Program-made: the position numbers and the translations under genes
The notes under the pieces: model-generated
The model's database searches: none
Seen by the model: the letters and a program-made list of their open reading frames with translations, nothing else
What the model was told of the DNA's origin: nothing
Part shown: positions 1 to 64,000 of the stretch, piece after piece
Layout of the letters: every line of letters begins with the position of its first letter
Numbering within the stretch: position 1 is the stretch's first letter
Assembly: GCA_029552745.1 (NCBI GenBank)
Contig: JAKPDK010000042.1
Coordinates: 248,001 to 312,000, forward strand
Length of the DNA stretch: 64,000 nucleotides
Origin: Candidatus Hydrogenedentota bacterium
GTDB taxonomy: Bacteria > Hydrogenedentota > Hydrogenedentia > Hydrogenedentales > SLHB01
Direction: 5' to 3'

Positions 1-1084
1 GATTTGTGCCGGCAACTTTAGCGTCTTTATAGTTTACACCGTCTTTCAAGCGCCCATAGGCTCGGGCATTTTCAAGCCAAAAATACCCTGGCTCGCCATT
101 TTTCGCCGTCTGCGTCCCTAAACGGCTATAATCCATCCCGATGGTTGCCGCTACGCTATTATTTGATGCCCAGCGCCAAGCCATCAGTTTGTCGCCATTG
201 ATATCGGGATCTTTGAGCGTCAGATAGGCGTCGTCGTCCGGGGCTCCCAATGCCAACTCCGCTGTGCGGCGCACGCCTCCGGAAACTACGCATTTTCCAA
301 TGACGTTCATCAGGTCGGTAATGTCCACACTGGAAATCCGTTCGCCGATCCTAGGTTTGAGTACCTTGTCGATGTTTTCGACCGCATCCATCAAGGGACC
401 CGGACCCGGCGCAATGCCGCCAAACGTGCGAATGGGTGCCCCCAAGGGACGAATCTTCGAGTAATCAATGTGGGCGGGACGTTTTCCATGTCCGGCATAG
501 GAATCCAACAGGACGCGAATTAGGTCTACCCAGCCTTCCTTGGAATCTTCAACAACATGCGTATATTCCGCTATTTTGGGCTCTTGAATGATGATTTTCC
601 CCGCCCCCTTGGTATCAAACGCCACACCTACCCCTAGCATGGACATGTCCATCAGAAAGCAAAAGGGTTCGGAAAAACTGAAGTCAATTTCCTCTGTCGA
701 AACAAAAGCACAGTTATTCAGCGCGGCCGAACCTCGCTCATAGATATAATCCGTTCCCATCATCCAAAGACCCCGACCCGGCGGTAGGAACTTGAATTCC
801 CACATCAGTCGAAACATTTCCTGGGCGGAACGTTGCGCCTTGCGCGCGTCCCAGGGCAACTTCAAATTGCGGCAGTGGTTCAACTGAATCGTGTAACACC
901 CTTCAACAACACGGCGACACGTCTCCCAATACTCTTCAGTGCGTCCACTTCCATCGGGCACAGGTCGCGCGTAGGTCCTCTTATACGTCACGTAACCCAA
1001 AGGACCCCATTGTGGTTGACGACCCCGATAGTCGTCCAGGAACTTTTCAGATAACTTAAAACGTTCTCTGACCTCGAAAAGCAT
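1..1084 (-). CDS. Adenosylcobalamin-dependent ribonucleoside-triphosphate reductase (class II, monomeric RTPR type), truncated at the window edge
   Basis: Not in the supplied ORF list because it runs off the edge. My reverse-strand translation starts MLFEVRERFKLSEKFLDDYRGRQPQWGPLGYVTYKRTYARPVPDG and contains ALNNCAFVST, KCVVSGGVRRTAELALG, WASNNSVAA and NGEPGYF, ending ..VAGTN(P). These match conserved blocks of Lactobacillus-type RTPR. Confidence 0.93.
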   Translation of the reverse strand, partial: MLFEVRERFKLSEKFLDDYRGRQPQWGPLGYVTYKRTYARPVPDGSGRTEEYWETCRRVVEGCYTIQLNHCRNLKLPWDARKAQRSAQEMFRLMWEFKFLPPGRGLWMMGTDYIYERGSAALNNCAFVSTEEIDFSFSEPFCFLMDMSMLGVGVAFDTKGAGKIIIQEPKIAEYTHVVEDSKEGWVDLIRVLLDSYAGHGKRPAHIDYSKIRPLGAPIRTFGGIAPGPGPLMDAVENIDKVLKPRIGERISSVDITDLMNVIGKCVVSGGVRRTAELALGAPDDDAYLTLKDPDINGDKLMAWRWASNNSVAATIGMDYSRLGTQTAKNGEPGYFWLENARAYGRLKDGVNYKDAKVAGTN

Positions 1085-1159
1085 CTCTCTTCATCCCTCC
1101 TACTATTTAAGAATGCTCCAATATCTCTTCGTGCGGACTTGCCGTCCCAAGGCAACGCT

Positions 1160-1942
1160 CTATACCTTACGATGGAGCGGCCGTACCCACGGCAGTCCGT
1201 CAACCATTTCTATCTCATAGTCACTCATCACGTTGGGGTAACGTTCCCGCACTATTTCGTAGACTCTTCCAAACACCAGTCGAATCTCTTCCTCCGCGTG
1301 CGGGTCGGTGCGCGCCTCAATTACATGACGCAGCGCCCGGAAATTACAAGACCAACCGATTGTCGTCGCCACACCGATCGGCGCCAAGCGCCGAAACGCC
1401 GAGGTGAGTTTCTTTTTGCGGTCAAATTGCTTTTCCGCAGCAATTCCGTAAAGTTCCGCCAGTGTCTCTTGAACCTCCTCCAACTGTTCGATCGTGCGCA
1501 CAAAAATGTTCATCGCGCGCTCGTCTTCGTGAATTTCGGTTGGAATGTACGCCGATAATTTTTCTAAACGCACGTAACGCAACGATTCCTGAGAAATAGC
1601 CGTGCCCGCACGGTGACGCACGAGTTCATGTGTAAAAACACGACTCACATCCGCAAAAATGAAATTCAACACCGGATGTTCCAATACACTCCCGTGACCT
1701 GAAGCCAAAATGTTTTCTAGATAAGGTCGATTCCCCTCCCGCACTCTAGTGACGTTCGGGTTAAGCCCAGGCTCAAACGACCGATAGCATAACCTCCCGA
1801 ATACCTCGCATAATCTTTCGGAGTCACTAGGCGCATCGGTTTTCCAGTTCGGGGCGCCCACATACGCCAAATAAGCCGATAACCCTTCTTCCACGATACG
1901 CGTTTCCCCTACTAAGAAAACCTTCGGTTCCGCCCTCATCAT
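1160..1942 (-). CDS. thyX: Flavin-dependent thymidylate synthase
   Basis: ThyX signature RHRxnxxxS: 'ELVRHRAGTAISQESLRYVRLEKL'; GHGSVLEHPVLNFIFADVSR. Confidence 0.95.
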   Translation of the reverse strand: MMRAEPKVFLVGETRIVEEGLSAYLAYVGAPNWKTDAPSDSERLCEVFGRLCYRSFEPGLNPNVTRVREGNRPYLENILASGHGSVLEHPVLNFIFADVSRVFTHELVRHRAGTAISQESLRYVRLEKLSAYIPTEIHEDERAMNIFVRTIEQLEEVQETLAELYGIAAEKQFDRKKKLTSAFRRLAPIGVATTIGWSCNFRALRHVIEARTDPHAEEEIRLVFGRVYEIVRERYPNVMSDYEIEMVDGLPWVRPLHRKV

Positions 1943-2147
1943 CTTCCGTAACCCTCAAAAGTGAGTCGCAGGGTGGGTATTGCTATAGGATCGTGTTACG
2001 TACGATTCCGCAAACCACAATTTAGGACTGCCGCAACACACCCACCCGCCGGTGACAACGCCAAGTATTACTGGGTATGATATTACCACCAAAGGCAAAA
2101 ATAATCAACATATAGTAGTAGAAAATCATTCCCTATACTATATAATG

Positions 2148-2178
2148 TGTTAAGTGCAACTATTTCAGTAACTTAACA
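2148..2178. repeat. Inverted repeat TGTTAAGT-N15-ACTTAACA in an AT-rich intergenic patch upstream of thyX
   Basis: Perfect 8-bp arms read directly from the sequence. Confidence 0.6.
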
Positions 2179-2293
2179 AGGTCGTTTCTGTGCGATCCCT
2201 GGTGCTGGGGCTTCCAGAAGTCTTCGTCCTTCTTGGATTGCCATTGCAACGAGCGGTGCCTTTGATGCGAGGAAGCAGTCCCCGGCGTTCTTT

Positions 2294-2319
2294 GTAGGGG
2301 CGAGCCCCCGTGCTCGCCC
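2294..2319. repeat. Palindromic element of the GTAGGGGC...GCCC family: gtaGGGCGAGC-n-GCTCGCCC
   Basis: 8-bp arms; the same outer framework recurs at 40379-40404 and 50938-50961. Confidence 0.6.
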
Positions 2320-2331
2320 TCCCAGCCCCGG

Positions 2332-2375
2332 ATTGTCATTGCGAGGAGCGAGGCCCCGAAGTGACGACGGAATCA
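2332..2375. repeat. Single-arm copy of the intergenic GTCATTGCGAGGAGCG... element
   Basis: attgtcattgcgaggagcgaggccccgaagtgacgacggaatca; related copies at 3981, 14336, 24501, 28177 and 50879. Confidence 0.75.
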
Positions 2376-2553
2376 GCTGCTCAACGAGGACATTCGGGTT
2401 CCGCGTAGCTATCGCGTTGTCACGGTGAAGACGAGCCCCGAATCACGACGTTTTGGCGCAAGGCACGAAGTGGTATTTTATGCAAGAAAAAGGGTATGCA
2501 TAAATCTAAAAGGTCTTGTGTCGGTTCTGGAGGTCAACACTTAATATGTTATT

Positions 2554-3870
2554 ATGGAGGCAGAGAGAGGAGAACAACCGATGTTTCGGCGACAGCAGCT
2601 GGATTTGTTCGATTTTATTGCGTCCCTTTCGCGTACGATGGACCTCATGGACTCAGCGGTTGTCGCCCATCATTTTCGGGTGGCTTATATTGCCTTGCGT
2701 CTTTCAGAAGAACTAGGCCTGTCGGTGGAAAAACGGCGGAACATTCTATGGGCGGGGATGTTGCACGATGTCGGGGCGTTCTACTTCCGCGAAAGAATCC
2801 AGTTGCTAGAGCCTGAAATAGAGACGACGCATCAGCATGCTGAGGCGGGGTACTTACTTCTAAAGATCTTTAAGCCTTTTGCGGAAGTAGCGAATTTGGT
2901 GCGCTTTCATCACGTACCGTGGAAGAATGGCAAAGGGGCTTTGTTGCGTGATGTTGTGGTTCCGGAAGATAGCCATGTTCTTCATTTGGCAGACCGTATT
3001 GCCGTCAAGGTACCGGCGGGAGCGATGATTGCGCGGAATGCCAAAGACAAATGTGTCGAGATTTCAGACCAGTCCGGTGACCAGTTTATACCGGAACATG
3101 TAGAAGCCTTCCTTCGCATTGCGGAGAAAGAGTATTTTTGGTTAGAAATGCTTTCCCCTTCAATGGAAAACATTTTGCGGCGTGCCGTGCCATCTCTGTG
3201 GATCGATTTAGAGAGCGATCTATTGGCGGATTTCGCTTATCTTCTTTGTCGTTTAATAGACTTTAAGAGTCGCTTCACGGCTACCCATTCCAGCGGTGTA
3301 GCCGCGTCGGCTGTGACGCTTGCTGCTCGCATCGGTTTTTCGCGATCAGAACAACAGACGATGCGGATAGCCGCTCATCTCCATGATCTTGGCAAACTTG
3401 CTGTGCCTGCCGAAATCATTGAAAAACCTGGCCGGCTTTCTGCGGAAGAGCGCGACGTCATGATGGGACATGTGTACTTTACCTATGACATTTTGAGCCG
3501 CATCGAGGGATTTGAGACTGTAACGGCATGGAGTTCCCTCCATCAGGAGCGCATGGACGGCAGTGGGTATCCCTTTCATGTTTGGGGAGACGATTTGCCA
3601 TTGGGCGCGCGGGTTATGGCGGTGGCGGATGTGTTCACGGCAATAACGGAAGACCGTCCCTATCGAAAAGGTATGCCCGCGGATCAAGCCCGGCAGTCTA
3701 TGGAACAATTGGCGAAGCGCGGCGCACTTGATGCACGAATTATTGGGATTCTCTTAGAGCACTTTGATGAGATTAACCAGGCACGGGCAACGGCGCAACA
3801 AGCCGCCGCCCAGGAGTATGAGGCATACGTTCACGCACTGGAGCACCCCTTTATGGAGCAGCAGGAGTGA
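2554..3870 (+). CDS. Two-domain HD / HD-GYP phosphodiesterase-like protein (start more likely the ATG at 2581)
   Basis: N-terminal HD (HHFRVAYIALRL...GMLHDVG) and C-terminal HD-GYP (HLHDLGKLAVPAEIIEKPGRL...HQERMDGSGYP...DVFTAITEDRPYRKG). Confidence 0.9.
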   Translation: MEAERGEQPMFRRQQLDLFDFIASLSRTMDLMDSAVVAHHFRVAYIALRLSEELGLSVEKRRNILWAGMLHDVGAFYFRERIQLLEPEIETTHQHAEAGYLLLKIFKPFAEVANLVRFHHVPWKNGKGALLRDVVVPEDSHVLHLADRIAVKVPAGAMIARNAKDKCVEISDQSGDQFIPEHVEAFLRIAEKEYFWLEMLSPSMENILRRAVPSLWIDLESDLLADFAYLLCRLIDFKSRFTATHSSGVAASAVTLAARIGFSRSEQQTMRIAAHLHDLGKLAVPAEIIEKPGRLSAEERDVMMGHVYFTYDILSRIEGFETVTAWSSLHQERMDGSGYPFHVWGDDLPLGARVMAVADVFTAITEDRPYRKGMPADQARQSMEQLAKRGALDARIIGILLEHFDEINQARATAQQAAAQEYEAYVHALEHPFMEQQE

Positions 3871-3980
3871 CTAGTCTGAACGCGGTCAGTCTCCCGTGCA
3901 GAGACAGCTGTGAGGCTAGGCAACTCCCGGCGTTCACCTGTGCCCAGGACTGACCTGTTTTCGCCGAGTGCCCATCCCCG

Positions 3981-4129
3981 GTTGTCATTGCGAGGAGCGA
4001 ATCTTCGAAGCGACGAAGCAATCCCCTTACCCGCGTAGCGCAAGAGGGGCGTTGGGCACAGATAGGGCTATTCCGAATTCCCGAGGGGATTGCCACGTCG
4101 CCCCTTCGGGGCTCCTCGCAGTGACAACG
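3981..4129. repeat. Intergenic inverted-repeat element, two arms: GTTGTCATTGCGAGGAGCG..GAAGCAATCCCC / GGGGATTGCCACGTCG..CTCCTCGCAGTGACAAC
   Basis: The two arms are near reverse complements with about 60 nt between them. Confidence 0.85.
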
Positions 4130-4288
4130 TAAGGTTGTAGCGCCAAAGGAGGTTGTGCCGGACGGCAATCCTCGCAACGACAGAGGGCGGGCTATATCGC
4201 AAAAGGACATGTAGGGAAAAACGAGTAATCCCGAGTGGTCAAAAGGGTTTTTAAATGGTTCCAACGTACTTCGGGGATGCCAAGCCCT

Positions 4289-4349
4289 GGTGCCTTTTCC
4301 TTAATTACCTTCATGGAAAACCCTCTTTTCAATTCTTCCTCCAACATAA
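4289..4349 (-). repeat. Second dispersed repeat, copy A (reads ELKRGFSMKVIKEKAP on the minus strand)
   Basis: GGTGCCTTttCCttaATtACCTTcaTGGAAAAcCCTCTTTTCAATTC..CAACATAA aligns to the reverse complement of 14166-14222. Confidence 0.7.
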
Positions 4350-4460
4350 GAGAAGCTGCCAAAGGTATTGGACTGATACATGGATTTGGACTTGCGATTG
4401 ACATGGTATATGATTAGAAGTTCACAAGCACTAAGTAGTCAGAGGAAGGGAGCTACAGCC

Positions 4461-5819
4461 ATGACAGACTATACGATTCACCTTGATCCGAAAAAGATGC
4501 CGGACGCGTGGTATAACATTCTTCCGGATTTGCCGGTGCCGTTTCCGCCGCCCCTGCATCCGGTGACCCATGAACCCATCACGCCAGACGCCCTGTCGAT
4601 GTTGTTTCCGCCGGGATTGATAGAACAGGAAGTGTCTCCCCAGCGCGAGATTTCCATTCCCGGCGAGATCATGGATGTTTACCGGTTGTGGCGTCCCACC
4701 CCGCTTCGGCGTGCGTATCGCTTAGAGAAACTCCTGGGGACACCCGCGAAAATCTATTACAAAAACGAGAGTGTGTCGCCTTCCGGGAGTCATAAACTGA
4801 ACACGTCTGTGGCACAAGCCTATTACAACAAGGTTTCCGGCATTAACCAACTGACGACGGAGACAGGCGCTGGACAGTGGGGGTCGGCGCTCTCCATTGC
4901 ATGTCGTATGTTCGACATGGAATGCACGGTGTATATGGTGCGCGTGAGTTTCGAACAGAAGCCCTACCGGCGCAGTCTCATGCAGACGTTTGGCGCCAAA
5001 GTCATTTCAAGCCCCAGTGATACCACGGAGTTTGGGCGCAAAATACTTGCCGAACAACCCGACACGACCGGCAGTTTAGGTATAGCGATCTCCGAGGCGA
5101 TCGAGGTGGCTATAAAGAGCAATGGCAAAGTGAAGTACAGTCTCGGGAGCGTATTGAATCACGTGTTGTTGCACCAGTCGATTATTGGCTTGGAAGCCAA
5201 AGCCCAATTGGAAAGTGTCGGAGATTACCCGGATGTCGTGATAGGGTGTGTCGGGGGTGGATCCAATTATGCCGGTATCACATTCCCATTCGTTCCCGAT
5301 AAGCTGCAGAAAGGGAAGCATATCGATTTTATTGCCGTAGAACCCACAGCGTGTCCGACGATGACTCGAGGACCGTACGCTTACGACTATGGGGATACGG
5401 GTAAGATGACCCCCTTACTGAAGCAGTATACCCTGGGACACAATTTCATTCCGCCCGGTATTCACGCGGGTGGCTTGCGGTACCACGGCGTAGCCACGTT
5501 GGTCGCGTTGTTAGTGAAAGAAGGAGTGATGCGAGCGGTGGCGGTGCATCAAAATCCGGTGTTCCGAGCTTGTCTGATGTTCGCCCAGACGGAAGGCATT
5601 GTGCCTGCTCCGGAATCGGGACACGCGATACGCGTGGCGATCGATGAGGCGTTGAAATGCAAAGAATCGGGCGAATCGAAAACGATTTTGTTCAACCTGA
5701 GCGGCCATGGGCATTTTGACATGACCGCGTATGACGCGTATTTGAGCGGAAAGTTGGAAGATTACGAGCTCGAAGACACTGTGCTGAAGTCGGCGGAAAA
5801 GTGTATTCCGAAGTGGTGA
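4461..5819 (+). CDS. Tryptophan synthase beta chain-like protein (TrpB2 type)
   Basis: [25 protein letters not shown]..., [56 protein letters not shown] lysine context SGSHKLN. ORF 4380 extended; ATG 4461 chosen. Confidence 0.92.
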
Positions 5820-5839
5820 GCCCGTAAAAGATTAATTGG

Positions 5840-5880
5840 GAGGCGCACATGGGCAGGTTCCGTGTGCGTCTCTTATTTTA
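5840..5880 (+). terminator. Rho-independent terminator downstream of the trpB-like gene
   Basis: GAGGCGCACA-tgggcaggttccg-TGTGCGTCTC followed by TTATTTTA. Confidence 0.7.
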
Positions 5881-6574
5881 CGTCCTCCTGTTGTCCATAG
5901 TATTTGTTCTTGCCATGTTTTCGGGAGAAGTGTTTTTCGAGAAGGTAATCGGGCATACCCACACCCTCAGGCACCAGAAGGAAGGTGTGAATTGCCATCC
6001 GAGCGACTTCTTCCAAGACAATGGCATTTTCGACGGCTTGTTCCACCGTGACGCCCCAAGTGAACGGCCCGTGGTTCGCCGCCAGGACCGCCGGGCATTC
6101 CAGTGGCGACCGACCCCCAACGGCGAAAACTAGGCTCTCGCCGATGTGCCGCTCGTAATCCGTCGCGACATCCGCAGGGGCAAGCACGGGAGCCACAGGC
6201 ACATCCCCATGGAAATAGTCCGCATGAGTCGTTCCAAGACAGGGAATTGGCCGACATGCCTGGGCGAAACATGTCGCATAGTGCGAATGGGTGTGGGCGA
6301 TCCCTCCGATAGCAGGGAATGCGCGGTAGAGTGCCGCGTGAATCGCGGTATCCACAGACGGTTTCAAGCCGGCCTCGATGGGGCGACACTCCAAATCCAC
6401 CACAACCATAGACTCGGGGGTCATACGGTCATAGGGTACCCCGCTAGGCTTGATGACGATTAAGCCGTTGTCCCTATCGATGGCGCTGACATTTCCCCAA
6501 GTTTGAAAGACGAGGCCATGTTCCACGAGTGTGAGGTTGGCATGGCAAACGCGATCTTTAAGTTGTTCCAACAT
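5873..6574 (-). CDS. araD: L-ribulose-5-phosphate 4-epimerase
   Basis: GNVSAIDR, KPSGVPYDRMTPESMVVVDLE, HTHSHYATCFAQA, CLGTTHADYFHGDVPV, NHGPFTWG, NAIVLEEVARMA, LLEKHFSRKHGKNKYYGQ; close match to E. coli AraD motifs. Confidence 0.92.
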   Translation of the reverse strand: MLEQLKDRVCHANLTLVEHGLVFQTWGNVSAIDRDNGLIVIKPSGVPYDRMTPESMVVVDLECRPIEAGLKPSVDTAIHAALYRAFPAIGGIAHTHSHYATCFAQACRPIPCLGTTHADYFHGDVPVAPVLAPADVATDYERHIGESLVFAVGGRSPLECPAVLAANHGPFTWGVTVEQAVENAIVLEEVARMAIHTFLLVPEGVGMPDYLLEKHFSRKHGKNKYYGQQEDVK

Positions 6575-7562
6575 GTTCTATCCTCGAACTGGATAAGCGG
6601 GTTATAAGTTCTTCTTTGTATTTGTAGAGTATAGTTTGTACTTGATCAAAACGGGTGCATTGCATGAGTTCCGCCCGGACGCGAGCCGCTCGGGGTAATT
6701 CTCGGAGATAGCCTGCGTAGTACTTGCGAAACTCCACGAGGGCTTTTGCTTCTCCGCGCCGGTCGATCGAGAGACCCAAGTGGCGCAGGCAAACCTCGAT
6801 CCGCTCCTCGATACTCGGGGATGGAGGTAGCGTGCCTGTCGTTAGGTAATGCTTGGTTTCGCGGAACAGCCAAGGGTTTTGTAAAGCACCGCGTCCGATC
6901 ATGGCACCGTCGCAGCCGGTCTCGAACATCTTTGCCACATCTTGCGGTGTCATCAAGTCTCCATTGCCGATGATCGGTATCGTCACCGTTTTTTTGAGTT
7001 TTTCGAGCCACGACCAGTCCGCTTTGCCTTTATGGGCTTGTTCCCGTGTGCGACAGTGTACCGTCAATGCCTGCACACCGCACTGTTCCAGCATACGGGC
7101 TACGTCAAGGATGACGATGCTCTGCTCGTCCCAACCTAAGCGGGTTTTAACCGTCACAGGCAGGCGGGTACCCCGGATGACCGCCCGGACGATTTGTTCG
7201 AAGCGGTGGAGATCGCGGAGGAGTCCTGCGCCGGCTTCGCGTAATGCCACTTTTCGTACCCAACATCCACAGTTGATGTCGATGAAGTCAGGCGCCATGC
7301 TTTCGGCAATGGCGGCGGCTCGTTCCATCGAGGTTTCCAATGACCCAAAGATTTGAATGCCGATGGGACGTTCTTCTTCCAAAATATGAATTTTCGCCAG
7401 CGTTGGTTGGGCATCACGAATGAGCGCCTCGCTGCTGGCAAACTCGGTGTACACCAAGTCCGCCCCGAGCTCTTTGCAGATGAGCCGAAACGCCCGGTCT
7501 GTGACGTTTTCCATAGGCGCGAGCGCGAGGGGTTTTTTCAGTTCTAGATTTCCAATTCGCAT
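6558..7562 (-). CDS. dusB: tRNA-dihydrouridine synthase (DusB family)
   Basis: APMENVTDRAFR, DFIDINCGCWVRKV, VTVKTRLGW, ALTVHCRTREQ, IPIIGNGDL, GCDGAMIGRGALQNPWLF. Confidence 0.93.
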   Translation of the reverse strand: MRIGNLELKKPLALAPMENVTDRAFRLICKELGADLVYTEFASSEALIRDAQPTLAKIHILEEERPIGIQIFGSLETSMERAAAIAESMAPDFIDINCGCWVRKVALREAGAGLLRDLHRFEQIVRAVIRGTRLPVTVKTRLGWDEQSIVILDVARMLEQCGVQALTVHCRTREQAHKGKADWSWLEKLKKTVTIPIIGNGDLMTPQDVAKMFETGCDGAMIGRGALQNPWLFRETKHYLTTGTLPPSPSIEERIEVCLRHLGLSIDRRGEAKALVEFRKYYAGYLRELPRAARVRAELMQCTRFDQVQTILYKYKEELITRLSSSRIEHVGTT

Positions 7563-7730
7563 GAGTCCAGCGTATCAAAGGACATGACAGGATACAACTT
7601 AGTCCGATGTCTCGAACGGCGGTTTTCTGGCTTTTTGGGGTTTTGAATCCAGCGTATGCTTGAAGTACCATGATGAACGAGGAAGTCGGATACAAAAGGC
7701 GTTCCGTCGCAAGAAAGAAGGAGTTCCATC

Positions 7731-8243
7731 GTGAAAAAGGTGTTGGTGTTATTGCTGTTGCTCGGTCTCGTCTGTTCCTGTCAGAGCACACCGAGTGAGG
7801 TCATTCAAAAGGTGAAATACGACTTTGGGATCGGGGAGAAACCGGAGGGTTATGTTACCGGTACAGAGTTGGTGATGGCTAATTTGCGGAAAGTGGGAGA
7901 GTCTGAGCTAAAACGTATGAACATGGCGGGACGCCACGGCGAGGTGAAATTCCAAGAGGAAGCCGGGTTGCAGGGCAGGTTCTATAAGGAAGTGAAGGTT
8001 TATGATAATTGCTACCCGCTGGATGCGCGCGCTGTGGCAAAGGCGGCCGAAGGAGACCGGGGGTATATTGGCTTGATCGAGTATTCCTATCGGATTTACC
8101 AAAGCGAGCGGTTCAATACCCGTACGGAAGCAGAAGCAGCTTCGGCTTCCATACCAACGGACATCTCGGGGAGAGAGACCTATCGTTATCGGTTCACCGC
8201 CGGCGGGATCTGGGATGGTTCGCCGGGAGAATTGACAAAATAG
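7731..8243 (+). CDS. Predicted lipoprotein of unknown function
   Basis: MKKVLVLLLLLGLVCSCQSTP: signal peptide with lipobox LVCSC. Confidence 0.75.
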   Translation: MKKVLVLLLLLGLVCSCQSTPSEVIQKVKYDFGIGEKPEGYVTGTELVMANLRKVGESELKRMNMAGRHGEVKFQEEAGLQGRFYKEVKVYDNCYPLDARAVAKAAEGDRGYIGLIEYSYRIYQSERFNTRTEAEAASASIPTDISGRETYRYRFTAGGIWDGSPGELTK

Positions 8244-8254
8244 GTTCAAGCTCG

Positions 8255-10243
8255 ATGTTTCTAGGCGTTCTAGTAATTGTCTCTGCGTTTTCAAGAGGCG
8301 CTGTGGAAACTGCTTCTGTTTTGATTGACGTTTCCCAGAAAGAAGCCACACCCGTGCCCCGCACCTTTTTGGGTCAATTCGCCGAACACATTGGTTGTAA
8401 TGTTTACAACGGGCAGTTGGCACAAATTCTCCGGAACCCCGGGTTTGAAGGGTGGGAATACTTTGAAGATGAGGCACCACGGGCTCGCCGAGAATATGGA
8501 CTACCGGATGTAGACCAAGGGCGAACAAAGGGCTTGGCATGTTATTGGCTTCCGGAAGGCGATGCGACCTATGCGCTGGATCCGACAGCGTTCAATTCCA
8601 AATACGCACAGAGGATAGAAATCGCGTCTTCCGCGGGGATAAAGACCCCGCTGATGCTTCCTGCCCATCGTGCGAATACGTACTATCTGTCGTTTTATGC
8701 GCGGTCCGACCGTTCACGAACAGGGCAAGTGGAATTGCGCCGAGCGGATGGTTCTGTCGCCGCACTCTCAATGTTGACGATCGAAGGGGATGCTTGGAAA
8801 CGATATGACACCACGCTGACCTTGCGGAGTGCGTGTCAACGGGGCGAACTCTTTCACTTGGCAATTCTGTTCGAAAATCCCGGTACGGTTTGGCTTGATC
8901 AGATGAGTTTATTGCCTGCCGATCACCAGAACGGATTCGACCCAGATTTGGTAGGCATGTTGCGGGATTTGCATGTGTCTCTCCTTCGTTTTCCGGGTGG
9001 CAATTTTACTTCGGGTTACCATTGGAGGGATGGCATTGGACCGGCGGAAAAGCGCGTCAGCATGGTCAATCCTGCCTGGGGAGGCATCGAGACCAATCAG
9101 TTCGGCACGATGGAATGGCTGGATTTTGCCCGGGCTATTGGAGCCGAGCCGCTCATCTGTGTAAATTGCGGTAATGGGACAGCGGATGAAGCGGCGGACT
9201 GGGTACGGTTTTGTAACGACCCGCCCCATACGGAGATGGGGAAGCTACGCGGCGACAACGGACACCCGGAACCTTACGGCGTGCGGTATTGGGAGGTGGG
9301 AAACGAACTCTGGGGATTTTGGCAGATTGGCCATTGCACGCCGGAAGAATATGCCAAGCGATATGACGCCTTTGCCAAAGCAATGCGCACCGCAGACCCA
9401 AATGTGCTGCTGATCGCTAACGGCGGCGATGGCGATTGGAACGAACGTTTCTTGCGCACGGTACACGAACCCGTGCGTAGTTTGTCTATCCACCGGTTGG
9501 TTGGGCAGGAGGTGCCCCGAAATGCCGACCCGACACACGTTTTCATGGCATTGGCGGCATATGGCAGCGTGTTTGACGACGAGCTCGAGACCATGCGTAA
9601 CACGGCGGCAGCGTGTGGCATGCCGGACATGAAGTTTGCCGTGACAGAACTGATGAGTCTAGCTTATTTAGCCAATAAACCGCCCACGTGTTCCACGATG
9701 GCAGAAGTGGCATTTTTTGCGGGAATGATGAATTCCTGTATTCGAAACCGCAACTTCGTCGAATTGATCACGCGCACGGCGGTTGTAAATCACGGCGGCG
9801 GAAGAGCAAAAATCCGCGAAATTGTGTTCCCGGAACCGGTCCATTATCTCAGTCAGATCTATGGCACAATGAGCGGCAAGTATCCGGTAATGTGTGAAAC
9901 GGAATCGCCGCGTTATGGGGTGATGGTACATGGCTTACCGTTTGTGAAAGATGTCCCGGTGCTGGAAACCCTGGCGCTTGTTAATGATGAGGTAACCGAA
10001 TTGACACTGCTGGTGCTCAACGCCGTGCCGGGGCGCCCAGTCGACGCCCAGGTGAGGTTCAAAAACTTCAGACCGGCGTTGACCGTTCGCCAGCAGCAGA
10101 TTCATGCCGCCCCGGTAGAATTCAACACATGGGGAGAGCCGGACCGGGTAGCCTTACAATCGTCTGATTTGCCAATGCCGCAAGATGAAGTCTTCCATTT
10201 CCCGGGAGGTTCCTTCACCGCGTTGACGTTCCGCCGACAATAA
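8255..10243 (+). CDS. Alpha-L-arabinofuranosidase, GH51-like, secreted (start at ATG 8255; the ORF start at 8009 is overextended)
   Basis: FLGQFAEHIG, LRFPGGNFTSGYHWRDGIGP, VRYWEVGNELWGFWQIG (acid/base Glu), KFAVTELMSL (nucleophile Glu). Confidence 0.9.
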   Translation: MFLGVLVIVSAFSRGAVETASVLIDVSQKEATPVPRTFLGQFAEHIGCNVYNGQLAQILRNPGFEGWEYFEDEAPRARREYGLPDVDQGRTKGLACYWLPEGDATYALDPTAFNSKYAQRIEIASSAGIKTPLMLPAHRANTYYLSFYARSDRSRTGQVELRRADGSVAALSMLTIEGDAWKRYDTTLTLRSACQRGELFHLAILFENPGTVWLDQMSLLPADHQNGFDPDLVGMLRDLHVSLLRFPGGNFTSGYHWRDGIGPAEKRVSMVNPAWGGIETNQFGTMEWLDFARAIGAEPLICVNCGNGTADEAADWVRFCNDPPHTEMGKLRGDNGHPEPYGVRYWEVGNELWGFWQIGHCTPEEYAKRYDAFAKAMRTADPNVLLIANGGDGDWNERFLRTVHEPVRSLSIHRLVGQEVPRNADPTHVFMALAAYGSVFDDELETMRNTAAACGMPDMKFAVTELMSLAYLANKPPTCSTMAEVAFFAGMMNSCIRNRNFVELITRTAVVNHGGGRAKIREIVFPEPVHYLSQIYGTMSGKYPVMCETESPRYGVMVHGLPFVKDVPVLETLALVNDEVTELTLLVLNAVPGRPVDAQVRFKNFRPALTVRQQQIHAAPVEFNTWGEPDRVALQSSDLPMPQDEVFHFPGGSFTALTFRRQ

Positions 10244-10292
10244 GACACCCGAACGACGGAATCATCCTGAAACCCGTTTTGTACCCTTCTTG

Positions 10293-12623
10293 TTATTGAG
10301 CCGGCAGCGCATTACACCAGGCGACCACTTCGTTTAAGTATTCTCGCGCGGTCTCATGAGAGGGAATCGCGTCATTGAACAAGTACAAAATGTGTCGTTC
10401 GGTAGGGATATGAGCATATGGGATCATCTGCTCGGCGGCACGGCGCACCAACTGGTTAGCTCGTTCCAGAGCACGTTGACAGTGTTCAAACGCACTTCGG
10501 GCTTCTGCATCCTTATGTTCTTTGACTGCCAGCAAAGCACGGTCAAAAGCAGCTTTGGCTTCCGAAGCAGCGCTGAGCTCATCCAAAACGGTGATAAAAT
10601 TCTCCGTCTTGTAAATCACGTAATCCAGTTCCTCCCGCGATCCCTCGTAAACGAAGTCCCGCGACTGTACCAACAGATCAAGAGCTTTCCGACATTGGCT
10701 AGCGCGTTCCGCCCAAAACTCCCGTTCTTGTTCGGCGTCATCAATTGCTTTTTGCAGTTCGGTTGGATCGAGATCGAGACGGGTTGCCTTACAATCCACG
10801 GTTCTCAATTTCACACTCATCCGATTTCCATGGTGATATGTTCCCAAAATCCCGTGCCGACCATGCCAACCGAGGGCTTTTTCGTTCTCCTCGAGAAGCA
10901 AAAAGGCTTTCACTAGCGGCTCTTCTGCCTTAGTACCGTATAATCTGGCTACATATCGCTTGTAAAAGGATTGAGGTCGAATCTCGGGATTCCATGCCCC
11001 CTCCGCGATATATTGGGCGCTCTGTTCAGCACCTCGGGCTTTGTTTAATTGTCCTAACACACCCGTAATCCCATAGCGGGAAGTTGCGGAGATCGTTTCT
11101 TCTTGGTCGTACATCATGGTGTTGAGTTGGATATTCAACTCATTGCCATCATCCGTGATTCTTGGCCAAACGATAAGTTCGCGCCCTTGAATACCATCAA
11201 AGTCGCTCATTGCTGTTTCCCCGTCCCAATTCACCATGTTCATTAGCCAGATATCTTTGGGTAACACCGCATCGAGCGCACGGAGCTGTCCACCGCGGAA
11301 AATGAGCTCTGCGCCCAATTTTGCTTCTGGGTATTTTGCTTTAATTCTCCGCATGAGCCGGTCTGCTGCGGCTACATCGGCCACATCTGTATCAATGGCT
11401 TCCTTAGGCTTCTGAGGTAGTAAGGCGCGTATATGGGCACAGTCCCGTATGAAATCTTGTGTTCGAGGGTCATCTGCGGCAATGTGCGCCTCGGAACCTG
11501 TGCACACCCAGTATCGGTCGGCATCGGGGTAGCTCTCAATCATACTCTGTACCGCCGCCTCGTAAATATCTAGGACCGCAGGATCACCATGAGGAAGCGC
11601 TACGCCACAATAGAACGGCCCAAAACCTAATTTCTTCTCCACAGGACGAGAGATTAAGTTCGGCGGAACATACGTCATTTCACCCACCGCGAGCCAGACT
11701 TGAATTTTGCGGGAATGAGCGTAGCGGAGGAGCTCGCGGAGAAATTCGCGCGCCGTGGCGAATGCCTGTTCTGGGGTCTCCACCGCGGCGAATTCGGGAG
11801 GTCCCAAATACCCGTTCTCGGGGAAACATTCTCTGCCGATCTGAACACTTGCAGCGGTACCGCTGTTCCACGCCCAGGCGCAGTATCCGGATTTTTTGGG
11901 ATAGAGGATCTCTGTTTTCTTTCCCGCGTAAGAGAATTCCGCCCAAGGAGCTCCCATACCCCAATAAAACTGAAGCACGTTCATCTTGAGTTTCGCTAAT
12001 TGGTCAATTTCCTGCCGGAAATCCGCCAAACCCATATACCACCGGATGCCGTGGCAACAGTGCATTCCGCGGTATTTGAGGGCGGGCTCGCGGCGAATAT
12101 CGAGACTGGGAAGAGGTAAATCAGGTCTTTGTTGGGGAATGATGTCATTTGTGAGCTGGAATACAATGCCGAGGTGTTCCAAGAAATCATAGGCAGCGTA
12201 CATAATACCGGGCTCGTCATTTCCTGCAATGAAAACAGCGGGTCTACCCTCCCACGTTGCGGTTTTCAACACAAAACCGTCCGGTTTCAGCCCCACAAGG
12301 TCCACAAGTTTCTTTTGTTGCGCGGTGGCTATAAAGGGATGGGTATGTGGATCTCCTACAATAAGAAGAGGCTTGTCTTGTGGGAGAGCGTCGGGTGTGA
12401 CAACGGGTAATTCCGCGCCGGAGAGCAATTTTATGTATCGCTGGATTTCACTGGCAACCCATCGCTGAAATTCTGTAGCGGTAGATCCAATGACGATGAC
12501 TGATTCCGATTTTCCTTGTTGGGTAAGGTAATGTCCCTGATTTTGAATGGGGTTGGTTGCACCCGCGCAGGCACTGACAAGGCATACCGGTAGGTAACTC
12601 CAACTTATTTTTCCGTGTCTCAT
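10293..12623 (-). CDS. Secreted glycoside-hydrolase-like protein with GH67/alpha-glucuronidase-type N-terminal domain (DUF4838-like)
   Basis: SVIVIGSTATEFQRWVASEIQRYIKLLSGAELPVVT...LIVGDPHTHP..., PGIMYAAYDFLEHLGIVF, EPALKYRGMHCCHGIRWYMGLADFRQEIDQLAKLKMNVLQFYWG. Confidence 0.7.
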   Translation of the reverse strand: MRHGKISWSYLPVCLVSACAGATNPIQNQGHYLTQQGKSESVIVIGSTATEFQRWVASEIQRYIKLLSGAELPVVTPDALPQDKPLLIVGDPHTHPFIATAQQKKLVDLVGLKPDGFVLKTATWEGRPAVFIAGNDEPGIMYAAYDFLEHLGIVFQLTNDIIPQQRPDLPLPSLDIRREPALKYRGMHCCHGIRWYMGLADFRQEIDQLAKLKMNVLQFYWGMGAPWAEFSYAGKKTEILYPKKSGYCAWAWNSGTAASVQIGRECFPENGYLGPPEFAAVETPEQAFATAREFLRELLRYAHSRKIQVWLAVGEMTYVPPNLISRPVEKKLGFGPFYCGVALPHGDPAVLDIYEAAVQSMIESYPDADRYWVCTGSEAHIAADDPRTQDFIRDCAHIRALLPQKPKEAIDTDVADVAAADRLMRRIKAKYPEAKLGAELIFRGGQLRALDAVLPKDIWLMNMVNWDGETAMSDFDGIQGRELIVWPRITDDGNELNIQLNTMMYDQEETISATSRYGITGVLGQLNKARGAEQSAQYIAEGAWNPEIRPQSFYKRYVARLYGTKAEEPLVKAFLLLEENEKALGWHGRHGILGTYHHGNRMSVKLRTVDCKATRLDLDPTELQKAIDDAEQEREFWAERASQCRKALDLLVQSRDFVYEGSREELDYVIYKTENFITVLDELSAASEAKAAFDRALLAVKEHKDAEARSAFEHCQRALERANQLVRRAAEQMIPYAHIPTERHILYLFNDAIPSHETAREYLNEVVAWCNALPAQ

Positions 12624-12873
12624 TTCTCGCCTCCCGTTTGGGATTGCCTTTGTACTCTTTTCGCAACTATCTAGGAAAGGTGGCGTACGTGAACTATGGT
12701 CTTACAAATCTTTTCTTTTGGTGATAGGTCAGTAGCAATTTTATGCATCGCTCGATACAAGCATCGTGATTCAGTCGGTCGGGCTTTGTCAAACCTGTTT
12801 GCTTATTGCCATATGACCAGCAGGCAGACTGTGGGGACAGGGGGCACGAATTTGGGGATAAAATAGACGGAGG

Positions 12874-14076
12874 TCAGCGTGACAAGGAAGGCGTCGCCAG
12901 ACATACCCGACGTCCTAATCCGATGGAGGACGCCATACGTATCAATTCGAACCCATGGCGCTTGCGGATTTGATCGACTTTTTCCAATACGCGGTTCCAT
13001 TTTTCCGAACGTTCTTTTCCAAAAAGGCTCATCTGGGGTGAGTAATAGCGCAACGAACTTAATGAAACACCCACCAATCGGACACGTACTCGGCGTTTTT
13101 GGGCTTTGGGGAGTAACCCTTGCAAGACATGGATGATGTCGCTGTCTATACAAGTGGGTTCTGTACACGTATGGGCGAATGTGACGGTCTGGAAGTCCGC
13201 ATAGCGTACTTTTAACGAAATGCAGCGGGCTTCCATGCGTTGTTCGCGCAAAGCATACCCGGCTCTCTCTGCCAGATAGATGAGGGTTTGTTCTATCCGA
13301 TGCCAATCCAAGAGATCCTGTTCAAAGGTGGTTTCACGGCTGATTGACTTTGGGATACTGAACGGGGTGACTTCCGACGAGGATTCGCCGCGCGCGGCGC
13401 GTTGCAGCAGATACCCGTTGACCCCGAAGGTATAGAGCATCAGTTCGGAGGGGAGATCGGCAAGAGCGCCGATTGTCATTATGCCGAGCGATTCCAATAT
13501 TTCACAAGTTCGTGGCCCGATGCCCGGTAACTTGTGCACCGGTAAGGGGCGCAAAAACGCCGACTCTTTCCCGTTTTCAATAGAGCGATAGCCATCCGGT
13601 TTGGCTTCGTTCGTTGCTATTTTCGCCACCAATTTATTGGACGCAATCCCAACGGTACAAGGGAGATGGAGTTCCTTTCGGATGGTGTCTTTGATGTGGT
13701 GCGCGATGGCGTTTTCACCGCCGAATAATCGCAGCGACCCTGTGATGTCTACGTAAGACTCGTCGATGGAAGCAAATTCGATGCAGGGCGAAACGGATTC
13801 CAGAATTGTGTACACTCTTTCGGAAGCATTCCGATAATGTTCAAAATTGCCCCGCATAAATAACGCATGGGGACACCGGCGTTTGGCTTCGGCAAGAGAC
13901 ATGCCGGAGTGGATACCGTATGTCCGTGCCTCATAGGAAGCCGTGCACACAACGCCCCGTGTGTCAGAATGGTCTCCGCCGATGATCAAGGGTTTCCCTT
14001 GCAACAAGGGGTTGCGTGCTTGCTCCACGGAAGCAAAAAAGGCATCCATGTCAATATGTAAAATTCTTCGCGTCAT
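12874..14076 (-). CDS. dinB: DNA polymerase IV (Y family)
   Basis: MTRRILHIDMDAFFASVEQARNPLLQGKPLIIGG, RGVVCTASYEARTYGIHSGMSLAEAKRRCP, ASIDESYVDIT, VGIASNKLVAKIATNEAKPDG. Confidence 0.96.
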   Translation of the reverse strand: MTRRILHIDMDAFFASVEQARNPLLQGKPLIIGGDHSDTRGVVCTASYEARTYGIHSGMSLAEAKRRCPHALFMRGNFEHYRNASERVYTILESVSPCIEFASIDESYVDITGSLRLFGGENAIAHHIKDTIRKELHLPCTVGIASNKLVAKIATNEAKPDGYRSIENGKESAFLRPLPVHKLPGIGPRTCEILESLGIMTIGALADLPSELMLYTFGVNGYLLQRAARGESSSEVTPFSIPKSISRETTFEQDLLDWHRIEQTLIYLAERAGYALREQRMEARCISLKVRYADFQTVTFAHTCTEPTCIDSDIIHVLQGLLPKAQKRRVRVRLVGVSLSSLRYYSPQMSLFGKERSEKWNRVLEKVDQIRKRHGFELIRMASSIGLGRRVCLATPSLSR

Positions 14077-14079
14077 ATA

Positions 14080-14095
14080 CTGAATATCTTTTCAG
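14080..14095. promoter_or_regulatory. Candidate operator CTGAATATCTTTTCAG directly upstream of dinB
   Basis: Near-palindrome 3 nt upstream of the dinB ATG; 15/16 identical to 50809-50824 upstream of the helicase gene. Confidence 0.6.
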
Positions 14096-14165
14096 ATATA
14101 AAGTAACCCAGAAAGAACTATTTTGTCAAGGAGGTGTATTCGTCCCGTACCTTTGGTGATTTTTG

Positions 14166-14222
14166 TTATGTTGGTGAATTGAAGAGAGGATTTTCCAAAA
14201 AGGTTATTGAGAGGAAGGCACC
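14166..14222 (+). repeat. Second dispersed repeat, copy B (reads ELKRGFSKKVIERKAP on the plus strand)
   Basis: gaattgaagagaggattttccaaaaaggttattgagaggaaggcacc aligns with copy A at 4289-4349. Confidence 0.7.
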
Positions 14223-14335
14223 GACGCGTAGCGTCATAGGTAAGTTTGATCTATCTATGCCCCCCTTAGTCCCCCGCACGCGGGGGGATGGCATATCCTT
14301 CCCTCCGATTCCCAAACGGGACATTTTAGTCCCCC

Positions 14336-14492
14336 GTTGTCATTGCGAGGAGTGCCTTCAGGCACGACGTGGCAATCCCCTGGAGTGTCAGGAAGAACCT
14401 CAAGGACGGGAGAGGGCGCACAGCGGTGCACCCCCACAGGGGCACGGGGGATTGCTTCCTCGCTTCGAAGACTCGCTCCTCGCAGTGACAAC
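14336..14492. repeat. Intergenic inverted-repeat element, two arms
   Basis: GTTGTCATTGCGAGGAGTGCC..GTGGCAATCCCC / GGGGGATTGCTTCC..GCTCCTCGCAGTGACAAC. Confidence 0.85.
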
Positions 14493-14618
14493 CGGTAAGA
14501 ATCAAAGTTGGCGTTTCGTGTCTCGTGGGCGGGTATAGATGGACGAGCGGAATAGACAAGGTGTGAAGTCTGTAGTTGTTATCTTGGTTCAGAAGTTTCA
14601 AGGCAGGAGTCGTTTTCG

Positions 14619-16034
14619 ATGTCCTCACTGGAATGGACAAAGCGTGATACTTCTACTCCCCTCTGTGGAATTGTCCGCAGGGGATTGTGTAGGCTTCTAC
14701 GCGCAGTGGTAAACCGTATCACTGTTATTGCGGATTCAAGGTATGTAAGGTACGTTGTGACAAAGAGAAAACAGAAGTCTTGGAAGGCGTTCTCGGCCCG
14801 GTCTAATGCCGGTGTAATTTTTATAATTGGACTGTTAGGATTAGCGGTTTCGGCTGAAGCTCAATCCTTTGTTCGACATCCGCGTTGGATAACCGTGGGA
14901 CCAAATCCCTGCGCTGTGGTTGCGCCGGACTTGAACGGGGATGGCATCCCTGATCTGGTCACCGCCGATCGCGGGGAGATGAGGGGACCTACGGAAGAGA
15001 AACCTGCGAACGACGAACTTTCTATTCGGCTCGGGCAAAAAGATTTGTCCTTCGTGCCTCAGCCGCCGCTGCGTGCGGGTTTTGCGCCGTGGTCTATTGC
15101 GGTTGCCAATATGGACAACCGTAAGGCGCTGGATTTGGTTGTCGTCAATTTTCATGCTCAAAGTCGTCAGCTTTCTTTATTTCTTAACTTGGGAGACAAT
15201 CTTTTCGAAGCCGTTCATTTTGACGTGCCCCAGGCGTTGCTAACATATCATCGCATGCGGGATGCCGATGACAAACCTGTTTTTGCGATGCCGGGTCTTA
15301 CTTCAGCAGCGGTGGGCGATTTTGATGGTGACGGATATCGGGATGTAGTGGCGACGGGCTGGTCGAGCGATGTGTTGGTTTACTTTCCTGGGGAGGCGAC
15401 GCGTTATTTGGGCGCACCCCAAGTAATTCCGGCACCCGGCGCTCCCTACGATATTCAGGCAGCCGACCTTGACGGTGACGGAAAAATAGAATGGGTGACA
15501 ACGCACTACGCCACTCATGAGATCGTGGTATGGAAAACAATGGGCAAGGGGGAGTATAACGAGCACACGCGGTTCTTGAGCCGTGGCAAATTACCGCATC
15601 GCATTCGTGTCGCAGATATCAACGGCGATGGCATGAAAGACTTATTGGTCAGTCATGTGCACGCTGATGACTCGATCGTCATCTTTTATGGCGACAAGAG
15701 ATTGTCGTTTTCTGTGACCCAAGAACTGCTTTTAGGCGCGGACCGTCGACGTGTCGAACACCAGATTCGAGATGTGGTGGTGCATGATTTCACGGGTAAC
15801 GGTAAGCAGGATATTGCGGTTGCGTGTGCAGCTTCTCGTCAAGTGCTTGTTTTCGTAAATTCGTCGGCGGATTCCACCGTGCCACAGGAGTTTTCGGAAG
15901 AACGGTATACATTTACACAGCCTCAGGGGGAACCGAGGGCGTTGTGCGCAGCCGACTTCAATGTCGATGGGAAACCTGACCTTGCTGTTGCGCTGTGGCA
16001 AGCCAATGCCGTGGCTCTTCTGTTAAAAAAATGA
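14619..16034 (+). CDS. FG-GAP/VCBS repeat protein, secreted (true start uncertain; possibly GTG near 14756)
   Basis: Repeated calcium-binding-like motifs DLNGDGIPDLVTAD, DFDGDGYRDVVATG, DLDGDGKIEWVTTH, DINGDGMKDLLVSH, DFNVDGKPDLAVAL; hydrophobic segment GVIFIIGLLGLAVSAEAQS. Confidence 0.8.
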   Translation: MSSLEWTKRDTSTPLCGIVRRGLCRLLRAVVNRITVIADSRYVRYVVTKRKQKSWKAFSARSNAGVIFIIGLLGLAVSAEAQSFVRHPRWITVGPNPCAVVAPDLNGDGIPDLVTADRGEMRGPTEEKPANDELSIRLGQKDLSFVPQPPLRAGFAPWSIAVANMDNRKALDLVVVNFHAQSRQLSLFLNLGDNLFEAVHFDVPQALLTYHRMRDADDKPVFAMPGLTSAAVGDFDGDGYRDVVATGWSSDVLVYFPGEATRYLGAPQVIPAPGAPYDIQAADLDGDGKIEWVTTHYATHEIVVWKTMGKGEYNEHTRFLSRGKLPHRIRVADINGDGMKDLLVSHVHADDSIVIFYGDKRLSFSVTQELLLGADRRRVEHQIRDVVVHDFTGNGKQDIAVACAASRQVLVFVNSSADSTVPQEFSEERYTFTQPQGEPRALCAADFNVDGKPDLAVALWQANAVALLLKK

Positions 16035-16035
16035 C

Positions 16036-18171
16036 TCATTGTGACATTCGCACGAGTTTGACGCGCTTGACCCATTTGGTGTAATCGTTGGGCGAGAAAT
16101 CGGCTCCTCCGAACCGTGCACGCAAATAAACAGAGACAAGATCGTGTAATACATCGGCGGCTATGTGTTCTAGCTGAGTCGCTTCGTTGACCAGCTCGGT
16201 GGCGGTTTTCCCTTGGCAGGATATGCCGAGCCGACTCAGTTCTTTTTTCAGTTTGCGATACAAACGGGCGGCACGGCGCTGATCGGGAGTGATTTCGCTG
16301 GGTAGGCCCCCACCGGAGTGGGCGCGCACCGTGTGTAAACGAATACGGCTAGCCCATGCCCAAATTGCTAGTAAGAAAATAAGAAAAAGAAGGGCAAAAC
16401 CAAAAGCCGGTATACCCAACCGTGTTGCCGCCAGCCAATTGAGTGCTGCTTTCATGGCGCGCCACGTGAGAGTGGTTTGATAACCTTCTACGTTGCGATA
16501 CCATGCGTATTGCAGCCAAAGAAGGACGCGGTTGGTCCACCACATGTTCCGTCGATTTCGTTGCAATAACTCATCGATGCTAGGGGTGGGGTCAAAAGGC
16601 ACCCAGCCATAGCCGATGAAATAGACTTCCACCCACAAATGAGCTGTATCTTGTCGAACGAAGAGAGTACGTGTTGCTTCGTCCCAGTCCCCGCCACGAT
16701 ATCCGGATACGACGCGCGCAGGGATTCCCAGACTTCTTACCATCATCGCCATTGCACTGGCGAAGTGTTGGCAATTTCCCGTGCGGGTTTCTAGTAAGAA
16801 AAGATTGACTTGATTTGCGCCGGAAACCCGCGGCGGTTCGAAGGAATACTGAAACACATCGGACCGGAACCACTTTTCCAATGCCGCAACTTTGTCATAG
16901 ATTGTTGGTTCTCCCTCTGTAACCCGAAGCGCCATTTGTATCGCTTGAGGAGACAGGGTATGACGAGTCAGGAGGTTGTAGTCTCTTCTTGAGATTTCCG
17001 CGTAAGCGGTAGGTGTTTTGCGTAACTCTTCCGGAGAAAAGTTTGGCACATCCGACCAAACTTCATATTCCAAAGCACGACCGATTTCAGAAGGCAGTAC
17101 GGTGTAGTCATTCTGGCGATCCCAAAATACTTTTGACGTGGTACACCGCACACGCACGGGCATAGTCAAACAAGGCAAGCCGATACGCAGCGGTCTATCC
17201 AACGTGATACGCTGATAGATACGACGGCTGCCGCGTCTTGTTCCGGTTCGTGCAATCGTATTTTCATCCTGTTGGAAAAAGCGTTCTCCGTCAATGGATT
17301 GTGACCATGCGCTCGAGATCGACGCGCGTTCCCAGCGGGACCCTATGACTTCGTTGTACGCTGTCACGCGCCAATAAAGACTGCCGGGATATAAGCCGCG
17401 GCTTTCCTCTGGAAAACGCACGCGCATGATGATGGACGTATCGGGAAGAATGGGTCCCATTTCAGCCAGTTCAATGAGCGTGTCCGTGCCTGTTGTCGCG
17501 GAGTTTGACTGTTTGAATTGAATCAACCCGGCTTCAATGCGCGGGATCAACAAAAAGAAAGTAATCGTCATCAAGAAGGAAAATCCAAATAAGGGGATGC
17601 CCCAGCGCCATAAGGAAAGTCGATTCGCGCTGTCCGGGCGGCTCTCTCGGCGGCGCGAAACCTTCTCCAACAGCGAGTAACCAAATATCGACGCGTTGTC
17701 TGGGACGCGGATATGGTAGAGTGACGCAATTCCCATAAGCGCAAAGACGGCGGCGGCAAGGAATCCCACTAATACCGGGGCGATACCTGCGCTGGGCTGG
17801 TGACTCCCTGCTGCGAGCAGCAGCGCAAAACTCATCAACACGATTTGATAATAGTCTTTGGGCAATTTCTTGTGGATGAACTTGTGCACTAGTATGAAGA
17901 TGACAAGTCCTACCACACCCCGGTAGATTCCCCATACAGCAAACCAGAGAGGCAAACCAAGGGTGAATAGAGCCGTCACGGAAAAAGTCAACTTACGATA
18001 GAAGCGCAACCGCTGATCGAGTCTCTCTCCAAGGGGGGCGCTCAATACCGCAATGCACACCGCAATCAAATGCCATGGCTGAAAAAGCCGCGTCGATGCA
18101 ACAGAGAGAACACCCAGTATCGCCAGCGCAGCCGTAGAGAAAAAAGTCACTCTCTCGTTTTGCTCATGCAT
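16036..18171 (-). CDS. Transmembrane transglutaminase-like protein (TgpA/DUF3488 family)
   Basis: Multiple N-terminal TM segments; TRTGNCQHFASAMAMMVRSLGIPARVVSGYRGGDWD...DTAHLWVEVYFIGYGWVPFDPTPS. Confidence 0.9.
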   Translation of the reverse strand: MHEQNERVTFFSTAALAILGVLSVASTRLFQPWHLIAVCIAVLSAPLGERLDQRLRFYRKLTFSVTALFTLGLPLWFAVWGIYRGVVGLVIFILVHKFIHKKLPKDYYQIVLMSFALLLAAGSHQPSAGIAPVLVGFLAAAVFALMGIASLYHIRVPDNASIFGYSLLEKVSRRRESRPDSANRLSLWRWGIPLFGFSFLMTITFFLLIPRIEAGLIQFKQSNSATTGTDTLIELAEMGPILPDTSIIMRVRFPEESRGLYPGSLYWRVTAYNEVIGSRWERASISSAWSQSIDGERFFQQDENTIARTGTRRGSRRIYQRITLDRPLRIGLPCLTMPVRVRCTTSKVFWDRQNDYTVLPSEIGRALEYEVWSDVPNFSPEELRKTPTAYAEISRRDYNLLTRHTLSPQAIQMALRVTEGEPTIYDKVAALEKWFRSDVFQYSFEPPRVSGANQVNLFLLETRTGNCQHFASAMAMMVRSLGIPARVVSGYRGGDWDEATRTLFVRQDTAHLWVEVYFIGYGWVPFDPTPSIDELLQRNRRNMWWTNRVLLWLQYAWYRNVEGYQTTLTWRAMKAALNWLAATRLGIPAFGFALLFLIFLLAIWAWASRIRLHTVRAHSGGGLPSEITPDQRRAARLYRKLKKELSRLGISCQGKTATELVNEATQLEHIAADVLHDLVSVYLRARFGGADFSPNDYTKWVKRVKLVRMSQ

Positions 18172-19237
18172 AGATAACTTCCCGTGGGTCTAGCACGCGG
18201 AAGCGCGTAAACAAAGGTTTCCCCCACGCGCCCGGATCAGGGGAGATGAATAAGAACCGCACACCCGGTATCCATTCGTGTTCGGTTGCTGCCAGAAAAG
18301 GATCGGGCGCCTCGGGTGCCGCCGGTTGTAAGCGCGCCAGCAAGTCAAGCACTTTTGTAGCTTGAGCCGTACCGTGATCAAGGGGAAGCATGGCCGTCGG
18401 TGCATAAAACCCCACACTGAACTGACGGTTGATAAGGGTCTGAGCTAACGAAGCGGCAAGCTCGATGGCATTTTCCAATTCTTCTTCGAAGTTGGATAGA
18501 TCGCGGCGCCGCGAGTCCAGCACGATAACTGTTTCGCGAGAACTCTCCGCCGCGAGTTCTCGTACGAGCAAGGTGTTGGTTCGTGCACTGGCACGCCAGG
18601 CAACCAGCCGCAGGTCATCACCGGGCAAGTACTCGCGCAAGCTGAAAAAATCGCCTCCGTCGCCTATCGTCCGCCGAGGGATGTTGCCCAATCGTTGTAT
18701 TTCATTAAATGCTGAGGTCTGAAGGGGGCGCACGCGTGGATAAACCACGATTTCCCCTGGTGTTGCCAAGTTTCGGGAGGTCTTCAAAAAGCCAAATGGG
18801 CCGGAAGAACTGATTGCCACCAAGGGCACAGGGTACACGCCTCGGCGGTCTATGTTCATATCAAACCGGGCAGAAACCTCTGCACGCTGTCTTAGAAAAG
18901 GAATAGTCACAAGATTTTTTGTACTGGAGTCGGGTAGGCCTATCTGAACATGAAACAACGGCAACCATTGGCGCATGTTTCGAATCTTTATGGTCACCGG
19001 AAAAGGCGTACGACGGTAGACACCGTGAGGGATTGTGACTTCCCATTCCAGTGTTCGTATCGCGCGCCGCGGCATAACATAGGACATCACCAGAAAGCTC
19101 CCAAGAGCCGCTAACGCGAGGTAATACAAGTAAAGTCCGGTGTTCCATGCGATCAAAAACACAAACCCCGTGAGGATCAGGGCTACCGTCCCATGGCGAG
19201 TAGGGCGTGTTTTGATTTTCGCTTTTGGAGACTTCAT
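18164..19237 (-). CDS. DUF58 domain protein
   Basis: RTIGDGGDFFSLREYLPGDDLRLVAWRASARTNTLLVRELAAESSRETVIVLDSR, typical DUF58 core; adjacent to moxR and TgpA. Confidence 0.9.
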   Translation of the reverse strand: MKSPKAKIKTRPTRHGTVALILTGFVFLIAWNTGLYLYYLALAALGSFLVMSYVMPRRAIRTLEWEVTIPHGVYRRTPFPVTIKIRNMRQWLPLFHVQIGLPDSSTKNLVTIPFLRQRAEVSARFDMNIDRRGVYPVPLVAISSSGPFGFLKTSRNLATPGEIVVYPRVRPLQTSAFNEIQRLGNIPRRTIGDGGDFFSLREYLPGDDLRLVAWRASARTNTLLVRELAAESSRETVIVLDSRRRDLSNFEEELENAIELAASLAQTLINRQFSVGFYAPTAMLPLDHGTAQATKVLDLLARLQPAAPEAPDPFLAATEHEWIPGVRFLFISPDPGAWGKPLFTRFRVLDPREVIYA

Positions 19238-19240
19238 GGT

Positions 19241-20191
19241 TTACTCAGGAACAGGAATTTTTGCGATAACCTCACGTAAGGTTTCGGCGCGGGCTTTGGC
19301 AGCGGACAGGGGGTCACCGTTTCGAGACCGCAGAATAATTCGGTGACATAAGACAGCCGTCGCCATTTCTTTCACGTCGTCCGGTGTGACAAACGTTCTC
19401 CCTGCAACCAGGGCTTTTGCCTGACAAGCGACAAATAGTTCATACGAGGCTCGGGGCGATGCGCCCAGTTGAATAAAATCGTGGGAACGCGTGCCCTGGA
19501 CAATTGCAAGCATGTAACGCGCTACCGAATCGTCTACATGAACGTCTGCAACTTTGTTCTGCAAGGCAACCACTTGCGGCGCGCTCAAAACGGACTGCAA
19601 ATCTTTCAACGGTCCTCGGGGATCGCGTCGTCTCATGATGTGCAGTTCGTCACCGACCCCTGGATAGCCAATTTCAACCCGCAGCATAAACCGGTCCAGC
19701 TGCGATTCAGGAAGGGTGTATGTCCCTTCATACTCCACGGGATTCTGTGTGGCAAGAACCATGAAGGGCTGAGGCAACGGACGAGTAACCCCGTCGACCG
19801 AGACTTGGAACTCACTCATCGCTTCCAGCAGAGCGCTCTGAGTTTTGGGAGGGGTACGGTTGACCTCGTCGGCGAGGACGATGCCGGCAAAAATGGGCCC
19901 TGGACGAAACTCAAATTCCTGCGTTTTCGGATTGAGCACCGACACGCCCACAATATCGGACGGAAGCATGTCACTCGTAAACTGAATCCGATGAAACACA
20001 CAATCAATGCTCCGCGCCAAGGCTTGTGCTAACGTCGTTTTCCCAATACCGGGTATATCCTCGATAAGGACATGCCCTTTGGCAAGTAACCCAACAACGC
20101 ACAATTCTACGACTTCTCGCTTTCCCAAGATGACTTTCTCGACATTGTCCACGAGGGCTTGAATTTGACGTGTTACAGCGCCGTCTGCCAT
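19241..20191 (-). CDS. MoxR-family AAA+ ATPase
   Basis: GHVLIEDIPGIGKTTLAQALARSIDCVFHRIQFTSDMLPSDIVG, GPIFAGIVLADEVNRTPPKTQSALLEAMSE, LATQNPVEYEGTYTLPESQLDRFMLR. Confidence 0.94.
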   Translation of the reverse strand: MADGAVTRQIQALVDNVEKVILGKREVVELCVVGLLAKGHVLIEDIPGIGKTTLAQALARSIDCVFHRIQFTSDMLPSDIVGVSVLNPKTQEFEFRPGPIFAGIVLADEVNRTPPKTQSALLEAMSEFQVSVDGVTRPLPQPFMVLATQNPVEYEGTYTLPESQLDRFMLRVEIGYPGVGDELHIMRRRDPRGPLKDLQSVLSAPQVVALQNKVADVHVDDSVARYMLAIVQGTRSHDFIQLGASPRASYELFVACQAKALVAGRTFVTPDDVKEMATAVLCHRIILRSRNGDPLSAAKARAETLREVIAKIPVPE

Positions 20192-20476
20192 TGGATACTA
20201 CCTTTCGACAGTTTCAGTTAAAACTCGGCATTCGATCCGTTTATTGTTATAATAACACGCGTACACGCCGGGGTCATTTCATATGACCATAAGAATGTCG
20301 TACTTTCCTGTTTTCTCGAAAACTCCTGTTCATGCCGCCTGTTGGACTTCTGGGGCGAAATATTGGACGGGAATGCTAGAAGTGACAGTAAGGTAAATGC
20401 ATAAAAAAATAAAGCTGGATTTTTACTCTTCGAGTTTTATGTGTTAGCATAGGAGATATTAAAGAAGTAGGGAGCA

Positions 20477-21118
20477 TTGGATATGACCACGGAAACTCCT
20501 GGGGTGGAATCAGAAGACATTCGTGTTGGCAATACTTGTTTGCTCAGTGTGATGAATCAACTTTTCCTGGTAGAGATACTGGATGTGCAGCCCACCTCCA
20601 TTCGCGTTTCATTCCCGGGAATGGACTACCCGGTGGAAGGCATGGCTGCCGGTTTGGAATTTCACGATAAGTCGGGTATCAATACCTATCAAACGGTGGT
20701 GCTTGAGGGGCCGCGATCCGGCAAAGAGGGAATTCTACTTGAATATCCCCATAAAAAGGTCCGCGAGCGTCATCGGGACTGGTGCCGTGTTTCCACAGAT
20801 TTGACCGTTCAAGTAAAAGACCAGATTCATTTCCGTCGGTATGATGCCTCCCTTATCAATCTGAGTGCCGGCGGGGCGCTGATCTCCACCGATGCCCCCT
20901 TCGAGCTTGACACCACCGTAGAGATGTTCATATCGCTTCCGGGAGAGCCCATGCATCACGTTCTCGGAAGGGTAGTGCATGTAAACCGCCGTGAAGACAT
21001 GCCCACGAACGCCCCGCGCCTATTCGGGATTCAGTTTATAAGCCCGGACCGCAAAATTATTGAGTCGATTATTAAGTATATCTGGAATCGCCTGCGGGAG
21101 ATGTATAACATATCGTAA
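20477..21118 (+). CDS. PilZ domain protein (YcgR-like architecture)
   Basis: RHRDWCRVSTDLTVQV...YDASLINLSAGGALISTDAPFELDTTVEMFISLPGE. Confidence 0.8.
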   Translation: MDMTTETPGVESEDIRVGNTCLLSVMNQLFLVEILDVQPTSIRVSFPGMDYPVEGMAAGLEFHDKSGINTYQTVVLEGPRSGKEGILLEYPHKKVRERHRDWCRVSTDLTVQVKDQIHFRRYDASLINLSAGGALISTDAPFELDTTVEMFISLPGEPMHHVLGRVVHVNRREDMPTNAPRLFGIQFISPDRKIIESIIKYIWNRLREMYNIS

Positions 21119-21142
21119 ACGCAACAAACGATCGTCACACCC

Positions 21143-22969
21143 TTGAACACGCGCCATACGTCATTCAATTCGTTTTTCCCTTTCTTGTCACAGAGGCGAT
21201 GTCTGTGGGTCTTTCTTGTTGTTGCCGTTCTGGGCGGTGCACCCGGCGGGAGTGCAGCGTTTGCCGCAGATGTTGTCGAATCGCTGGAACCCAATGTTCA
21301 AGCCGTTCTGCGAAATGGGAGGCAACTGTTCCTGGAATGCAGTGTGCCCAGCGGCCGATCGGCGGAGAGTTTTTTAAAGCGATTTCTAAAAGACGGTCGA
21401 CTTTGGCGAAATTACGTCGGAAGCAATCGGGTTGCCATTCCTTTTGCACAACTAAACCCTACCACGCAGCGCGCCGTCCTCCTTGCCGTGTTTCGCAAAG
21501 ATTACGTGGAAGAAGAAGGCTGGGTACATGTGGTCACCTATGCCGGGGGCCCGCAGGGACAGGAAACCTTGTGGGCGCTCTGCGAATGGCTGACGGGGAA
21601 CGGATTCAATCAAAGTCGCATCAAGGAACACAATCAACTCCAAGACGTCTCGCTGAAGCCGGGACAGATTATCCGATTCCCCAAAGAATTATTGGCAGAA
21701 GCTTTTCGCAATCCGACACCAGAACGCCAACCTGAACCCGTGGAATCGTCACCTGCCCCCGTGCCTTCGACAAGCGCTACCCAAGATGACTCCGGAGAGA
21801 TCATTGATTTCGAGGGACTGAAACTTGAGTACGGAAAGGATGAAGAGGGTCCTTTTGCCTTGTATCGGCTGCGCCCCGGGGAGGCATCGTTGTATACGCC
21901 CGTGGTGGTGCGTTTTACGGACTACCGAGAGAACAGCGACATTTTGGCTGCTTGTGAAGTCATTGCGCGGCGCAGCGGGATCACGGACGTTACCAAAATG
22001 GAAACTGGACAGCCCATCAAGATTCCGCTGGACATGCTCTCCGCGCGTTTTCGTCCCGAAGGTTCACCGGAACGGCGCGAGTACGAAGAGACCATCAAAG
22101 AGGCTCAACGACTGCGAACTCAAAACATTCGAGCGGCGGGGCTTGAGGGAGTTGTCGTGATACTTGACCCCGGACACGGTGGTGAGGATCCCGGTGCCGA
22201 CGCCCTGAAACTCGGCTACCACTTGTATGAAGATGAGTTGAACTATGATATTGCTTGCCGCATCAAAGACCTGCTGGAACGCACCACGCGGGCGAAAGTG
22301 TATATGACGGTACGCGACCGTTCCCAAGGATACGCACCGGTACAATCCCGTAATTTCGTGCACGATAAAGACGAAGAGTTGCTCACAAACCCGCCTTATC
22401 CGAACACGAACCCCAAGTATTCAGCGAATTTGCGGTGGTACCTAACAAATTATTGGTATCGAAAGGAAATTGCCAGCGGGGTCGATCCGCGCAAAGTGGT
22501 CTTTGCTAGTATACACTGCGATGCCCTGTTCAACGGTCAATTACGGGGCGCGATGATTTACGTGCCTGGGGCAAGCTACCGACGCACTACCGAAACGCCG
22601 GAACCGCGCTCGTTTTTTAAGCAGTTCCAAGAAGCCCAAGATAAACAAACCACGCGTTTCACCCTAGACGACCTTCGACGGGACGAAGCCTTGTCGCGTA
22701 ACTTTGCGGAGGTACTGTTGAACGAAATGGGGAAAAAACGGGTGAAACGTCACGATGCCGGCCCGCCCATCCGCGATGTCATTCGTCAGTCCGGAGGAAA
22801 GTTCTATTTGCCGGCAGTCTTGCGCAACACGGAAGTGCCAACCAAGATTCTGGTAGAAACCGCGAACATGACCAATCCGACCGATTGTATGCGTCTCTCT
22901 GATCCAGAATGGCGGCAGTTGTTTGCGGAAGCTTTCGTGAACGCTCTGAAGACGTACTACGGTTCTTAG
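21143..22969 (+). CDS. N-acetylmuramoyl-L-alanine amidase (Amidase_3)
   Basis: VVVILDPGHGGEDPGAD...YDIACRIKDLLE..., FASIHCDALFNGQLRGAMIYVPG, ILVETANMTNPTDCMRL. Confidence 0.88.
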   Translation: MNTRHTSFNSFFPFLSQRRCLWVFLVVAVLGGAPGGSAAFAADVVESLEPNVQAVLRNGRQLFLECSVPSGRSAESFLKRFLKDGRLWRNYVGSNRVAIPFAQLNPTTQRAVLLAVFRKDYVEEEGWVHVVTYAGGPQGQETLWALCEWLTGNGFNQSRIKEHNQLQDVSLKPGQIIRFPKELLAEAFRNPTPERQPEPVESSPAPVPSTSATQDDSGEIIDFEGLKLEYGKDEEGPFALYRLRPGEASLYTPVVVRFTDYRENSDILAACEVIARRSGITDVTKMETGQPIKIPLDMLSARFRPEGSPERREYEETIKEAQRLRTQNIRAAGLEGVVVILDPGHGGEDPGADALKLGYHLYEDELNYDIACRIKDLLERTTRAKVYMTVRDRSQGYAPVQSRNFVHDKDEELLTNPPYPNTNPKYSANLRWYLTNYWYRKEIASGVDPRKVVFASIHCDALFNGQLRGAMIYVPGASYRRTTETPEPRSFFKQFQEAQDKQTTRFTLDDLRRDEALSRNFAEVLLNEMGKKRVKRHDAGPPIRDVIRQSGGKFYLPAVLRNTEVPTKILVETANMTNPTDCMRLSDPEWRQLFAEAFVNALKTYYGS

Positions 22970-24288
22970 TCTCGACGTTCCGACTGCGCCCGGGCTTCTT
23001 TCCATTGCATTCCTAAGGTAAGCCCATGCGCCACCAAAGGATCTTGCGTCAGGTTATTCTTTTTCATCATGGCGGCAATCCACTCTTCCAATTTGTTTTC
23101 TAGGAAGCGGACTCGTTCAGGTTCCTGTTCCGCAATGTTATGGAGCTCTTCGGGGTCGGCTTGTAAGTCGTAGAGTTCTTTCATTGGCGTGTTGTAAAAG
23201 TCCGGTTCCCTTGCCAAAATCAACTTGTGGTTGTCTGTGCGAATACACCATTTCATTTGCCACGTGCATTCCTGAGATACGATAAAATCGCGCTGCACCG
23301 GCTCGCCTTTTCCGAGCAGAAACGGCGCCCAACTCTTTCCCTCCATTTCTGGCGGGACCGGCACGCCGCAAAGGTCGAGAATGGTCGGGGCTACGTCCAC
23401 ATGCTCCGCCAGGTGGGGAATTCTTCGAGGCGAAATGGAAGGATGAGAGACAATCCACGGGATATGAATGTTGCCGTCATATAGCCCATGGTGATCAAAG
23501 AATATGCCGTGTTTATACATCATCTCCCCATGGTCGCTGAGCAGAATGACCAGGGTCTCTTCCGCTTTTCCGGAAGCCTCCAATGTGTCGAGTAAAGTTC
23601 GGATACCTTCGTCGCAATATCGAATCTCCGCGTCATACAGCGCCACCAAGTACTCGGGATCGGTGATGTGAGGCGGTAGTTTCTTGAACCAGGTCTCCGA
23701 CCACGTTTTCCCCAAAGGGTGGTCGGTGAAATGGTCCATAGCGTGATTGTCTGGTTGGTATGGGTTCCCTTTATAAAAAAGCGTGCGGTACGCGCGGGGG
23801 GGCAGATACGGCGTGTGAGGGTCCCAGTAATGAATAAACATAAAAAACTTTTCATGAGCATGTTGTTCCAGCCAAGGGATCGCGCGCCGGTTTATCTCCC
23901 GATTGTCGCAATTGATAGCGAGATTTCTTCTGCTGGTAGGGTCGATGTAAAACTCGTAGCCTCTGCCAAATCCATACCGCCAGGGGGCTAGATTGTCCAA
24001 TGCACACGTCGTGTAGCCGTGCCGTTGCAGAATCTCGGGGAGCCATGGTGTCGTTCTCGGCACGGGCGATTTCGCGGCATGCGCTACGATGGTGTGGGTT
24101 ATCGAATATTGGCCGCTGCAAATAGTCGCGAATGCCGGATGGGTAGGAATTGCAGTTGCGAACGCGCGCTCAAACACGGCCGCTTTCGAGGCAAACGCGT
24201 CGATATTGGGCGACGTTTTGCGACGGTAACCGTATACCCCCAAATGATCGGCACGCAATGTATCAATAGCAATTAAAAGAACGTTCAC
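22966..24288 (-). CDS. Alkaline-phosphatase-superfamily / sulfatase-like hydrolase lacking the canonical CxPSR motif (start revised to GTG 24288)
   Basis: VNVLLIAIDTLRADHLGVYGYRRKTSPNIDAFA..., DPHTPYLPP, LLSDHGEMMYKHGIFFDHHGLYDGNIHIPWI; motif position reads AIPTHPAFATICSG. Confidence 0.85.
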   Translation of the reverse strand: MNVLLIAIDTLRADHLGVYGYRRKTSPNIDAFASKAAVFERAFATAIPTHPAFATICSGQYSITHTIVAHAAKSPVPRTTPWLPEILQRHGYTTCALDNLAPWRYGFGRGYEFYIDPTSRRNLAINCDNREINRRAIPWLEQHAHEKFFMFIHYWDPHTPYLPPRAYRTLFYKGNPYQPDNHAMDHFTDHPLGKTWSETWFKKLPPHITDPEYLVALYDAEIRYCDEGIRTLLDTLEASGKAEETLVILLSDHGEMMYKHGIFFDHHGLYDGNIHIPWIVSHPSISPRRIPHLAEHVDVAPTILDLCGVPVPPEMEGKSWAPFLLGKGEPVQRDFIVSQECTWQMKWCIRTDNHKLILAREPDFYNTPMKELYDLQADPEELHNIAEQEPERVRFLENKLEEWIAAMMKKNNLTQDPLVAHGLTLGMQWKEARAQSERRD

Positions 24289-24500
24289 GGCAGTGTCCTT
24301 TATGCACCTTGCGCCCATACAAATCCCGTTTGCGCAATCGATAAGGTGTACCACGTTGGGGACGTGCAACGCAAGAAACAGAATTGTTTAGCCCACCCTG
24401 GTTTTTTTGTAGGCTTCTTTCAGACAAAAGATATTCCCCGCTGCGGGTAGGCAGAACCAAATGATGGCGCGTGCAAAGAGGGGACATCTCCGAATTTACA

Positions 24501-24650
24501 AGGCGATTGCCCCGTCGTGCCTTACGGCACTCCTCGCAATGACAGCGGGGGGCACTGCGCAAGAGGACACAGTACACAGCGGCGGACATGTCCGCGTTCC
24601 CTAAAGGATTGTCCATTCGCGCCCTTCGGCATTCCCTGCAATGACGGCGC
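24501..24650. repeat. Intergenic repeat element, two degenerate same-orientation right arms
   Basis: GGCGATTGCCCCGTCGTGCC..ACTCCTCGCAATGACAGCG and AGGATTGTCCATTCGCGCCC..ATTCCCTGCAATGACGGCG. Confidence 0.75.
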
Positions 24651-24685
24651 CGGAGGCGGAGCGCAGGGGGCGCAGGGCGGATGAG

Positions 24686-25174
24686 TTACGGTTTCTGTGT
24701 CTCTTTCCAAGTGGTAAATGGATGGAGCGTCAAATACGTGTTGAGATACCGCGGGTCTCCCGAGACTTCGTCGCCGAGCCAATCGGGCATAGGAATCGTC
24801 TCAGACACATGTGGGATTTCGATTTCAGCCAAAACAAGTCCTTCGTTTGCCCCATGAAACACATCAATTTCCCACCGAAACTTTCCATCAGGCACGACAT
24901 GCCGTGTCTTTTCGATGACCGTGCCGCAGCAGAGGTGTTGTAGCATGTCATGGGCATCTTCGCTCGGGATGGCGTACTCAAACTCAGAACGAACGATGTC
25001 CAACGTAGCCTTTTTGATATTGAGGTTTGCCTTGACGGCGTCCACGACACGTACTCGAATAGCCGTGGGGGGGCCCACAGCGATATAACCCTGCCGAATG
25101 TGGTGTTTTGCAACGACCAGACGTTTCCAAGAATCAGATCGGACAAGAAACTTTCTTTCAATCTCGGTAGACAC
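24686..25174 (-). CDS. CYTH domain protein (triphosphate tunnel metalloenzyme-like)
   Basis: MSTEIERKFLVRSDSW; IRQGYIAVGPPTAIRVRV; EIDVFHGANEGLVLAEIEI. Confidence 0.9.
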   Translation of the reverse strand: MSTEIERKFLVRSDSWKRLVVAKHHIRQGYIAVGPPTAIRVRVVDAVKANLNIKKATLDIVRSEFEYAIPSEDAHDMLQHLCCGTVIEKTRHVVPDGKFRWEIDVFHGANEGLVLAEIEIPHVSETIPMPDWLGDEVSGDPRYLNTYLTLHPFTTWKETQKP

Positions 25175-25239
25175 AGTATTTACGCCTTTTCTAGTGAACT
25201 TGGTGGCGCGGTTGAGGCCTTACGGTGTTCTTTCTATTT

Positions 25240-27960
25240 TTATCGAGTACGTTTTCTCTTGGCAGCGAGAATGACAAAAGTGACACCCGCGAAAACGGCT
25301 AGGTCTGCCGATGGTATACTTGTTGCCGTTTCATGAGAAATATGTGCGGGACCGAATGCCTTCCCAGAACACCCACCGGGCACGGGTCCAGTGCCGCCGG
25401 AGGACGTCCATGTCAACGTGAAGGTCACCGTGCCGCCGGCCTCCAACGACTGGGTCTGCGCTGTAGGTGTCGCATAACCGGTGATGCTATGACCTTGAAC
25501 CGTGTAACTCCCAACGGGCGCATTGCTAAAAGTACGGTCCCCTTGAAACGACGCACCGTTGGCGCTGAAGTCATCGGGTCCCGTGATAGTCCATGTAGCG
25601 GTGCCCGGCGAGGTATGAACGCTAATGGTTCCTGTCTGGCGCTGCCAAACCTTTTCAAATAATAGCGTGCCCGAATCGCTCAGGGTTTGCGTCTGACTTG
25701 AAGGGGTGGAATAGCCGCTCATAGACATCCCTGTCCAGGTGTATACCCCGACGGGCGCCTCAGCGAAGGTACGGTCGCCCGTGTAGGTCTGGCCATTGCC
25801 CTCAAAGCCAGCCGGTCCCGTGAGAGTCCACGACGCGGTGTCGGGGGCGACCTCAACGGTCACGGAGCCCGTTGGCGATCGGAACTCTCCCAAATGAGGG
25901 CGTCCCTCTGAAGCGACAGAGGAAAAACTTCCACCGACAAATAGGGCAGTGTCAGATGCAGAGATGGCTATCACTTGCCCCTGAAATTTCGGGTTCCAAG
26001 GTGTTGCCTGCCCTGAAGACTTATCGATTTCAGCGGCTCCCGCCCGACTTTGTCCTGCGATTTGGCTGAACCACCCTCCTGCAAGGATTTTGTCGCCGGC
26101 TAGAGCCAGCGTGTACACGGAATCGTTCGGACTTGGGTTCCACGAAGTGGTGTTTCCCGATGTGAGATCAACGGCGCCCAAACAATGACGAGAAGTGCCA
26201 CCCAGCACGGTAAAATGCCCGCCAACGTACATGGTAGACCCTGATACGACAAAACACCGCACGGCTTGATTGGCTCCGGGGTTCCACGACAACAGGTCTG
26301 CTGTGTCCGCGCGCAGGGCGGCAAGACGAGCACGGCTATTGCTATTGATTTGAGTAAAGGCTCCGCAAGCATAGACAGTGTCGCCGATTACGGAGACTTG
26401 GTACACGGCGTCGTTGGCATTGGCACTCCAAGGCGCTGGCTGTCCTGTGACACGATCAATCGCCCCCAAGTATTGCCGCGGCGATGTTCCGATCGACGTA
26501 AACAGCCCCCCTACGAACACCTTATCGTCCGTTGGATAGACTGTGTACACAAGTCCGTTGAGAACGGGTGCCCAAGAGAACACCGCGCCGGTCGAGGCAG
26601 AGACTGCGGCAATGTAATTGCGAGGCACCCCGCCTACCGTTGTGAAATTACCCCCGACGTAGATTGTATTTTCATACAAGGCAAACGCATAAACCGTGCT
26701 GTCTGCGTTGGGATTCCAGGCAGTGGCAGCTCCCGTCGCTTTGTCCAGCGCCGCGAGATGGTTGCGCTCCACGCCGTTGACCGTATGGAAATAGCCTCCG
26801 ATAAGTATGTCATCGTCGCTTGCTGCTACCGCTTTTACATGTCCATCCGCACTGGGATCCCAGGGAGTGATTTCGCCTGTCGTTGCGTTAATAGCTGCGA
26901 TGCCCTTGCGCTTCTGACCGCCCACGGAGGTGAAATTGCCTCCAGAATAGACGGTATCTCCCACTATACACAGACTATCGACAGGGGCATTTGGCGAAGG
27001 ATCCCACGCCGTCGCTGTTCCGGAAGAAACGCTTATTGCGGCAAGACGGTTTCGAGCGGCGCCGCCGATTTGGCTAAACTCCCCGCCTACGTAGACGATA
27101 TCCCCTTCAATTGCGATGCATTGCACCAGTCCATTTGCCCCAGGATTCCAAGGCGACACGGTAGGGGTGCTCGCGTCAATAGCCGCAAGATACGATCGTG
27201 GTTGTGTATCGACCGTGGTAAACCATCCGCCGATATAAACCGTGCCGTTTGCTACGGCGATTGCTTTAACAGCGCCGTCTAAGGCGACTTGCCAACCCGC
27301 GAGATTTCCCGTTGCTGTATCTATTGCCGCAAGATAAGAACGCGACGCCGAGGCAATGTGTGTAAACTCGCCGCCCACGTAGAGGATCCCATCAGCATAT
27401 GCCAGGGCGCTGACAAAAAAATCGGGGGCTGGATTCCAATCTTGGAGAACGCCCGTAGAGGCATTGACAGCCGCCAAGTTCGTACGTGGTTTCTCGTTCA
27501 CGCTAACGAAGTCTCCGCCTATATAGAGTGTGTTGCCCACAAGGCAGAGGGCATTCACCACACCGTCGACCTCCACATTCCATCCGGTATCTAGCGTTCC
27601 ATCGGATAGAATATGTGCCAAGGACGTTCGCTCCATGCCGTCTATGGCGGAAAAGACACCACCGATGTACCAACCACCCGAACCGTCCGACTCTATAGCG
27701 ATTACGGGACCATTAACTTTCGCGAAATCCAAATCCGCAACGCCCGTCGTTTTATCGATGGACGCCAACGTCCCCGTGAAGGGTCCCACGGTTGAAAAGT
27801 TACCTCCGATGTAAACGGTCGTAGGAGTTTGAAGAATTGCCAAAACTTGCCCATCGGTAGTCCATGTTGTACTGCGGGGCACGCTGCTCCATTCCCCTAC
27901 TGCATACCCGCACGCGACCCAAAAACAAGCAAGTAGAAATAACCGTATTCCCCTAATCAT
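25240..27960 (-). CDS. Secreted tandem-repeat beta-propeller protein (14 units) with two PEGA-like repeats and a Cys-TM-basic C-terminus
   Basis: Signal-like MIRGIRLFLLACFWVACGYAV; 14 copies of [VIL]Y[IV]GGxF[ST]xx...WNP about 47 aa apart; two ~75-aa repeats TxxWTITGPDxFxxNGxxxxGDRTFxxAPVGxYT; end GGCSGKAF...ADLAVFAGVTFVILAAKRKRTR. Confidence 0.85.
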   Translation of the reverse strand: MIRGIRLFLLACFWVACGYAVGEWSSVPRSTTWTTDGQVLAILQTPTTVYIGGNFSTVGPFTGTLASIDKTTGVADLDFAKVNGPVIAIESDGSGGWYIGGVFSAIDGMERTSLAHILSDGTLDTGWNVEVDGVVNALCLVGNTLYIGGDFVSVNEKPRTNLAAVNASTGVLQDWNPAPDFFVSALAYADGILYVGGEFTHIASASRSYLAAIDTATGNLAGWQVALDGAVKAIAVANGTVYIGGWFTTVDTQPRSYLAAIDASTPTVSPWNPGANGLVQCIAIEGDIVYVGGEFSQIGGAARNRLAAISVSSGTATAWDPSPNAPVDSLCIVGDTVYSGGNFTSVGGQKRKGIAAINATTGEITPWDPSADGHVKAVAASDDDILIGGYFHTVNGVERNHLAALDKATGAATAWNPNADSTVYAFALYENTIYVGGNFTTVGGVPRNYIAAVSASTGAVFSWAPVLNGLVYTVYPTDDKVFVGGLFTSIGTSPRQYLGAIDRVTGQPAPWSANANDAVYQVSVIGDTVYACGAFTQINSNSRARLAALRADTADLLSWNPGANQAVRCFVVSGSTMYVGGHFTVLGGTSRHCLGAVDLTSGNTTSWNPSPNDSVYTLALAGDKILAGGWFSQIAGQSRAGAAEIDKSSGQATPWNPKFQGQVIAISASDTALFVGGSFSSVASEGRPHLGEFRSPTGSVTVEVAPDTASWTLTGPAGFEGNGQTYTGDRTFAEAPVGVYTWTGMSMSGYSTPSSQTQTLSDSGTLLFEKVWQRQTGTISVHTSPGTATWTITGPDDFSANGASFQGDRTFSNAPVGSYTVQGHSITGYATPTAQTQSLEAGGTVTFTLTWTSSGGTGPVPGGCSGKAFGPAHISHETATSIPSADLAVFAGVTFVILAAKRKRTR

Positions 27961-28176
27961 GACCTCAGCTCCCTTTGTTTGGTGCGCAATCCCCGCCCAC
28001 CCCGAATTGGACACTGTAAGACATTTCTTGAAACCCATAGCGTATATCCATGCCATTATTCTATCACGTGAATGAGTCGTGGAAAACACGCTCTTCAAGA
28101 ACCGGGACTCATGTACCTTTAAGAAAAATTACGATCGCAAGAAGACGCTGCAAAGGCAGAGGTGTCCGCGACTTCC

Positions 28177-28226
28177 TGAGGGGATTGCCACGTCGCCCTT
28201 TTAGGGCTCCTCGCAATGACAGCGCG
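28177..28226. repeat. Intergenic repeat element, single right arm
   Basis: GAGGGGATTGCCACGTCGCCCTTTTAGGGCTCCTCGCAATGACAGCG. Confidence 0.75.
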
Positions 28227-28474
28227 GGGTGGAGCAGAAGAGAAAGCAGGGTAGCAATGAGGGTATTCGAAGATGTTGGAGGAAAGTTGTAGAGACTGAA
28301 GACACACCGGTAGCAGTGGTGCCGGTGCCTTTTCCCCAAGAGGCTAAGGGAAGGTCCTTTCAGGCATAGCTCAGACGGCGTATGAGCACAAAACAGTGTA
28401 TTGAACTAGTGCAATTGTTTGTGTTAAAGTATTAGGAACTTTTGCATACAAGAGCTGCGCCCGTAACCGTGTGC

Positions 28475-28514
28475 AGTTGGGCTTCCTTGTTTCATGAAAG
28501 GGAAGCTGACAACT
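28475..28514 (+). promoter_or_regulatory. Possible structured 5' leader hairpin upstream of the nadX-rplU operon
   Basis: AGTTG-gg-CTTCC-ttgtttcatgaaag-GGAAG-ctga-CAACT: two stacked stems with internal loop. Confidence 0.4.
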
Positions 28515-28604
28515 ACAGATAGAGATAGTTAAGACAGGGCAAAAGCAATTTAAGGTTGCCTGCATGATATTGCCGCGAATCGCGGCTTGAAGGAACCGTA
28601 GCCG

Positions 28605-29423
28605 ATGAAAATGCGGGTGGGCATGATCGGGTGCGGGAATATCGGTGCTGACTTATGTATCGCGCTCCAACGTGGGACGATTCCTGCGGAAGTGGTTGCG
28701 CTGACCGATATTGACGCCTCACGTGCGGCAGTGTTGTCTCGCACGTTTCGGCTGAATGCCAAAATATGTGGTCTGGACGAAAACGCTGCCTGCGCCGATT
28801 TTTTGGTAGAATGTGCGGCAACGGACGCCGTAAAAGGCGTTGTGGAAGCAGCAATTCGTGAGCATAAAGATTGCCTAATCCTGAGTGTGGGCGGTCTGAT
28901 GGATTGTCCCGAATTGCTTGACCGCGCCCGTGAGAATGGTGTGCAGATTAGGGTGCCGTCAGGAGCCCTGTGCGGTCTGGACGGTATCCGCGCCGCGATG
29001 GAAGCCGGTTTGCATATGGTGACGATTACCACGCGCAAGCCACCCAAGGGCCTGGAAGGCGCACCCTATTTGGTGGAGAACAAGATCGACCTGACGAATT
29101 TGACGGAACCAATGGTCGTGTTTGAAGGTTCCGCGCGGGAAGCTTGTAAGGCATTCCCGAAAAATGTAAATGTTGCGGCGGCGCTAAGTTTCGCGGGAAT
29201 AGGACCCGACCAGACGCAGGTGCGCATCATTGCGGACCCGAATGCGACGTTGAATTCGCACGAAATTGTTGCGGAAGGCGCTTTTGGCAAGCTTCGAGCC
29301 GTAACCGAAAACTTGCCATCGCCGCGCAACGCAAAATCGAGTTATTTGGCATCGCTGTCGGCTGTAGCAGAATTGCGGGCGGCGGCGGAAGCGTTTGTTG
29401 CCCATCGCGCGGGTAAGGCGTAG
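28605..29423 (+). CDS. nadX: L-aspartate dehydrogenase-like NAD(P) oxidoreductase
   Basis: MRVGMIGCGNIGADLC, ILSVGGLMD, VPSGALCGLDGIRAA, TRKPPKGL, NVNVAAALSFAGIGPDQTQVRIIADP: DUF108/aspartate dehydrogenase hallmarks. Confidence 0.85.
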   Translation: MKMRVGMIGCGNIGADLCIALQRGTIPAEVVALTDIDASRAAVLSRTFRLNAKICGLDENAACADFLVECAATDAVKGVVEAAIREHKDCLILSVGGLMDCPELLDRARENGVQIRVPSGALCGLDGIRAAMEAGLHMVTITTRKPPKGLEGAPYLVENKIDLTNLTEPMVVFEGSAREACKAFPKNVNVAAALSFAGIGPDQTQVRIIADPNATLNSHEIVAEGAFGKLRAVTENLPSPRNAKSSYLASLSAVAELRAAAEAFVAHRAGKA

Positions 29424-29446
29424 GGCAAAACGGTGGAGAATGGAAC

Positions 29447-29776
29447 ATGTACGCAGTAATTTCAACAGGCGGAAAACAAGTTAAGGTGCAACCCGGGGCA
29501 CGTGTTCGGGTGGAGCGGCTCGATGCGCCGATCGGCGACTTGGTGGAAATTGATCGAGTTTGCCTCATTGCTTCGGATACCGGGCTGGTAGTGGATCCCC
29601 ACCAGCTTGCCGGTGCAAAAGTCGTGTGTGAAGTGGTCAATCAAGGTCGCGGTAAGAAAATACGGGTTTTCAAGAAGAAACGCCGCAAGAATTACACGCG
29701 GTTGCAGGGACACCGGCAGGCATTTACGGAATTGCGTGTGCGTGAAATTGTGACAGCAGCAGGCACAACGGCGTAA
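29447..29776 (+). CDS. rplU: 50S ribosomal protein L21
   Basis: MYAVISTGGKQVKVQPGARVRVERLD...VVNQGRGKKIRVFKKKRRKNYTRLQGHRQAFTELRV. Confidence 0.97.
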   Translation: MYAVISTGGKQVKVQPGARVRVERLDAPIGDLVEIDRVCLIASDTGLVVDPHQLAGAKVVCEVVNQGRGKKIRVFKKKRRKNYTRLQGHRQAFTELRVREIVTAAGTTA

Positions 29777-29788
29777 AGGGTTTCGACA

Positions 29789-30055
29789 ATGGCTCACAAG
29801 AAAGCAGGCGGCAGTTCAAGAAACGGCAGAGACAGCAATTCGCAACGGCTTGGGATTAAGCGGTACGGCGGCGAATTTGTGCGTGCCGGTAACATTTTGG
29901 TGCGGCAACGCGGCACAGCGATTCGCCCGGGCGTGAATGTCGGGTTGGGCAGAGATGATACACTTTTTGCGCTTGCTGACGGCGTTGTCCGATTTCGCCA
30001 AATTACGAAAGAGCGCAAGTGTGTCGACGTTCTCCCAGCGTCAGCGACAGAATAA
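29789..30055 (+). CDS. rpmA: 50S ribosomal protein L27
   Basis: [62 protein letters not shown]. Confidence 0.98.
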
Positions 30056-30103
30056 CGCAGACGTGCGTAAGCGTCAGCCGCGTGTCTATCGAGCAGCAAG
30101 CTG

Positions 30104-31351
30104 ATGTTTGTCGATCGGGCGCGGATTCGGGTTACAGGAGGTGCGGGCGGTAACGGTTGCTGTAGTTTCCGCAGGGAGAAATATGTTCCTCGCGGGGGAC
30201 CTGACGGGGGCGATGGAGGAAAAGGGGGCGATATTCTTTTTGTTGCCGACAAGGAACTCACTTCCCTACTCGATGTCCATTATCATTACCATTGGAAAGG
30301 AAAGCCGGGCGGACACGGTTCAGGCAACAACCGCCATGGTCGAAACGGCGAAGACGTTATTGTCCGGGTTCCGTGCGGAACCGTCGTGCGGAAAGCCGAA
30401 ACCGGCGAAATAGTCGCCGACTTGGTTCAGGACGGCCAACAGTTCTTGGCGGCGCGCGGGGGCAAAGGGGGAATGGGCAACACGCACTTTGCCACTTCCA
30501 CAAACCGGGTGCCTCGTTTTGCTGAAAAGGGGGAACCCGGAGAGGACGTCGAGTATTTGCTGGAATTGAAACTGATTGCCGACGTGGGTTTGGTAGGATT
30601 GCCCAATGCCGGCAAATCGACCTTTTTGGCTTCCGCAACGGCGGCTCGACCCAAGATTGCTCCCTATCCGTTCACGACACTTTCGCCGAATCTGGGTGTC
30701 GCCCTCTTAAGTGACCATCGCACGCTCACTTTGGCAGACATTCCGGGAATTATCGAAGGGGCGTCGGAAGGCAAAGGACTCGGGCACGAGTTTCTTCGCC
30801 ATATCGAGCGAACACGCCTGCTGTTGTTTTTGATAGATCTCGGAGACCCCGACCCGCTCACCACACGTCGGATTCTTGAAGCCGAATTGGCAAAGCATAG
30901 CCCCATATTTCAAACTCGGCCGCGCGTTTTTGCCCTGAACAAGGCGGATGTACCGGAAAACCGACTCAGATTTGACGCAATCCGTCCGTTTTTCGAGGAG
31001 CCTTTCTTGATTTCCGGTTTGACCGGCGAGGGGCTTCCCGAACTGCTGGAACATTTGTGGCAACGAGTTGATGTCATCCGGAAGACACCCGAAAAAGAAT
31101 CCGTGCCGGAAAAAGAATATGTCTATGAGCCGCCGTTTACCCTGGAGCGTTGCGCAGGTGGTTTTCGTATCCGCGGGGAGACGATCGTACGAGCCGCAAG
31201 GATGACGGATTTTAATAACGAAGAAGCCGCGGCGCATTTTCAAATGCGCTTGCGGAAGATGGGGATATTGAAGGCGTTGAAACGTATGGGGGCTCAAGAA
31301 GGCGACTCGGTTTTCATTGATACTATTGAATTGGAGTATGATCCAGACTGA
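30104..31351 (+). CDS. obgE: GTPase Obg
   Basis: Obg fold MFVDRARIRVTGGAGGNGCCSFRREKYVPRGGPDGGDGGKGG; G1 GLPNAGKST; G3 DIPGIIEGA; NKADVPE. Confidence 0.97.
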   Translation: MFVDRARIRVTGGAGGNGCCSFRREKYVPRGGPDGGDGGKGGDILFVADKELTSLLDVHYHYHWKGKPGGHGSGNNRHGRNGEDVIVRVPCGTVVRKAETGEIVADLVQDGQQFLAARGGKGGMGNTHFATSTNRVPRFAEKGEPGEDVEYLLELKLIADVGLVGLPNAGKSTFLASATAARPKIAPYPFTTLSPNLGVALLSDHRTLTLADIPGIIEGASEGKGLGHEFLRHIERTRLLLFLIDLGDPDPLTTRRILEAELAKHSPIFQTRPRVFALNKADVPENRLRFDAIRPFFEEPFLISGLTGEGLPELLEHLWQRVDVIRKTPEKESVPEKEYVYEPPFTLERCAGGFRIRGETIVRAARMTDFNNEEAAAHFQMRLRKMGILKALKRMGAQEGDSVFIDTIELEYDPD

Positions 31352-31353
31352 CC

Positions 31354-32496
31354 ATGGACGTGATAAACGGTAAAAAGAGATCTATCAAAACGCTTGTCGT
31401 GAAAGTGGGCACCACCCTTTTGTCCGGACCCCAGGGGTTTGATGGCGCCGTGCTCGAATGTTTGGTGAAGGAATTTGCCGCACTGAAACGAGAGCACGGG
31501 ATGAATATTTTGATCGTCTCCTCCGGCGCGGTAGGGTGCGGTATGGCGGCTTTGGGCATGAAGGCGCGCCCCAGGTCTCTCCCGATCAAACAAGCAGTCG
31601 CCGCAGTCGGCCAAGCTCGGCTCATGCACTATTACGAAGTCCTTTTTGAGAAATACGGAGATGGGCTGCAAACCGCCCAAGTCTTGCTGACAGCGGCCGA
31701 TTTGGATCATCGAGTCACATATCTAAATGTCCGCAATACAATTTATGCGTTGTTCGACATGAAGCAGGTGATTCCTGTGGTGAATGAAAACGATTCGGTA
31801 GGTACTGAAGAACTCCGTTTTGGGGATAACGACACGTTGGCGGCGCGGGTGGCTGCGAAAATAGACGCCGACCTTCTCATTCTCCTTTCCGATATTGACG
31901 GTCTCTACGACAAGAATCCCCGAACCCATCGCGATGCGCGTTTGATACCTTATGTGGAGCGCATTACCCCGGAAATCATGGCACTCGCCGAAGGTACTAC
32001 GACTCAGACGTCCGTGGGCGGCATGAAGACCAAGCTGGAAGCCGCAAAGATTGCGTGTGCCGCGGGTGTTCCCATGGCCATTGCCGATGGGAGAAGGCCG
32101 CATGTTATTCACGACGTCCTCGCCCAAGCTTGCCCAATGACCCTTTTCGGTGTAGCAGAAAACTCCCTTTCTCAACGCAAACGTTGGATTGCATTTGGTC
32201 GAGCAGCTCGCGGCACAATTCGGGTTGATGACGGCGCCGTAAACGCCTTGTTACGGAAAGGTAAGAGTCTGTTGCCCGCGGGTGTTGTGGAAGTTGAGGG
32301 CATTTTTGATGTGGGTTCCGCGGTACACGTCACGGACAAATCAGGTCGTCCGATCGCACGGGGATTGGTAAATTACAATAGCGAAGATATCAGAAAGATC
32401 AAAGGGTGCAAAAGCGACCAAATTCAAGCCATTCTGGGACACAAAGACTTTGATGAAATAATTCACCGAGATAATCTCGTTTTACTAGAGGTGTGA
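31354..32496 (+). CDS. proB: Glutamate 5-kinase (with C-terminal PUA domain)
   Basis: TLVVKVGTTLLSG, IVSSGAVGCGMAALG, PVVNENDSVGTEELRFGDNDTLAARVA, LLSDIDGLYDKNPR, GTTTQTSVGGMKTKLEAAKIACAAGVPMAIADGR. Confidence 0.97.
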   Translation: MDVINGKKRSIKTLVVKVGTTLLSGPQGFDGAVLECLVKEFAALKREHGMNILIVSSGAVGCGMAALGMKARPRSLPIKQAVAAVGQARLMHYYEVLFEKYGDGLQTAQVLLTAADLDHRVTYLNVRNTIYALFDMKQVIPVVNENDSVGTEELRFGDNDTLAARVAAKIDADLLILLSDIDGLYDKNPRTHRDARLIPYVERITPEIMALAEGTTTQTSVGGMKTKLEAAKIACAAGVPMAIADGRRPHVIHDVLAQACPMTLFGVAENSLSQRKRWIAFGRAARGTIRVDDGAVNALLRKGKSLLPAGVVEVEGIFDVGSAVHVTDKSGRPIARGLVNYNSEDIRKIKGCKSDQIQAILGHKDFDEIIHRDNLVLLEV

Positions 32497-32528
32497 GGGC
32501 ACACTATTAAGTCTACAATTAGTATCAT

Positions 32529-33821
32529 GTGTTACAAACAACAAGGAAACCAGGGAGGAAATCGACCGTGGACGTTCGGCAAGAGGTGCTTCAAATAGGA
32601 CAGCAGGCGCGTCAAGCTTCCAATGTCCTTCGTTCCCTTTCCAGCGCCGTCAAGGACCGTGCTTTGAGGTGCATTGCGGACACGTTACGCCATAAGACCC
32701 GCGAACTTATCGACGAGAACCGGAAAGACGTGGAGGCAGGTAAAACGGCAGGTCTCAGTGATGCGCTGATTGACCGTCTCACCTTGAACGAAAAGCGCAT
32801 CGACGCCATGGCAGAGAGCTTGATTCAGGTTGCAGCGCTTCCTGACCCGGTAGGGGAAATTGTGACGCAAACCATCCGCCCGAATGGTCTTAGGATCGCC
32901 CAAATTCGGCAGCCTCTTGGCGTGGTAGGTATCATCTACGAAAGTCGGCCGAACGTAACAGCGGATGCCTCGGCGCTCTGCTTGAAATCAGGCAACGCTG
33001 CCATTCTGCGGGGAGGTTCCGAGGCAATACACTCTAATTTGGCAATAGCCCGCGTGATCCATGCAGGCCTTTTGGAAGCCGGCGCCCCCTCCCATGCCGT
33101 CCAGATCATTCCGACTACAGATAGGGCAGCAGTAGGTGAAATGTTGCGTATGAATCAATACATTGACCTCATCGTGCCCCGAGGCGGCAAGGGGTTGATT
33201 GAGAGAATCTACGCAGAGTCCCGTATCCCAGTGGTCGCTCATCTCGATGGAGTATGCCACACCTACGTACACGAAGATGCCGACTTAGATATGGCTCAAA
33301 AAATCTGTCTTAACGCCAAGTTACAGCGTCCTGGCGTGTGCAATGCTATGGAAACCTTACTTGTCCACGCCGCCGTTGCACCGACCTTCCTGCCTGCTGT
33401 AGCCCGCGCGTTACAAGAGGGTGGGTGTGAATTACGCGGTTGTGAACGCACGCAAACCTTCATTACCTGCAAACCGGCAACCGAAGAGGATTGGTACACG
33501 GAATACTTGGACAAAATTCTTTCCATACGGATCGTAGACTCTTTGGAACAGGCAATTGAGCACATCAACCATTACGGTTCGCATCATTCCGACGCCATTG
33601 TCACCGAAGGGTATGCCGCAGCTGAACGTTTCTTGGATGCGGTAGACAGCGCCGCGGTATATGTGAACGCCTCGACGCGTTTTACCGACGGTTTCGAATT
33701 TGGTTTGGGTGCGGAAATAGGCATTAGCACCAGTAAGCTCCATTGTCGAGGTCCCATGGCACTCAAAGAACTGACCTGCTTGAAATATGTCATTCGCGGG
33801 TCTGGGCAAATCCGCGAGTAA
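32529..33821 (+). CDS. proA: Gamma-glutamyl phosphate reductase (start may be GTG near 32569)
   Basis: IRQPLGVVGIIYESRPNVTADASALCLKSGNAAILRGGSEA, VPRGGKGLIERI, CHTYVHEDADLDMA, RPGVCNAMETLLVH, FTDGFEFGLGAEIGISTSKLHCRGPMALKELT. Confidence 0.97.
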   Translation: MLQTTRKPGRKSTVDVRQEVLQIGQQARQASNVLRSLSSAVKDRALRCIADTLRHKTRELIDENRKDVEAGKTAGLSDALIDRLTLNEKRIDAMAESLIQVAALPDPVGEIVTQTIRPNGLRIAQIRQPLGVVGIIYESRPNVTADASALCLKSGNAAILRGGSEAIHSNLAIARVIHAGLLEAGAPSHAVQIIPTTDRAAVGEMLRMNQYIDLIVPRGGKGLIERIYAESRIPVVAHLDGVCHTYVHEDADLDMAQKICLNAKLQRPGVCNAMETLLVHAAVAPTFLPAVARALQEGGCELRGCERTQTFITCKPATEEDWYTEYLDKILSIRIVDSLEQAIEHINHYGSHHSDAIVTEGYAAAERFLDAVDSAAVYVNASTRFTDGFEFGLGAEIGISTSKLHCRGPMALKELTCLKYVIRGSGQIRE

Positions 33822-33829
33822 GAGAGCGC

Positions 33830-34441
33830 ATGGTCACGCAGTCATCTTCGGAACCTATTCGCAGATTGGGGGTCTTTGGAGGCACCTTTGATCCGATTCA
33901 CTGCGCCCATTTGGCTATGGCACGCGCGGCTAAGGAGTTTGCGCGCTTGGATCAGGTCTTGTTTGTTGTATCGGCGCATCCTCCGCACAAGAAAGATGGG
34001 ACTTCGGCAACGCCGGAGCAGCGGTACGAAATGGTACGCATCGCTCTTGCCCAAGAGCCGCACATGGAGCCTTGCCGTCTGGAGCTCGATCGTCCTGGAC
34101 CGTCCTACACAGTAGATACCTTGGCGAAGATTCGCGAACAGTATCCTGCCGCGGAACTTTTCCTCATTCTGGGTATGGATTCCCTCGTCGATTTAGAGAA
34201 ATGGCGTAAACCGGAAGAAATTTTGCGTTTTGCGCGCATCCTTGCCATTCCGCGGTTGGGCTATGTGCCGCCGGAAAAAGTGCTGGATCATTCCTATGAC
34301 ATCGTCCCCTTTCCGGAAACCTCGTTATCAAGTACCGAGGTGCGCCGGAGGATTGCCTGCGGGGAAGACGTGTCCGCCGTTATACCTCCGGGCGTGGTGA
34401 ACTATATTAAACAGAATGCTATCTATAAGAATCATGACTGA
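33830..34441 (+). CDS. nadD: Nicotinate-nucleotide adenylyltransferase
   Basis: RRLGVFGGTFDPIHCAHLAMARAA, HPPHKKDG, GPSYTVDTLAKIREQYP, LFLILGMDSLVDLEKWRKPEEIL, SSTEVRRRIACGEDVSAVIPPGVVNYI. Confidence 0.96.
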   Translation: MVTQSSSEPIRRLGVFGGTFDPIHCAHLAMARAAKEFARLDQVLFVVSAHPPHKKDGTSATPEQRYEMVRIALAQEPHMEPCRLELDRPGPSYTVDTLAKIREQYPAAELFLILGMDSLVDLEKWRKPEEILRFARILAIPRLGYVPPEKVLDHSYDIVPFPETSLSSTEVRRRIACGEDVSAVIPPGVVNYIKQNAIYKNHD

Positions 34442-35009
34442 ACCGCTTTGTGAAGATAAAATCATTGCGTTTGTCAAGCAACGAATTCACTTGAAAACCT
34501 ACCGTCATATTCTTTCGGTCGGGCGAGTCATGGAGGAAGTTGCGATCCCACTGCGGCTTCGACCGGACAAGGCTCGTGTCGCAGGGTTGCTTCATGACTT
34601 GCACAAGGGAACTGACCCGAATGTGCTGCTGCAACTTGCCGAAGAATATGAGATCCCCTTCTCCGAAACCGCCCGGATAAAGCCCGCATTGTTGCATGGT
34701 CCCGTTGCCGCCGAGGTATGCCGCCGGGAGCTCGGCATCGACGACGACATCTACGAAGCGATTTTTTGGCATACCACTGGGAAGCCCAATTTGAACAAGA
34801 TGGGGCTTGCCCTCGTATTCGCCGATTTTTCGGAACCTCTGCGTGAACACCCGGAATCAAAACGGGCGCGCGAATTGTATGAAAGGAAAGGGTTTTTCCC
34901 TGCTTTGCGTTACGTCGCACAGAGAAAACTGGAACATGCGCAACAAAAACCGCCGGTCGATCCGCACACCCAAGCCTTCTGCACCTGGCTGGAACAGCAT
35001 TTGTCATGA
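34434..35009 (+). CDS. yqeK: YqeK-like HD-domain hydrolase
   Basis: RHILSVGRVMEEVAIPL...ARVAGLLHDLHKG, LLHGPVAAEVCRRELGI, AIFWHTTGKPNLNKMGLALVFADFSEP. Confidence 0.88.
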   Translation: MTEPLCEDKIIAFVKQRIHLKTYRHILSVGRVMEEVAIPLRLRPDKARVAGLLHDLHKGTDPNVLLQLAEEYEIPFSETARIKPALLHGPVAAEVCRRELGIDDDIYEAIFWHTTGKPNLNKMGLALVFADFSEPLREHPESKRARELYERKGFFPALRYVAQRKLEHAQQKPPVDPHTQAFCTWLEQHLS

Positions 35010-35788
35010 AGGTTTCGATAGATTCCCTCGCCGAAATCGCCCGCTATTATGACGACCTCATGTCCCATGTAAATTATGACCGGTGGTTCACGGTAGCGGT
35101 CGAGATTGCTGCTCTGTTACCGCGGGGTTTTTGTCATCTGGATGCTGCTTGCGGTACGTGCGCGTTGTTACGAAAACTGAGAGGATTGGGGTGGCGCTCG
35201 ATGGGGCTTGATCTTTCATTAGCCATGTTACGAGAGGGTTTTCGGCACGCGCCCGCTCCGACGGTGTTTGTCGCGGATCTACGCGCCGTTCCCGTTGTCA
35301 GTCAGTTCCATTACATCACGTGCTTATTTGACAGCATCAATTTTCTCACGGAGACAGCCGACCTTCGATTGGCATTCCGCGAGTTAGCTCGGGCGCTGCG
35401 GCCCGATGGCATCTTGTATTTTGACGTCGTCACAGAGCGCATGATTCTTGACCATTTCGCAGGGCGCCGCTGGACGGAGCGTAGTGGGAAACTGACCACC
35501 ACCTGGGAAAGCAAGTTTTGCCGCGAGTCCGGTATTATTGAAACCCGAATCTCGGTCAAAAATGGACCTGAGAGCGTTGTGCGAGAAAGGGTGTATCCCC
35601 TTTCGGTCATCGCAGAAGCCGTAGAGGCCGCCGGCTTACATGTGGTTCAGGCTGTGGACGCTGAGACATGGCAACCGATACGCCGTAAGACGACACGAAT
35701 CGACTATGTCGCGGTGAAAGGCAACCCCGAACTTTTCCGGGAACGACTGGCGGCAAAGGCAGAACGCATCCGTGACCTTATGCAATAA
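35006..35788 (+). CDS. Class I SAM-dependent methyltransferase
   Basis: YYDDLMSHVNYDRWF...GFCHLDAACGTCALLRKLRGLGWRSMGLDLSLAMLREG; ATGA overlap with yqeK stop. Confidence 0.85.
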   Translation: MKVSIDSLAEIARYYDDLMSHVNYDRWFTVAVEIAALLPRGFCHLDAACGTCALLRKLRGLGWRSMGLDLSLAMLREGFRHAPAPTVFVADLRAVPVVSQFHYITCLFDSINFLTETADLRLAFRELARALRPDGILYFDVVTERMILDHFAGRRWTERSGKLTTTWESKFCRESGIIETRISVKNGPESVVRERVYPLSVIAEAVEAAGLHVVQAVDAETWQPIRRKTTRIDYVAVKGNPELFRERLAAKAERIRDLMQ

Positions 35789-35811
35789 AGAGCAGCGGAC
35801 GCCTATCTTTC

Positions 35812-36867
35812 TTACGTCACATCCATGATTGTTTTCGGATTGCGGACGTGTCCGATGGCTTCTTCGTAACTGATGACACCATCCATATACAGCTCTTTGA
35901 TACAGCGGTCCATGGTGATCATGCCTTCCTTGGTGTTGGTCTCCATGATGCTGTACACCTGATGGGTCTTTCCTTCTCGGATGAGGTTGGCGACTGCCGT
36001 ATTGTTGCGGAGCACTTCGCAAGCCAGAACCCGACCCTCGCCGTCCGCTCGAGGCAACAACCGCTGAGAAAGCACAGCGAGTAGCGTCATCGAAAGCATG
36101 AAACGTACTTGATGTTGTTGTTCTGCCGGGAACACATCAATAATGCGGTCCACCGATTGGATGGCGTCGTTCGTATGTAAGGTGGCGAGAACCAAATGCC
36201 CCGTCTCGGCTGCTCGCAGCGCGGTCTGGATAGTTTCTAGATCGCGCATCTCGCCGACCAGAATCACGTCGGGGTCTTGACGCAGCGCTTTCACCAACGC
36301 AATGTAAAAATTGTCTGTATCCGTTCCCACTTCGCGTTGGTCGACAATGCTTTTGCGGTGCTGATGGACGAACTCAATTGGGTCTTCGATCGTGATGATG
36401 TGACACTCTCGCGTGTTATTGATGAGGTCTATCATGGCGGCTTGGGTGGTTGTCTTCCCGTGTCCCGTAGGTCCCGTGACCAAAATCATTCCCTGCCGAG
36501 CGAGAGCCAATTCTTCGGCGATCTTCGGGGCTCCCAGCTCCGCAAGACTAGGTATCTTGTCCGGTATAGGCCGAAGGGCGGCGGTCACAGCTCCTTTCTG
36601 ATAGTAAACGTTCACCCTAAATCGGTGTTTTCTGCCGGAAGCTAGGGAAAAATCCAGCTCTTTCTGGGTTTCAAATTGCGCCCGTTGTTCCGGCGTCAGC
36701 ACCTTATAAATCATCTGCTTCGTCTGTTCCGGTGTCAACGGTTCGTTACGCGTGCGGAATAACTTGCCGTTGACGCGCAGAATGGGGGGCGCTCCCGCGC
36801 TGATGAGTAAATCGGAAGCCTTCTGTTTCGCTACGAGTTCGAACAGGTCTGATAATTCGATAGTCAT
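35812..36867 (-). CDS. pilT: PilT-like type IV pilus ATPase
   Basis: ASDLLISAGAPPILRVNGKL, MILVTGPTGHGKTTTQAAMIDLIN, ITIEDPIEFVHQHRKSIVDQREVGTDT, LRQDPDVILVGEMRDLETIQTALRAAETGHLVLATLHTND. Confidence 0.93.
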   Translation of the reverse strand: MTIELSDLFELVAKQKASDLLISAGAPPILRVNGKLFRTRNEPLTPEQTKQMIYKVLTPEQRAQFETQKELDFSLASGRKHRFRVNVYYQKGAVTAALRPIPDKIPSLAELGAPKIAEELALARQGMILVTGPTGHGKTTTQAAMIDLINNTRECHIITIEDPIEFVHQHRKSIVDQREVGTDTDNFYIALVKALRQDPDVILVGEMRDLETIQTALRAAETGHLVLATLHTNDAIQSVDRIIDVFPAEQQHQVRFMLSMTLLAVLSQRLLPRADGEGRVLACEVLRNNTAVANLIREGKTHQVYSIMETNTKEGMITMDRCIKELYMDGVISYEEAIGHVRNPKTIMDVT

Positions 36868-36972
36868 AATTTGTGCCCTTCGTCCGCGATTTAACGCCGC
36901 CTAAAGTTCCCTTGCGTTTTCCATATTACAGAAGTTCTACACCTTACAGCAATCTCATGTTACGCCTTTAAG

Positions 36973-39333
36973 CTAGTCTTGTGCGAATGAGGATGAAAAC
37001 CCTACATCGTAACGCATATCAGCGCGTTTTTCGCTGCAGAACTCATAAAGTCGCACACCGTAGGGAAACAAGGACACTGTCAAGACAATATCCGATGGAG
37101 AGGTTTTTATTTGGTGTTCTTCCCAACGCCCTTCCGCTTCGACAACTCGCATAACATGCTTATGGTTTAGAAAATACTCTTTTCTTGGCAAACGCACGCC
37201 GAACCGCTGTTCTTGGGGACTGATATTCACAAAGACAACGCATGCATCCCCATCCGGCGCCAACCAGGCACCGCTCAAAACCGAAGGGCAAGTCTTTCGG
37301 TAGTGCGTCAGTGCCTCACGACGGCCTGCATAAATGGACAAGCGAGAGATGTCGATTTCTTGGGTAGGGGTATCCAGTTCCGGTGGACGAAGCATGCTGC
37401 CGTCTCGGAAGTATTTCAACCCGTACCGCCGAAGCCGCACGATGCGAAAAAGAAAATCCAGCTCCTCCGGACGTGTGCGCAACAACTCGGGACGAAAATT
37501 CGCAAGAGTCGGTTGTTGTCCCCAAACAAAGGCGCGCGCTTGCTCCAGACGAAATTGCTGGGAATAGGTTTTGTCAAGCAGCTGTTGCGGTTCGGTCGGT
37601 GCGAATTCTGAAGGCCAAAGCTCATCATAGGGCGGCATCACCAACGACGAATAATTGCCAAACAGCAGGACATATTGGTGATACACGGCATGAAAAAAGG
37701 GGATGGGCTCCCAGGCACTCGGTGCGGCATATCGTTCGCGGCTGACTTGTAAACTCAACATCAAATCGAGGTGGGGAAGCCACGACTCCCCGCAGCCCTC
37801 GCCTGCCAGTGTGATCGGCGCCGCACGCCTACAGCGGTTGCGGATATCCTGTTCTAACATGCGAAACCCCTGAATCCAGTAAGTGCCTCCGCCTATTGGA
37901 TGACCGTGATTCGGATCGTAGCATGCAAGATTGGAACATGCCTGATCCATGTAAATACCATCCACCCCAAATTGCAAGATCGCTTTTTCGGCGAGCGAGG
38001 CATACTTGTTTCGCCAGAAGGTTGTCCCCATACACATCGACGCACAGGGGGCTTGGGTAAAAACATTATAGATTTCTGGGCGAACTGTTCCCTCAGGCCC
38101 TTTAACGGCGTACGTTGCCGCGCCTTCATCTTGCCAACTTTTCGTCGTCATCCCCCAGAGCCGTTGATTCATGTATACGATGGTATGGACGCCCGCCGCG
38201 TGAGCTCGGTCGAGCGCCGCTCGAAATGACTCATCACCTTCGCGGGGTGGAAAATACTCGGGGAAACCGACGTCGTAGGCGCAGCCATGCCACCAATGCC
38301 AAAGAACGCTCACAGAAAGGCCAGCTTCAGCGCTCAATGTGATAGCGGGAGACAATACGTTTTCGGATCGTCCCCGGTTCCATAACCAAAGGTCAGTGTT
38401 TTGCGCCCACGGGGCAACCATCCCACAAGACAAGCGGCTATTTTGTGCCCAGGGTTGCTTTTCTGCCCATTGCCGGTAATGCGTCGCGGCAGTGAACCAA
38501 TCCCCTTTGAAAAGCAGCGTGTGAATCTGATAGGGAAGCGTGAAGTCTACGCCGGAGGCACGCATCCTTTCCGGCAAATGAACGATTTCAATTCCAAATT
38601 CTCCGCTATCCCCAAACACAGCAAAACGTTTCAGGTACCCCTTTGTATCGTCGGTGCTTACCAGAAAACCTGGTCCCCCTTGACTGTAGAGCGCCAAACA
38701 CTGCACCGAGAGCAACCCCGGATTCTCCCATTCTTTTCGGTACGAAGAACTGTCTGCGCCTAACGCGGTGCGGGGAGAAGATAACAGTTCCCCCATCCAC
38801 ACGGGCACTGCAAGCATCTCTTTTTCGGCAGGCGCAATGGGCACAAGACGAGGAAAACTCAAGCCTTTGATAGATAATCCCGTATCGTTTTGAATGGCAA
38901 TCTTCCACATGACGGACGGTGTTGAAGGCTCTAATGTTGCCGATACCTTCACCCCGAGGTGGCGGGCTTCCGGCAGTTCAAACCCTTGCCACGTCAGATC
39001 GATGGATCGGTGCTGAAGGTCTTTCGAAAAGGAAAACAGACGCGCGTCTTTAGGGCATAAGGATAGATCCCGGTTTCCCGAGATGCAGTCAAGACGCCAA
39101 AGCTCTGCGGTTTTCCCTTGTTCCACAATATCCCGCGCGAAAGACAGATCTTCAAATTTGGAAAGATTGCCGGTACCCCCATCAAAAACCAGGTGTACAT
39201 ACTTGTTATGTAATTCAAGGTTGTCCTTCGCTTCTATTGTAGTAACTGGACATAGAATCCATAGCGCTGCAAAAGCAGCTGAAAAAGCGCAACGCACGCC
39301 AACACCTGGAAAATAAACACCTATACGCAACAT
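36973..39333 (-). CDS. Secreted DUF6259-like glycoside-hydrolase-related protein (start revised to 39333)
   Basis: LELHNKYVHLVFDGGTGNLSKFEDL..., beta-sandwich then TIM-barrel-like region FGVDGIYMDQACSNLACYDPNHGHPIGGG. Confidence 0.65.
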   Translation of the reverse strand: MLRIGVYFPGVGVRCAFSAAFAALWILCPVTTIEAKDNLELHNKYVHLVFDGGTGNLSKFEDLSFARDIVEQGKTAELWRLDCISGNRDLSLCPKDARLFSFSKDLQHRSIDLTWQGFELPEARHLGVKVSATLEPSTPSVMWKIAIQNDTGLSIKGLSFPRLVPIAPAEKEMLAVPVWMGELLSSPRTALGADSSSYRKEWENPGLLSVQCLALYSQGGPGFLVSTDDTKGYLKRFAVFGDSGEFGIEIVHLPERMRASGVDFTLPYQIHTLLFKGDWFTAATHYRQWAEKQPWAQNSRLSCGMVAPWAQNTDLWLWNRGRSENVLSPAITLSAEAGLSVSVLWHWWHGCAYDVGFPEYFPPREGDESFRAALDRAHAAGVHTIVYMNQRLWGMTTKSWQDEGAATYAVKGPEGTVRPEIYNVFTQAPCASMCMGTTFWRNKYASLAEKAILQFGVDGIYMDQACSNLACYDPNHGHPIGGGTYWIQGFRMLEQDIRNRCRRAAPITLAGEGCGESWLPHLDLMLSLQVSRERYAAPSAWEPIPFFHAVYHQYVLLFGNYSSLVMPPYDELWPSEFAPTEPQQLLDKTYSQQFRLEQARAFVWGQQPTLANFRPELLRTRPEELDFLFRIVRLRRYGLKYFRDGSMLRPPELDTPTQEIDISRLSIYAGRREALTHYRKTCPSVLSGAWLAPDGDACVVFVNISPQEQRFGVRLPRKEYFLNHKHVMRVVEAEGRWEEHQIKTSPSDIVLTVSLFPYGVRLYEFCSEKRADMRYDVGFSSSFAQD

Positions 39334-39449
39334 GACTGAAATATACGTTGTCCTCTTTTCTGTTTTGTAAATATGGCTTAGCATATCCCATAATCAATTT
39401 ACGAGCGAGTTTTGGGAACCTTAATTACAAGGAAAAGGAGAAGAGAACG

Positions 39450-40373
39450 ATGAGTTTACCGAAACGCGTGTTAGGCAGAACCGGCTTGGAAGTTACCCAA
39501 CTTGGCTTCGGTGCCATGGAAGTACGAGGAGAACGTATCTGGGGAGGCAGACCTTGCAACGACGAACAGGCGAAAACGATTCTAAATGCTGTTTTGGATG
39601 CCGGGATCAATTTCATTGATACCGCAAACGACTACGGCAAAAGCGAGCTGTACATTGGCAGACATCTTGCACATCGTCGCAGTCAGTTTTACATTGCTAC
39701 CAAATGTGGTTGCCACATGATGTATGCCGGCGACCACGACGAAACGCCCCATTTTTGGACCCGTGAAAATATCTTGAGAAACGTAAGTGACTCGCTCATG
39801 AAAATGCAAACCGACACGATCGATATCTTGCAGTTGCACAATCCCACAGTGGAACAATGCCGGGAAGCCCATTTGGTGGATATCCTTCAGGAACTTAAAT
39901 CACAAGGCGTCATTCGATTTATCGGGTGTTCCAGTACGCTGCCGCATTTGCCGGAGTACATTTCATGGGGCGTTTTCGATACCTTCCAGATTCCATACTC
40001 TGCGTTAGAGCGTCGCCATGAAAACTGGATCACACGGGCTGCTGAAGCCGGGGCGGGCATCATTATTCGCGGCGGCGTAGCCCGCGGCGAGCCCGGCAGC
40101 ACCACAGGGCGAACCAACGAAGAGACGTGGAAGAAGTTTGAGCAAGCTAAATTAGACGAGTTGCGCGAACCTGGTGAATCCCGCACAGCGTTCTTGCTTC
40201 GTTTCACGTTGAGTCATCCGCATTGCCACACGACCATTGTCGGCACGTTACAGCCTTCTCACCTCGCGGAAAACGTCGCGGCAGCCCAAAAAGGACCGTT
40301 GCCCAAAGACGTCTACGAAGAAGCCAAAAAACGTTTAGCTGCCGTCGGCGAAGTCCCGCAAGATAATCTGTAA
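39450..40373 (+). CDS. Aldo/keto reductase
   Basis: MSLPKRVLGRTGLEVTQLGFGAMEVRG...INFIDTANDYGKSELYIGRHLAHRRSQFYIATKCG...DILQLHNPT. Confidence 0.93.
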   Translation: MSLPKRVLGRTGLEVTQLGFGAMEVRGERIWGGRPCNDEQAKTILNAVLDAGINFIDTANDYGKSELYIGRHLAHRRSQFYIATKCGCHMMYAGDHDETPHFWTRENILRNVSDSLMKMQTDTIDILQLHNPTVEQCREAHLVDILQELKSQGVIRFIGCSSTLPHLPEYISWGVFDTFQIPYSALERRHENWITRAAEAGAGIIIRGGVARGEPGSTTGRTNEETWKKFEQAKLDELREPGESRTAFLLRFTLSHPHCHTTIVGTLQPSHLAENVAAAQKGPLPKDVYEEAKKRLAAVGEVPQDNL

Positions 40374-40378
40374 TGCAA

Positions 40379-40404
40379 CAGGGGCACGGCATGCCGTGCC
40401 CCTG
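40379..40404. repeat. Perfect 26-bp palindrome CAGGGGCACGGCATGCCGTGCCCCTG between convergent genes
   Basis: 13-bp arms, no mismatches; belongs to the GTAGGGGC/GCCCC family. Confidence 0.8.
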
Positions 40405-40451
40405 CAGTTTCGTCTAGATTTCGGGGTACGTCTTTTTGTGTAGGCATGTAC

Positions 40452-42716
40452 TCAGCGAATGAAGCCGTGATAACGACCTAAGTAATAGGGCAATAGGAAG
40501 AAGGTGCCTTCGTATTCGCAACTGCCGCCGCCTTGACTGTGGTCTAGGTCGAAATGGTCGCTGTTGATGCGGATGTGGCACCGTTCTTCGATCGGCAATG
40601 CCCCGCCAAGTACGGAACCACCGTAGACGTTGCGTTGTCCTGGGGTACGGTCAAGTACCACGTCCAGCCGATGGCTGTTTTTCATCTCCCATCCGAGTAA
40701 CATCCACGGTGTTCCGCGCAGCGTGGAGACAGCATCGGCAATAATCGGCGGGAAATCGGGTTTTACGTCTTCCCAAACAGGGCGTTCCCGGTCCGGATAC
40801 ACGCCGGCAAACACGAAATTGAAGAATGGGTCTCGCTGCCCGCTGACAAAGAGCCAGTTTCGGTAGAGTCCTGTGCGGTAGTAGTCCAACAGGGCAGCGT
40901 CTTTTTCATATTTGAGGAGGCCATACCAACTGAGAAATGCCAAATTATTGTCCCAAGGTACGACGAAGTCAGGTGGGAACACGCAGCGCCCTAGTATGGC
41001 GTCCGCATGGTACGCGTGGGTGTCGCGAAGATATTTTGCAGCGTCGGCGAACTTGTTATCGCCCGTGATGTGGTAGGCGACGTTCAAAAAAGACAAGATC
41101 TCAACGGCTTGCAAACCGCGATCCGCCCAGCCGTCAAGCGAATGAAGGTATTCGGGTGACCACCTTCCCCAGCGTGTTGGTTTGCCGTCATGGTCAACCA
41201 GGTTAAAATTGTGATCGACGATGTGGTTGGTAACCGCACGAACCAAGTCGATCACTTCCTGTTTTTCTGCGGGTGTTTCGGCGACCAAGTCATAATACAC
41301 GCCGTAAAAGAAATAATGGCCGCACATTTCGTCGGAACTCGTGTCACATTTCCACCAATATTTGCCATCGGCGCTTTTGGGCCATCGGGGAACGATATTT
41401 TTCCAAAGGGGGTCGGTTTTTTGCATGGCGAGGTTTTCTTTTTCACCAAACCCGATATTTGGGTCTTGATTGCCTTTTACGGGCAAAATGGCGCGAGCGG
41501 GAAATCCCGGAATCCCTGTAATATCCACTAGCCATTTGACCGCCTGAAAGCAGCGTTTGGCGCGTTCTTTCGCAACGGGGTCTTTTGTTGCGGCATATCG
41601 AAATGCTTGCGAGGCGCCATACATGGCGGTGTATAAACCATCGTTATCGGTAGGATGAATACGGGACTTGGATACGTCCCCCTCCTTTTCGAATTCGCAC
41701 CGCACCACAAACCCCAGACGTGTGTGGCGTTCGTCGATGATTTGCTCAAAATGCGCCGCTTTTTCAGCGAGAGTCATTGGACGTCTTTCGATACGACTGA
41801 TCCCTTTCGGCGTAGCAATCCACGCGGTTCCTTGCGAGTCGACGGCGATCGCATTGACTCGGTTATCCGGAAGCCACCGTCGAAACGCCCGATATGCCCA
41901 ACGCGTCCCGTCATAACGCATCGCGCCGTTTTCCGTCCCAAACCATACGGCACCGTCTTCACCCGGGGCGGCGCATGTGAAGTGGTTATAGGGCAGACCC
42001 TCTTTGCCTGTAAATAAGCGCCAGGTGTGTCCGTCCCACATGCCAGCGCCATTCTCAGCCCCGAACCAGAGACGACCGTTTACCACCGTCAACGCCCCCA
42101 CTTTCCGCACAGACCACCCATAGGTGGCGTCTTCGGGAAATACTTCGGACGGAGATTGAAAGGTGTTCTTGCTGGGCGTTCCTTCCGAACGGAACAAACC
42201 CGAATCTGTTCCGAAGAACAAGCTGTCGCCGAACAGGGCGAGGGCACGGATGGGTCTTTTCCATTCGATAATTTGTACGGCACCTTGTTCTGCAATAGCG
42301 TAAATTCCTTTGTCAGTGCCCAGATAGACGTTCCCGTTAGCGGACGACACGGCATTTACGACGAGGTCATCGGGTATCGCGTATGTCTGCCATTTACCCT
42401 TCTCAAGCCGAGCCGCTTTGTTGGAGCCCACCGCCCACAAGATATCCGGCTCAGCCAGAAGAAATCGTATCGGGAAACCAGGCGCCTTGACGGGTTTCCA
42501 ATGTTTCCTATCTAGAACGAACAATGCGTTGGCGGTAGCAGCATAGACGTTGCCGTCGGCCGATACCGCCACAGCCATCACCTCTTCCGAATCCAGACCG
42601 TGCGACACATCAAATGTCGTCTGAATCTCTTGGGCGAAAGGTTCATCCCGAAGCGACTCGACGTCCATTGCCGATCCGATCAACGTTGCGTAACAAACGA
42701 TAACTAGTTCCATCAT
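40452..42716 (-). CDS. N-terminal 'two-component regulator-type' beta-propeller fused to an alpha-helical domain, exported
   Basis: Propeller motifs DGAVWFGTENGAMRYDGTRWAYR, NRVNAIAVDSQGTAWIATPKGISRI; C-terminal half SLDGWADRGLQAVEILSFLNVAYHITGDNKFADAAKYLRDTH. Confidence 0.65.
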   Translation of the reverse strand: MMELVIVCYATLIGSAMDVESLRDEPFAQEIQTTFDVSHGLDSEEVMAVAVSADGNVYAATANALFVLDRKHWKPVKAPGFPIRFLLAEPDILWAVGSNKAARLEKGKWQTYAIPDDLVVNAVSSANGNVYLGTDKGIYAIAEQGAVQIIEWKRPIRALALFGDSLFFGTDSGLFRSEGTPSKNTFQSPSEVFPEDATYGWSVRKVGALTVVNGRLWFGAENGAGMWDGHTWRLFTGKEGLPYNHFTCAAPGEDGAVWFGTENGAMRYDGTRWAYRAFRRWLPDNRVNAIAVDSQGTAWIATPKGISRIERRPMTLAEKAAHFEQIIDERHTRLGFVVRCEFEKEGDVSKSRIHPTDNDGLYTAMYGASQAFRYAATKDPVAKERAKRCFQAVKWLVDITGIPGFPARAILPVKGNQDPNIGFGEKENLAMQKTDPLWKNIVPRWPKSADGKYWWKCDTSSDEMCGHYFFYGVYYDLVAETPAEKQEVIDLVRAVTNHIVDHNFNLVDHDGKPTRWGRWSPEYLHSLDGWADRGLQAVEILSFLNVAYHITGDNKFADAAKYLRDTHAYHADAILGRCVFPPDFVVPWDNNLAFLSWYGLLKYEKDAALLDYYRTGLYRNWLFVSGQRDPFFNFVFAGVYPDRERPVWEDVKPDFPPIIADAVSTLRGTPWMLLGWEMKNSHRLDVVLDRTPGQRNVYGGSVLGGALPIEERCHIRINSDHFDLDHSQGGGSCEYEGTFFLLPYYLGRYHGFIR

Positions 42717-42805
42717 TTCTGCTCCTCCTATGCGTTGTCAGGTTAGCCCCGAACAGACCCATGATCCGAAAAGCATCTGACTTACAGGCGACGCTCGATA
42801 GTTCA

Positions 42806-44017
42806 TCACCTTACCGAGAAGGCATCGATGGTTTTGCCATCTTCATCTATAGCCTTCAAAGACACCTTTTTCGGTGTGACATCTACCACCCAAAAATGGG
42901 CAATCGACCCCTCCTTTTCGTTATACCAGCGGGGTTGAGGATCTACCGTACGAGGCTCCACGCCGAACGTTCCATCGCCAACGTACACCGTTCCTTTTCT
43001 AACGACCTGATTGCCACGAAGGGGCTTCGAGCGCTTAAAAACGTGATCATGGTTTTCAAACCCCACCGTCAATCCGTACTGGTCAAACAAGGGGCCCCAG
43101 TAGGTGCGTCCCGCGACAGAAGCGGGACCCTCGTAAGGACGATGTGTCGGGTACAGCGGAACATGGTAGAGGGCGAACTTGTATTTCACGTCTTTGAACT
43201 TTTCGAACTCCGTCTTCAACCAGTCCAACTGGGCGCCGTCATGAGGGAACAAATGACCCGTGTCCAGAACAAAGAGTACGGCATAATCGCTCAACTTGCG
43301 GCTGAAATAGATGGATTCGCCCTGTCTACCAAATAGGGACACAAAAAATGGCGATCGAAGTTCGATGTTATCTGACTCGTAACTGTTCACCTCATGATTT
43401 CCGATGGCTGCAACGATCGGTATCATGCGCCCATCACGGCCAACGATGTAGGTATTCCAAATGCGAAACCACTCGTCCCAGTCGTTGTATTCGGCAAACA
43501 AGCCATTGGCATACGGAAGATCGCCGCCGACCGCAACAAAATCGGGGTCTTGTTCACCGGCGAGTTTGGCTAGTTTTTCAGTACGAGGATAAATGTTCAT
43601 ATCACCGCCGGTGACAAATCGAAACGGTGCCATTCCCCCGCGCATGGTGCGAAAACTTTTTTCCTCAGAAAACCCGTTCTTTTCGTCGCCCGCGATAAAA
43701 TAATAGGTCTGTCCCGGCGCGAGATTTTTCAGCGCGGCGACGTACAAGGCGCGCCGGTCCAGAATTTCCAGCACGGTCTTGTAGTAGGTTGCTTCTGTGC
43801 AATGTGCGTATTTCTCCTTCTCGCCGTTGTGGGGTTGCGAGTCCCAGTACACGCTGACTCCTGGGCTTTTCCTAACAATTAGAAGGTTGATGTCGATGGA
43901 AGTGGCGGGGTCGTCGGAATAGGTGAGATACACATGTTTTGGCTGGCCTACCGCAGCAACAGACAGGACAAACAGCACCACGAAGAGGAACCGTAGGTGA
44001 AATTGGTATCGTGCCAT
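42806..44017 (-). CDS. Purple-acid-phosphatase-like metallophosphoesterase, exported
   Basis: N-terminal FN3-like domain (LTYSDDPATSIDIN...LAPGQTYYFIAGDEK); VTGGDMN, VGGDLPYANG, AAIGNHEVNS, FENHDHVFKR. Confidence 0.85.
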   Translation of the reverse strand: MARYQFHLRFLFVVLFVLSVAAVGQPKHVYLTYSDDPATSIDINLLIVRKSPGVSVYWDSQPHNGEKEKYAHCTEATYYKTVLEILDRRALYVAALKNLAPGQTYYFIAGDEKNGFSEEKSFRTMRGGMAPFRFVTGGDMNIYPRTEKLAKLAGEQDPDFVAVGGDLPYANGLFAEYNDWDEWFRIWNTYIVGRDGRMIPIVAAIGNHEVNSYESDNIELRSPFFVSLFGRQGESIYFSRKLSDYAVLFVLDTGHLFPHDGAQLDWLKTEFEKFKDVKYKFALYHVPLYPTHRPYEGPASVAGRTYWGPLFDQYGLTVGFENHDHVFKRSKPLRGNQVVRKGTVYVGDGTFGVEPRTVDPQPRWYNEKEGSIAHFWVVDVTPKKVSLKAIDEDGKTIDAFSVR

Positions 44018-44198
44018 GTTTATTCTCCCAGTTAAGTGACCGTGTCTCCCAGTATAGTCTTTTCACAGCGATGGATCATTTTTTAGTTCTTAAGAGATGA
44101 AGTGGTATTGGCGTTAAGATGAAATGGACGTTGTGCCCGTGAGTTGTGTTAGGATGAAGTCGCATGTGGAAGTAGCTACTACGTAGTGGAGGTATCGT

Positions 44199-45194
44199 AT
44201 GCGTCGCATTATCCAGGTAGGCGTGGGTGGCATGGGTGGCACTTGGACAGAACGGGTTGCGGCATCCAAACGGTGGGAAGCTGCGGCTTATGTAGATGTC
44301 AATCGCAAGAATTTGATAGCGGCAGCCGCGCGGCACGGGATGCCCAAGAGCCGATGTTTCACCGATTTAGAGGAAGCCTTGCGGCATACCGAAGCCGATG
44401 CGCTTTTGGACGTGACCCCGCAGCAATTCCGGCGAAAAGTCTGCACGGCGGCGTTACGGCGGGGGTTACATGTGCTGTGCGAAAAACCGTTAGCGGATTC
44501 CTTGCGGAATGCGGTGGCGCTTGTAGAAACAGCAGCAAAAGAAAAGCGCGTCCTGATGGTTGCCCAAAACTATCGCTATCAAGTAGGGGCGCAAACTGTC
44601 AAACAGTTTCTCCATTCCGGAAAACTCGGCACGCTAGGTTACATAGGCGTGTCGTTTCATAAAGGTCCTCACTTTGGAGGATTTCGGGAACAGATGGCAT
44701 ATCCGTTGGTATTAGATATGTCAATACACCATTTTGATCTCATGAGGCTGTTTGTTGGCAAAGACGTGCGAGCCGTGCAAGCCGCTAGTATCAACGCGCC
44801 CTGGAATTGGAACAAGGGCGACGCTACGGTCATGACGCAGCTGGAGTTTATCGGCGGCGTGGTGGTGAATTATTTCGGCAGTTGGGTGTCCCAAGGTGCC
44901 GAGACGTCTTGGAATGGCGACTGGCGCTTTGAAGGTAGCAACGGGGTGTTGCTCTGGCGTCAAGACGGAGTGTTCTTTTCAGACAAAGGTACGGAAATGA
45001 CTCCTGTGCCATTGGTGGATTTCCCGGTCGAACACCAAGCGTACTTATTGGAGGCGTTTGCAGATGCCCTCGACAGCGGCAAAGAACCCGAAACGAGCGG
45101 CAAACGAAACCTGAATAGCCTCGCCACCACATATGCTGTCGTAAAAGCCGCACGGGAACGCAGACGAGTCCAAGTCACTGAGCTCATAAAGTGA
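44199..45194 (+). CDS. Gfo/Idh/MocA family oxidoreductase
   Basis: RRIIQVGVGGMGGTWTERVAAS...LHVLCEKPLADSLRNAVALVETA...LMVAQNYRYQ. Confidence 0.92.
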   Translation: MRRIIQVGVGGMGGTWTERVAASKRWEAAAYVDVNRKNLIAAAARHGMPKSRCFTDLEEALRHTEADALLDVTPQQFRRKVCTAALRRGLHVLCEKPLADSLRNAVALVETAAKEKRVLMVAQNYRYQVGAQTVKQFLHSGKLGTLGYIGVSFHKGPHFGGFREQMAYPLVLDMSIHHFDLMRLFVGKDVRAVQAASINAPWNWNKGDATVMTQLEFIGGVVVNYFGSWVSQGAETSWNGDWRFEGSNGVLLWRQDGVFFSDKGTEMTPVPLVDFPVEHQAYLLEAFADALDSGKEPETSGKRNLNSLATTYAVVKAARERRRVQVTELIK

Positions 45195-47500
45195 ACCTAG
45201 ACGAAACGTCCGGTAAGAAGTATTCAGCGTGGTCACTCACCCTGATTGCTGTGGTCTTTGTTTGGTTGGCGCCTCTCTTCTGGAAAGAAGTGGAAATCAG
45301 CCGCAGCGGAGTTTCCGAATCTTTTGAGAACAGCGAGCTTTGTCAATTCGTCTATCCCGCGTTGGAATATGTCTATGGCAGATTACGCGCTGCCGATCTC
45401 CCTCTGTGGAATCCCAACCAACTCTGTGGAACTCCCACGTTCGACGACCCCAGAATAAGCATTTTCCAACCTTTGAATGTCGTTTTCCTTTTCTTACCCA
45501 CGCCGAAAGCCATGGCGGTTCATTCCTTTGTGTGCCTTGCCGTAGCGGGCTTAGGTTTCACGCTGTTTCTACGTAGTCTGGGGTTGAGTTACATAGCAGC
45601 TTTTCTGGGATCGGTTGTCTATGCGTTTTCCGGCGCTTCCGCCGCGGCGATGTCTCGCCCCGGACCGGCTGCCGCGCTTGCTTGGATACCCTTCTGTCTA
45701 TGGACTGCTCGAGAATTTCTTTCCGCACCGAATCGTACCTGGGCTGTGTTGCTGGGGATCGCCTTAGGGCTTTGTATGTTGGCGGGCACATTCGCCCTCA
45801 ACATACTGGTGCTTCTCTTGGTTCTGGCGTTCTTGCTGGTGGAACGGAGCCTTGCCTATGTCAGCAAAACGGCACCTCGATCCTACGCAGGGGGATTTCT
45901 TTTGGCTGCCGGCATTGCAGCGGGGTTTTCGGCTGTCTTATGGATACCGGTCATTTCATCAATGAAAGACTGGGCGTATCCTGACCAGTATTTCTGGGGC
46001 ATGGCGGTAGACGCACAAGTTCCGGTTAGTCCCCGCACGTTACTCGCCCAACTTTTCATGTCGCGTCCGGGGGCTTTACCCCGTCTGGGATATGTCGGCA
46101 TCGGCACGCTGTTGCTGATACCGGGGGCATTTTTTCACTGGCAAAGACGAAAAGAAACTTCGTTTTTCGCGGGCGCGCTCCTCTTGTTGGTTGTCCTGTA
46201 TCTCTTCCGGTGGAACCGGATGCCTTGGGGTTTCCCAAGTCATACTTGTTTGTACATGGTCGTCGTTTGCCTAGCGGTCCTTGCGGCCATCGCGACAGAC
46301 CGAGTCTTAATCAGACCGCGGCCGTACCGGATCCCTGCGGTTTGGCCCCCTGGTTTGCTGATTACGGTTTGTGCGGGGGTTCTGTTCTACGCGGCAGCAG
46401 GACAAATCCGTGGCTATGTGCTGGCATTCGTTTGCATCTTGTTCCCCGCACTGCTTTTTCGTGTTCTTCCGGTTCGCATCATCAGCGGATGGCTACTGGC
46501 TTGTTTGATCTTCATTGACCTTACCGTGGCAAGTGTGAATGCGTACCGTCACCCCTTTGTAAGCGGCAGGGAACTCTCCCCTCATGCCTCCGAAGTCATT
46601 CAAACAGCACAAACCTTGGCTGGCGAGGGGCGCATTGTTTTGTCTGCCCGCGATCTCGACTCGGTTTTTCCCGAAAATATCGGCATGCTGTTGCCTGTCG
46701 CTTCTGTCGGGGGAGTCTATTTGCCGTTACGAAAAGAAGAAGCCATGTGGTGGCAAAAGCTCTCACAAAGCGACCTTCCCTTGCTTCAAACGTCCGGCAA
46801 GGGAATCGGACCCGATTCTTCGCATATCCGCTTGCTCCATTACATGGCAGCGAAAGCCATTGTGGCTACCCCGGAAGGTAATTTCTACGAAAACAAACCT
46901 CAGGATTCCGAAATGTCCCATTTCGTACTCGATAAAGTCATGGGAAATACCCGTATTTGGGTCAATTCAGACGCATTGCCTCGTGTGTTTTGGGTGCCAT
47001 CGTGGCGGGTTGAGAAAGGTACGGGTACTGCGATCGATACGCTTGCCTCAGCGGATTTCAATCCACATCAAACCTGTATTCTGGAACAAAACCCCATTTT
47101 TCCAGAAAAAGGGGGTGGCCCGGCAGCGAAATCCGCGGAATTAGAAAAGTCCTCCACTCAAGAATCCGGTACCGTACCCGCTGGGCGTTGCAGTATCCAA
47201 GTTATTCAGCCCGAACGTGTTACAGTTCAAGTTTCGGCCCCAAAGGATGGCATCGTAGTCTTGGCGGATCGTTATGTTCCGGGATGGCTGGCTTACCTGG
47301 ACGGCATACCCGCGCCGATTTTACGCGCCAACGTGCTTTTTCGCGGGGTTGCCGTCCCTGCAGGAGCACATGTCGTCGAGTTTATATATCGTCCTGCTTC
47401 CTTCGTCATCGGTGCGGGCCTATCCCTGGCCACCGTCCTTCTCACACTGGGCTTGCTATTGTCCAACGCCGTTTTCCAAAAACAAAAAGTCCCAGTCTAA
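45191..47500 (+). CDS. YfhO-like polytopic membrane protein
   Basis: DLPLWNPNQLCGTPTFDDPRISIFQPLNVVFLFLPTPKA; ~12 hydrophobic segments; C-terminal PAGRCSIQVIQPERVTVQVSAPKDGIVVLADRYVPGWLAYLDG. GTGA overlap with the upstream oxidoreductase. Confidence 0.85.
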   Translation: MNLDETSGKKYSAWSLTLIAVVFVWLAPLFWKEVEISRSGVSESFENSELCQFVYPALEYVYGRLRAADLPLWNPNQLCGTPTFDDPRISIFQPLNVVFLFLPTPKAMAVHSFVCLAVAGLGFTLFLRSLGLSYIAAFLGSVVYAFSGASAAAMSRPGPAAALAWIPFCLWTAREFLSAPNRTWAVLLGIALGLCMLAGTFALNILVLLLVLAFLLVERSLAYVSKTAPRSYAGGFLLAAGIAAGFSAVLWIPVISSMKDWAYPDQYFWGMAVDAQVPVSPRTLLAQLFMSRPGALPRLGYVGIGTLLLIPGAFFHWQRRKETSFFAGALLLLVVLYLFRWNRMPWGFPSHTCLYMVVVCLAVLAAIATDRVLIRPRPYRIPAVWPPGLLITVCAGVLFYAAAGQIRGYVLAFVCILFPALLFRVLPVRIISGWLLACLIFIDLTVASVNAYRHPFVSGRELSPHASEVIQTAQTLAGEGRIVLSARDLDSVFPENIGMLLPVASVGGVYLPLRKEEAMWWQKLSQSDLPLLQTSGKGIGPDSSHIRLLHYMAAKAIVATPEGNFYENKPQDSEMSHFVLDKVMGNTRIWVNSDALPRVFWVPSWRVEKGTGTAIDTLASADFNPHQTCILEQNPIFPEKGGGPAAKSAELEKSSTQESGTVPAGRCSIQVIQPERVTVQVSAPKDGIVVLADRYVPGWLAYLDGIPAPILRANVLFRGVAVPAGAHVVEFIYRPASFVIGAGLSLATVLLTLGLLLSNAVFQKQKVPV

Positions 47501-47581
47501 ACAGTCCGGCGATTGCTCAGGGACAGCACCGTTCGGCGATTCCATAAAAAGTGCCAAAGATACGGAAGCTGCACAACTTTT

Positions 47582-47609
47582 TTTGATTTATGGGAAAGTG
47601 TGATATACT
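47582..47609 (+). promoter_or_regulatory. Possible sigma70-type promoter (TTTGAT-N16-TATACT) upstream of the 83-aa ORF
   Basis: tttgatttatgggaaagtgtgatatact. Confidence 0.4.
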
Positions 47610-47675
47610 AGGGCAGCCCCAAAGAGGAAGTATGGATGGGGTACGAAACTTCCACATAAGATAGGAGGCAATGAA

Positions 47676-47927
47676 ATGGCCGTTGGGAAAAATCCGATGG
47701 AAAAGCTTCTTGCGTTGGCTGCCGAGTTTGTGATGAAACAACAGGGAACGTGGGCTCACGAGGACTGGGAGAGTTTTGTCGCTGCTGCCGAAAAAACCGG
47801 TTACAGCTTTGACGATGAAGGTAAGAGGAACTTGGGCAACATTCTGGAAGCCTTAAAGTTCTTTTATTTTCAAATGCCTGCTGAAGTCAAGGTTTCTAAC
47901 CCTAAGAAGAAGGCAGCTGCCAGATAA
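47676..47927 (+). CDS. Small acidic/basic protein of unknown function (83 aa)
   Basis: ATG preceded by AGGAGG-like site (gataggaggcaatgaaATG); MAVGKNPMEKLLALAAEFVMKQQGTWAHEDWESFVAAAEKTGYSFDDEGKRNLGNILEALKFFYFQM..; promoter-like sequence upstream. Confidence 0.65.
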   Translation: MAVGKNPMEKLLALAAEFVMKQQGTWAHEDWESFVAAAEKTGYSFDDEGKRNLGNILEALKFFYFQMPAEVKVSNPKKKAAAR

Positions 47928-48140
47928 TTGGCGTCGCTTTTTTCCAGTCACTCGATAAAGTGCAGGTGATTCCTCCCTCTCCTGGCTCACTGACTGGGAG
48001 GGGTCGAGTTTCTTTCTATGTTTACACAATTGACCTTCCCCCGCGGACAAGGTGCTTAAGAACTCTCGTGTCCGAAGGCGACGCCCGATGGGTTGTCGTC
48101 TCGACGGGTTGCCCGAGGGTGAGGCGCGTTTTTCCTGATG

Positions 48141-50765
48141 TCACGCAGCGTTGTGTGAGACATCACGGGTGACGACTTGGACGGAGTCCGGCGGCAAATC
48201 GAGCATAAAACCGCGTTTTGGGACCGTTTTGATACACAGGGCTTGTTCGGGCGCAACCTGTTGAATCCGCTCGATGAGTCTCCGTTTTTGGAAATGCATC
48301 TGATTCGGTTCCACAACGGCATCACCCCAGACCTCGCGATAAATGATGTCGTACGGCACGCATTTGCCGGGGGATGCGGCTAGGACGCGGATGAGACGAA
48401 ACTGTTTTTCTTGTAAGGAGACCGCCTTGCCATAGAGAAGGATTCGGTCGGGGCGATGATCATCCACCAAAAGAAGAGGGTGAGTCGCATCCGGTTTGCT
48501 GGGCGTGGGCGAGGCGGAATTTGTGCATTCGTTTGAGACGGGGCTCTTTGTCCGTGCCCATGCCAACAATGCCCGAGCATCGTCTTCATTCATCCATTCC
48601 GAAAGATACTCGGTGGAAAGAGACGCTAAAGCCTCCGCATGATGAAGTCCGCGAGAGGACAACGCGATTACTGCCGAACGTGACAATCGCGGCGAATTAA
48701 GCTGTGCCAGTTCCAACGATTCTTCCCTTACCCCAAGGCGCACCCGTTCCGAAAGCCTATTCAATCGGTGGATAAATCGGGCAGGCGCTGCAAGCGCCAG
48801 GGCAATAGCCGCGGTGGCATCGATCAGCCAACTGACCTGTTCGGCGGCTGCAATAAGTTGTCCCAACAAGACATGGTGGCGGGTTTCGATGTCAAACACC
48901 GGTGTTTCTTCGATCCAATCTTGTAAAAACAAGACGGTCTTGATTGACCGCACCTCGTCATACAGAGGTTGGGCATTGCTATTGCGAAACTGATTCAGCG
49001 GCACGTCGCCTACGAGGGGTTCTTGTTGCGTGGCTTGTTTCAATCGCCCCAGATAATCCCCGTGGTAATACTCTTGAGCACTTAACGGGGTTTGGAGCAT
49101 TCGCCCATCGGGAGTCTGTGCCGTCGCCAGCATCAAATCGATGGCACTCCACTCCCGCGCAACAGAATTTCTCACCCAATCCGCCAATTCCCGAGCTGTT
49201 TGCACGCGAATGCCCTTGGATGCCGCCGCCATCCCCAGAGGAGTTGCTTCCCAGGTCCCCTCCGCCGAACACCGCTCCAACATGCCATTGTCCGCGGCGC
49301 GTCCCAAAGCGTTGCGGGCACGAATCCGCACTTCCTCCGCACTCAACGTCCGCAACCAGATCCATTCCCCGGTTAGCGTGCCGCCGAGAAAAGCCGCCAA
49401 TTCCTCTTCCGACCGGGACACTCCCGCAGCAACCAAGCGGATGATGTGATCGTCAATAGGAGTCTGTCCCACACGCGGTTGTACTTCTTCTCGAGTCCCT
49501 TCCACGTAGCGTCGCCACAGCGTTTCGGCATCAAAAGGAGATTCCGCAACCAAAATAGCACGTCCGAATGCGTTACTAGTTCCATACCGCCCTGCACGTC
49601 CACCCATATTTTCAAACTCGGCGCGTAAAATAGGCGTCCGCCAGGGCATCCCAAACCGTGAATCGTATCGCCACTTCTCCGAAGCAATAAACACATTCTG
49701 CGCCGGAAGATTCATACCTGCCGCAAGCGTGCTGGTAGAGACAATCACGAAAAGTTCGCCGTTCCGAAAAGACTCTTCCACAGTGCGCCGTTCCTCCCTT
49801 GAAAGATCCGCGTTGTGAAACGCTACGCCGCGGGTTAGCAAGTCCACCAGCGCATCCCGCGAGTGGGTGGTTTCTAATTGCCGCAGCGTTTCCACCGCCC
49901 GAGACGCCGCCGGCAACTGAACGCGTTGCGCCAACAGCTCCGCACCGCGCCGGGATTCGGCACGATCGCGCACAAATACGACACATGGTTCGCCACGCTC
50001 CACCAACACCTTCAGATTTTCCATCACCACTTCCCAACGAGAAGCCCCCGGACAATCGATAAACTCTTCCCAGCCCTCCACCGAGCTCCCATACGTCCGG
50101 TATCGAAAACGCCCCGCGTGTAATACCCCATAACGAAGTTCCACAGGCCGCTGTTCCAAACAAACCAGCTCGGCATCCATCCAACGAGCAAGTTCCGTCG
50201 CATTACCAATCACCGCCGACAACCCAATCACCCGCGTGCCAGACTTTATTAACTGGGTGAGCAATATCTCCACCCCTGCGCCCCGCTCTACATCAGATAA
50301 AATCTCCAACTCGTCCGCGACCACCAGTTCTATTTCCTCCTGATGTTCCGGACGCCGCGCCAACAAATGAGCGAACTTCTCATATACCGCAACGGCTATA
50401 TCGAATTTCCCAGCCTCAAAATCAACATCCCACTCGCGATGATCCCGCGTCGACACAATCACCCGAATCCCGTACGAAGCATACTTCGTCCGAAAATCAT
50501 CCCATTTTTCCTCAGCAAGCGCTTTTAAGGGCACCAAATACACCGCTTTCTTCCGACGCATAGCGGTTTGAATCGCCGCCATTTCTCCAATAAACGTTTT
50601 GCCCGATGTCGTCGGCGCCTGTATTAAAATATTCTTGGCGGAGAATAGACCTCCTTTCCGCACAGCTGCCTCTTGCAACGGCAAAAGATGGTTACTCTCG
50701 GTTCTAGTCCATATCTCGATGATTTCTTGGGGTATCCCAAATGGGACGAGTTCATACATGTTCAT
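48141..50765 (-). CDS. Ski2/Hel308-like superfamily 2 helicase with C-terminal OmpR/PhoB-type winged-helix domain (start revised to ATG 50765)
   Basis: IQAPTTSGKTFIGE (I), ADELEILSD (II), GLSAVIGN (III), VSTSTLAAGMNLPAQNVFI and ENMGGRAGRYG (VI); C-terminal RILLYGKAVSLQEKQFRLIRVLAASPGKCVPYDIIYREVWGDAVVEPNQMHFQKRRLIERI..IKTVPKRGFML. SD aggagg 9 nt before ATG 50765. Confidence 0.88.
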   Translation of the reverse strand: MNMYELVPFGIPQEIIEIWTRTESNHLLPLQEAAVRKGGLFSAKNILIQAPTTSGKTFIGEMAAIQTAMRRKKAVYLVPLKALAEEKWDDFRTKYASYGIRVIVSTRDHREWDVDFEAGKFDIAVAVYEKFAHLLARRPEHQEEIELVVADELEILSDVERGAGVEILLTQLIKSGTRVIGLSAVIGNATELARWMDAELVCLEQRPVELRYGVLHAGRFRYRTYGSSVEGWEEFIDCPGASRWEVVMENLKVLVERGEPCVVFVRDRAESRRGAELLAQRVQLPAASRAVETLRQLETTHSRDALVDLLTRGVAFHNADLSREERRTVEESFRNGELFVIVSTSTLAAGMNLPAQNVFIASEKWRYDSRFGMPWRTPILRAEFENMGGRAGRYGTSNAFGRAILVAESPFDAETLWRRYVEGTREEVQPRVGQTPIDDHIIRLVAAGVSRSEEELAAFLGGTLTGEWIWLRTLSAEEVRIRARNALGRAADNGMLERCSAEGTWEATPLGMAAASKGIRVQTARELADWVRNSVAREWSAIDLMLATAQTPDGRMLQTPLSAQEYYHGDYLGRLKQATQQEPLVGDVPLNQFRNSNAQPLYDEVRSIKTVLFLQDWIEETPVFDIETRHHVLLGQLIAAAEQVSWLIDATAAIALALAAPARFIHRLNRLSERVRLGVREESLELAQLNSPRLSRSAVIALSSRGLHHAEALASLSTEYLSEWMNEDDARALLAWARTKSPVSNECTNSASPTPSKPDATHPLLLVDDHRPDRILLYGKAVSLQEKQFRLIRVLAASPGKCVPYDIIYREVWGDAVVEPNQMHFQKRRLIERIQQVAPEQALCIKTVPKRGFMLDLPPDSVQVVTRDVSHNAA

Positions 50766-50808
50766 GAAACATGCCCTCCTATGTTGTAGGGATATTTTAG
50801 ATATTATA

Positions 50809-50824
50809 CTGAAAATCTTTTCAG
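50809..50824. promoter_or_regulatory. Candidate operator CTGAAAATCTTTTCAG upstream of the helicase
   Basis: Palindrome with 7-bp perfect arms; 15/16 identical to the site upstream of dinB. Confidence 0.6.
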
Positions 50825-50878
50825 TTTTCAAGACTATTTCAAAGAGAAAATCAGACAGATCTCTTACAATGCCCAGCC

Positions 50879-51041
50879 GTTGTCATTGCGAGGAGCGGCA
50901 TCCCCCGAAAGCGACGAAGCAATCCCCTCGTTCTTTTGTAGGGGCGCAACACGTTGCGCCCTATCCCGACCCCGCGGGGGTCCCCCTGACACCCCGAGCG
51001 GATCGCCACGTCGTGCCTGACGGCACTCCTCGCAATGACAA
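50879..51041. repeat. Intergenic inverted-repeat element, two arms, with a nested palindrome
   Basis: GTTGTCATTGCGAGGAGCGGC..GAAGCAATCCCC / CGGATCGCCACGTCGTGCC..CACTCCTCGCAATGACAA. Confidence 0.85.
50938..50961. repeat. Nested palindrome gtaGGGGCGCAAC-AC-GTTGCGCCC
   Basis: 9-bp perfect arms. Confidence 0.65.
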
Positions 51042-51226
51042 GGCAAAGAGGTGATGCGGAGACGGAGGTATTCCCGAATAGACGAGGAAAAAAGATGAAA
51101 GCAACGCGCCAAAGGTTTATGAACGTATATAATCACTTGCAGAATCTTCAGTGTTGGTGTAAGATACTCTTATTCAAATTGTTGAAAGTGAAAAAAGGGC
51201 GTAGGTATCAAAAAAGGGGAGTAACT

Positions 51227-52381
51227 ATGAAAACACCGGGTAAAGTAACCAATGGATTTTTTCTAGTTCTTGTCTTGGGTTTGACGGCGACCGCTTATGG
51301 CCAGCTGCCTGCCTCGACGAGTGTAGAAGGTTTTGCGCTGAAGATTTTCCGTGTGGAGTCTGGACTGTATCCTTTCGTACAGGTGTACTTCCGCACATTT
51401 GATCAAAACATGAGACCTTTGGTCAATCTAAACGAGATGAACATCGGGGTAATGGTGAAAGGCCGTTCCTATGACCCTGCCAAACGCCAATACCTGGTGC
51501 AGTCTATTCGAAACCGAGATGAAGCCGTACGTACGGTCCTTGTCATAGACTGTAGCAAAAGCATGGCAGGAAAACCTTTCGAAGATGCTTTGGTAGCTTG
51601 CGCCAGATTTCTGGACTCAAAAAGAAAACAAGACCAAGTTGCTATCTTGGCAATTCGTGATACAGACACGGGCTATGAACTGGTGTCCAATTTTGAGCGG
51701 GATAAGTTAGCACTGGCGCGGCGATTGGCGGATATAAAGTGTGACGGTAACAAAACCCGTTTGTACGACACGATTGGTGCTGCCATGCAGATGTGCGGCA
51801 TGGTATCGCAAGGGGGTATCCAGAGCACAGATGCGGAGTACATCATATCGAACTCCATCGTCGTGCTCTCCGATGGCAAAGATGAAGGCAGCGCACTTTC
51901 TCGTGAGGAATTGAACAACCGTATCACGGCGTTGAAAATACCTATACCGATCTATTCCATAGCGTATAGTAAAGTGAGTCCGGAGTATTTTAAGAATCTG
52001 GAAGCATTGTCGAAAAACTCTTTCGGTGTGTACTACCTAGTAGGCGAAACCACCGAGCGAATGCAGAGGGTCGTTGAAGACATCCAAAATATCCTTCAAA
52101 ACGACTATGTCGTGGTGTTTCGTTCGTACGTCCCGGTGGATGGAGGCACCCATGCCCTTAAGATAGGGCTGGAGTATCCCTCCCGTAGCGGCAAGATGAT
52201 GTATCAAAGTGCAGAATTCGAAGCGATTGAGCCGCCTCCGGTAGATGTGATTCTGCAACATCAGGCCGTGTTTGATAAGTACCTGAAGAAACTGCCAGAC
52301 GGCAATCCTTATATGAAAAACCCGCACGTCTCGTCAGAACAGCCCGCTGCTCCGGCGGTAAGCGCTGAAAAAACACAATAG
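51227..52381 (+). CDS. Secreted von Willebrand factor type A (VWA) domain protein
   Basis: Signal peptide MKTPGKVTNGFFLVLVLGLTATAYGQ; MIDAS VLVIDCSKSMAGKPFEDA; NSIVVLSDGKDEGSALS. Confidence 0.88.
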   Translation: MKTPGKVTNGFFLVLVLGLTATAYGQLPASTSVEGFALKIFRVESGLYPFVQVYFRTFDQNMRPLVNLNEMNIGVMVKGRSYDPAKRQYLVQSIRNRDEAVRTVLVIDCSKSMAGKPFEDALVACARFLDSKRKQDQVAILAIRDTDTGYELVSNFERDKLALARRLADIKCDGNKTRLYDTIGAAMQMCGMVSQGGIQSTDAEYIISNSIVVLSDGKDEGSALSREELNNRITALKIPIPIYSIAYSKVSPEYFKNLEALSKNSFGVYYLVGETTERMQRVVEDIQNILQNDYVVVFRSYVPVDGGTHALKIGLEYPSRSGKMMYQSAEFEAIEPPPVDVILQHQAVFDKYLKKLPDGNPYMKNPHVSSEQPAAPAVSAEKTQ

Positions 52382-52443
52382 GAGTAATGTGATCCCGTTG
52401 GGTGCCTGTTCTCGTAAGGCAGGCGCCCTTAAGGATATTCAGG

Positions 52444-55185
52444 ATGAGCCACGACACCGAGTCGGTTGCGCAGACCTTTCGGTCCATTGCAGCACGGGCG
52501 CACGCGGAGACGTTGCCTGCTTCCGGTGCGCAGGAGAGTGCACGCCGAAGCGCGGGCGCCTATCTAATCGCGTTGAATCCCGCCTTAATGCACCGCGAAT
52601 ATGCCATAGAAAAAGACCGGATCATTGTGGGTAGAGATGCAGAGACGTGTACGATTGTTTGTTCCGGCCCCACGATATCCCGCCAACATTTGGCTATTAC
52701 CACCGTCAACGGCGTGGAGTATGCCATTGAAGACTTAAATTCAACCAACGGAGTTTTTGTCAACCGACAACGGATTCGGGGGAGGGCGCCGCTTGCCGAT
52801 GGTGATGTGATCGGCCTCGGGTCAGACAAAATCGTCCATTTGCGGTTTCAGTTGGAAAGTTCCAAAGGGAAATCTTGGGTTGAAACGTTGCCGCGAAAAG
52901 AAAAATGGACGATTGGCCGTTCGCCCCTTTGCGATGTATCCCTTGCATTTGAGTCGACTGTGTCGTGGCAACATGCCTTTGTCTTCCCTCGTAATGGCCG
53001 TGTCGAACTCGTGGACAATGGAAGCCTGAACGGTACCTGGCTGAACGGACGGCGTGTGAAACGGTCCGTGTTGGAGCCGACGGACTCGGTCATGATCGGT
53101 TCTACGGTGTTGCGCTTTGAACTGTTGCCCGAGGGGGCTTTGCGGGTAACGCGAAGAGACTTCAGCGGTCAGGTTTCGTTGGAATGCGTTGCGCTGACGC
53201 GAGAAGTTGGCGGTGGCCTCAGCGGAAAGACAAAACGTATCCTCGATGCTGTTTCCCTATGTGTACAGCCGGGAGAGTTTGTGGGGTTGCTGGGGCCGAG
53301 CGGGGCGGGGAAATCCACGCTTCTGAAAACCTTAAATGGGTATACCCCGCCGAGTTACGGCTGTGTACTGCTCAATGAAATCCCGCTGTATCCTTGCTTC
53401 GATATGTTCCGCAACACATTGGGCTACGTGCCACAGGACGACATCGTGCACCCAGAACTCACGGTGGCGAGCAGTCTGGATTACGTGGCACGATTGCGTT
53501 TGCCGCCAGATGTATCGCCCGACCAGAGACGGGACCTGGTGGATTCCACGATAGAAACGCTGGGGTTATCGCATGTCCGTTCTAATCACATCTACGAATT
53601 AAGTGGAGGACAACGCAAACGCGTTTCAATTGGTTGCGAGTTGATCACGCGGCCGAGTCTATTGTTTTTGGACGAACCTACATCCGGGATGGATCCCAGC
53701 ACGGAAGAACGCCTGATGCGTCATTTCCAAGGACTCGCAAGACGCGGGACGACCATCCTCATTACGACCCATATTTTGTACAACTTGGGTCTACTAGACC
53801 GCGTCGTGATCATGGCACGCGGCAAACTGGTCTTTTTTGGCACGCCTCATGAAGCCATGCAGTTTTTCACGGTCGCGGGACGTCCCATTGAGCGCCCCAC
53901 ACAAATCTTTGAGGTGCTCGAAGGCGAATATGCCATTCCGAATCTTTCCGGAGAGGGCGATATCAAAGATAAAATCGCCCAACATTATCAAGCAAAGTAC
54001 CTTGCCTCAGACCTATTCGATCGGCACGTGAAACAACGGTTCTCTGGCGTAGCGGCAGAAATACAAGCCGCTGAAAGCGGCGGTTCCTCTAGCGCCACAG
54101 CGCCGGCATCGCCTACGACAACCCGCGCCTACAAACGCCTGTTAGAACGCCCCACCGCCGGGGCGCGAAGACGAGGCCCGGGTGGGTTGATCTCGTTGCG
54201 GTCTTTGATAACGCTGACGCTGCGTAACTTTGCCATAAAACTGGTCTCACCTCAGCGGGCGCTGTTTTACTTGGCCGTGCCCTTGATTCTTGCCTTGGTG
54301 ACCTTGACACTTCGTACTACCGAGTTTCCCGATGATGCGGAAATGGCGGCAAAACGAGAAGAGATTGCTTCCAACCTAACCTTCAAACCTCAGAATCCTA
54401 TGGTACCGCCCATTTCGCTCGGAGACCCTATCAAAAAATTGCTTTCTCCGGATGGGCTGGATGATCCGCGTTCCGCTGACGAGATCATCTACGCGCTCAA
54501 ATACGAGGGTTTGCCCAATTTACCGACCCCCATCAGTGTATTGCTGATGTTCGTCATGACGTCCGTGTTTATGGGAACCTTGATGTCGTGTCTTGATCTA
54601 TCCCCAGAGCGCCCCATATTTATACGGGAACGAATGGCAAACCAACGCATCGGGGATTATCTAGGCTCTAAACTCCCGTTCCTCCTGGCTGTGACGGCAT
54701 TGCAATGTCTGCTGTTTCTCGTCTTATGCCGCATGAAACCGGGGTTACGTCAGTTCGATTTCATATCGGCTTACATGGCGATGGTGGCGATGGCATGGAC
54801 CTCTTGCGCTTTGGGGCTTTTCTTGAGCGCCATCGACCCGACCACAGGGCAATTTTCGGTGATTTTGGCTATTGTGGCGGTATTGCCGCAGTTGGTTTTT
54901 TCCGGTGGTTTAGGACCCGACTTTTACAAAGGCATGTCCTCCGTTATGAAGGGATTTGCCTCGTTGTTCCCTGCACGCTGGGGATTGGAAATGCTCATGA
55001 CGGCGTTCTATTACCAGCCGGACCGAGATGCCCTCAAATGGGTGGGCGATTTTGTTTCGGAAACCGTTGGATTTCATTTTGGACTGCGGGTATACTGGAC
55101 AAATACGCTTATGCTCGGTGCACAAGCCTTGGCATGGTTAGGGATGTGCGCATGGGCGTTGAAACGTCTCGATCGCGCCCGGTGA
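52444..55185 (+). CDS. FHA-FHA-ABC transporter (ABC-2 type) single-polypeptide fusion
   Basis: FHA1 IIVGRDAETCTIVCSGPTISRQHLAI..DLNSTNGVFVN; FHA2 WTIGRSPLCDVSLAFESTVSWQHAFV..DNGSLNGTWLN; Walker A GPSGAGKST, signature LSGGQRKRVSIG, Walker B LLFLDEPTSGMD; C-terminal TM domain. Confidence 0.92.
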   Translation: MSHDTESVAQTFRSIAARAHAETLPASGAQESARRSAGAYLIALNPALMHREYAIEKDRIIVGRDAETCTIVCSGPTISRQHLAITTVNGVEYAIEDLNSTNGVFVNRQRIRGRAPLADGDVIGLGSDKIVHLRFQLESSKGKSWVETLPRKEKWTIGRSPLCDVSLAFESTVSWQHAFVFPRNGRVELVDNGSLNGTWLNGRRVKRSVLEPTDSVMIGSTVLRFELLPEGALRVTRRDFSGQVSLECVALTREVGGGLSGKTKRILDAVSLCVQPGEFVGLLGPSGAGKSTLLKTLNGYTPPSYGCVLLNEIPLYPCFDMFRNTLGYVPQDDIVHPELTVASSLDYVARLRLPPDVSPDQRRDLVDSTIETLGLSHVRSNHIYELSGGQRKRVSIGCELITRPSLLFLDEPTSGMDPSTEERLMRHFQGLARRGTTILITTHILYNLGLLDRVVIMARGKLVFFGTPHEAMQFFTVAGRPIERPTQIFEVLEGEYAIPNLSGEGDIKDKIAQHYQAKYLASDLFDRHVKQRFSGVAAEIQAAESGGSSSATAPASPTTTRAYKRLLERPTAGARRRGPGGLISLRSLITLTLRNFAIKLVSPQRALFYLAVPLILALVTLTLRTTEFPDDAEMAAKREEIASNLTFKPQNPMVPPISLGDPIKKLLSPDGLDDPRSADEIIYALKYEGLPNLPTPISVLLMFVMTSVFMGTLMSCLDLSPERPIFIRERMANQRIGDYLGSKLPFLLAVTALQCLLFLVLCRMKPGLRQFDFISAYMAMVAMAWTSCALGLFLSAIDPTTGQFSVILAIVAVLPQLVFSGGLGPDFYKGMSSVMKGFASLFPARWGLEMLMTAFYYQPDRDALKWVGDFVSETVGFHFGLRVYWTNTLMLGAQALAWLGMCAWALKRLDRAR

Positions 55186-55220
55186 ACCTATTGCCTGTAT
55201 GAGGAGTGGTTACAGCCGTT

Positions 55221-56984
55221 ATGACACAGCCCAATGAAGCAAATGCTGACGCGACTGTCATTGCGGAAAACCTTTTGGCAATGCACGCTTCCCGCTTCCG
55301 TATTTTGCGGTGTCTCGGTTCGGGCGGCATGGGCGACGTGCATCTCGCAGAGGATTCCAAACTACGCCGTCTTGTCGCCATCAAGTCTATCCGCCCTGAC
55401 ATGTGCAAGGATGAAGAGATTCGCAAACGGATAGAACGGGAGTGCTTACTGCATGCCAAGATTGGGGCACATCCCCACATTGTTACGTTGTTTGATCGGT
55501 TGGAAGACGGCGATCGCATTAACCTCGTCATGGAATACGTGGACGGGGAAACCTTGCAACAACTCTTGGAGCGCACGGCAAGTCAGGGCAAACGCCTTTC
55601 CTGGAAGGACGGTATAACGATTGCCTGTCAGTGTCTGGATGCCCTGGCACGAATTCATTCGCAAGGCATTGTCCATCGGGATATCAAACCCAGTAACATC
55701 ATGGTCATCCGGGATGATTCCGGTGAGTATTGTGCCAAATTGATGGACTTCGGCATTGCACGTCCGCAAGCGGAAGACGAACAGTCCATGCTCCTCACCA
55801 AAGAAGGAGCCGGCGGCCCCGGCACACCCATTTATATGGCGCCGGAACAGATCGATCCCTCAACGTTTGGTCCTGTAACTTATGCAACCGACGTCTATGC
55901 CATGGGCGTCATGTTATATCAAATTGTGTCGGGCAAACCCCCGTTTCTGGGTAGCCTGACCGAAATTTTCAACGGACATCTGAACCTGAGTCCTCCGCCC
56001 CCCGATTTGCACAACGATTCCAGCATCCCGCCCGGGATTATCTCCATTATTAACCGTGCCCTCTCCAAAAAGCCGTCGGCGCGTTTTCCGTCGGCGCGGG
56101 CTTTCAAAGACGAACTTCAACGGCTTCTGGTGAAAACCGACGCCTCGGCAGCAGAGATTTATGATCGGACAATGCCCTCGACCCAAGCCGACCCCAACAA
56201 GACGCTCAGTGCCGCGGCATTGGAATCTACGGAAGCGGAACGCGGCACAACGATGCTGGATGCCGGCAAGACCGGTGGCATCCGTGCGAAGACCTCCGGT
56301 ATCAATGTGCCGTTGTTTCTTGTGGGTGCGGCGGTTGCCCTAGCAGTGCTTTTAATCGCAGTTGCGGGCTACTTTTGGCTCGCGAAAGAAGGTTCCCAAA
56401 AACCAACGGAAACAACCCAAACGGAGCAGGCACCCGCCAGCGAGCAGCCTGCGAAACCCACCGCCGAAACGGGACCCTCGACCCAACCTGGGGAACCATC
56501 GGGTCCGATTGTAGCGGCGCCAATTGAACCGTCCCCGGCGCCTATTGAGCCGGCTGTGGCGACAGGAGAACCGCCCAAGGATACATTCTGGACACACATC
56601 GGAGCGGAGGCTGCTTCAACGCAAGGAACGTTGCCACCGGATACGTCACTTCCTGCGGGTCAAGACCTCAGCGCGACATTACCATCGGCCAGTCCATCTG
56701 AATCGCACGATTCTGGCCCCTCTATCATGGGCACGTTCCAAGAGATTCGCCAACAAAAGTTATCTGAACCGCCCACAGCGAGCACAGCTTCTTCCGAACC
56801 TCCGACATCATCTTCTTCTGCGGGCACGACAGAGCCGCCGCCACCACCGCCGAAACCGAAACCATCAACTACAAAACCCTCATCCCATAGCACGGGTGGT
56901 ACAACCGAATCTCAAAGACCTCAAACACAACAAAATAATGGCGGCTGGACGGTTATCCGTAAGGAAGAACATAAGGTACAATGA
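55221..56984 (+). CDS. Membrane-anchored Ser/Thr protein kinase with Pro/Ser/Thr-rich extracytoplasmic tail
   Basis: LGSGGMGDVHLAEDSKLRRLVAIKSI, HRDIKPSNIMV, DFGIARPQ, GTPIYMAPEQ; TM VPLFLVGAAVALAVLLIAVAGYFWLA. Confidence 0.93.
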   Translation: MTQPNEANADATVIAENLLAMHASRFRILRCLGSGGMGDVHLAEDSKLRRLVAIKSIRPDMCKDEEIRKRIERECLLHAKIGAHPHIVTLFDRLEDGDRINLVMEYVDGETLQQLLERTASQGKRLSWKDGITIACQCLDALARIHSQGIVHRDIKPSNIMVIRDDSGEYCAKLMDFGIARPQAEDEQSMLLTKEGAGGPGTPIYMAPEQIDPSTFGPVTYATDVYAMGVMLYQIVSGKPPFLGSLTEIFNGHLNLSPPPPDLHNDSSIPPGIISIINRALSKKPSARFPSARAFKDELQRLLVKTDASAAEIYDRTMPSTQADPNKTLSAAALESTEAERGTTMLDAGKTGGIRAKTSGINVPLFLVGAAVALAVLLIAVAGYFWLAKEGSQKPTETTQTEQAPASEQPAKPTAETGPSTQPGEPSGPIVAAPIEPSPAPIEPAVATGEPPKDTFWTHIGAEAASTQGTLPPDTSLPAGQDLSATLPSASPSESHDSGPSIMGTFQEIRQQKLSEPPTASTASSEPPTSSSSAGTTEPPPPPPKPKPSTTKPSSHSTGGTTESQRPQTQQNNGGWTVIRKEEHKVQ

Positions 56985-57050
56985 ATACGCGGGGATAATT
57001 CCGCGTCTGGTAAATTAGGAAGTAGAGCATACGAAGGGAAAGGAGGCAAA

Positions 57051-57725
57051 ATGATGAGAGATTTAGGGTTGCGTAGAAACCTGGTCTACGCGCTGATAGC
57101 TGCATTGGTCTTAGCAGGTTGCGAGACCACTGGTCAGTCCGTCGGACTCGGTGCGTTGCTTGGCGGTGCGACGGGAGCCATCATAGGCAATCAGTCAGGC
57201 CACGCGGCGGAAGGTGCCCTGATCGGAGCCGCTGTGGGCGCTGCAGCCGGCTGGGTCGCCGATAAAATCGTCAAGAACCGGCAATCGCGATTAGCAAAAG
57301 GCCCTGTAGAGACCGCCACAGAAAACAACTACAAGCCGGAGGAAGGATTCCGGTTGGAAATGAAGGGTGGCACGGTATCCCCGGGAACTGTTAAACGGGG
57401 CGACACGGTAGTTACCACCTACCAATATGTCACTTTAGGAGCGGGCAATGGCGTGCCGGTGCAAGAGGCCTGTGTGTTGAAACAGGGTGAGAAAACACTC
57501 ACCGTGCTTGACCGCAAAACGGTAACGCGCACCGATGGTACCTATGAAAACTTGATTGAGTTCCAGGTACCGCCTTCTGCAGCGCCGGGTGAGTACATCA
57601 TTACCCAAAACGTAGCAGCACAAGGGAAAGAACGGCAAAGAGATGTGAGCTTCGATGTGAAGACGCAAACCGCTCAAGCCCCCAACCAAAACGAACGCGT
57701 GTTGGTGTCTTTCGTCGTCGAGTAA
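57051..57725 (+). CDS. Glycine-zipper lipoprotein
   Basis: Lipobox VLAGCETT; glycine zipper GLGALLGGATGAIIGNQSGHAAEGALIGAAVGAAAGW. Confidence 0.82.
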   Translation: MMRDLGLRRNLVYALIAALVLAGCETTGQSVGLGALLGGATGAIIGNQSGHAAEGALIGAAVGAAAGWVADKIVKNRQSRLAKGPVETATENNYKPEEGFRLEMKGGTVSPGTVKRGDTVVTTYQYVTLGAGNGVPVQEACVLKQGEKTLTVLDRKTVTRTDGTYENLIEFQVPPSAAPGEYIITQNVAAQGKERQRDVSFDVKTQTAQAPNQNERVLVSFVVE

Positions 57726-57750
57726 CAGCCACAGAACAATACCAAAAACT

Positions 57751-57784
57751 GGCGGACGAAATGGGATCGTCCGCCTTATTTTTT
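57751..57784 (+). terminator. Rho-independent terminator closing the VWA-FHA-kinase cluster
   Basis: GGCGGACGA-aatggga-TCGTCCGCC-TTATTTTTT. Confidence 0.88.
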
Positions 57785-57923
57785 GCACAGTCCTACCCGC
57801 AACATGCTGCTGATTCTTCCGCGGAATATGTCCGGCTTTCTCCAAAACACCGAGGGCGCGAGGCATCGCGTAGGCCCCGCGCCCTCAACCGAAGCGGGAT
57901 GGCATGTTACGTGTATCGTTCTC

Positions 57924-60611
57924 CTATTGCGCCGTCTCCCATTTCAACGCCGTCACCGAATGGGGCGGCAGCTGAATCGTGTACGACTGGGAGAAACCAC
58001 TCAGGGTGGATTGGGTCAGCAATACATTTTCGGCTTCTTCGTTGTTGGCATGGAGATCAGGCGAATACACACGGTACATCGTGGCCGTGCCCACGGTCGG
58101 TTCGGGAGATTCAATACACACAGGCAACGTCTGATTTAGATGAAGATTGAACAGGACCAGGCCACGAGTGTTACCGGATTTGAACGCGAACGACTGAATA
58201 TACTCCACCGTAGTCGGTTCGCCGATCGCGTTAATAGCTTGCTGCACCCATGAAGAATTTGCGCCGTGTTGCACGGCAGCCACCAAATCCCCGGCGATGA
58301 CCTGATTGACTGCTTCCACGCCCAGCCAAGTGGGACGCTTCCGTCCTGTAGCAGCGATGTCGCGTAACATACCCCAAACCCGCGCGAATTCACCATTCTG
58401 CATTGGGAACGAGTAACCAAGCGCCGCAAAAGCACACTGTTCGCGGATTGCGAATTCGCGAAGATACACAAGCATGTTGAGCGGAAGCGCCACGGCCCTT
58501 GCGCTGTTAGTCAAGAAATCGTTGCGAATATCCAGAGGCGCGTTCCCATCCGTGGTGTGATAGTTGATCTCATAGATCGCGAGCTGCGTACCTTTTCCGA
58601 CACGATCCAACGCGTCTTGTGACTCTTTTACACATCCTGCACGGGCTTCGTGGATCGGAGTGGCGAACAGCGGGTAGTAAATCTCTTCGTCGTTGTTCCA
58701 CGTATTCAAGGTACCAAAATACGGCGCAAGCGCAATCCGGTTGTGGTTTGAGGAATTCGTGTCTATCTCCGTCTGACGACCGGGCCAAGCCACTTGGCCA
58801 CCGATAATGAGGTCAAACTTGGAGGAGTCGTAGTACGGACTGGACTTTAACACCCCAAAACGGTCATGCGCAATGGCGCCCAGACGTTGCCCACCGAGCG
58901 CAGATGCGCCGAAGAACGGATCACCCGGGCTGGCAGAACCCCACATCTCGTTTCCAAACTCCAGGTGAATCGCAGGAAATACGCTAGTCCATGGTTGCAA
59001 CTGGCCAAGCTGGGCGCGGCGAAGTGCGTATGGATGTGCCGCATCGGCAGGTCCTCCCAGATATTCCATCAGGTTCAGAATCTCTTGTGCTGTAAACGTC
59101 GGCGGAATCACATACCAAGGTTCCGCCCCCACTTCTTCGCACAGCTGGAGAAATTCATGAAGCGAATAGCTGTACTCCGAGGCGACACGTGCATTGGGAC
59201 GGAAGCCTTGCGTCTTCCGCGCCCAAGGTTCAGCAAGCTGGTTGTCAAGCGAACTGCCCAGTTGATTGCTCCAATCGCGCAATACCCCAGGACGGAGCTG
59301 TTTCAGCGCGCTGACAAATGCATCCGTGAACACGGTCGGGTTGGTATCATCACTTTTGAAAAACGACAGATCGTCCATCCAAATTTCATCATCTGCCACT
59401 TCGAGATAGACACTCAATTGAAGCAACGGATGGGGATCATAAAGCCCATACGTGCGCACAGGGTCCTTGCCCTCCGGTACATAAAAATCAAACGAGTACT
59501 TCTTCCAAGAAGTGGTTAGCTGAATGTACTCATCGAGAAAAATTGCCTCGCCGGGACGGAAAAAGGCGATGTTCATCTGACTCTGATTCGTTTTTCCCTT
59601 TGCCCAGAATTCCAAGTGATAGTTTCCCTTCACCACATACAGTTTTCCTGCAGTCAGATCGCCTTGCTGCCAGTAACTATCCATGTAGTACGTCCAGGCG
59701 GGATCCCACGGCGTGCCGGTATAGCGAAGGTGAAACGACTGCGTCCCAGGACTTCCTGGGCGCACGGTCGAAGTATCCGCCGCTGCCGTATTCATCCACG
59801 AGCCCCAGGCAACTCCCGGCAACGTAGTGCGCACCGTCATCACGTCCCACAAGCTGGGATTGGGACTATACGTATCCAGGGTGTACAGGTAACGGCTGTT
59901 GCCGGAACCAAAAGCGGTGATGCGACCGGCTCTGCCCTTCGCGGGACCATAAACGAACTCATACCAACCTCCCGTCCAGAAACCTGCTGGTTGCCCAATA
60001 CCGTAATTGTCATTGTTCCACGAAGTGTCCCAAAATGCCTGATAGAACTTGTTCCCGGTGCTTCCCTGATCGCTATGTATCATCATGGCGTATTCACCGG
60101 CTTCAAATCCCGGATTATTGACCAGTTCTTTAAGGAACTGTGCCGCCCCCCAACTCTCCCGATAACTTACGTTCAAACCCAACCGTTTAACAGCTGGCAC
60201 CAAAACTTGGTTTGTCAAGGTGACGTACGTGGCGTTGGTCGGCGCGGGTTCCGGCGTAGGCGTAGGCTCAGGCACAGGTGTCGGTTCAGGTGTCGGTTCA
60301 GGCGTGGGCTCTGGGATTGGTGCCGGCGCAGGCTTCGGCTTGACCCGCGGTTTGCGTGCTTTGCTAGTTAAAGCCCTCGACGTCGTCGCAGCGCGACTTC
60401 TAACATTCTGACTGGAATTTGTCGATCTGACAACTGCCAATGTGGCGACTTGGGCATGAACCGAAGAGGAGTTACCCGCGCTCAAACGAACAGATTTGGA
60501 CAAGGTCTGCGGCTTGTAACTGCTTGATTTTGCATAGACTTGTGTCGTTGCAACCACCAACGAGATTACTACGGCGAGCATCAGTTTCAGTACGTTCGTG
60601 TTAGTGTTCAT
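57924..60611 (-). CDS. Secreted clan GH-A-like glycoside hydrolase with Pro/Glu/Thr linker (start revised to 60611)
   Basis: Signal MNTNTNVLKLMLAVVISLVVATTQVYA; linker PAPAPIPEPTPEPTPEPTPVPEPTPTPEPAP; IHLEFGNEMWGSASPG (acid/base) and QLAIYEINYHTTDG (candidate nucleophile). Confidence 0.75.
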   Translation of the reverse strand: MNTNTNVLKLMLAVVISLVVATTQVYAKSSSYKPQTLSKSVRLSAGNSSSVHAQVATLAVVRSTNSSQNVRSRAATTSRALTSKARKPRVKPKPAPAPIPEPTPEPTPEPTPVPEPTPTPEPAPTNATYVTLTNQVLVPAVKRLGLNVSYRESWGAAQFLKELVNNPGFEAGEYAMMIHSDQGSTGNKFYQAFWDTSWNNDNYGIGQPAGFWTGGWYEFVYGPAKGRAGRITAFGSGNSRYLYTLDTYSPNPSLWDVMTVRTTLPGVAWGSWMNTAAADTSTVRPGSPGTQSFHLRYTGTPWDPAWTYYMDSYWQQGDLTAGKLYVVKGNYHLEFWAKGKTNQSQMNIAFFRPGEAIFLDEYIQLTTSWKKYSFDFYVPEGKDPVRTYGLYDPHPLLQLSVYLEVADDEIWMDDLSFFKSDDTNPTVFTDAFVSALKQLRPGVLRDWSNQLGSSLDNQLAEPWARKTQGFRPNARVASEYSYSLHEFLQLCEEVGAEPWYVIPPTFTAQEILNLMEYLGGPADAAHPYALRRAQLGQLQPWTSVFPAIHLEFGNEMWGSASPGDPFFGASALGGQRLGAIAHDRFGVLKSSPYYDSSKFDLIIGGQVAWPGRQTEIDTNSSNHNRIALAPYFGTLNTWNNDEEIYYPLFATPIHEARAGCVKESQDALDRVGKGTQLAIYEINYHTTDGNAPLDIRNDFLTNSARAVALPLNMLVYLREFAIREQCAFAALGYSFPMQNGEFARVWGMLRDIAATGRKRPTWLGVEAVNQVIAGDLVAAVQHGANSSWVQQAINAIGEPTTVEYIQSFAFKSGNTRGLVLFNLHLNQTLPVCIESPEPTVGTATMYRVYSPDLHANNEEAENVLLTQSTLSGFSQSYTIQLPPHSVTALKWETAQ

Positions 60612-60939
60612 AGTCGGCACCTCCTGCCGTGTATAGGTCAAGAGTCGTGCCAACTTCGACTGTGAAAAACAAAAGTGCTGCTGATGAACCGTCCAGATTC
60701 TTGTATGGGCGAGACGGGGAGTCGCCCTTCCCTGTCTTTGCACCAAGCCGCACCTTTTCCATACATCCCCTCCCCATCTAAACCGCATCGAAACGTCCTA
60801 TGAAAAAAGCGACAGCCGTCTTGGTCGGTTGTTTTGAAGAAGGTAGACATGCCGCAGGGAAGGCGTTACAATGAAAGTGACAAGGTAAGGCGGGTAACAG
60901 CGCGGAAGGCGCGCTGAGATCGGAGTATGCGTTAGCCCG

Positions 60940-61713
60940 ATGTTTAATTTTCTTCCGAACAAGACACTTGTCGGTTTTGATCCGCTTTGGATTGTTGCCG
61001 GGCTGTTGTTCATTCCGTATTTGGTCTGGGGGGTTTATTTGCTTCGGCAGCAATTAGATGAACACATCGAGATTCGCCCAGCGGTAAAGGTGTTGACGCT
61101 TGTCGGAGTGATTTTCTTCTTCGCATTACAGTATATGTTGTTGAAAGTGTGGCTGGGACCAACCCCGTGGAAACTAATGCTGGCTGTTTTGGGCCTATTG
61201 ATTTCCGCGGTGGCATTGTACGGTCATTTGGTCATTTCGTTGGGGTCCTACCTCTTTACGGATTTGATTTTGCCGAGTGGCGGATTGAACATGCGAGAAC
61301 CGCGCTATGGCGCAGCAGAAGCGTGTGAACGCATGGGCGATTTCGAGGGTGCTTTGCGGGAGTATCTGACGATTGCGCGCATGTTTCCCAAGGACCCGGT
61401 GTCGGTGCTGCGTGCTGCGGATAATTTGGTGAAACTCGACCGTCCGGAAGAAGCAGTGAAATGTTTTGAACGGGGGCTCACCTTACTGCAAAGTGCGGAT
61501 AAGAGTCTCCCTGTTGTGAACCGCGTGGTGGAGTTGTACGTGCGCGAGTTGCATCGACCTGACAAGGCGATTGAGGTGTTGGATGCGTTTATTGAGAAGT
61601 ATCCTGATTTCGAGCGTGTTGAGTCGATTCGGCTTCGTATCGCGCAATTGCAGAAAACTGAAAGGGACGTTACGGATTCTGACCCCTTTCCTCCGGTTGT
61701 GCCGTCGGGATAA
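60940..61713 (+). CDS. Membrane-anchored tetratricopeptide-repeat protein
   Basis: N-terminal TM segments; AACERMGDFEGALREYLTIARMFPKDPVSVLRAADNLVKLDRPEEAVKCFERGLTLL. Confidence 0.75.
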   Translation: MFNFLPNKTLVGFDPLWIVAGLLFIPYLVWGVYLLRQQLDEHIEIRPAVKVLTLVGVIFFFALQYMLLKVWLGPTPWKLMLAVLGLLISAVALYGHLVISLGSYLFTDLILPSGGLNMREPRYGAAEACERMGDFEGALREYLTIARMFPKDPVSVLRAADNLVKLDRPEEAVKCFERGLTLLQSADKSLPVVNRVVELYVRELHRPDKAIEVLDAFIEKYPDFERVESIRLRIAQLQKTERDVTDSDPFPPVVPSG

Positions 61714-62101
61714 TCAGTTTTGTGCCGCCGACTTCTCGGGCAATGTCAAGCGCCCGTACCACAGGCCCGAAATCCGCTTTCGCATCTGCTCGCAAGACGA
61801 TGGGCGTTTCGGGATTTTGCGTGACGAATCCGCGTAAGGCCTCTCGAAGACCATTTTCATCAACGGCTTGTCCCCCAAAGAAGATTTCGCCTTCTCGTGT
61901 GATGAGGATTTCTTTCGGGGTTTCTTTCTCGTGTTCTTCGCTGGTGGCGGCCTCAGGAAGATCGATTTCTATGCCCAATTGTTCGCGGAAAGTTGTGGAA
62001 ACGGTGAGAAAAATGACAAGTAGAAACATGACGTCGATAAGAGAGGTGATGTTGATAATAGGGCGACGTCTTGTACGGCGTGAGCCAAATGCTCCGGTCA
62101 T
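61670..62101 (-). CDS. ExbD/TolR-family biopolymer transport protein
   Basis: RRRPIINITSLIDVMFLLVIFLTVSTTFREQLGIEIDLPEA...PIVLRADAKADFGPVVRALDIAREVG. Confidence 0.92.
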   Translation of the reverse strand: MTGAFGSRRTRRRPIINITSLIDVMFLLVIFLTVSTTFREQLGIEIDLPEAATSEEHEKETPKEILITREGEIFFGGQAVDENGLREALRGFVTQNPETPIVLRADAKADFGPVVRALDIAREVGGTKLIIPTAQPEERGQNP

Positions 62102-62299
62102 TCACAAGGACTCCTTGAGTTGTGCCCGTATTTTACCCCATGTGGCTGAGACGGTTCGAATGGAAGACTCAACCGAAAACACGGGGTAACCTGATTGAGT
62201 TCGCATGTGGAAGGCGAATATGCTAGAATAAACATCCCGCGGATTGCGCTGTAAAGTGTCCCTTTCTTGTTCCTAGTAATTGAAATGGAGGAAGACGCG

Positions 62300-63274
62300 A
62301 TGGAGTATCGGCAACTGGGCAAATGGGGCGCAAAAGTGAGCTGTTTAGGCTTGGGGAGTTATCTGACTATCGGCATGTCATGCGACGAGGAAACGTCGCG
62401 GGCGATGATCCGCGCGGCGTATGACGCGGGCATAAACTATTTTGACACAGCCAACGCGTACAATTGTGGGGAAGCAGAACGGGTGTTGGGAAAAATACTG
62501 TCTGATTTTCCCCGTTCGAGTTTGTTTGTATTGACCAAGGTGTTTGCGCCTATGGGCGAGGGACCCAACGATCGGGGACTTTCGGCAAAACATATTCGAG
62601 AGCAGTGTGACGCCAGTTTGAAGCGCCTGCAAATGGATTATGTAGATGTGTACATGTGCCATCGGCCGGATCCGTCTGTTCCGTTGGAAGAAACGATTCG
62701 TGCAATGGAGGACCTTGCGCGCGCGGGGAAGATAATTTATTGGGGGGTTAGCGAATGGCCTGCCACGTTGATGATCGAAGCGAATGCGCTAGCGCGGGAG
62801 TTGGGTGCGCGGCCAATTGCGGTGAGTCAACCGCGGTACAATCTGCTGTATCGTTATCCGGAGCGGGTGTTGTTTCCCACGACTGCGGCTCAGGGCATTG
62901 GGAATGTGGTGTTCTCACCGCTGGCGCACGGCATGTTGACCGGTAAGTATAAGCCAGGCGAACCGGCGCCTGCCGGCACCCGTGCTGCGGATGATCGTCT
63001 GAATGCGGTGATCATGTCGATGTATTGGACGGAAGATAACAAGCGGAAGGCTCAAGAGTTTGCAGAAATTGCGCGGGATTTCGGTGTAAATGCAGCGGAA
63101 ATGGCGATTGCTTGGTGTTTGCGAAATCCAAACGTGTCGAGTGTTATTTTGGGTACGCGCAGTGTGGAACAGTTACAACAGAATCTGCGGGCGCTTTCGG
63201 TGAAGTTGACCGATGATGTGGTGGCGCATATCGAAACGATATTTCCACCACCGCCTGTGGCACCTACAATTTGA
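62300..63274 (+). CDS. Aldo/keto reductase (Kv-beta-like subgroup)
   Basis: MEYRQLGKWGAKVSCLGLGSYLTIG...AGINYFDTANAYNCGEAERVLGKIL...DVYMCHRPDPSVPLEETIRAMEDLARAGKIIYWGVSEWPA. Confidence 0.93.
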   Translation: MEYRQLGKWGAKVSCLGLGSYLTIGMSCDEETSRAMIRAAYDAGINYFDTANAYNCGEAERVLGKILSDFPRSSLFVLTKVFAPMGEGPNDRGLSAKHIREQCDASLKRLQMDYVDVYMCHRPDPSVPLEETIRAMEDLARAGKIIYWGVSEWPATLMIEANALARELGARPIAVSQPRYNLLYRYPERVLFPTTAAQGIGNVVFSPLAHGMLTGKYKPGEPAPAGTRAADDRLNAVIMSMYWTEDNKRKAQEFAEIARDFGVNAAEMAIAWCLRNPNVSSVILGTRSVEQLQQNLRALSVKLTDDVVAHIETIFPPPPVAPTI

Positions 63275-63304
63275 TGGATTCAACGATAGAAAGGGAAAAC
63301 CATA

Positions 63305-64000
63305 ATGAAAGTAGTCGTAATTGGTGCAGTAGCTGCCGGTCCAAAGGTAGCAAGTCGGATTATGCGGTTGCGTCCTGACGCACAGGTCACGGTATTAGAG
63401 AGAAATGAGCACATCTCTTTTGCGGGATGTGGGCTGCCCTACTACGTATCTGGTGCCGTGAAAGAGCAAAAGGACCTCATGAGTACGCCTGCTGGCGTGA
63501 AACGGGACCCGACATTTTTTGAAAAGGTGAAGAATGTCCGCGTGCTGACGAGGACAGAAGCGGTTCACGTAGATCGCCAAACAAAACGTGTGCGCGTACG
63601 GAATCTTCAGACAGGTGCGGAGTCCGATTTGGAATACGATTATCTTGTCTTTGCCACGGGCGCTTCCCCGATCCGTCCACCGTTGCCGGGGCTAGACTTG
63701 GCAAACGTGTTCACGCTCCATAGTATCCCGGATGCCGATGCTGTGCGCCAACGTGTTGATTCGGGAATGGTACATCATGCGGTCGTCATCGGCGGCGGTC
63801 TCATCGGGGTAGAAACGGCAGAATCCTTGCGCGAACGGGGGTGCCATGTGACGTTGGTTGAAATGATGGACCAGATTCTTTGGCCGTTAGATTGGGAGAT
63901 GGCGAAGCTGGTGGAACAGCACATGGCGGCAAACGGCGTCGATGTGCTGACAAGCACGAAGGTTTTGGCGTTTCATGGGGCTCAGGGTGCAGTCACACGT
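63305..64000 (+). CDS. FAD/NAD(P)-dependent oxidoreductase, CoA-disulfide reductase-like, truncated at the window edge
   Basis: My translation: MKVVVIGAVAAGPKVASRIMRLRPDAQVTVLERNEHISFAGCGLPYYVSGAVKEQKDLMSTPAGVK...YDYLVFATGASPIRPPLPGL. Not in the ORF list because it is open at the edge. Confidence 0.88.
   Translation, partial: MKVVVIGAVAAGPKVASRIMRLRPDAQVTVLERNEHISFAGCGLPYYVSGAVKEQKDLMSTPAGVKRDPTFFEKVKNVRVLTRTEAVHVDRQTKRVRVRNLQTGAESDLEYDYLVFATGASPIRPPLPGLDLANVFTLHSIPDADAVRQRVDSGMVHHAVVIGGGLIGVETAESLRERGCHVTLVEMMDQILWPLDWEMAKLVEQHMAANGVDVLTSTKVLAFHGAQGAVTR

Follow-up and report, generated by a model that had tools for sequence, protein, structure and literature searches.

The 16-bp palindrome CTGAAAATCTTTTCAG, which lies upstream of a predicted Hel308-family helicase gene in a genome of Candidatus Hydrogenedentota, is very probably the LexA operator (SOS box, CTGAA-N6-TTCAG) of this lineage and would govern the helicase. 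The palindrome was found in the window, by which we mean the whole stretch of 64,000 nucleotides that was analyzed; the source assembly is 4.36 Mb long and 99.7% complete. A first-pass annotation of the window had put the site forward as a candidate LexA/SOS operator of the lineage, and a lexA box, polymerase targets and recurrence across the phylum, all read from sequence, now support that proposal. Two features are absent from that annotation: the box fills the -35/-10 spacer, and the helicase is Hel308-like.

The putative operator and the promoter of the helicase gene

Read on the coding strand, the promoter of the helicase gene is TTGAAA-ACTGAAAAGATTTTCAG-TATAAT, in which the palindrome plus one base makes up the exact 17-bp spacer (Table 1). 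The -35 element is TTGACA in the helicase promoters of most relatives. The operator ends 43 bp upstream of the helicase ATG, close to the 45 bp estimated in the first-pass annotation, and the start codon is present as proposed there, with AGGAGG about 9 nt ahead of it. That annotation had also described a near-copy of the palindrome, CTGAATATCTTTTCAG, directly upstream of dinB, and a 19-mer shared by the two sites and found nowhere else in the window. Both were recovered, the 19-mer ATACTGAANATCTTTTCAG occurring only at 14077 and 50806. Because the window contains 12 palindromes with the same geometry (7-bp arms and a 2-bp loop), the arms of the helicase site alone are not significant; what is significant is that two repair genes share the sequence upstream and, even more, that it recurs in the genome and across the phylum.

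Table 1. Features of the helicase and dinB loci, in window coordinates.
Feature	Position	Strand	Remarks
dinB, Y-family DNA polymerase IV, 400 aa	12874..14076	-	
Putative LexA operator of dinB, CTGAATATCTTTTCAG	14080..14095	.	ends 3 bp upstream of the dinB start
Helicase of superfamily 2, Hel308-like, 874 aa, with an OmpR-type winged helix at the C-terminus	48141..50765	-	ATG at 50765
Trans_reg_C winged helix, about residues 779-855	48201..48431	-	conserved in both phyla
-10 box TATAAT, helicase promoter	50803..50808	-	spacer of 17 bp
Putative LexA operator (SOS box) of the helicase gene, CTGAAAATCTTTTCAG	50809..50824	.	fills the -35/-10 spacer
-35 box TTGAAA, helicase promoter	50826..50831	-	matches the composite pattern with one mismatch (G000:C31:298803-298831, minus)

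The match between the two sites could also be a by-product of dispersed intergenic repeats, related segments of which are found near dinB, lexA and the helicase gene. However, the repeat alignments begin about 25 to 55 bp from the operators, the copy at the helicase gene is oppositely oriented, and in relatives the operator recurs amid unrelated flanks. We give this explanation next to no probability; as the operators lie outside the repeat alignments, the repeats are ruled out as the source of the shared sequence. The repeats themselves (window 14121-14381 and 50879-51041; L018 2192-2452; L155 1597-2030) are about 160 to 290 bp long, 71-87% identical and contain a TTGTCATTGCGAGGAG-type motif. 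They adjoin dinB, lexA, recA and the helicase gene and occur elsewhere in the genome as well.

SOS-type sites in the source genome

The pattern CTGAA-N6-TTCAG has 6 copies in the whole 4.36-Mb genome versus 3 for the reversed pattern, so it shows no global enrichment. The three intergenic copies are located upstream of lexA, dinB and the helicase gene; the three coding copies fall in a phage-like gene (L003), a phosphoesterase-like gene (L004) and a carB-like gene (L017), the last identified by eye. The first-pass annotation had counted many random coding hits as evidence against an SOS operator, and such matches turned out to be few. The shorter pattern CTGA-N8-TCAG has 39 sites, which besides the SOS-type promoters are mostly coding. 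When one mismatch is allowed in CTGAA-N6-TTCAG, 115 sites are found versus 93 for the control, too many to interpret genome-wide.

A one-mismatch copy, CTGATAATTTATTCAG, is positioned directly upstream of the gene for a 1034-aa polymerase (C23:56243), for which the general DnaE model outscores the error-prone model, and we thus leave its dnaE1/dnaE2 assignment as DnaE-type. At the loci L258 (4239-4260), L050, L163, L164, L166-L168 and L170, the start codon of the DnaE-type gene lies about 6 bp past the end of the -10 box, which suggests a conserved leaderless mRNA across the relatives.

The genome encodes a LexA homologue, whose absence would have spoken against the proposal. It scores 205.9 bits against TIGR00498, above the curated cut-off, and has both the DNA-binding domain (PF01726) and the S24 domain (PF00717); the Ala-Gly cleavage site and the Ser/Lys region were recognized by eye. 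The putative operator CTGAATGCTTTTTCAG lies 39 bp before the lexA ATG, as expected if lexA is autoregulated. Sites upstream of lexA, recA, imuB/dnaE2 or uvr genes had been named as support for the proposal; recA of the source genome (G000:C106:497842-498798) has no recognizable box, although nearly all relatives keep one. The expected sites at polymerase genes were found at dinB in the window and at the DnaE-type gene, and in relatives at dnaE2-like and imuA genes. These sites lend support to the earlier proposal that the helicase gene would be damage-inducible and co-regulated with dinB.

Conservation of the box and its co-variation with LexA

We searched 68 genomes of Candidatus Hydrogenedentota with a composite promoter-operator pattern (TTGACA-N-CTGA-N8-TCAG-TATAMT, up to two mismatches). 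It gave 73 matches, versus 1 for the reversed control, in 50 of the 68 genomes, and in 43 genomes the gene downstream was the helicase. Behind the other matches in relatives are genes for DnaE2-like polymerases, ImuA-like proteins, two UmuD-like S24 proteins, a Y-family polymerase, RecQ and two DinB/YfiT-type proteins, several of which were assigned by a single domain match or by eye. The count of 43 genomes is selected by the pattern, and the promoters of pattern-negative helicase genes were read too for an unbiased count. Among 60 helicase-bearing genomes, 54 had a readable promoter, and the box was within one mismatch in 50 of these; the remaining four (G029, G030, G036 and G040) have variants with two mismatches in that position. 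All 42 pattern-selected helicase promoters keep CTG and CAG unchanged. The Hel308-like helicase is the most consistent target of the promoter-spacer form of the box.

Other genes of the putative regulon also keep the site. Of the lexA genes in the phylum, 25 were readable; 21 have the box exactly, and all 25 have it when one mismatch is allowed. In relatives it is situated just downstream of the -10 element, unlike the spacer site of the helicase gene. Nearly all of the 30 recA genes of relatives have a variant that differs by one base, mostly GTGAA-N6-TTCAG. At dinB, 22 of 30 genes have the box within one mismatch and 13 have it exactly; for random stretches the figures are about 12% and 5%, a background inflated by site-centred loci. 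SOS-type promoters were also seen in single relatives (L185, L175, L068 and L171) before genes for a DUF5131 protein, a nucleotidyltransferase with weak SMODS/DncV similarity and two C-5 cytosine methyltransferases.

The nearest relatives of the helicase in named genomes belong mostly to Candidatus Hydrogenedentota (53-58% identity). One record labelled Nitrospiraceae (L038, JAACEL010000068.1) has a Hydrogenedentota-type helicase promoter and gene, the helicase being 55% identical, and its label is probably wrong.

The site and the LexA protein change together. The usual LexA recognition segment, STNGVNDHL, pairs with CTGAA-N6-TTCAG. In family f6, in which the segment is STNGVVGHI or STNGVAGHI, the box is GTGAA-N6-TTCAC at the helicase gene and at recA, and GTGAA-N6-TTCAG or -TTCAT at lexA. 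The helicase was also found in a second phylum (records labelled Zipacnadia and WS1), in 17 of the 150 genomes searched. There the helicase promoter keeps its -35/-10 layout, the spacer in most cases being GAAC-N4-GTTC or a near variant, and in the same lineages lexA has GAAC-N4-GTTT and the recognition segment is SPSSVFFHL or SPSTVLFHL. GAAC-N4-GTTC is the LexA box of Gram-positive bacteria; here it is the box of the helicase and lexA genes in the second phylum and not that of Hydrogenedentota. At the level of sequence, then, the operator co-varies with the LexA recognition helix, and because the site shifts with the helix while keeping the same promoter position and the same gene, LexA binding is hard to avoid as the explanation.

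The Trans_reg_C domain of the helicase is conserved and of a kind with which response regulators typically bind DNA, so one could suppose that the palindrome serves the OmpR-type winged helix of the helicase itself as an autoregulatory site and has nothing to do with LexA. We consider this extremely unlikely, because the identical type of box occurs upstream of lexA, recA, dinB, dnaE-type and imuA genes, because three genomes where the search found no helicase (G050, G031 and G028) nevertheless have the box at lexA or recA, and because the box shifts with the LexA recognition helix. A LexA operator is the reading that we keep below.

The Hydrogenedentota motif resembles boxes already described and is thus a variant and not a new kind. 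A count published in 2021 put the number of distinct bacterial LexA motifs at 17, and the box of E. coli is CTGT-N8-ACAG (PMC8565304). The Myxococcus xanthus box, CTRHAMRYBYGTTCAG (PMC9705874), had been quoted correctly in the first-pass annotation, and so had the fit of the helicase site, which we counted by hand as 15 of 16 positions on the + strand and 13 of 16 read the other way. The SOS systems of E. coli and Myxococcus and the one proposed here share a 16-bp CTG...CAG palindrome, an operator overlapping the promoter, and lexA and polymerase genes as targets, with recA, imuA, umuD-like and recQ genes in relatives. In contrast to those systems, the Hydrogenedentota half-sites are CTGAA/TTCAG and symmetric, the most consistent target of the spacer form is a Hel308-like helicase, and recA of the source genome itself is without a box. 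In the open-access literature we found no LexA motif for Hydrogenedentota and no LexA-binding or expression data for any member of the phylum.

The helicase and its predicted place in the SOS response

The closest sequence relatives of the helicase in the PDB are archaeal Hjm/Hel308 proteins (2zj2, 2.7e-76; next 8.4e-66), followed by Brr2 (2e-38) and DNA polymerase theta (7e-31). An AlphaFold model built from a ten-sequence alignment (mean pLDDT 82.8, pTM 0.75) gave the same picture: its best nine fold matches are all archaeal Hel308/Hjm, with TM scores of 0.84-0.90 by target length over all core domains. Walker A, the DE of motif II and GGRAGR are conserved save for single substitutions. By sequence and predicted fold the protein is therefore Hel308-like and closer to Hel308 than to Brr2, Ski2, PolQ or HamB. 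It misses the curated Hel308 cut-offs by far, however (NF040935, 272.6 versus 1200 bits; NF002654, 386 versus 887 bits), and we file it for this reason as Hel308-like and not as proven Hel308; its biochemical activity may differ from that of Hel308. Archaeal Hel308/Hjm and metazoan HELQ resemble it in sequence and fold over all core domains. It differs from them in being bacterial, in its apparently LexA-controlled promoter, in having DEL[EQ] as motif II, and in an extra C-terminal OmpR-type winged helix, which the alignments with the archaeal matches found do not cover. Open-access literature searches for Hel308 with LexA, bacterial Hel308 and Hydrogenedentota repair helicases returned nothing.

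Profile searches found the helicase in 59 of the 68 genomes of the phylum (35 of the 38 of good quality), plus a truncated copy in G049. The control search with the profile also matched in two model bacteria, presumably due to other Ski2-type helicases. The distribution over two phyla may have come about by transfer or loss.

PADLOC models of HamB, the helicase of the Hachiman defence system, also match the superfamily 2 core that the two proteins share (best 5.3e-41), so that the gene could be a HamB-type defence helicase under SOS control in place of a Hel308-type repair helicase. This is very unlikely. The Hel308-type models give a much better score (386 bits), and Hel308/Hjm proteins take the first nine places among the structural matches. 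We saw no HamA-like partner next to the gene, which in the window has as neighbours a VWA protein, an unassigned 83-aa ORF and a YfhO protein. Its near-universal presence within Hydrogenedentota is also unlike that of a patchy defence gene.

With the protein read as a Hel308-like repair helicase, we infer LexA binding, induction by damage and helicase activity as follows. In undamaged cells a LexA dimer would occupy the 17 bp between the two elements of the helicase promoter and keep RNA polymerase out. RecA filaments formed on single-stranded DNA would trigger self-cleavage of LexA, and its loss would derepress the helicase, dinB, lexA and the DnaE-type polymerase jointly. The helicase would then presumably unwind stalled forks, D-loops or crosslink intermediates, and the OmpR-type winged helix may give it an added contact with DNA.

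We think it likely that two bacterial phyla have, as a core damage gene under LexA control, a Hel308-like helicase fused to an OmpR-type winged helix, which would be a counterpart of archaeal Hel308 and metazoan HELQ within the SOS response, and that its operator follows LexA specificity through three or more operator types. These joint shifts in operator and LexA helix would form a natural series in which to see how a repressor alters its binding site yet keeps its regulon. A phylum without laboratory models gains a defined candidate SOS operator and regulon, and a Hel308-like helicase, of a family stated in a 2020 review to be absent from bacteria (PMC7776575), would have a central place in how a bacterium responds to DNA damage.
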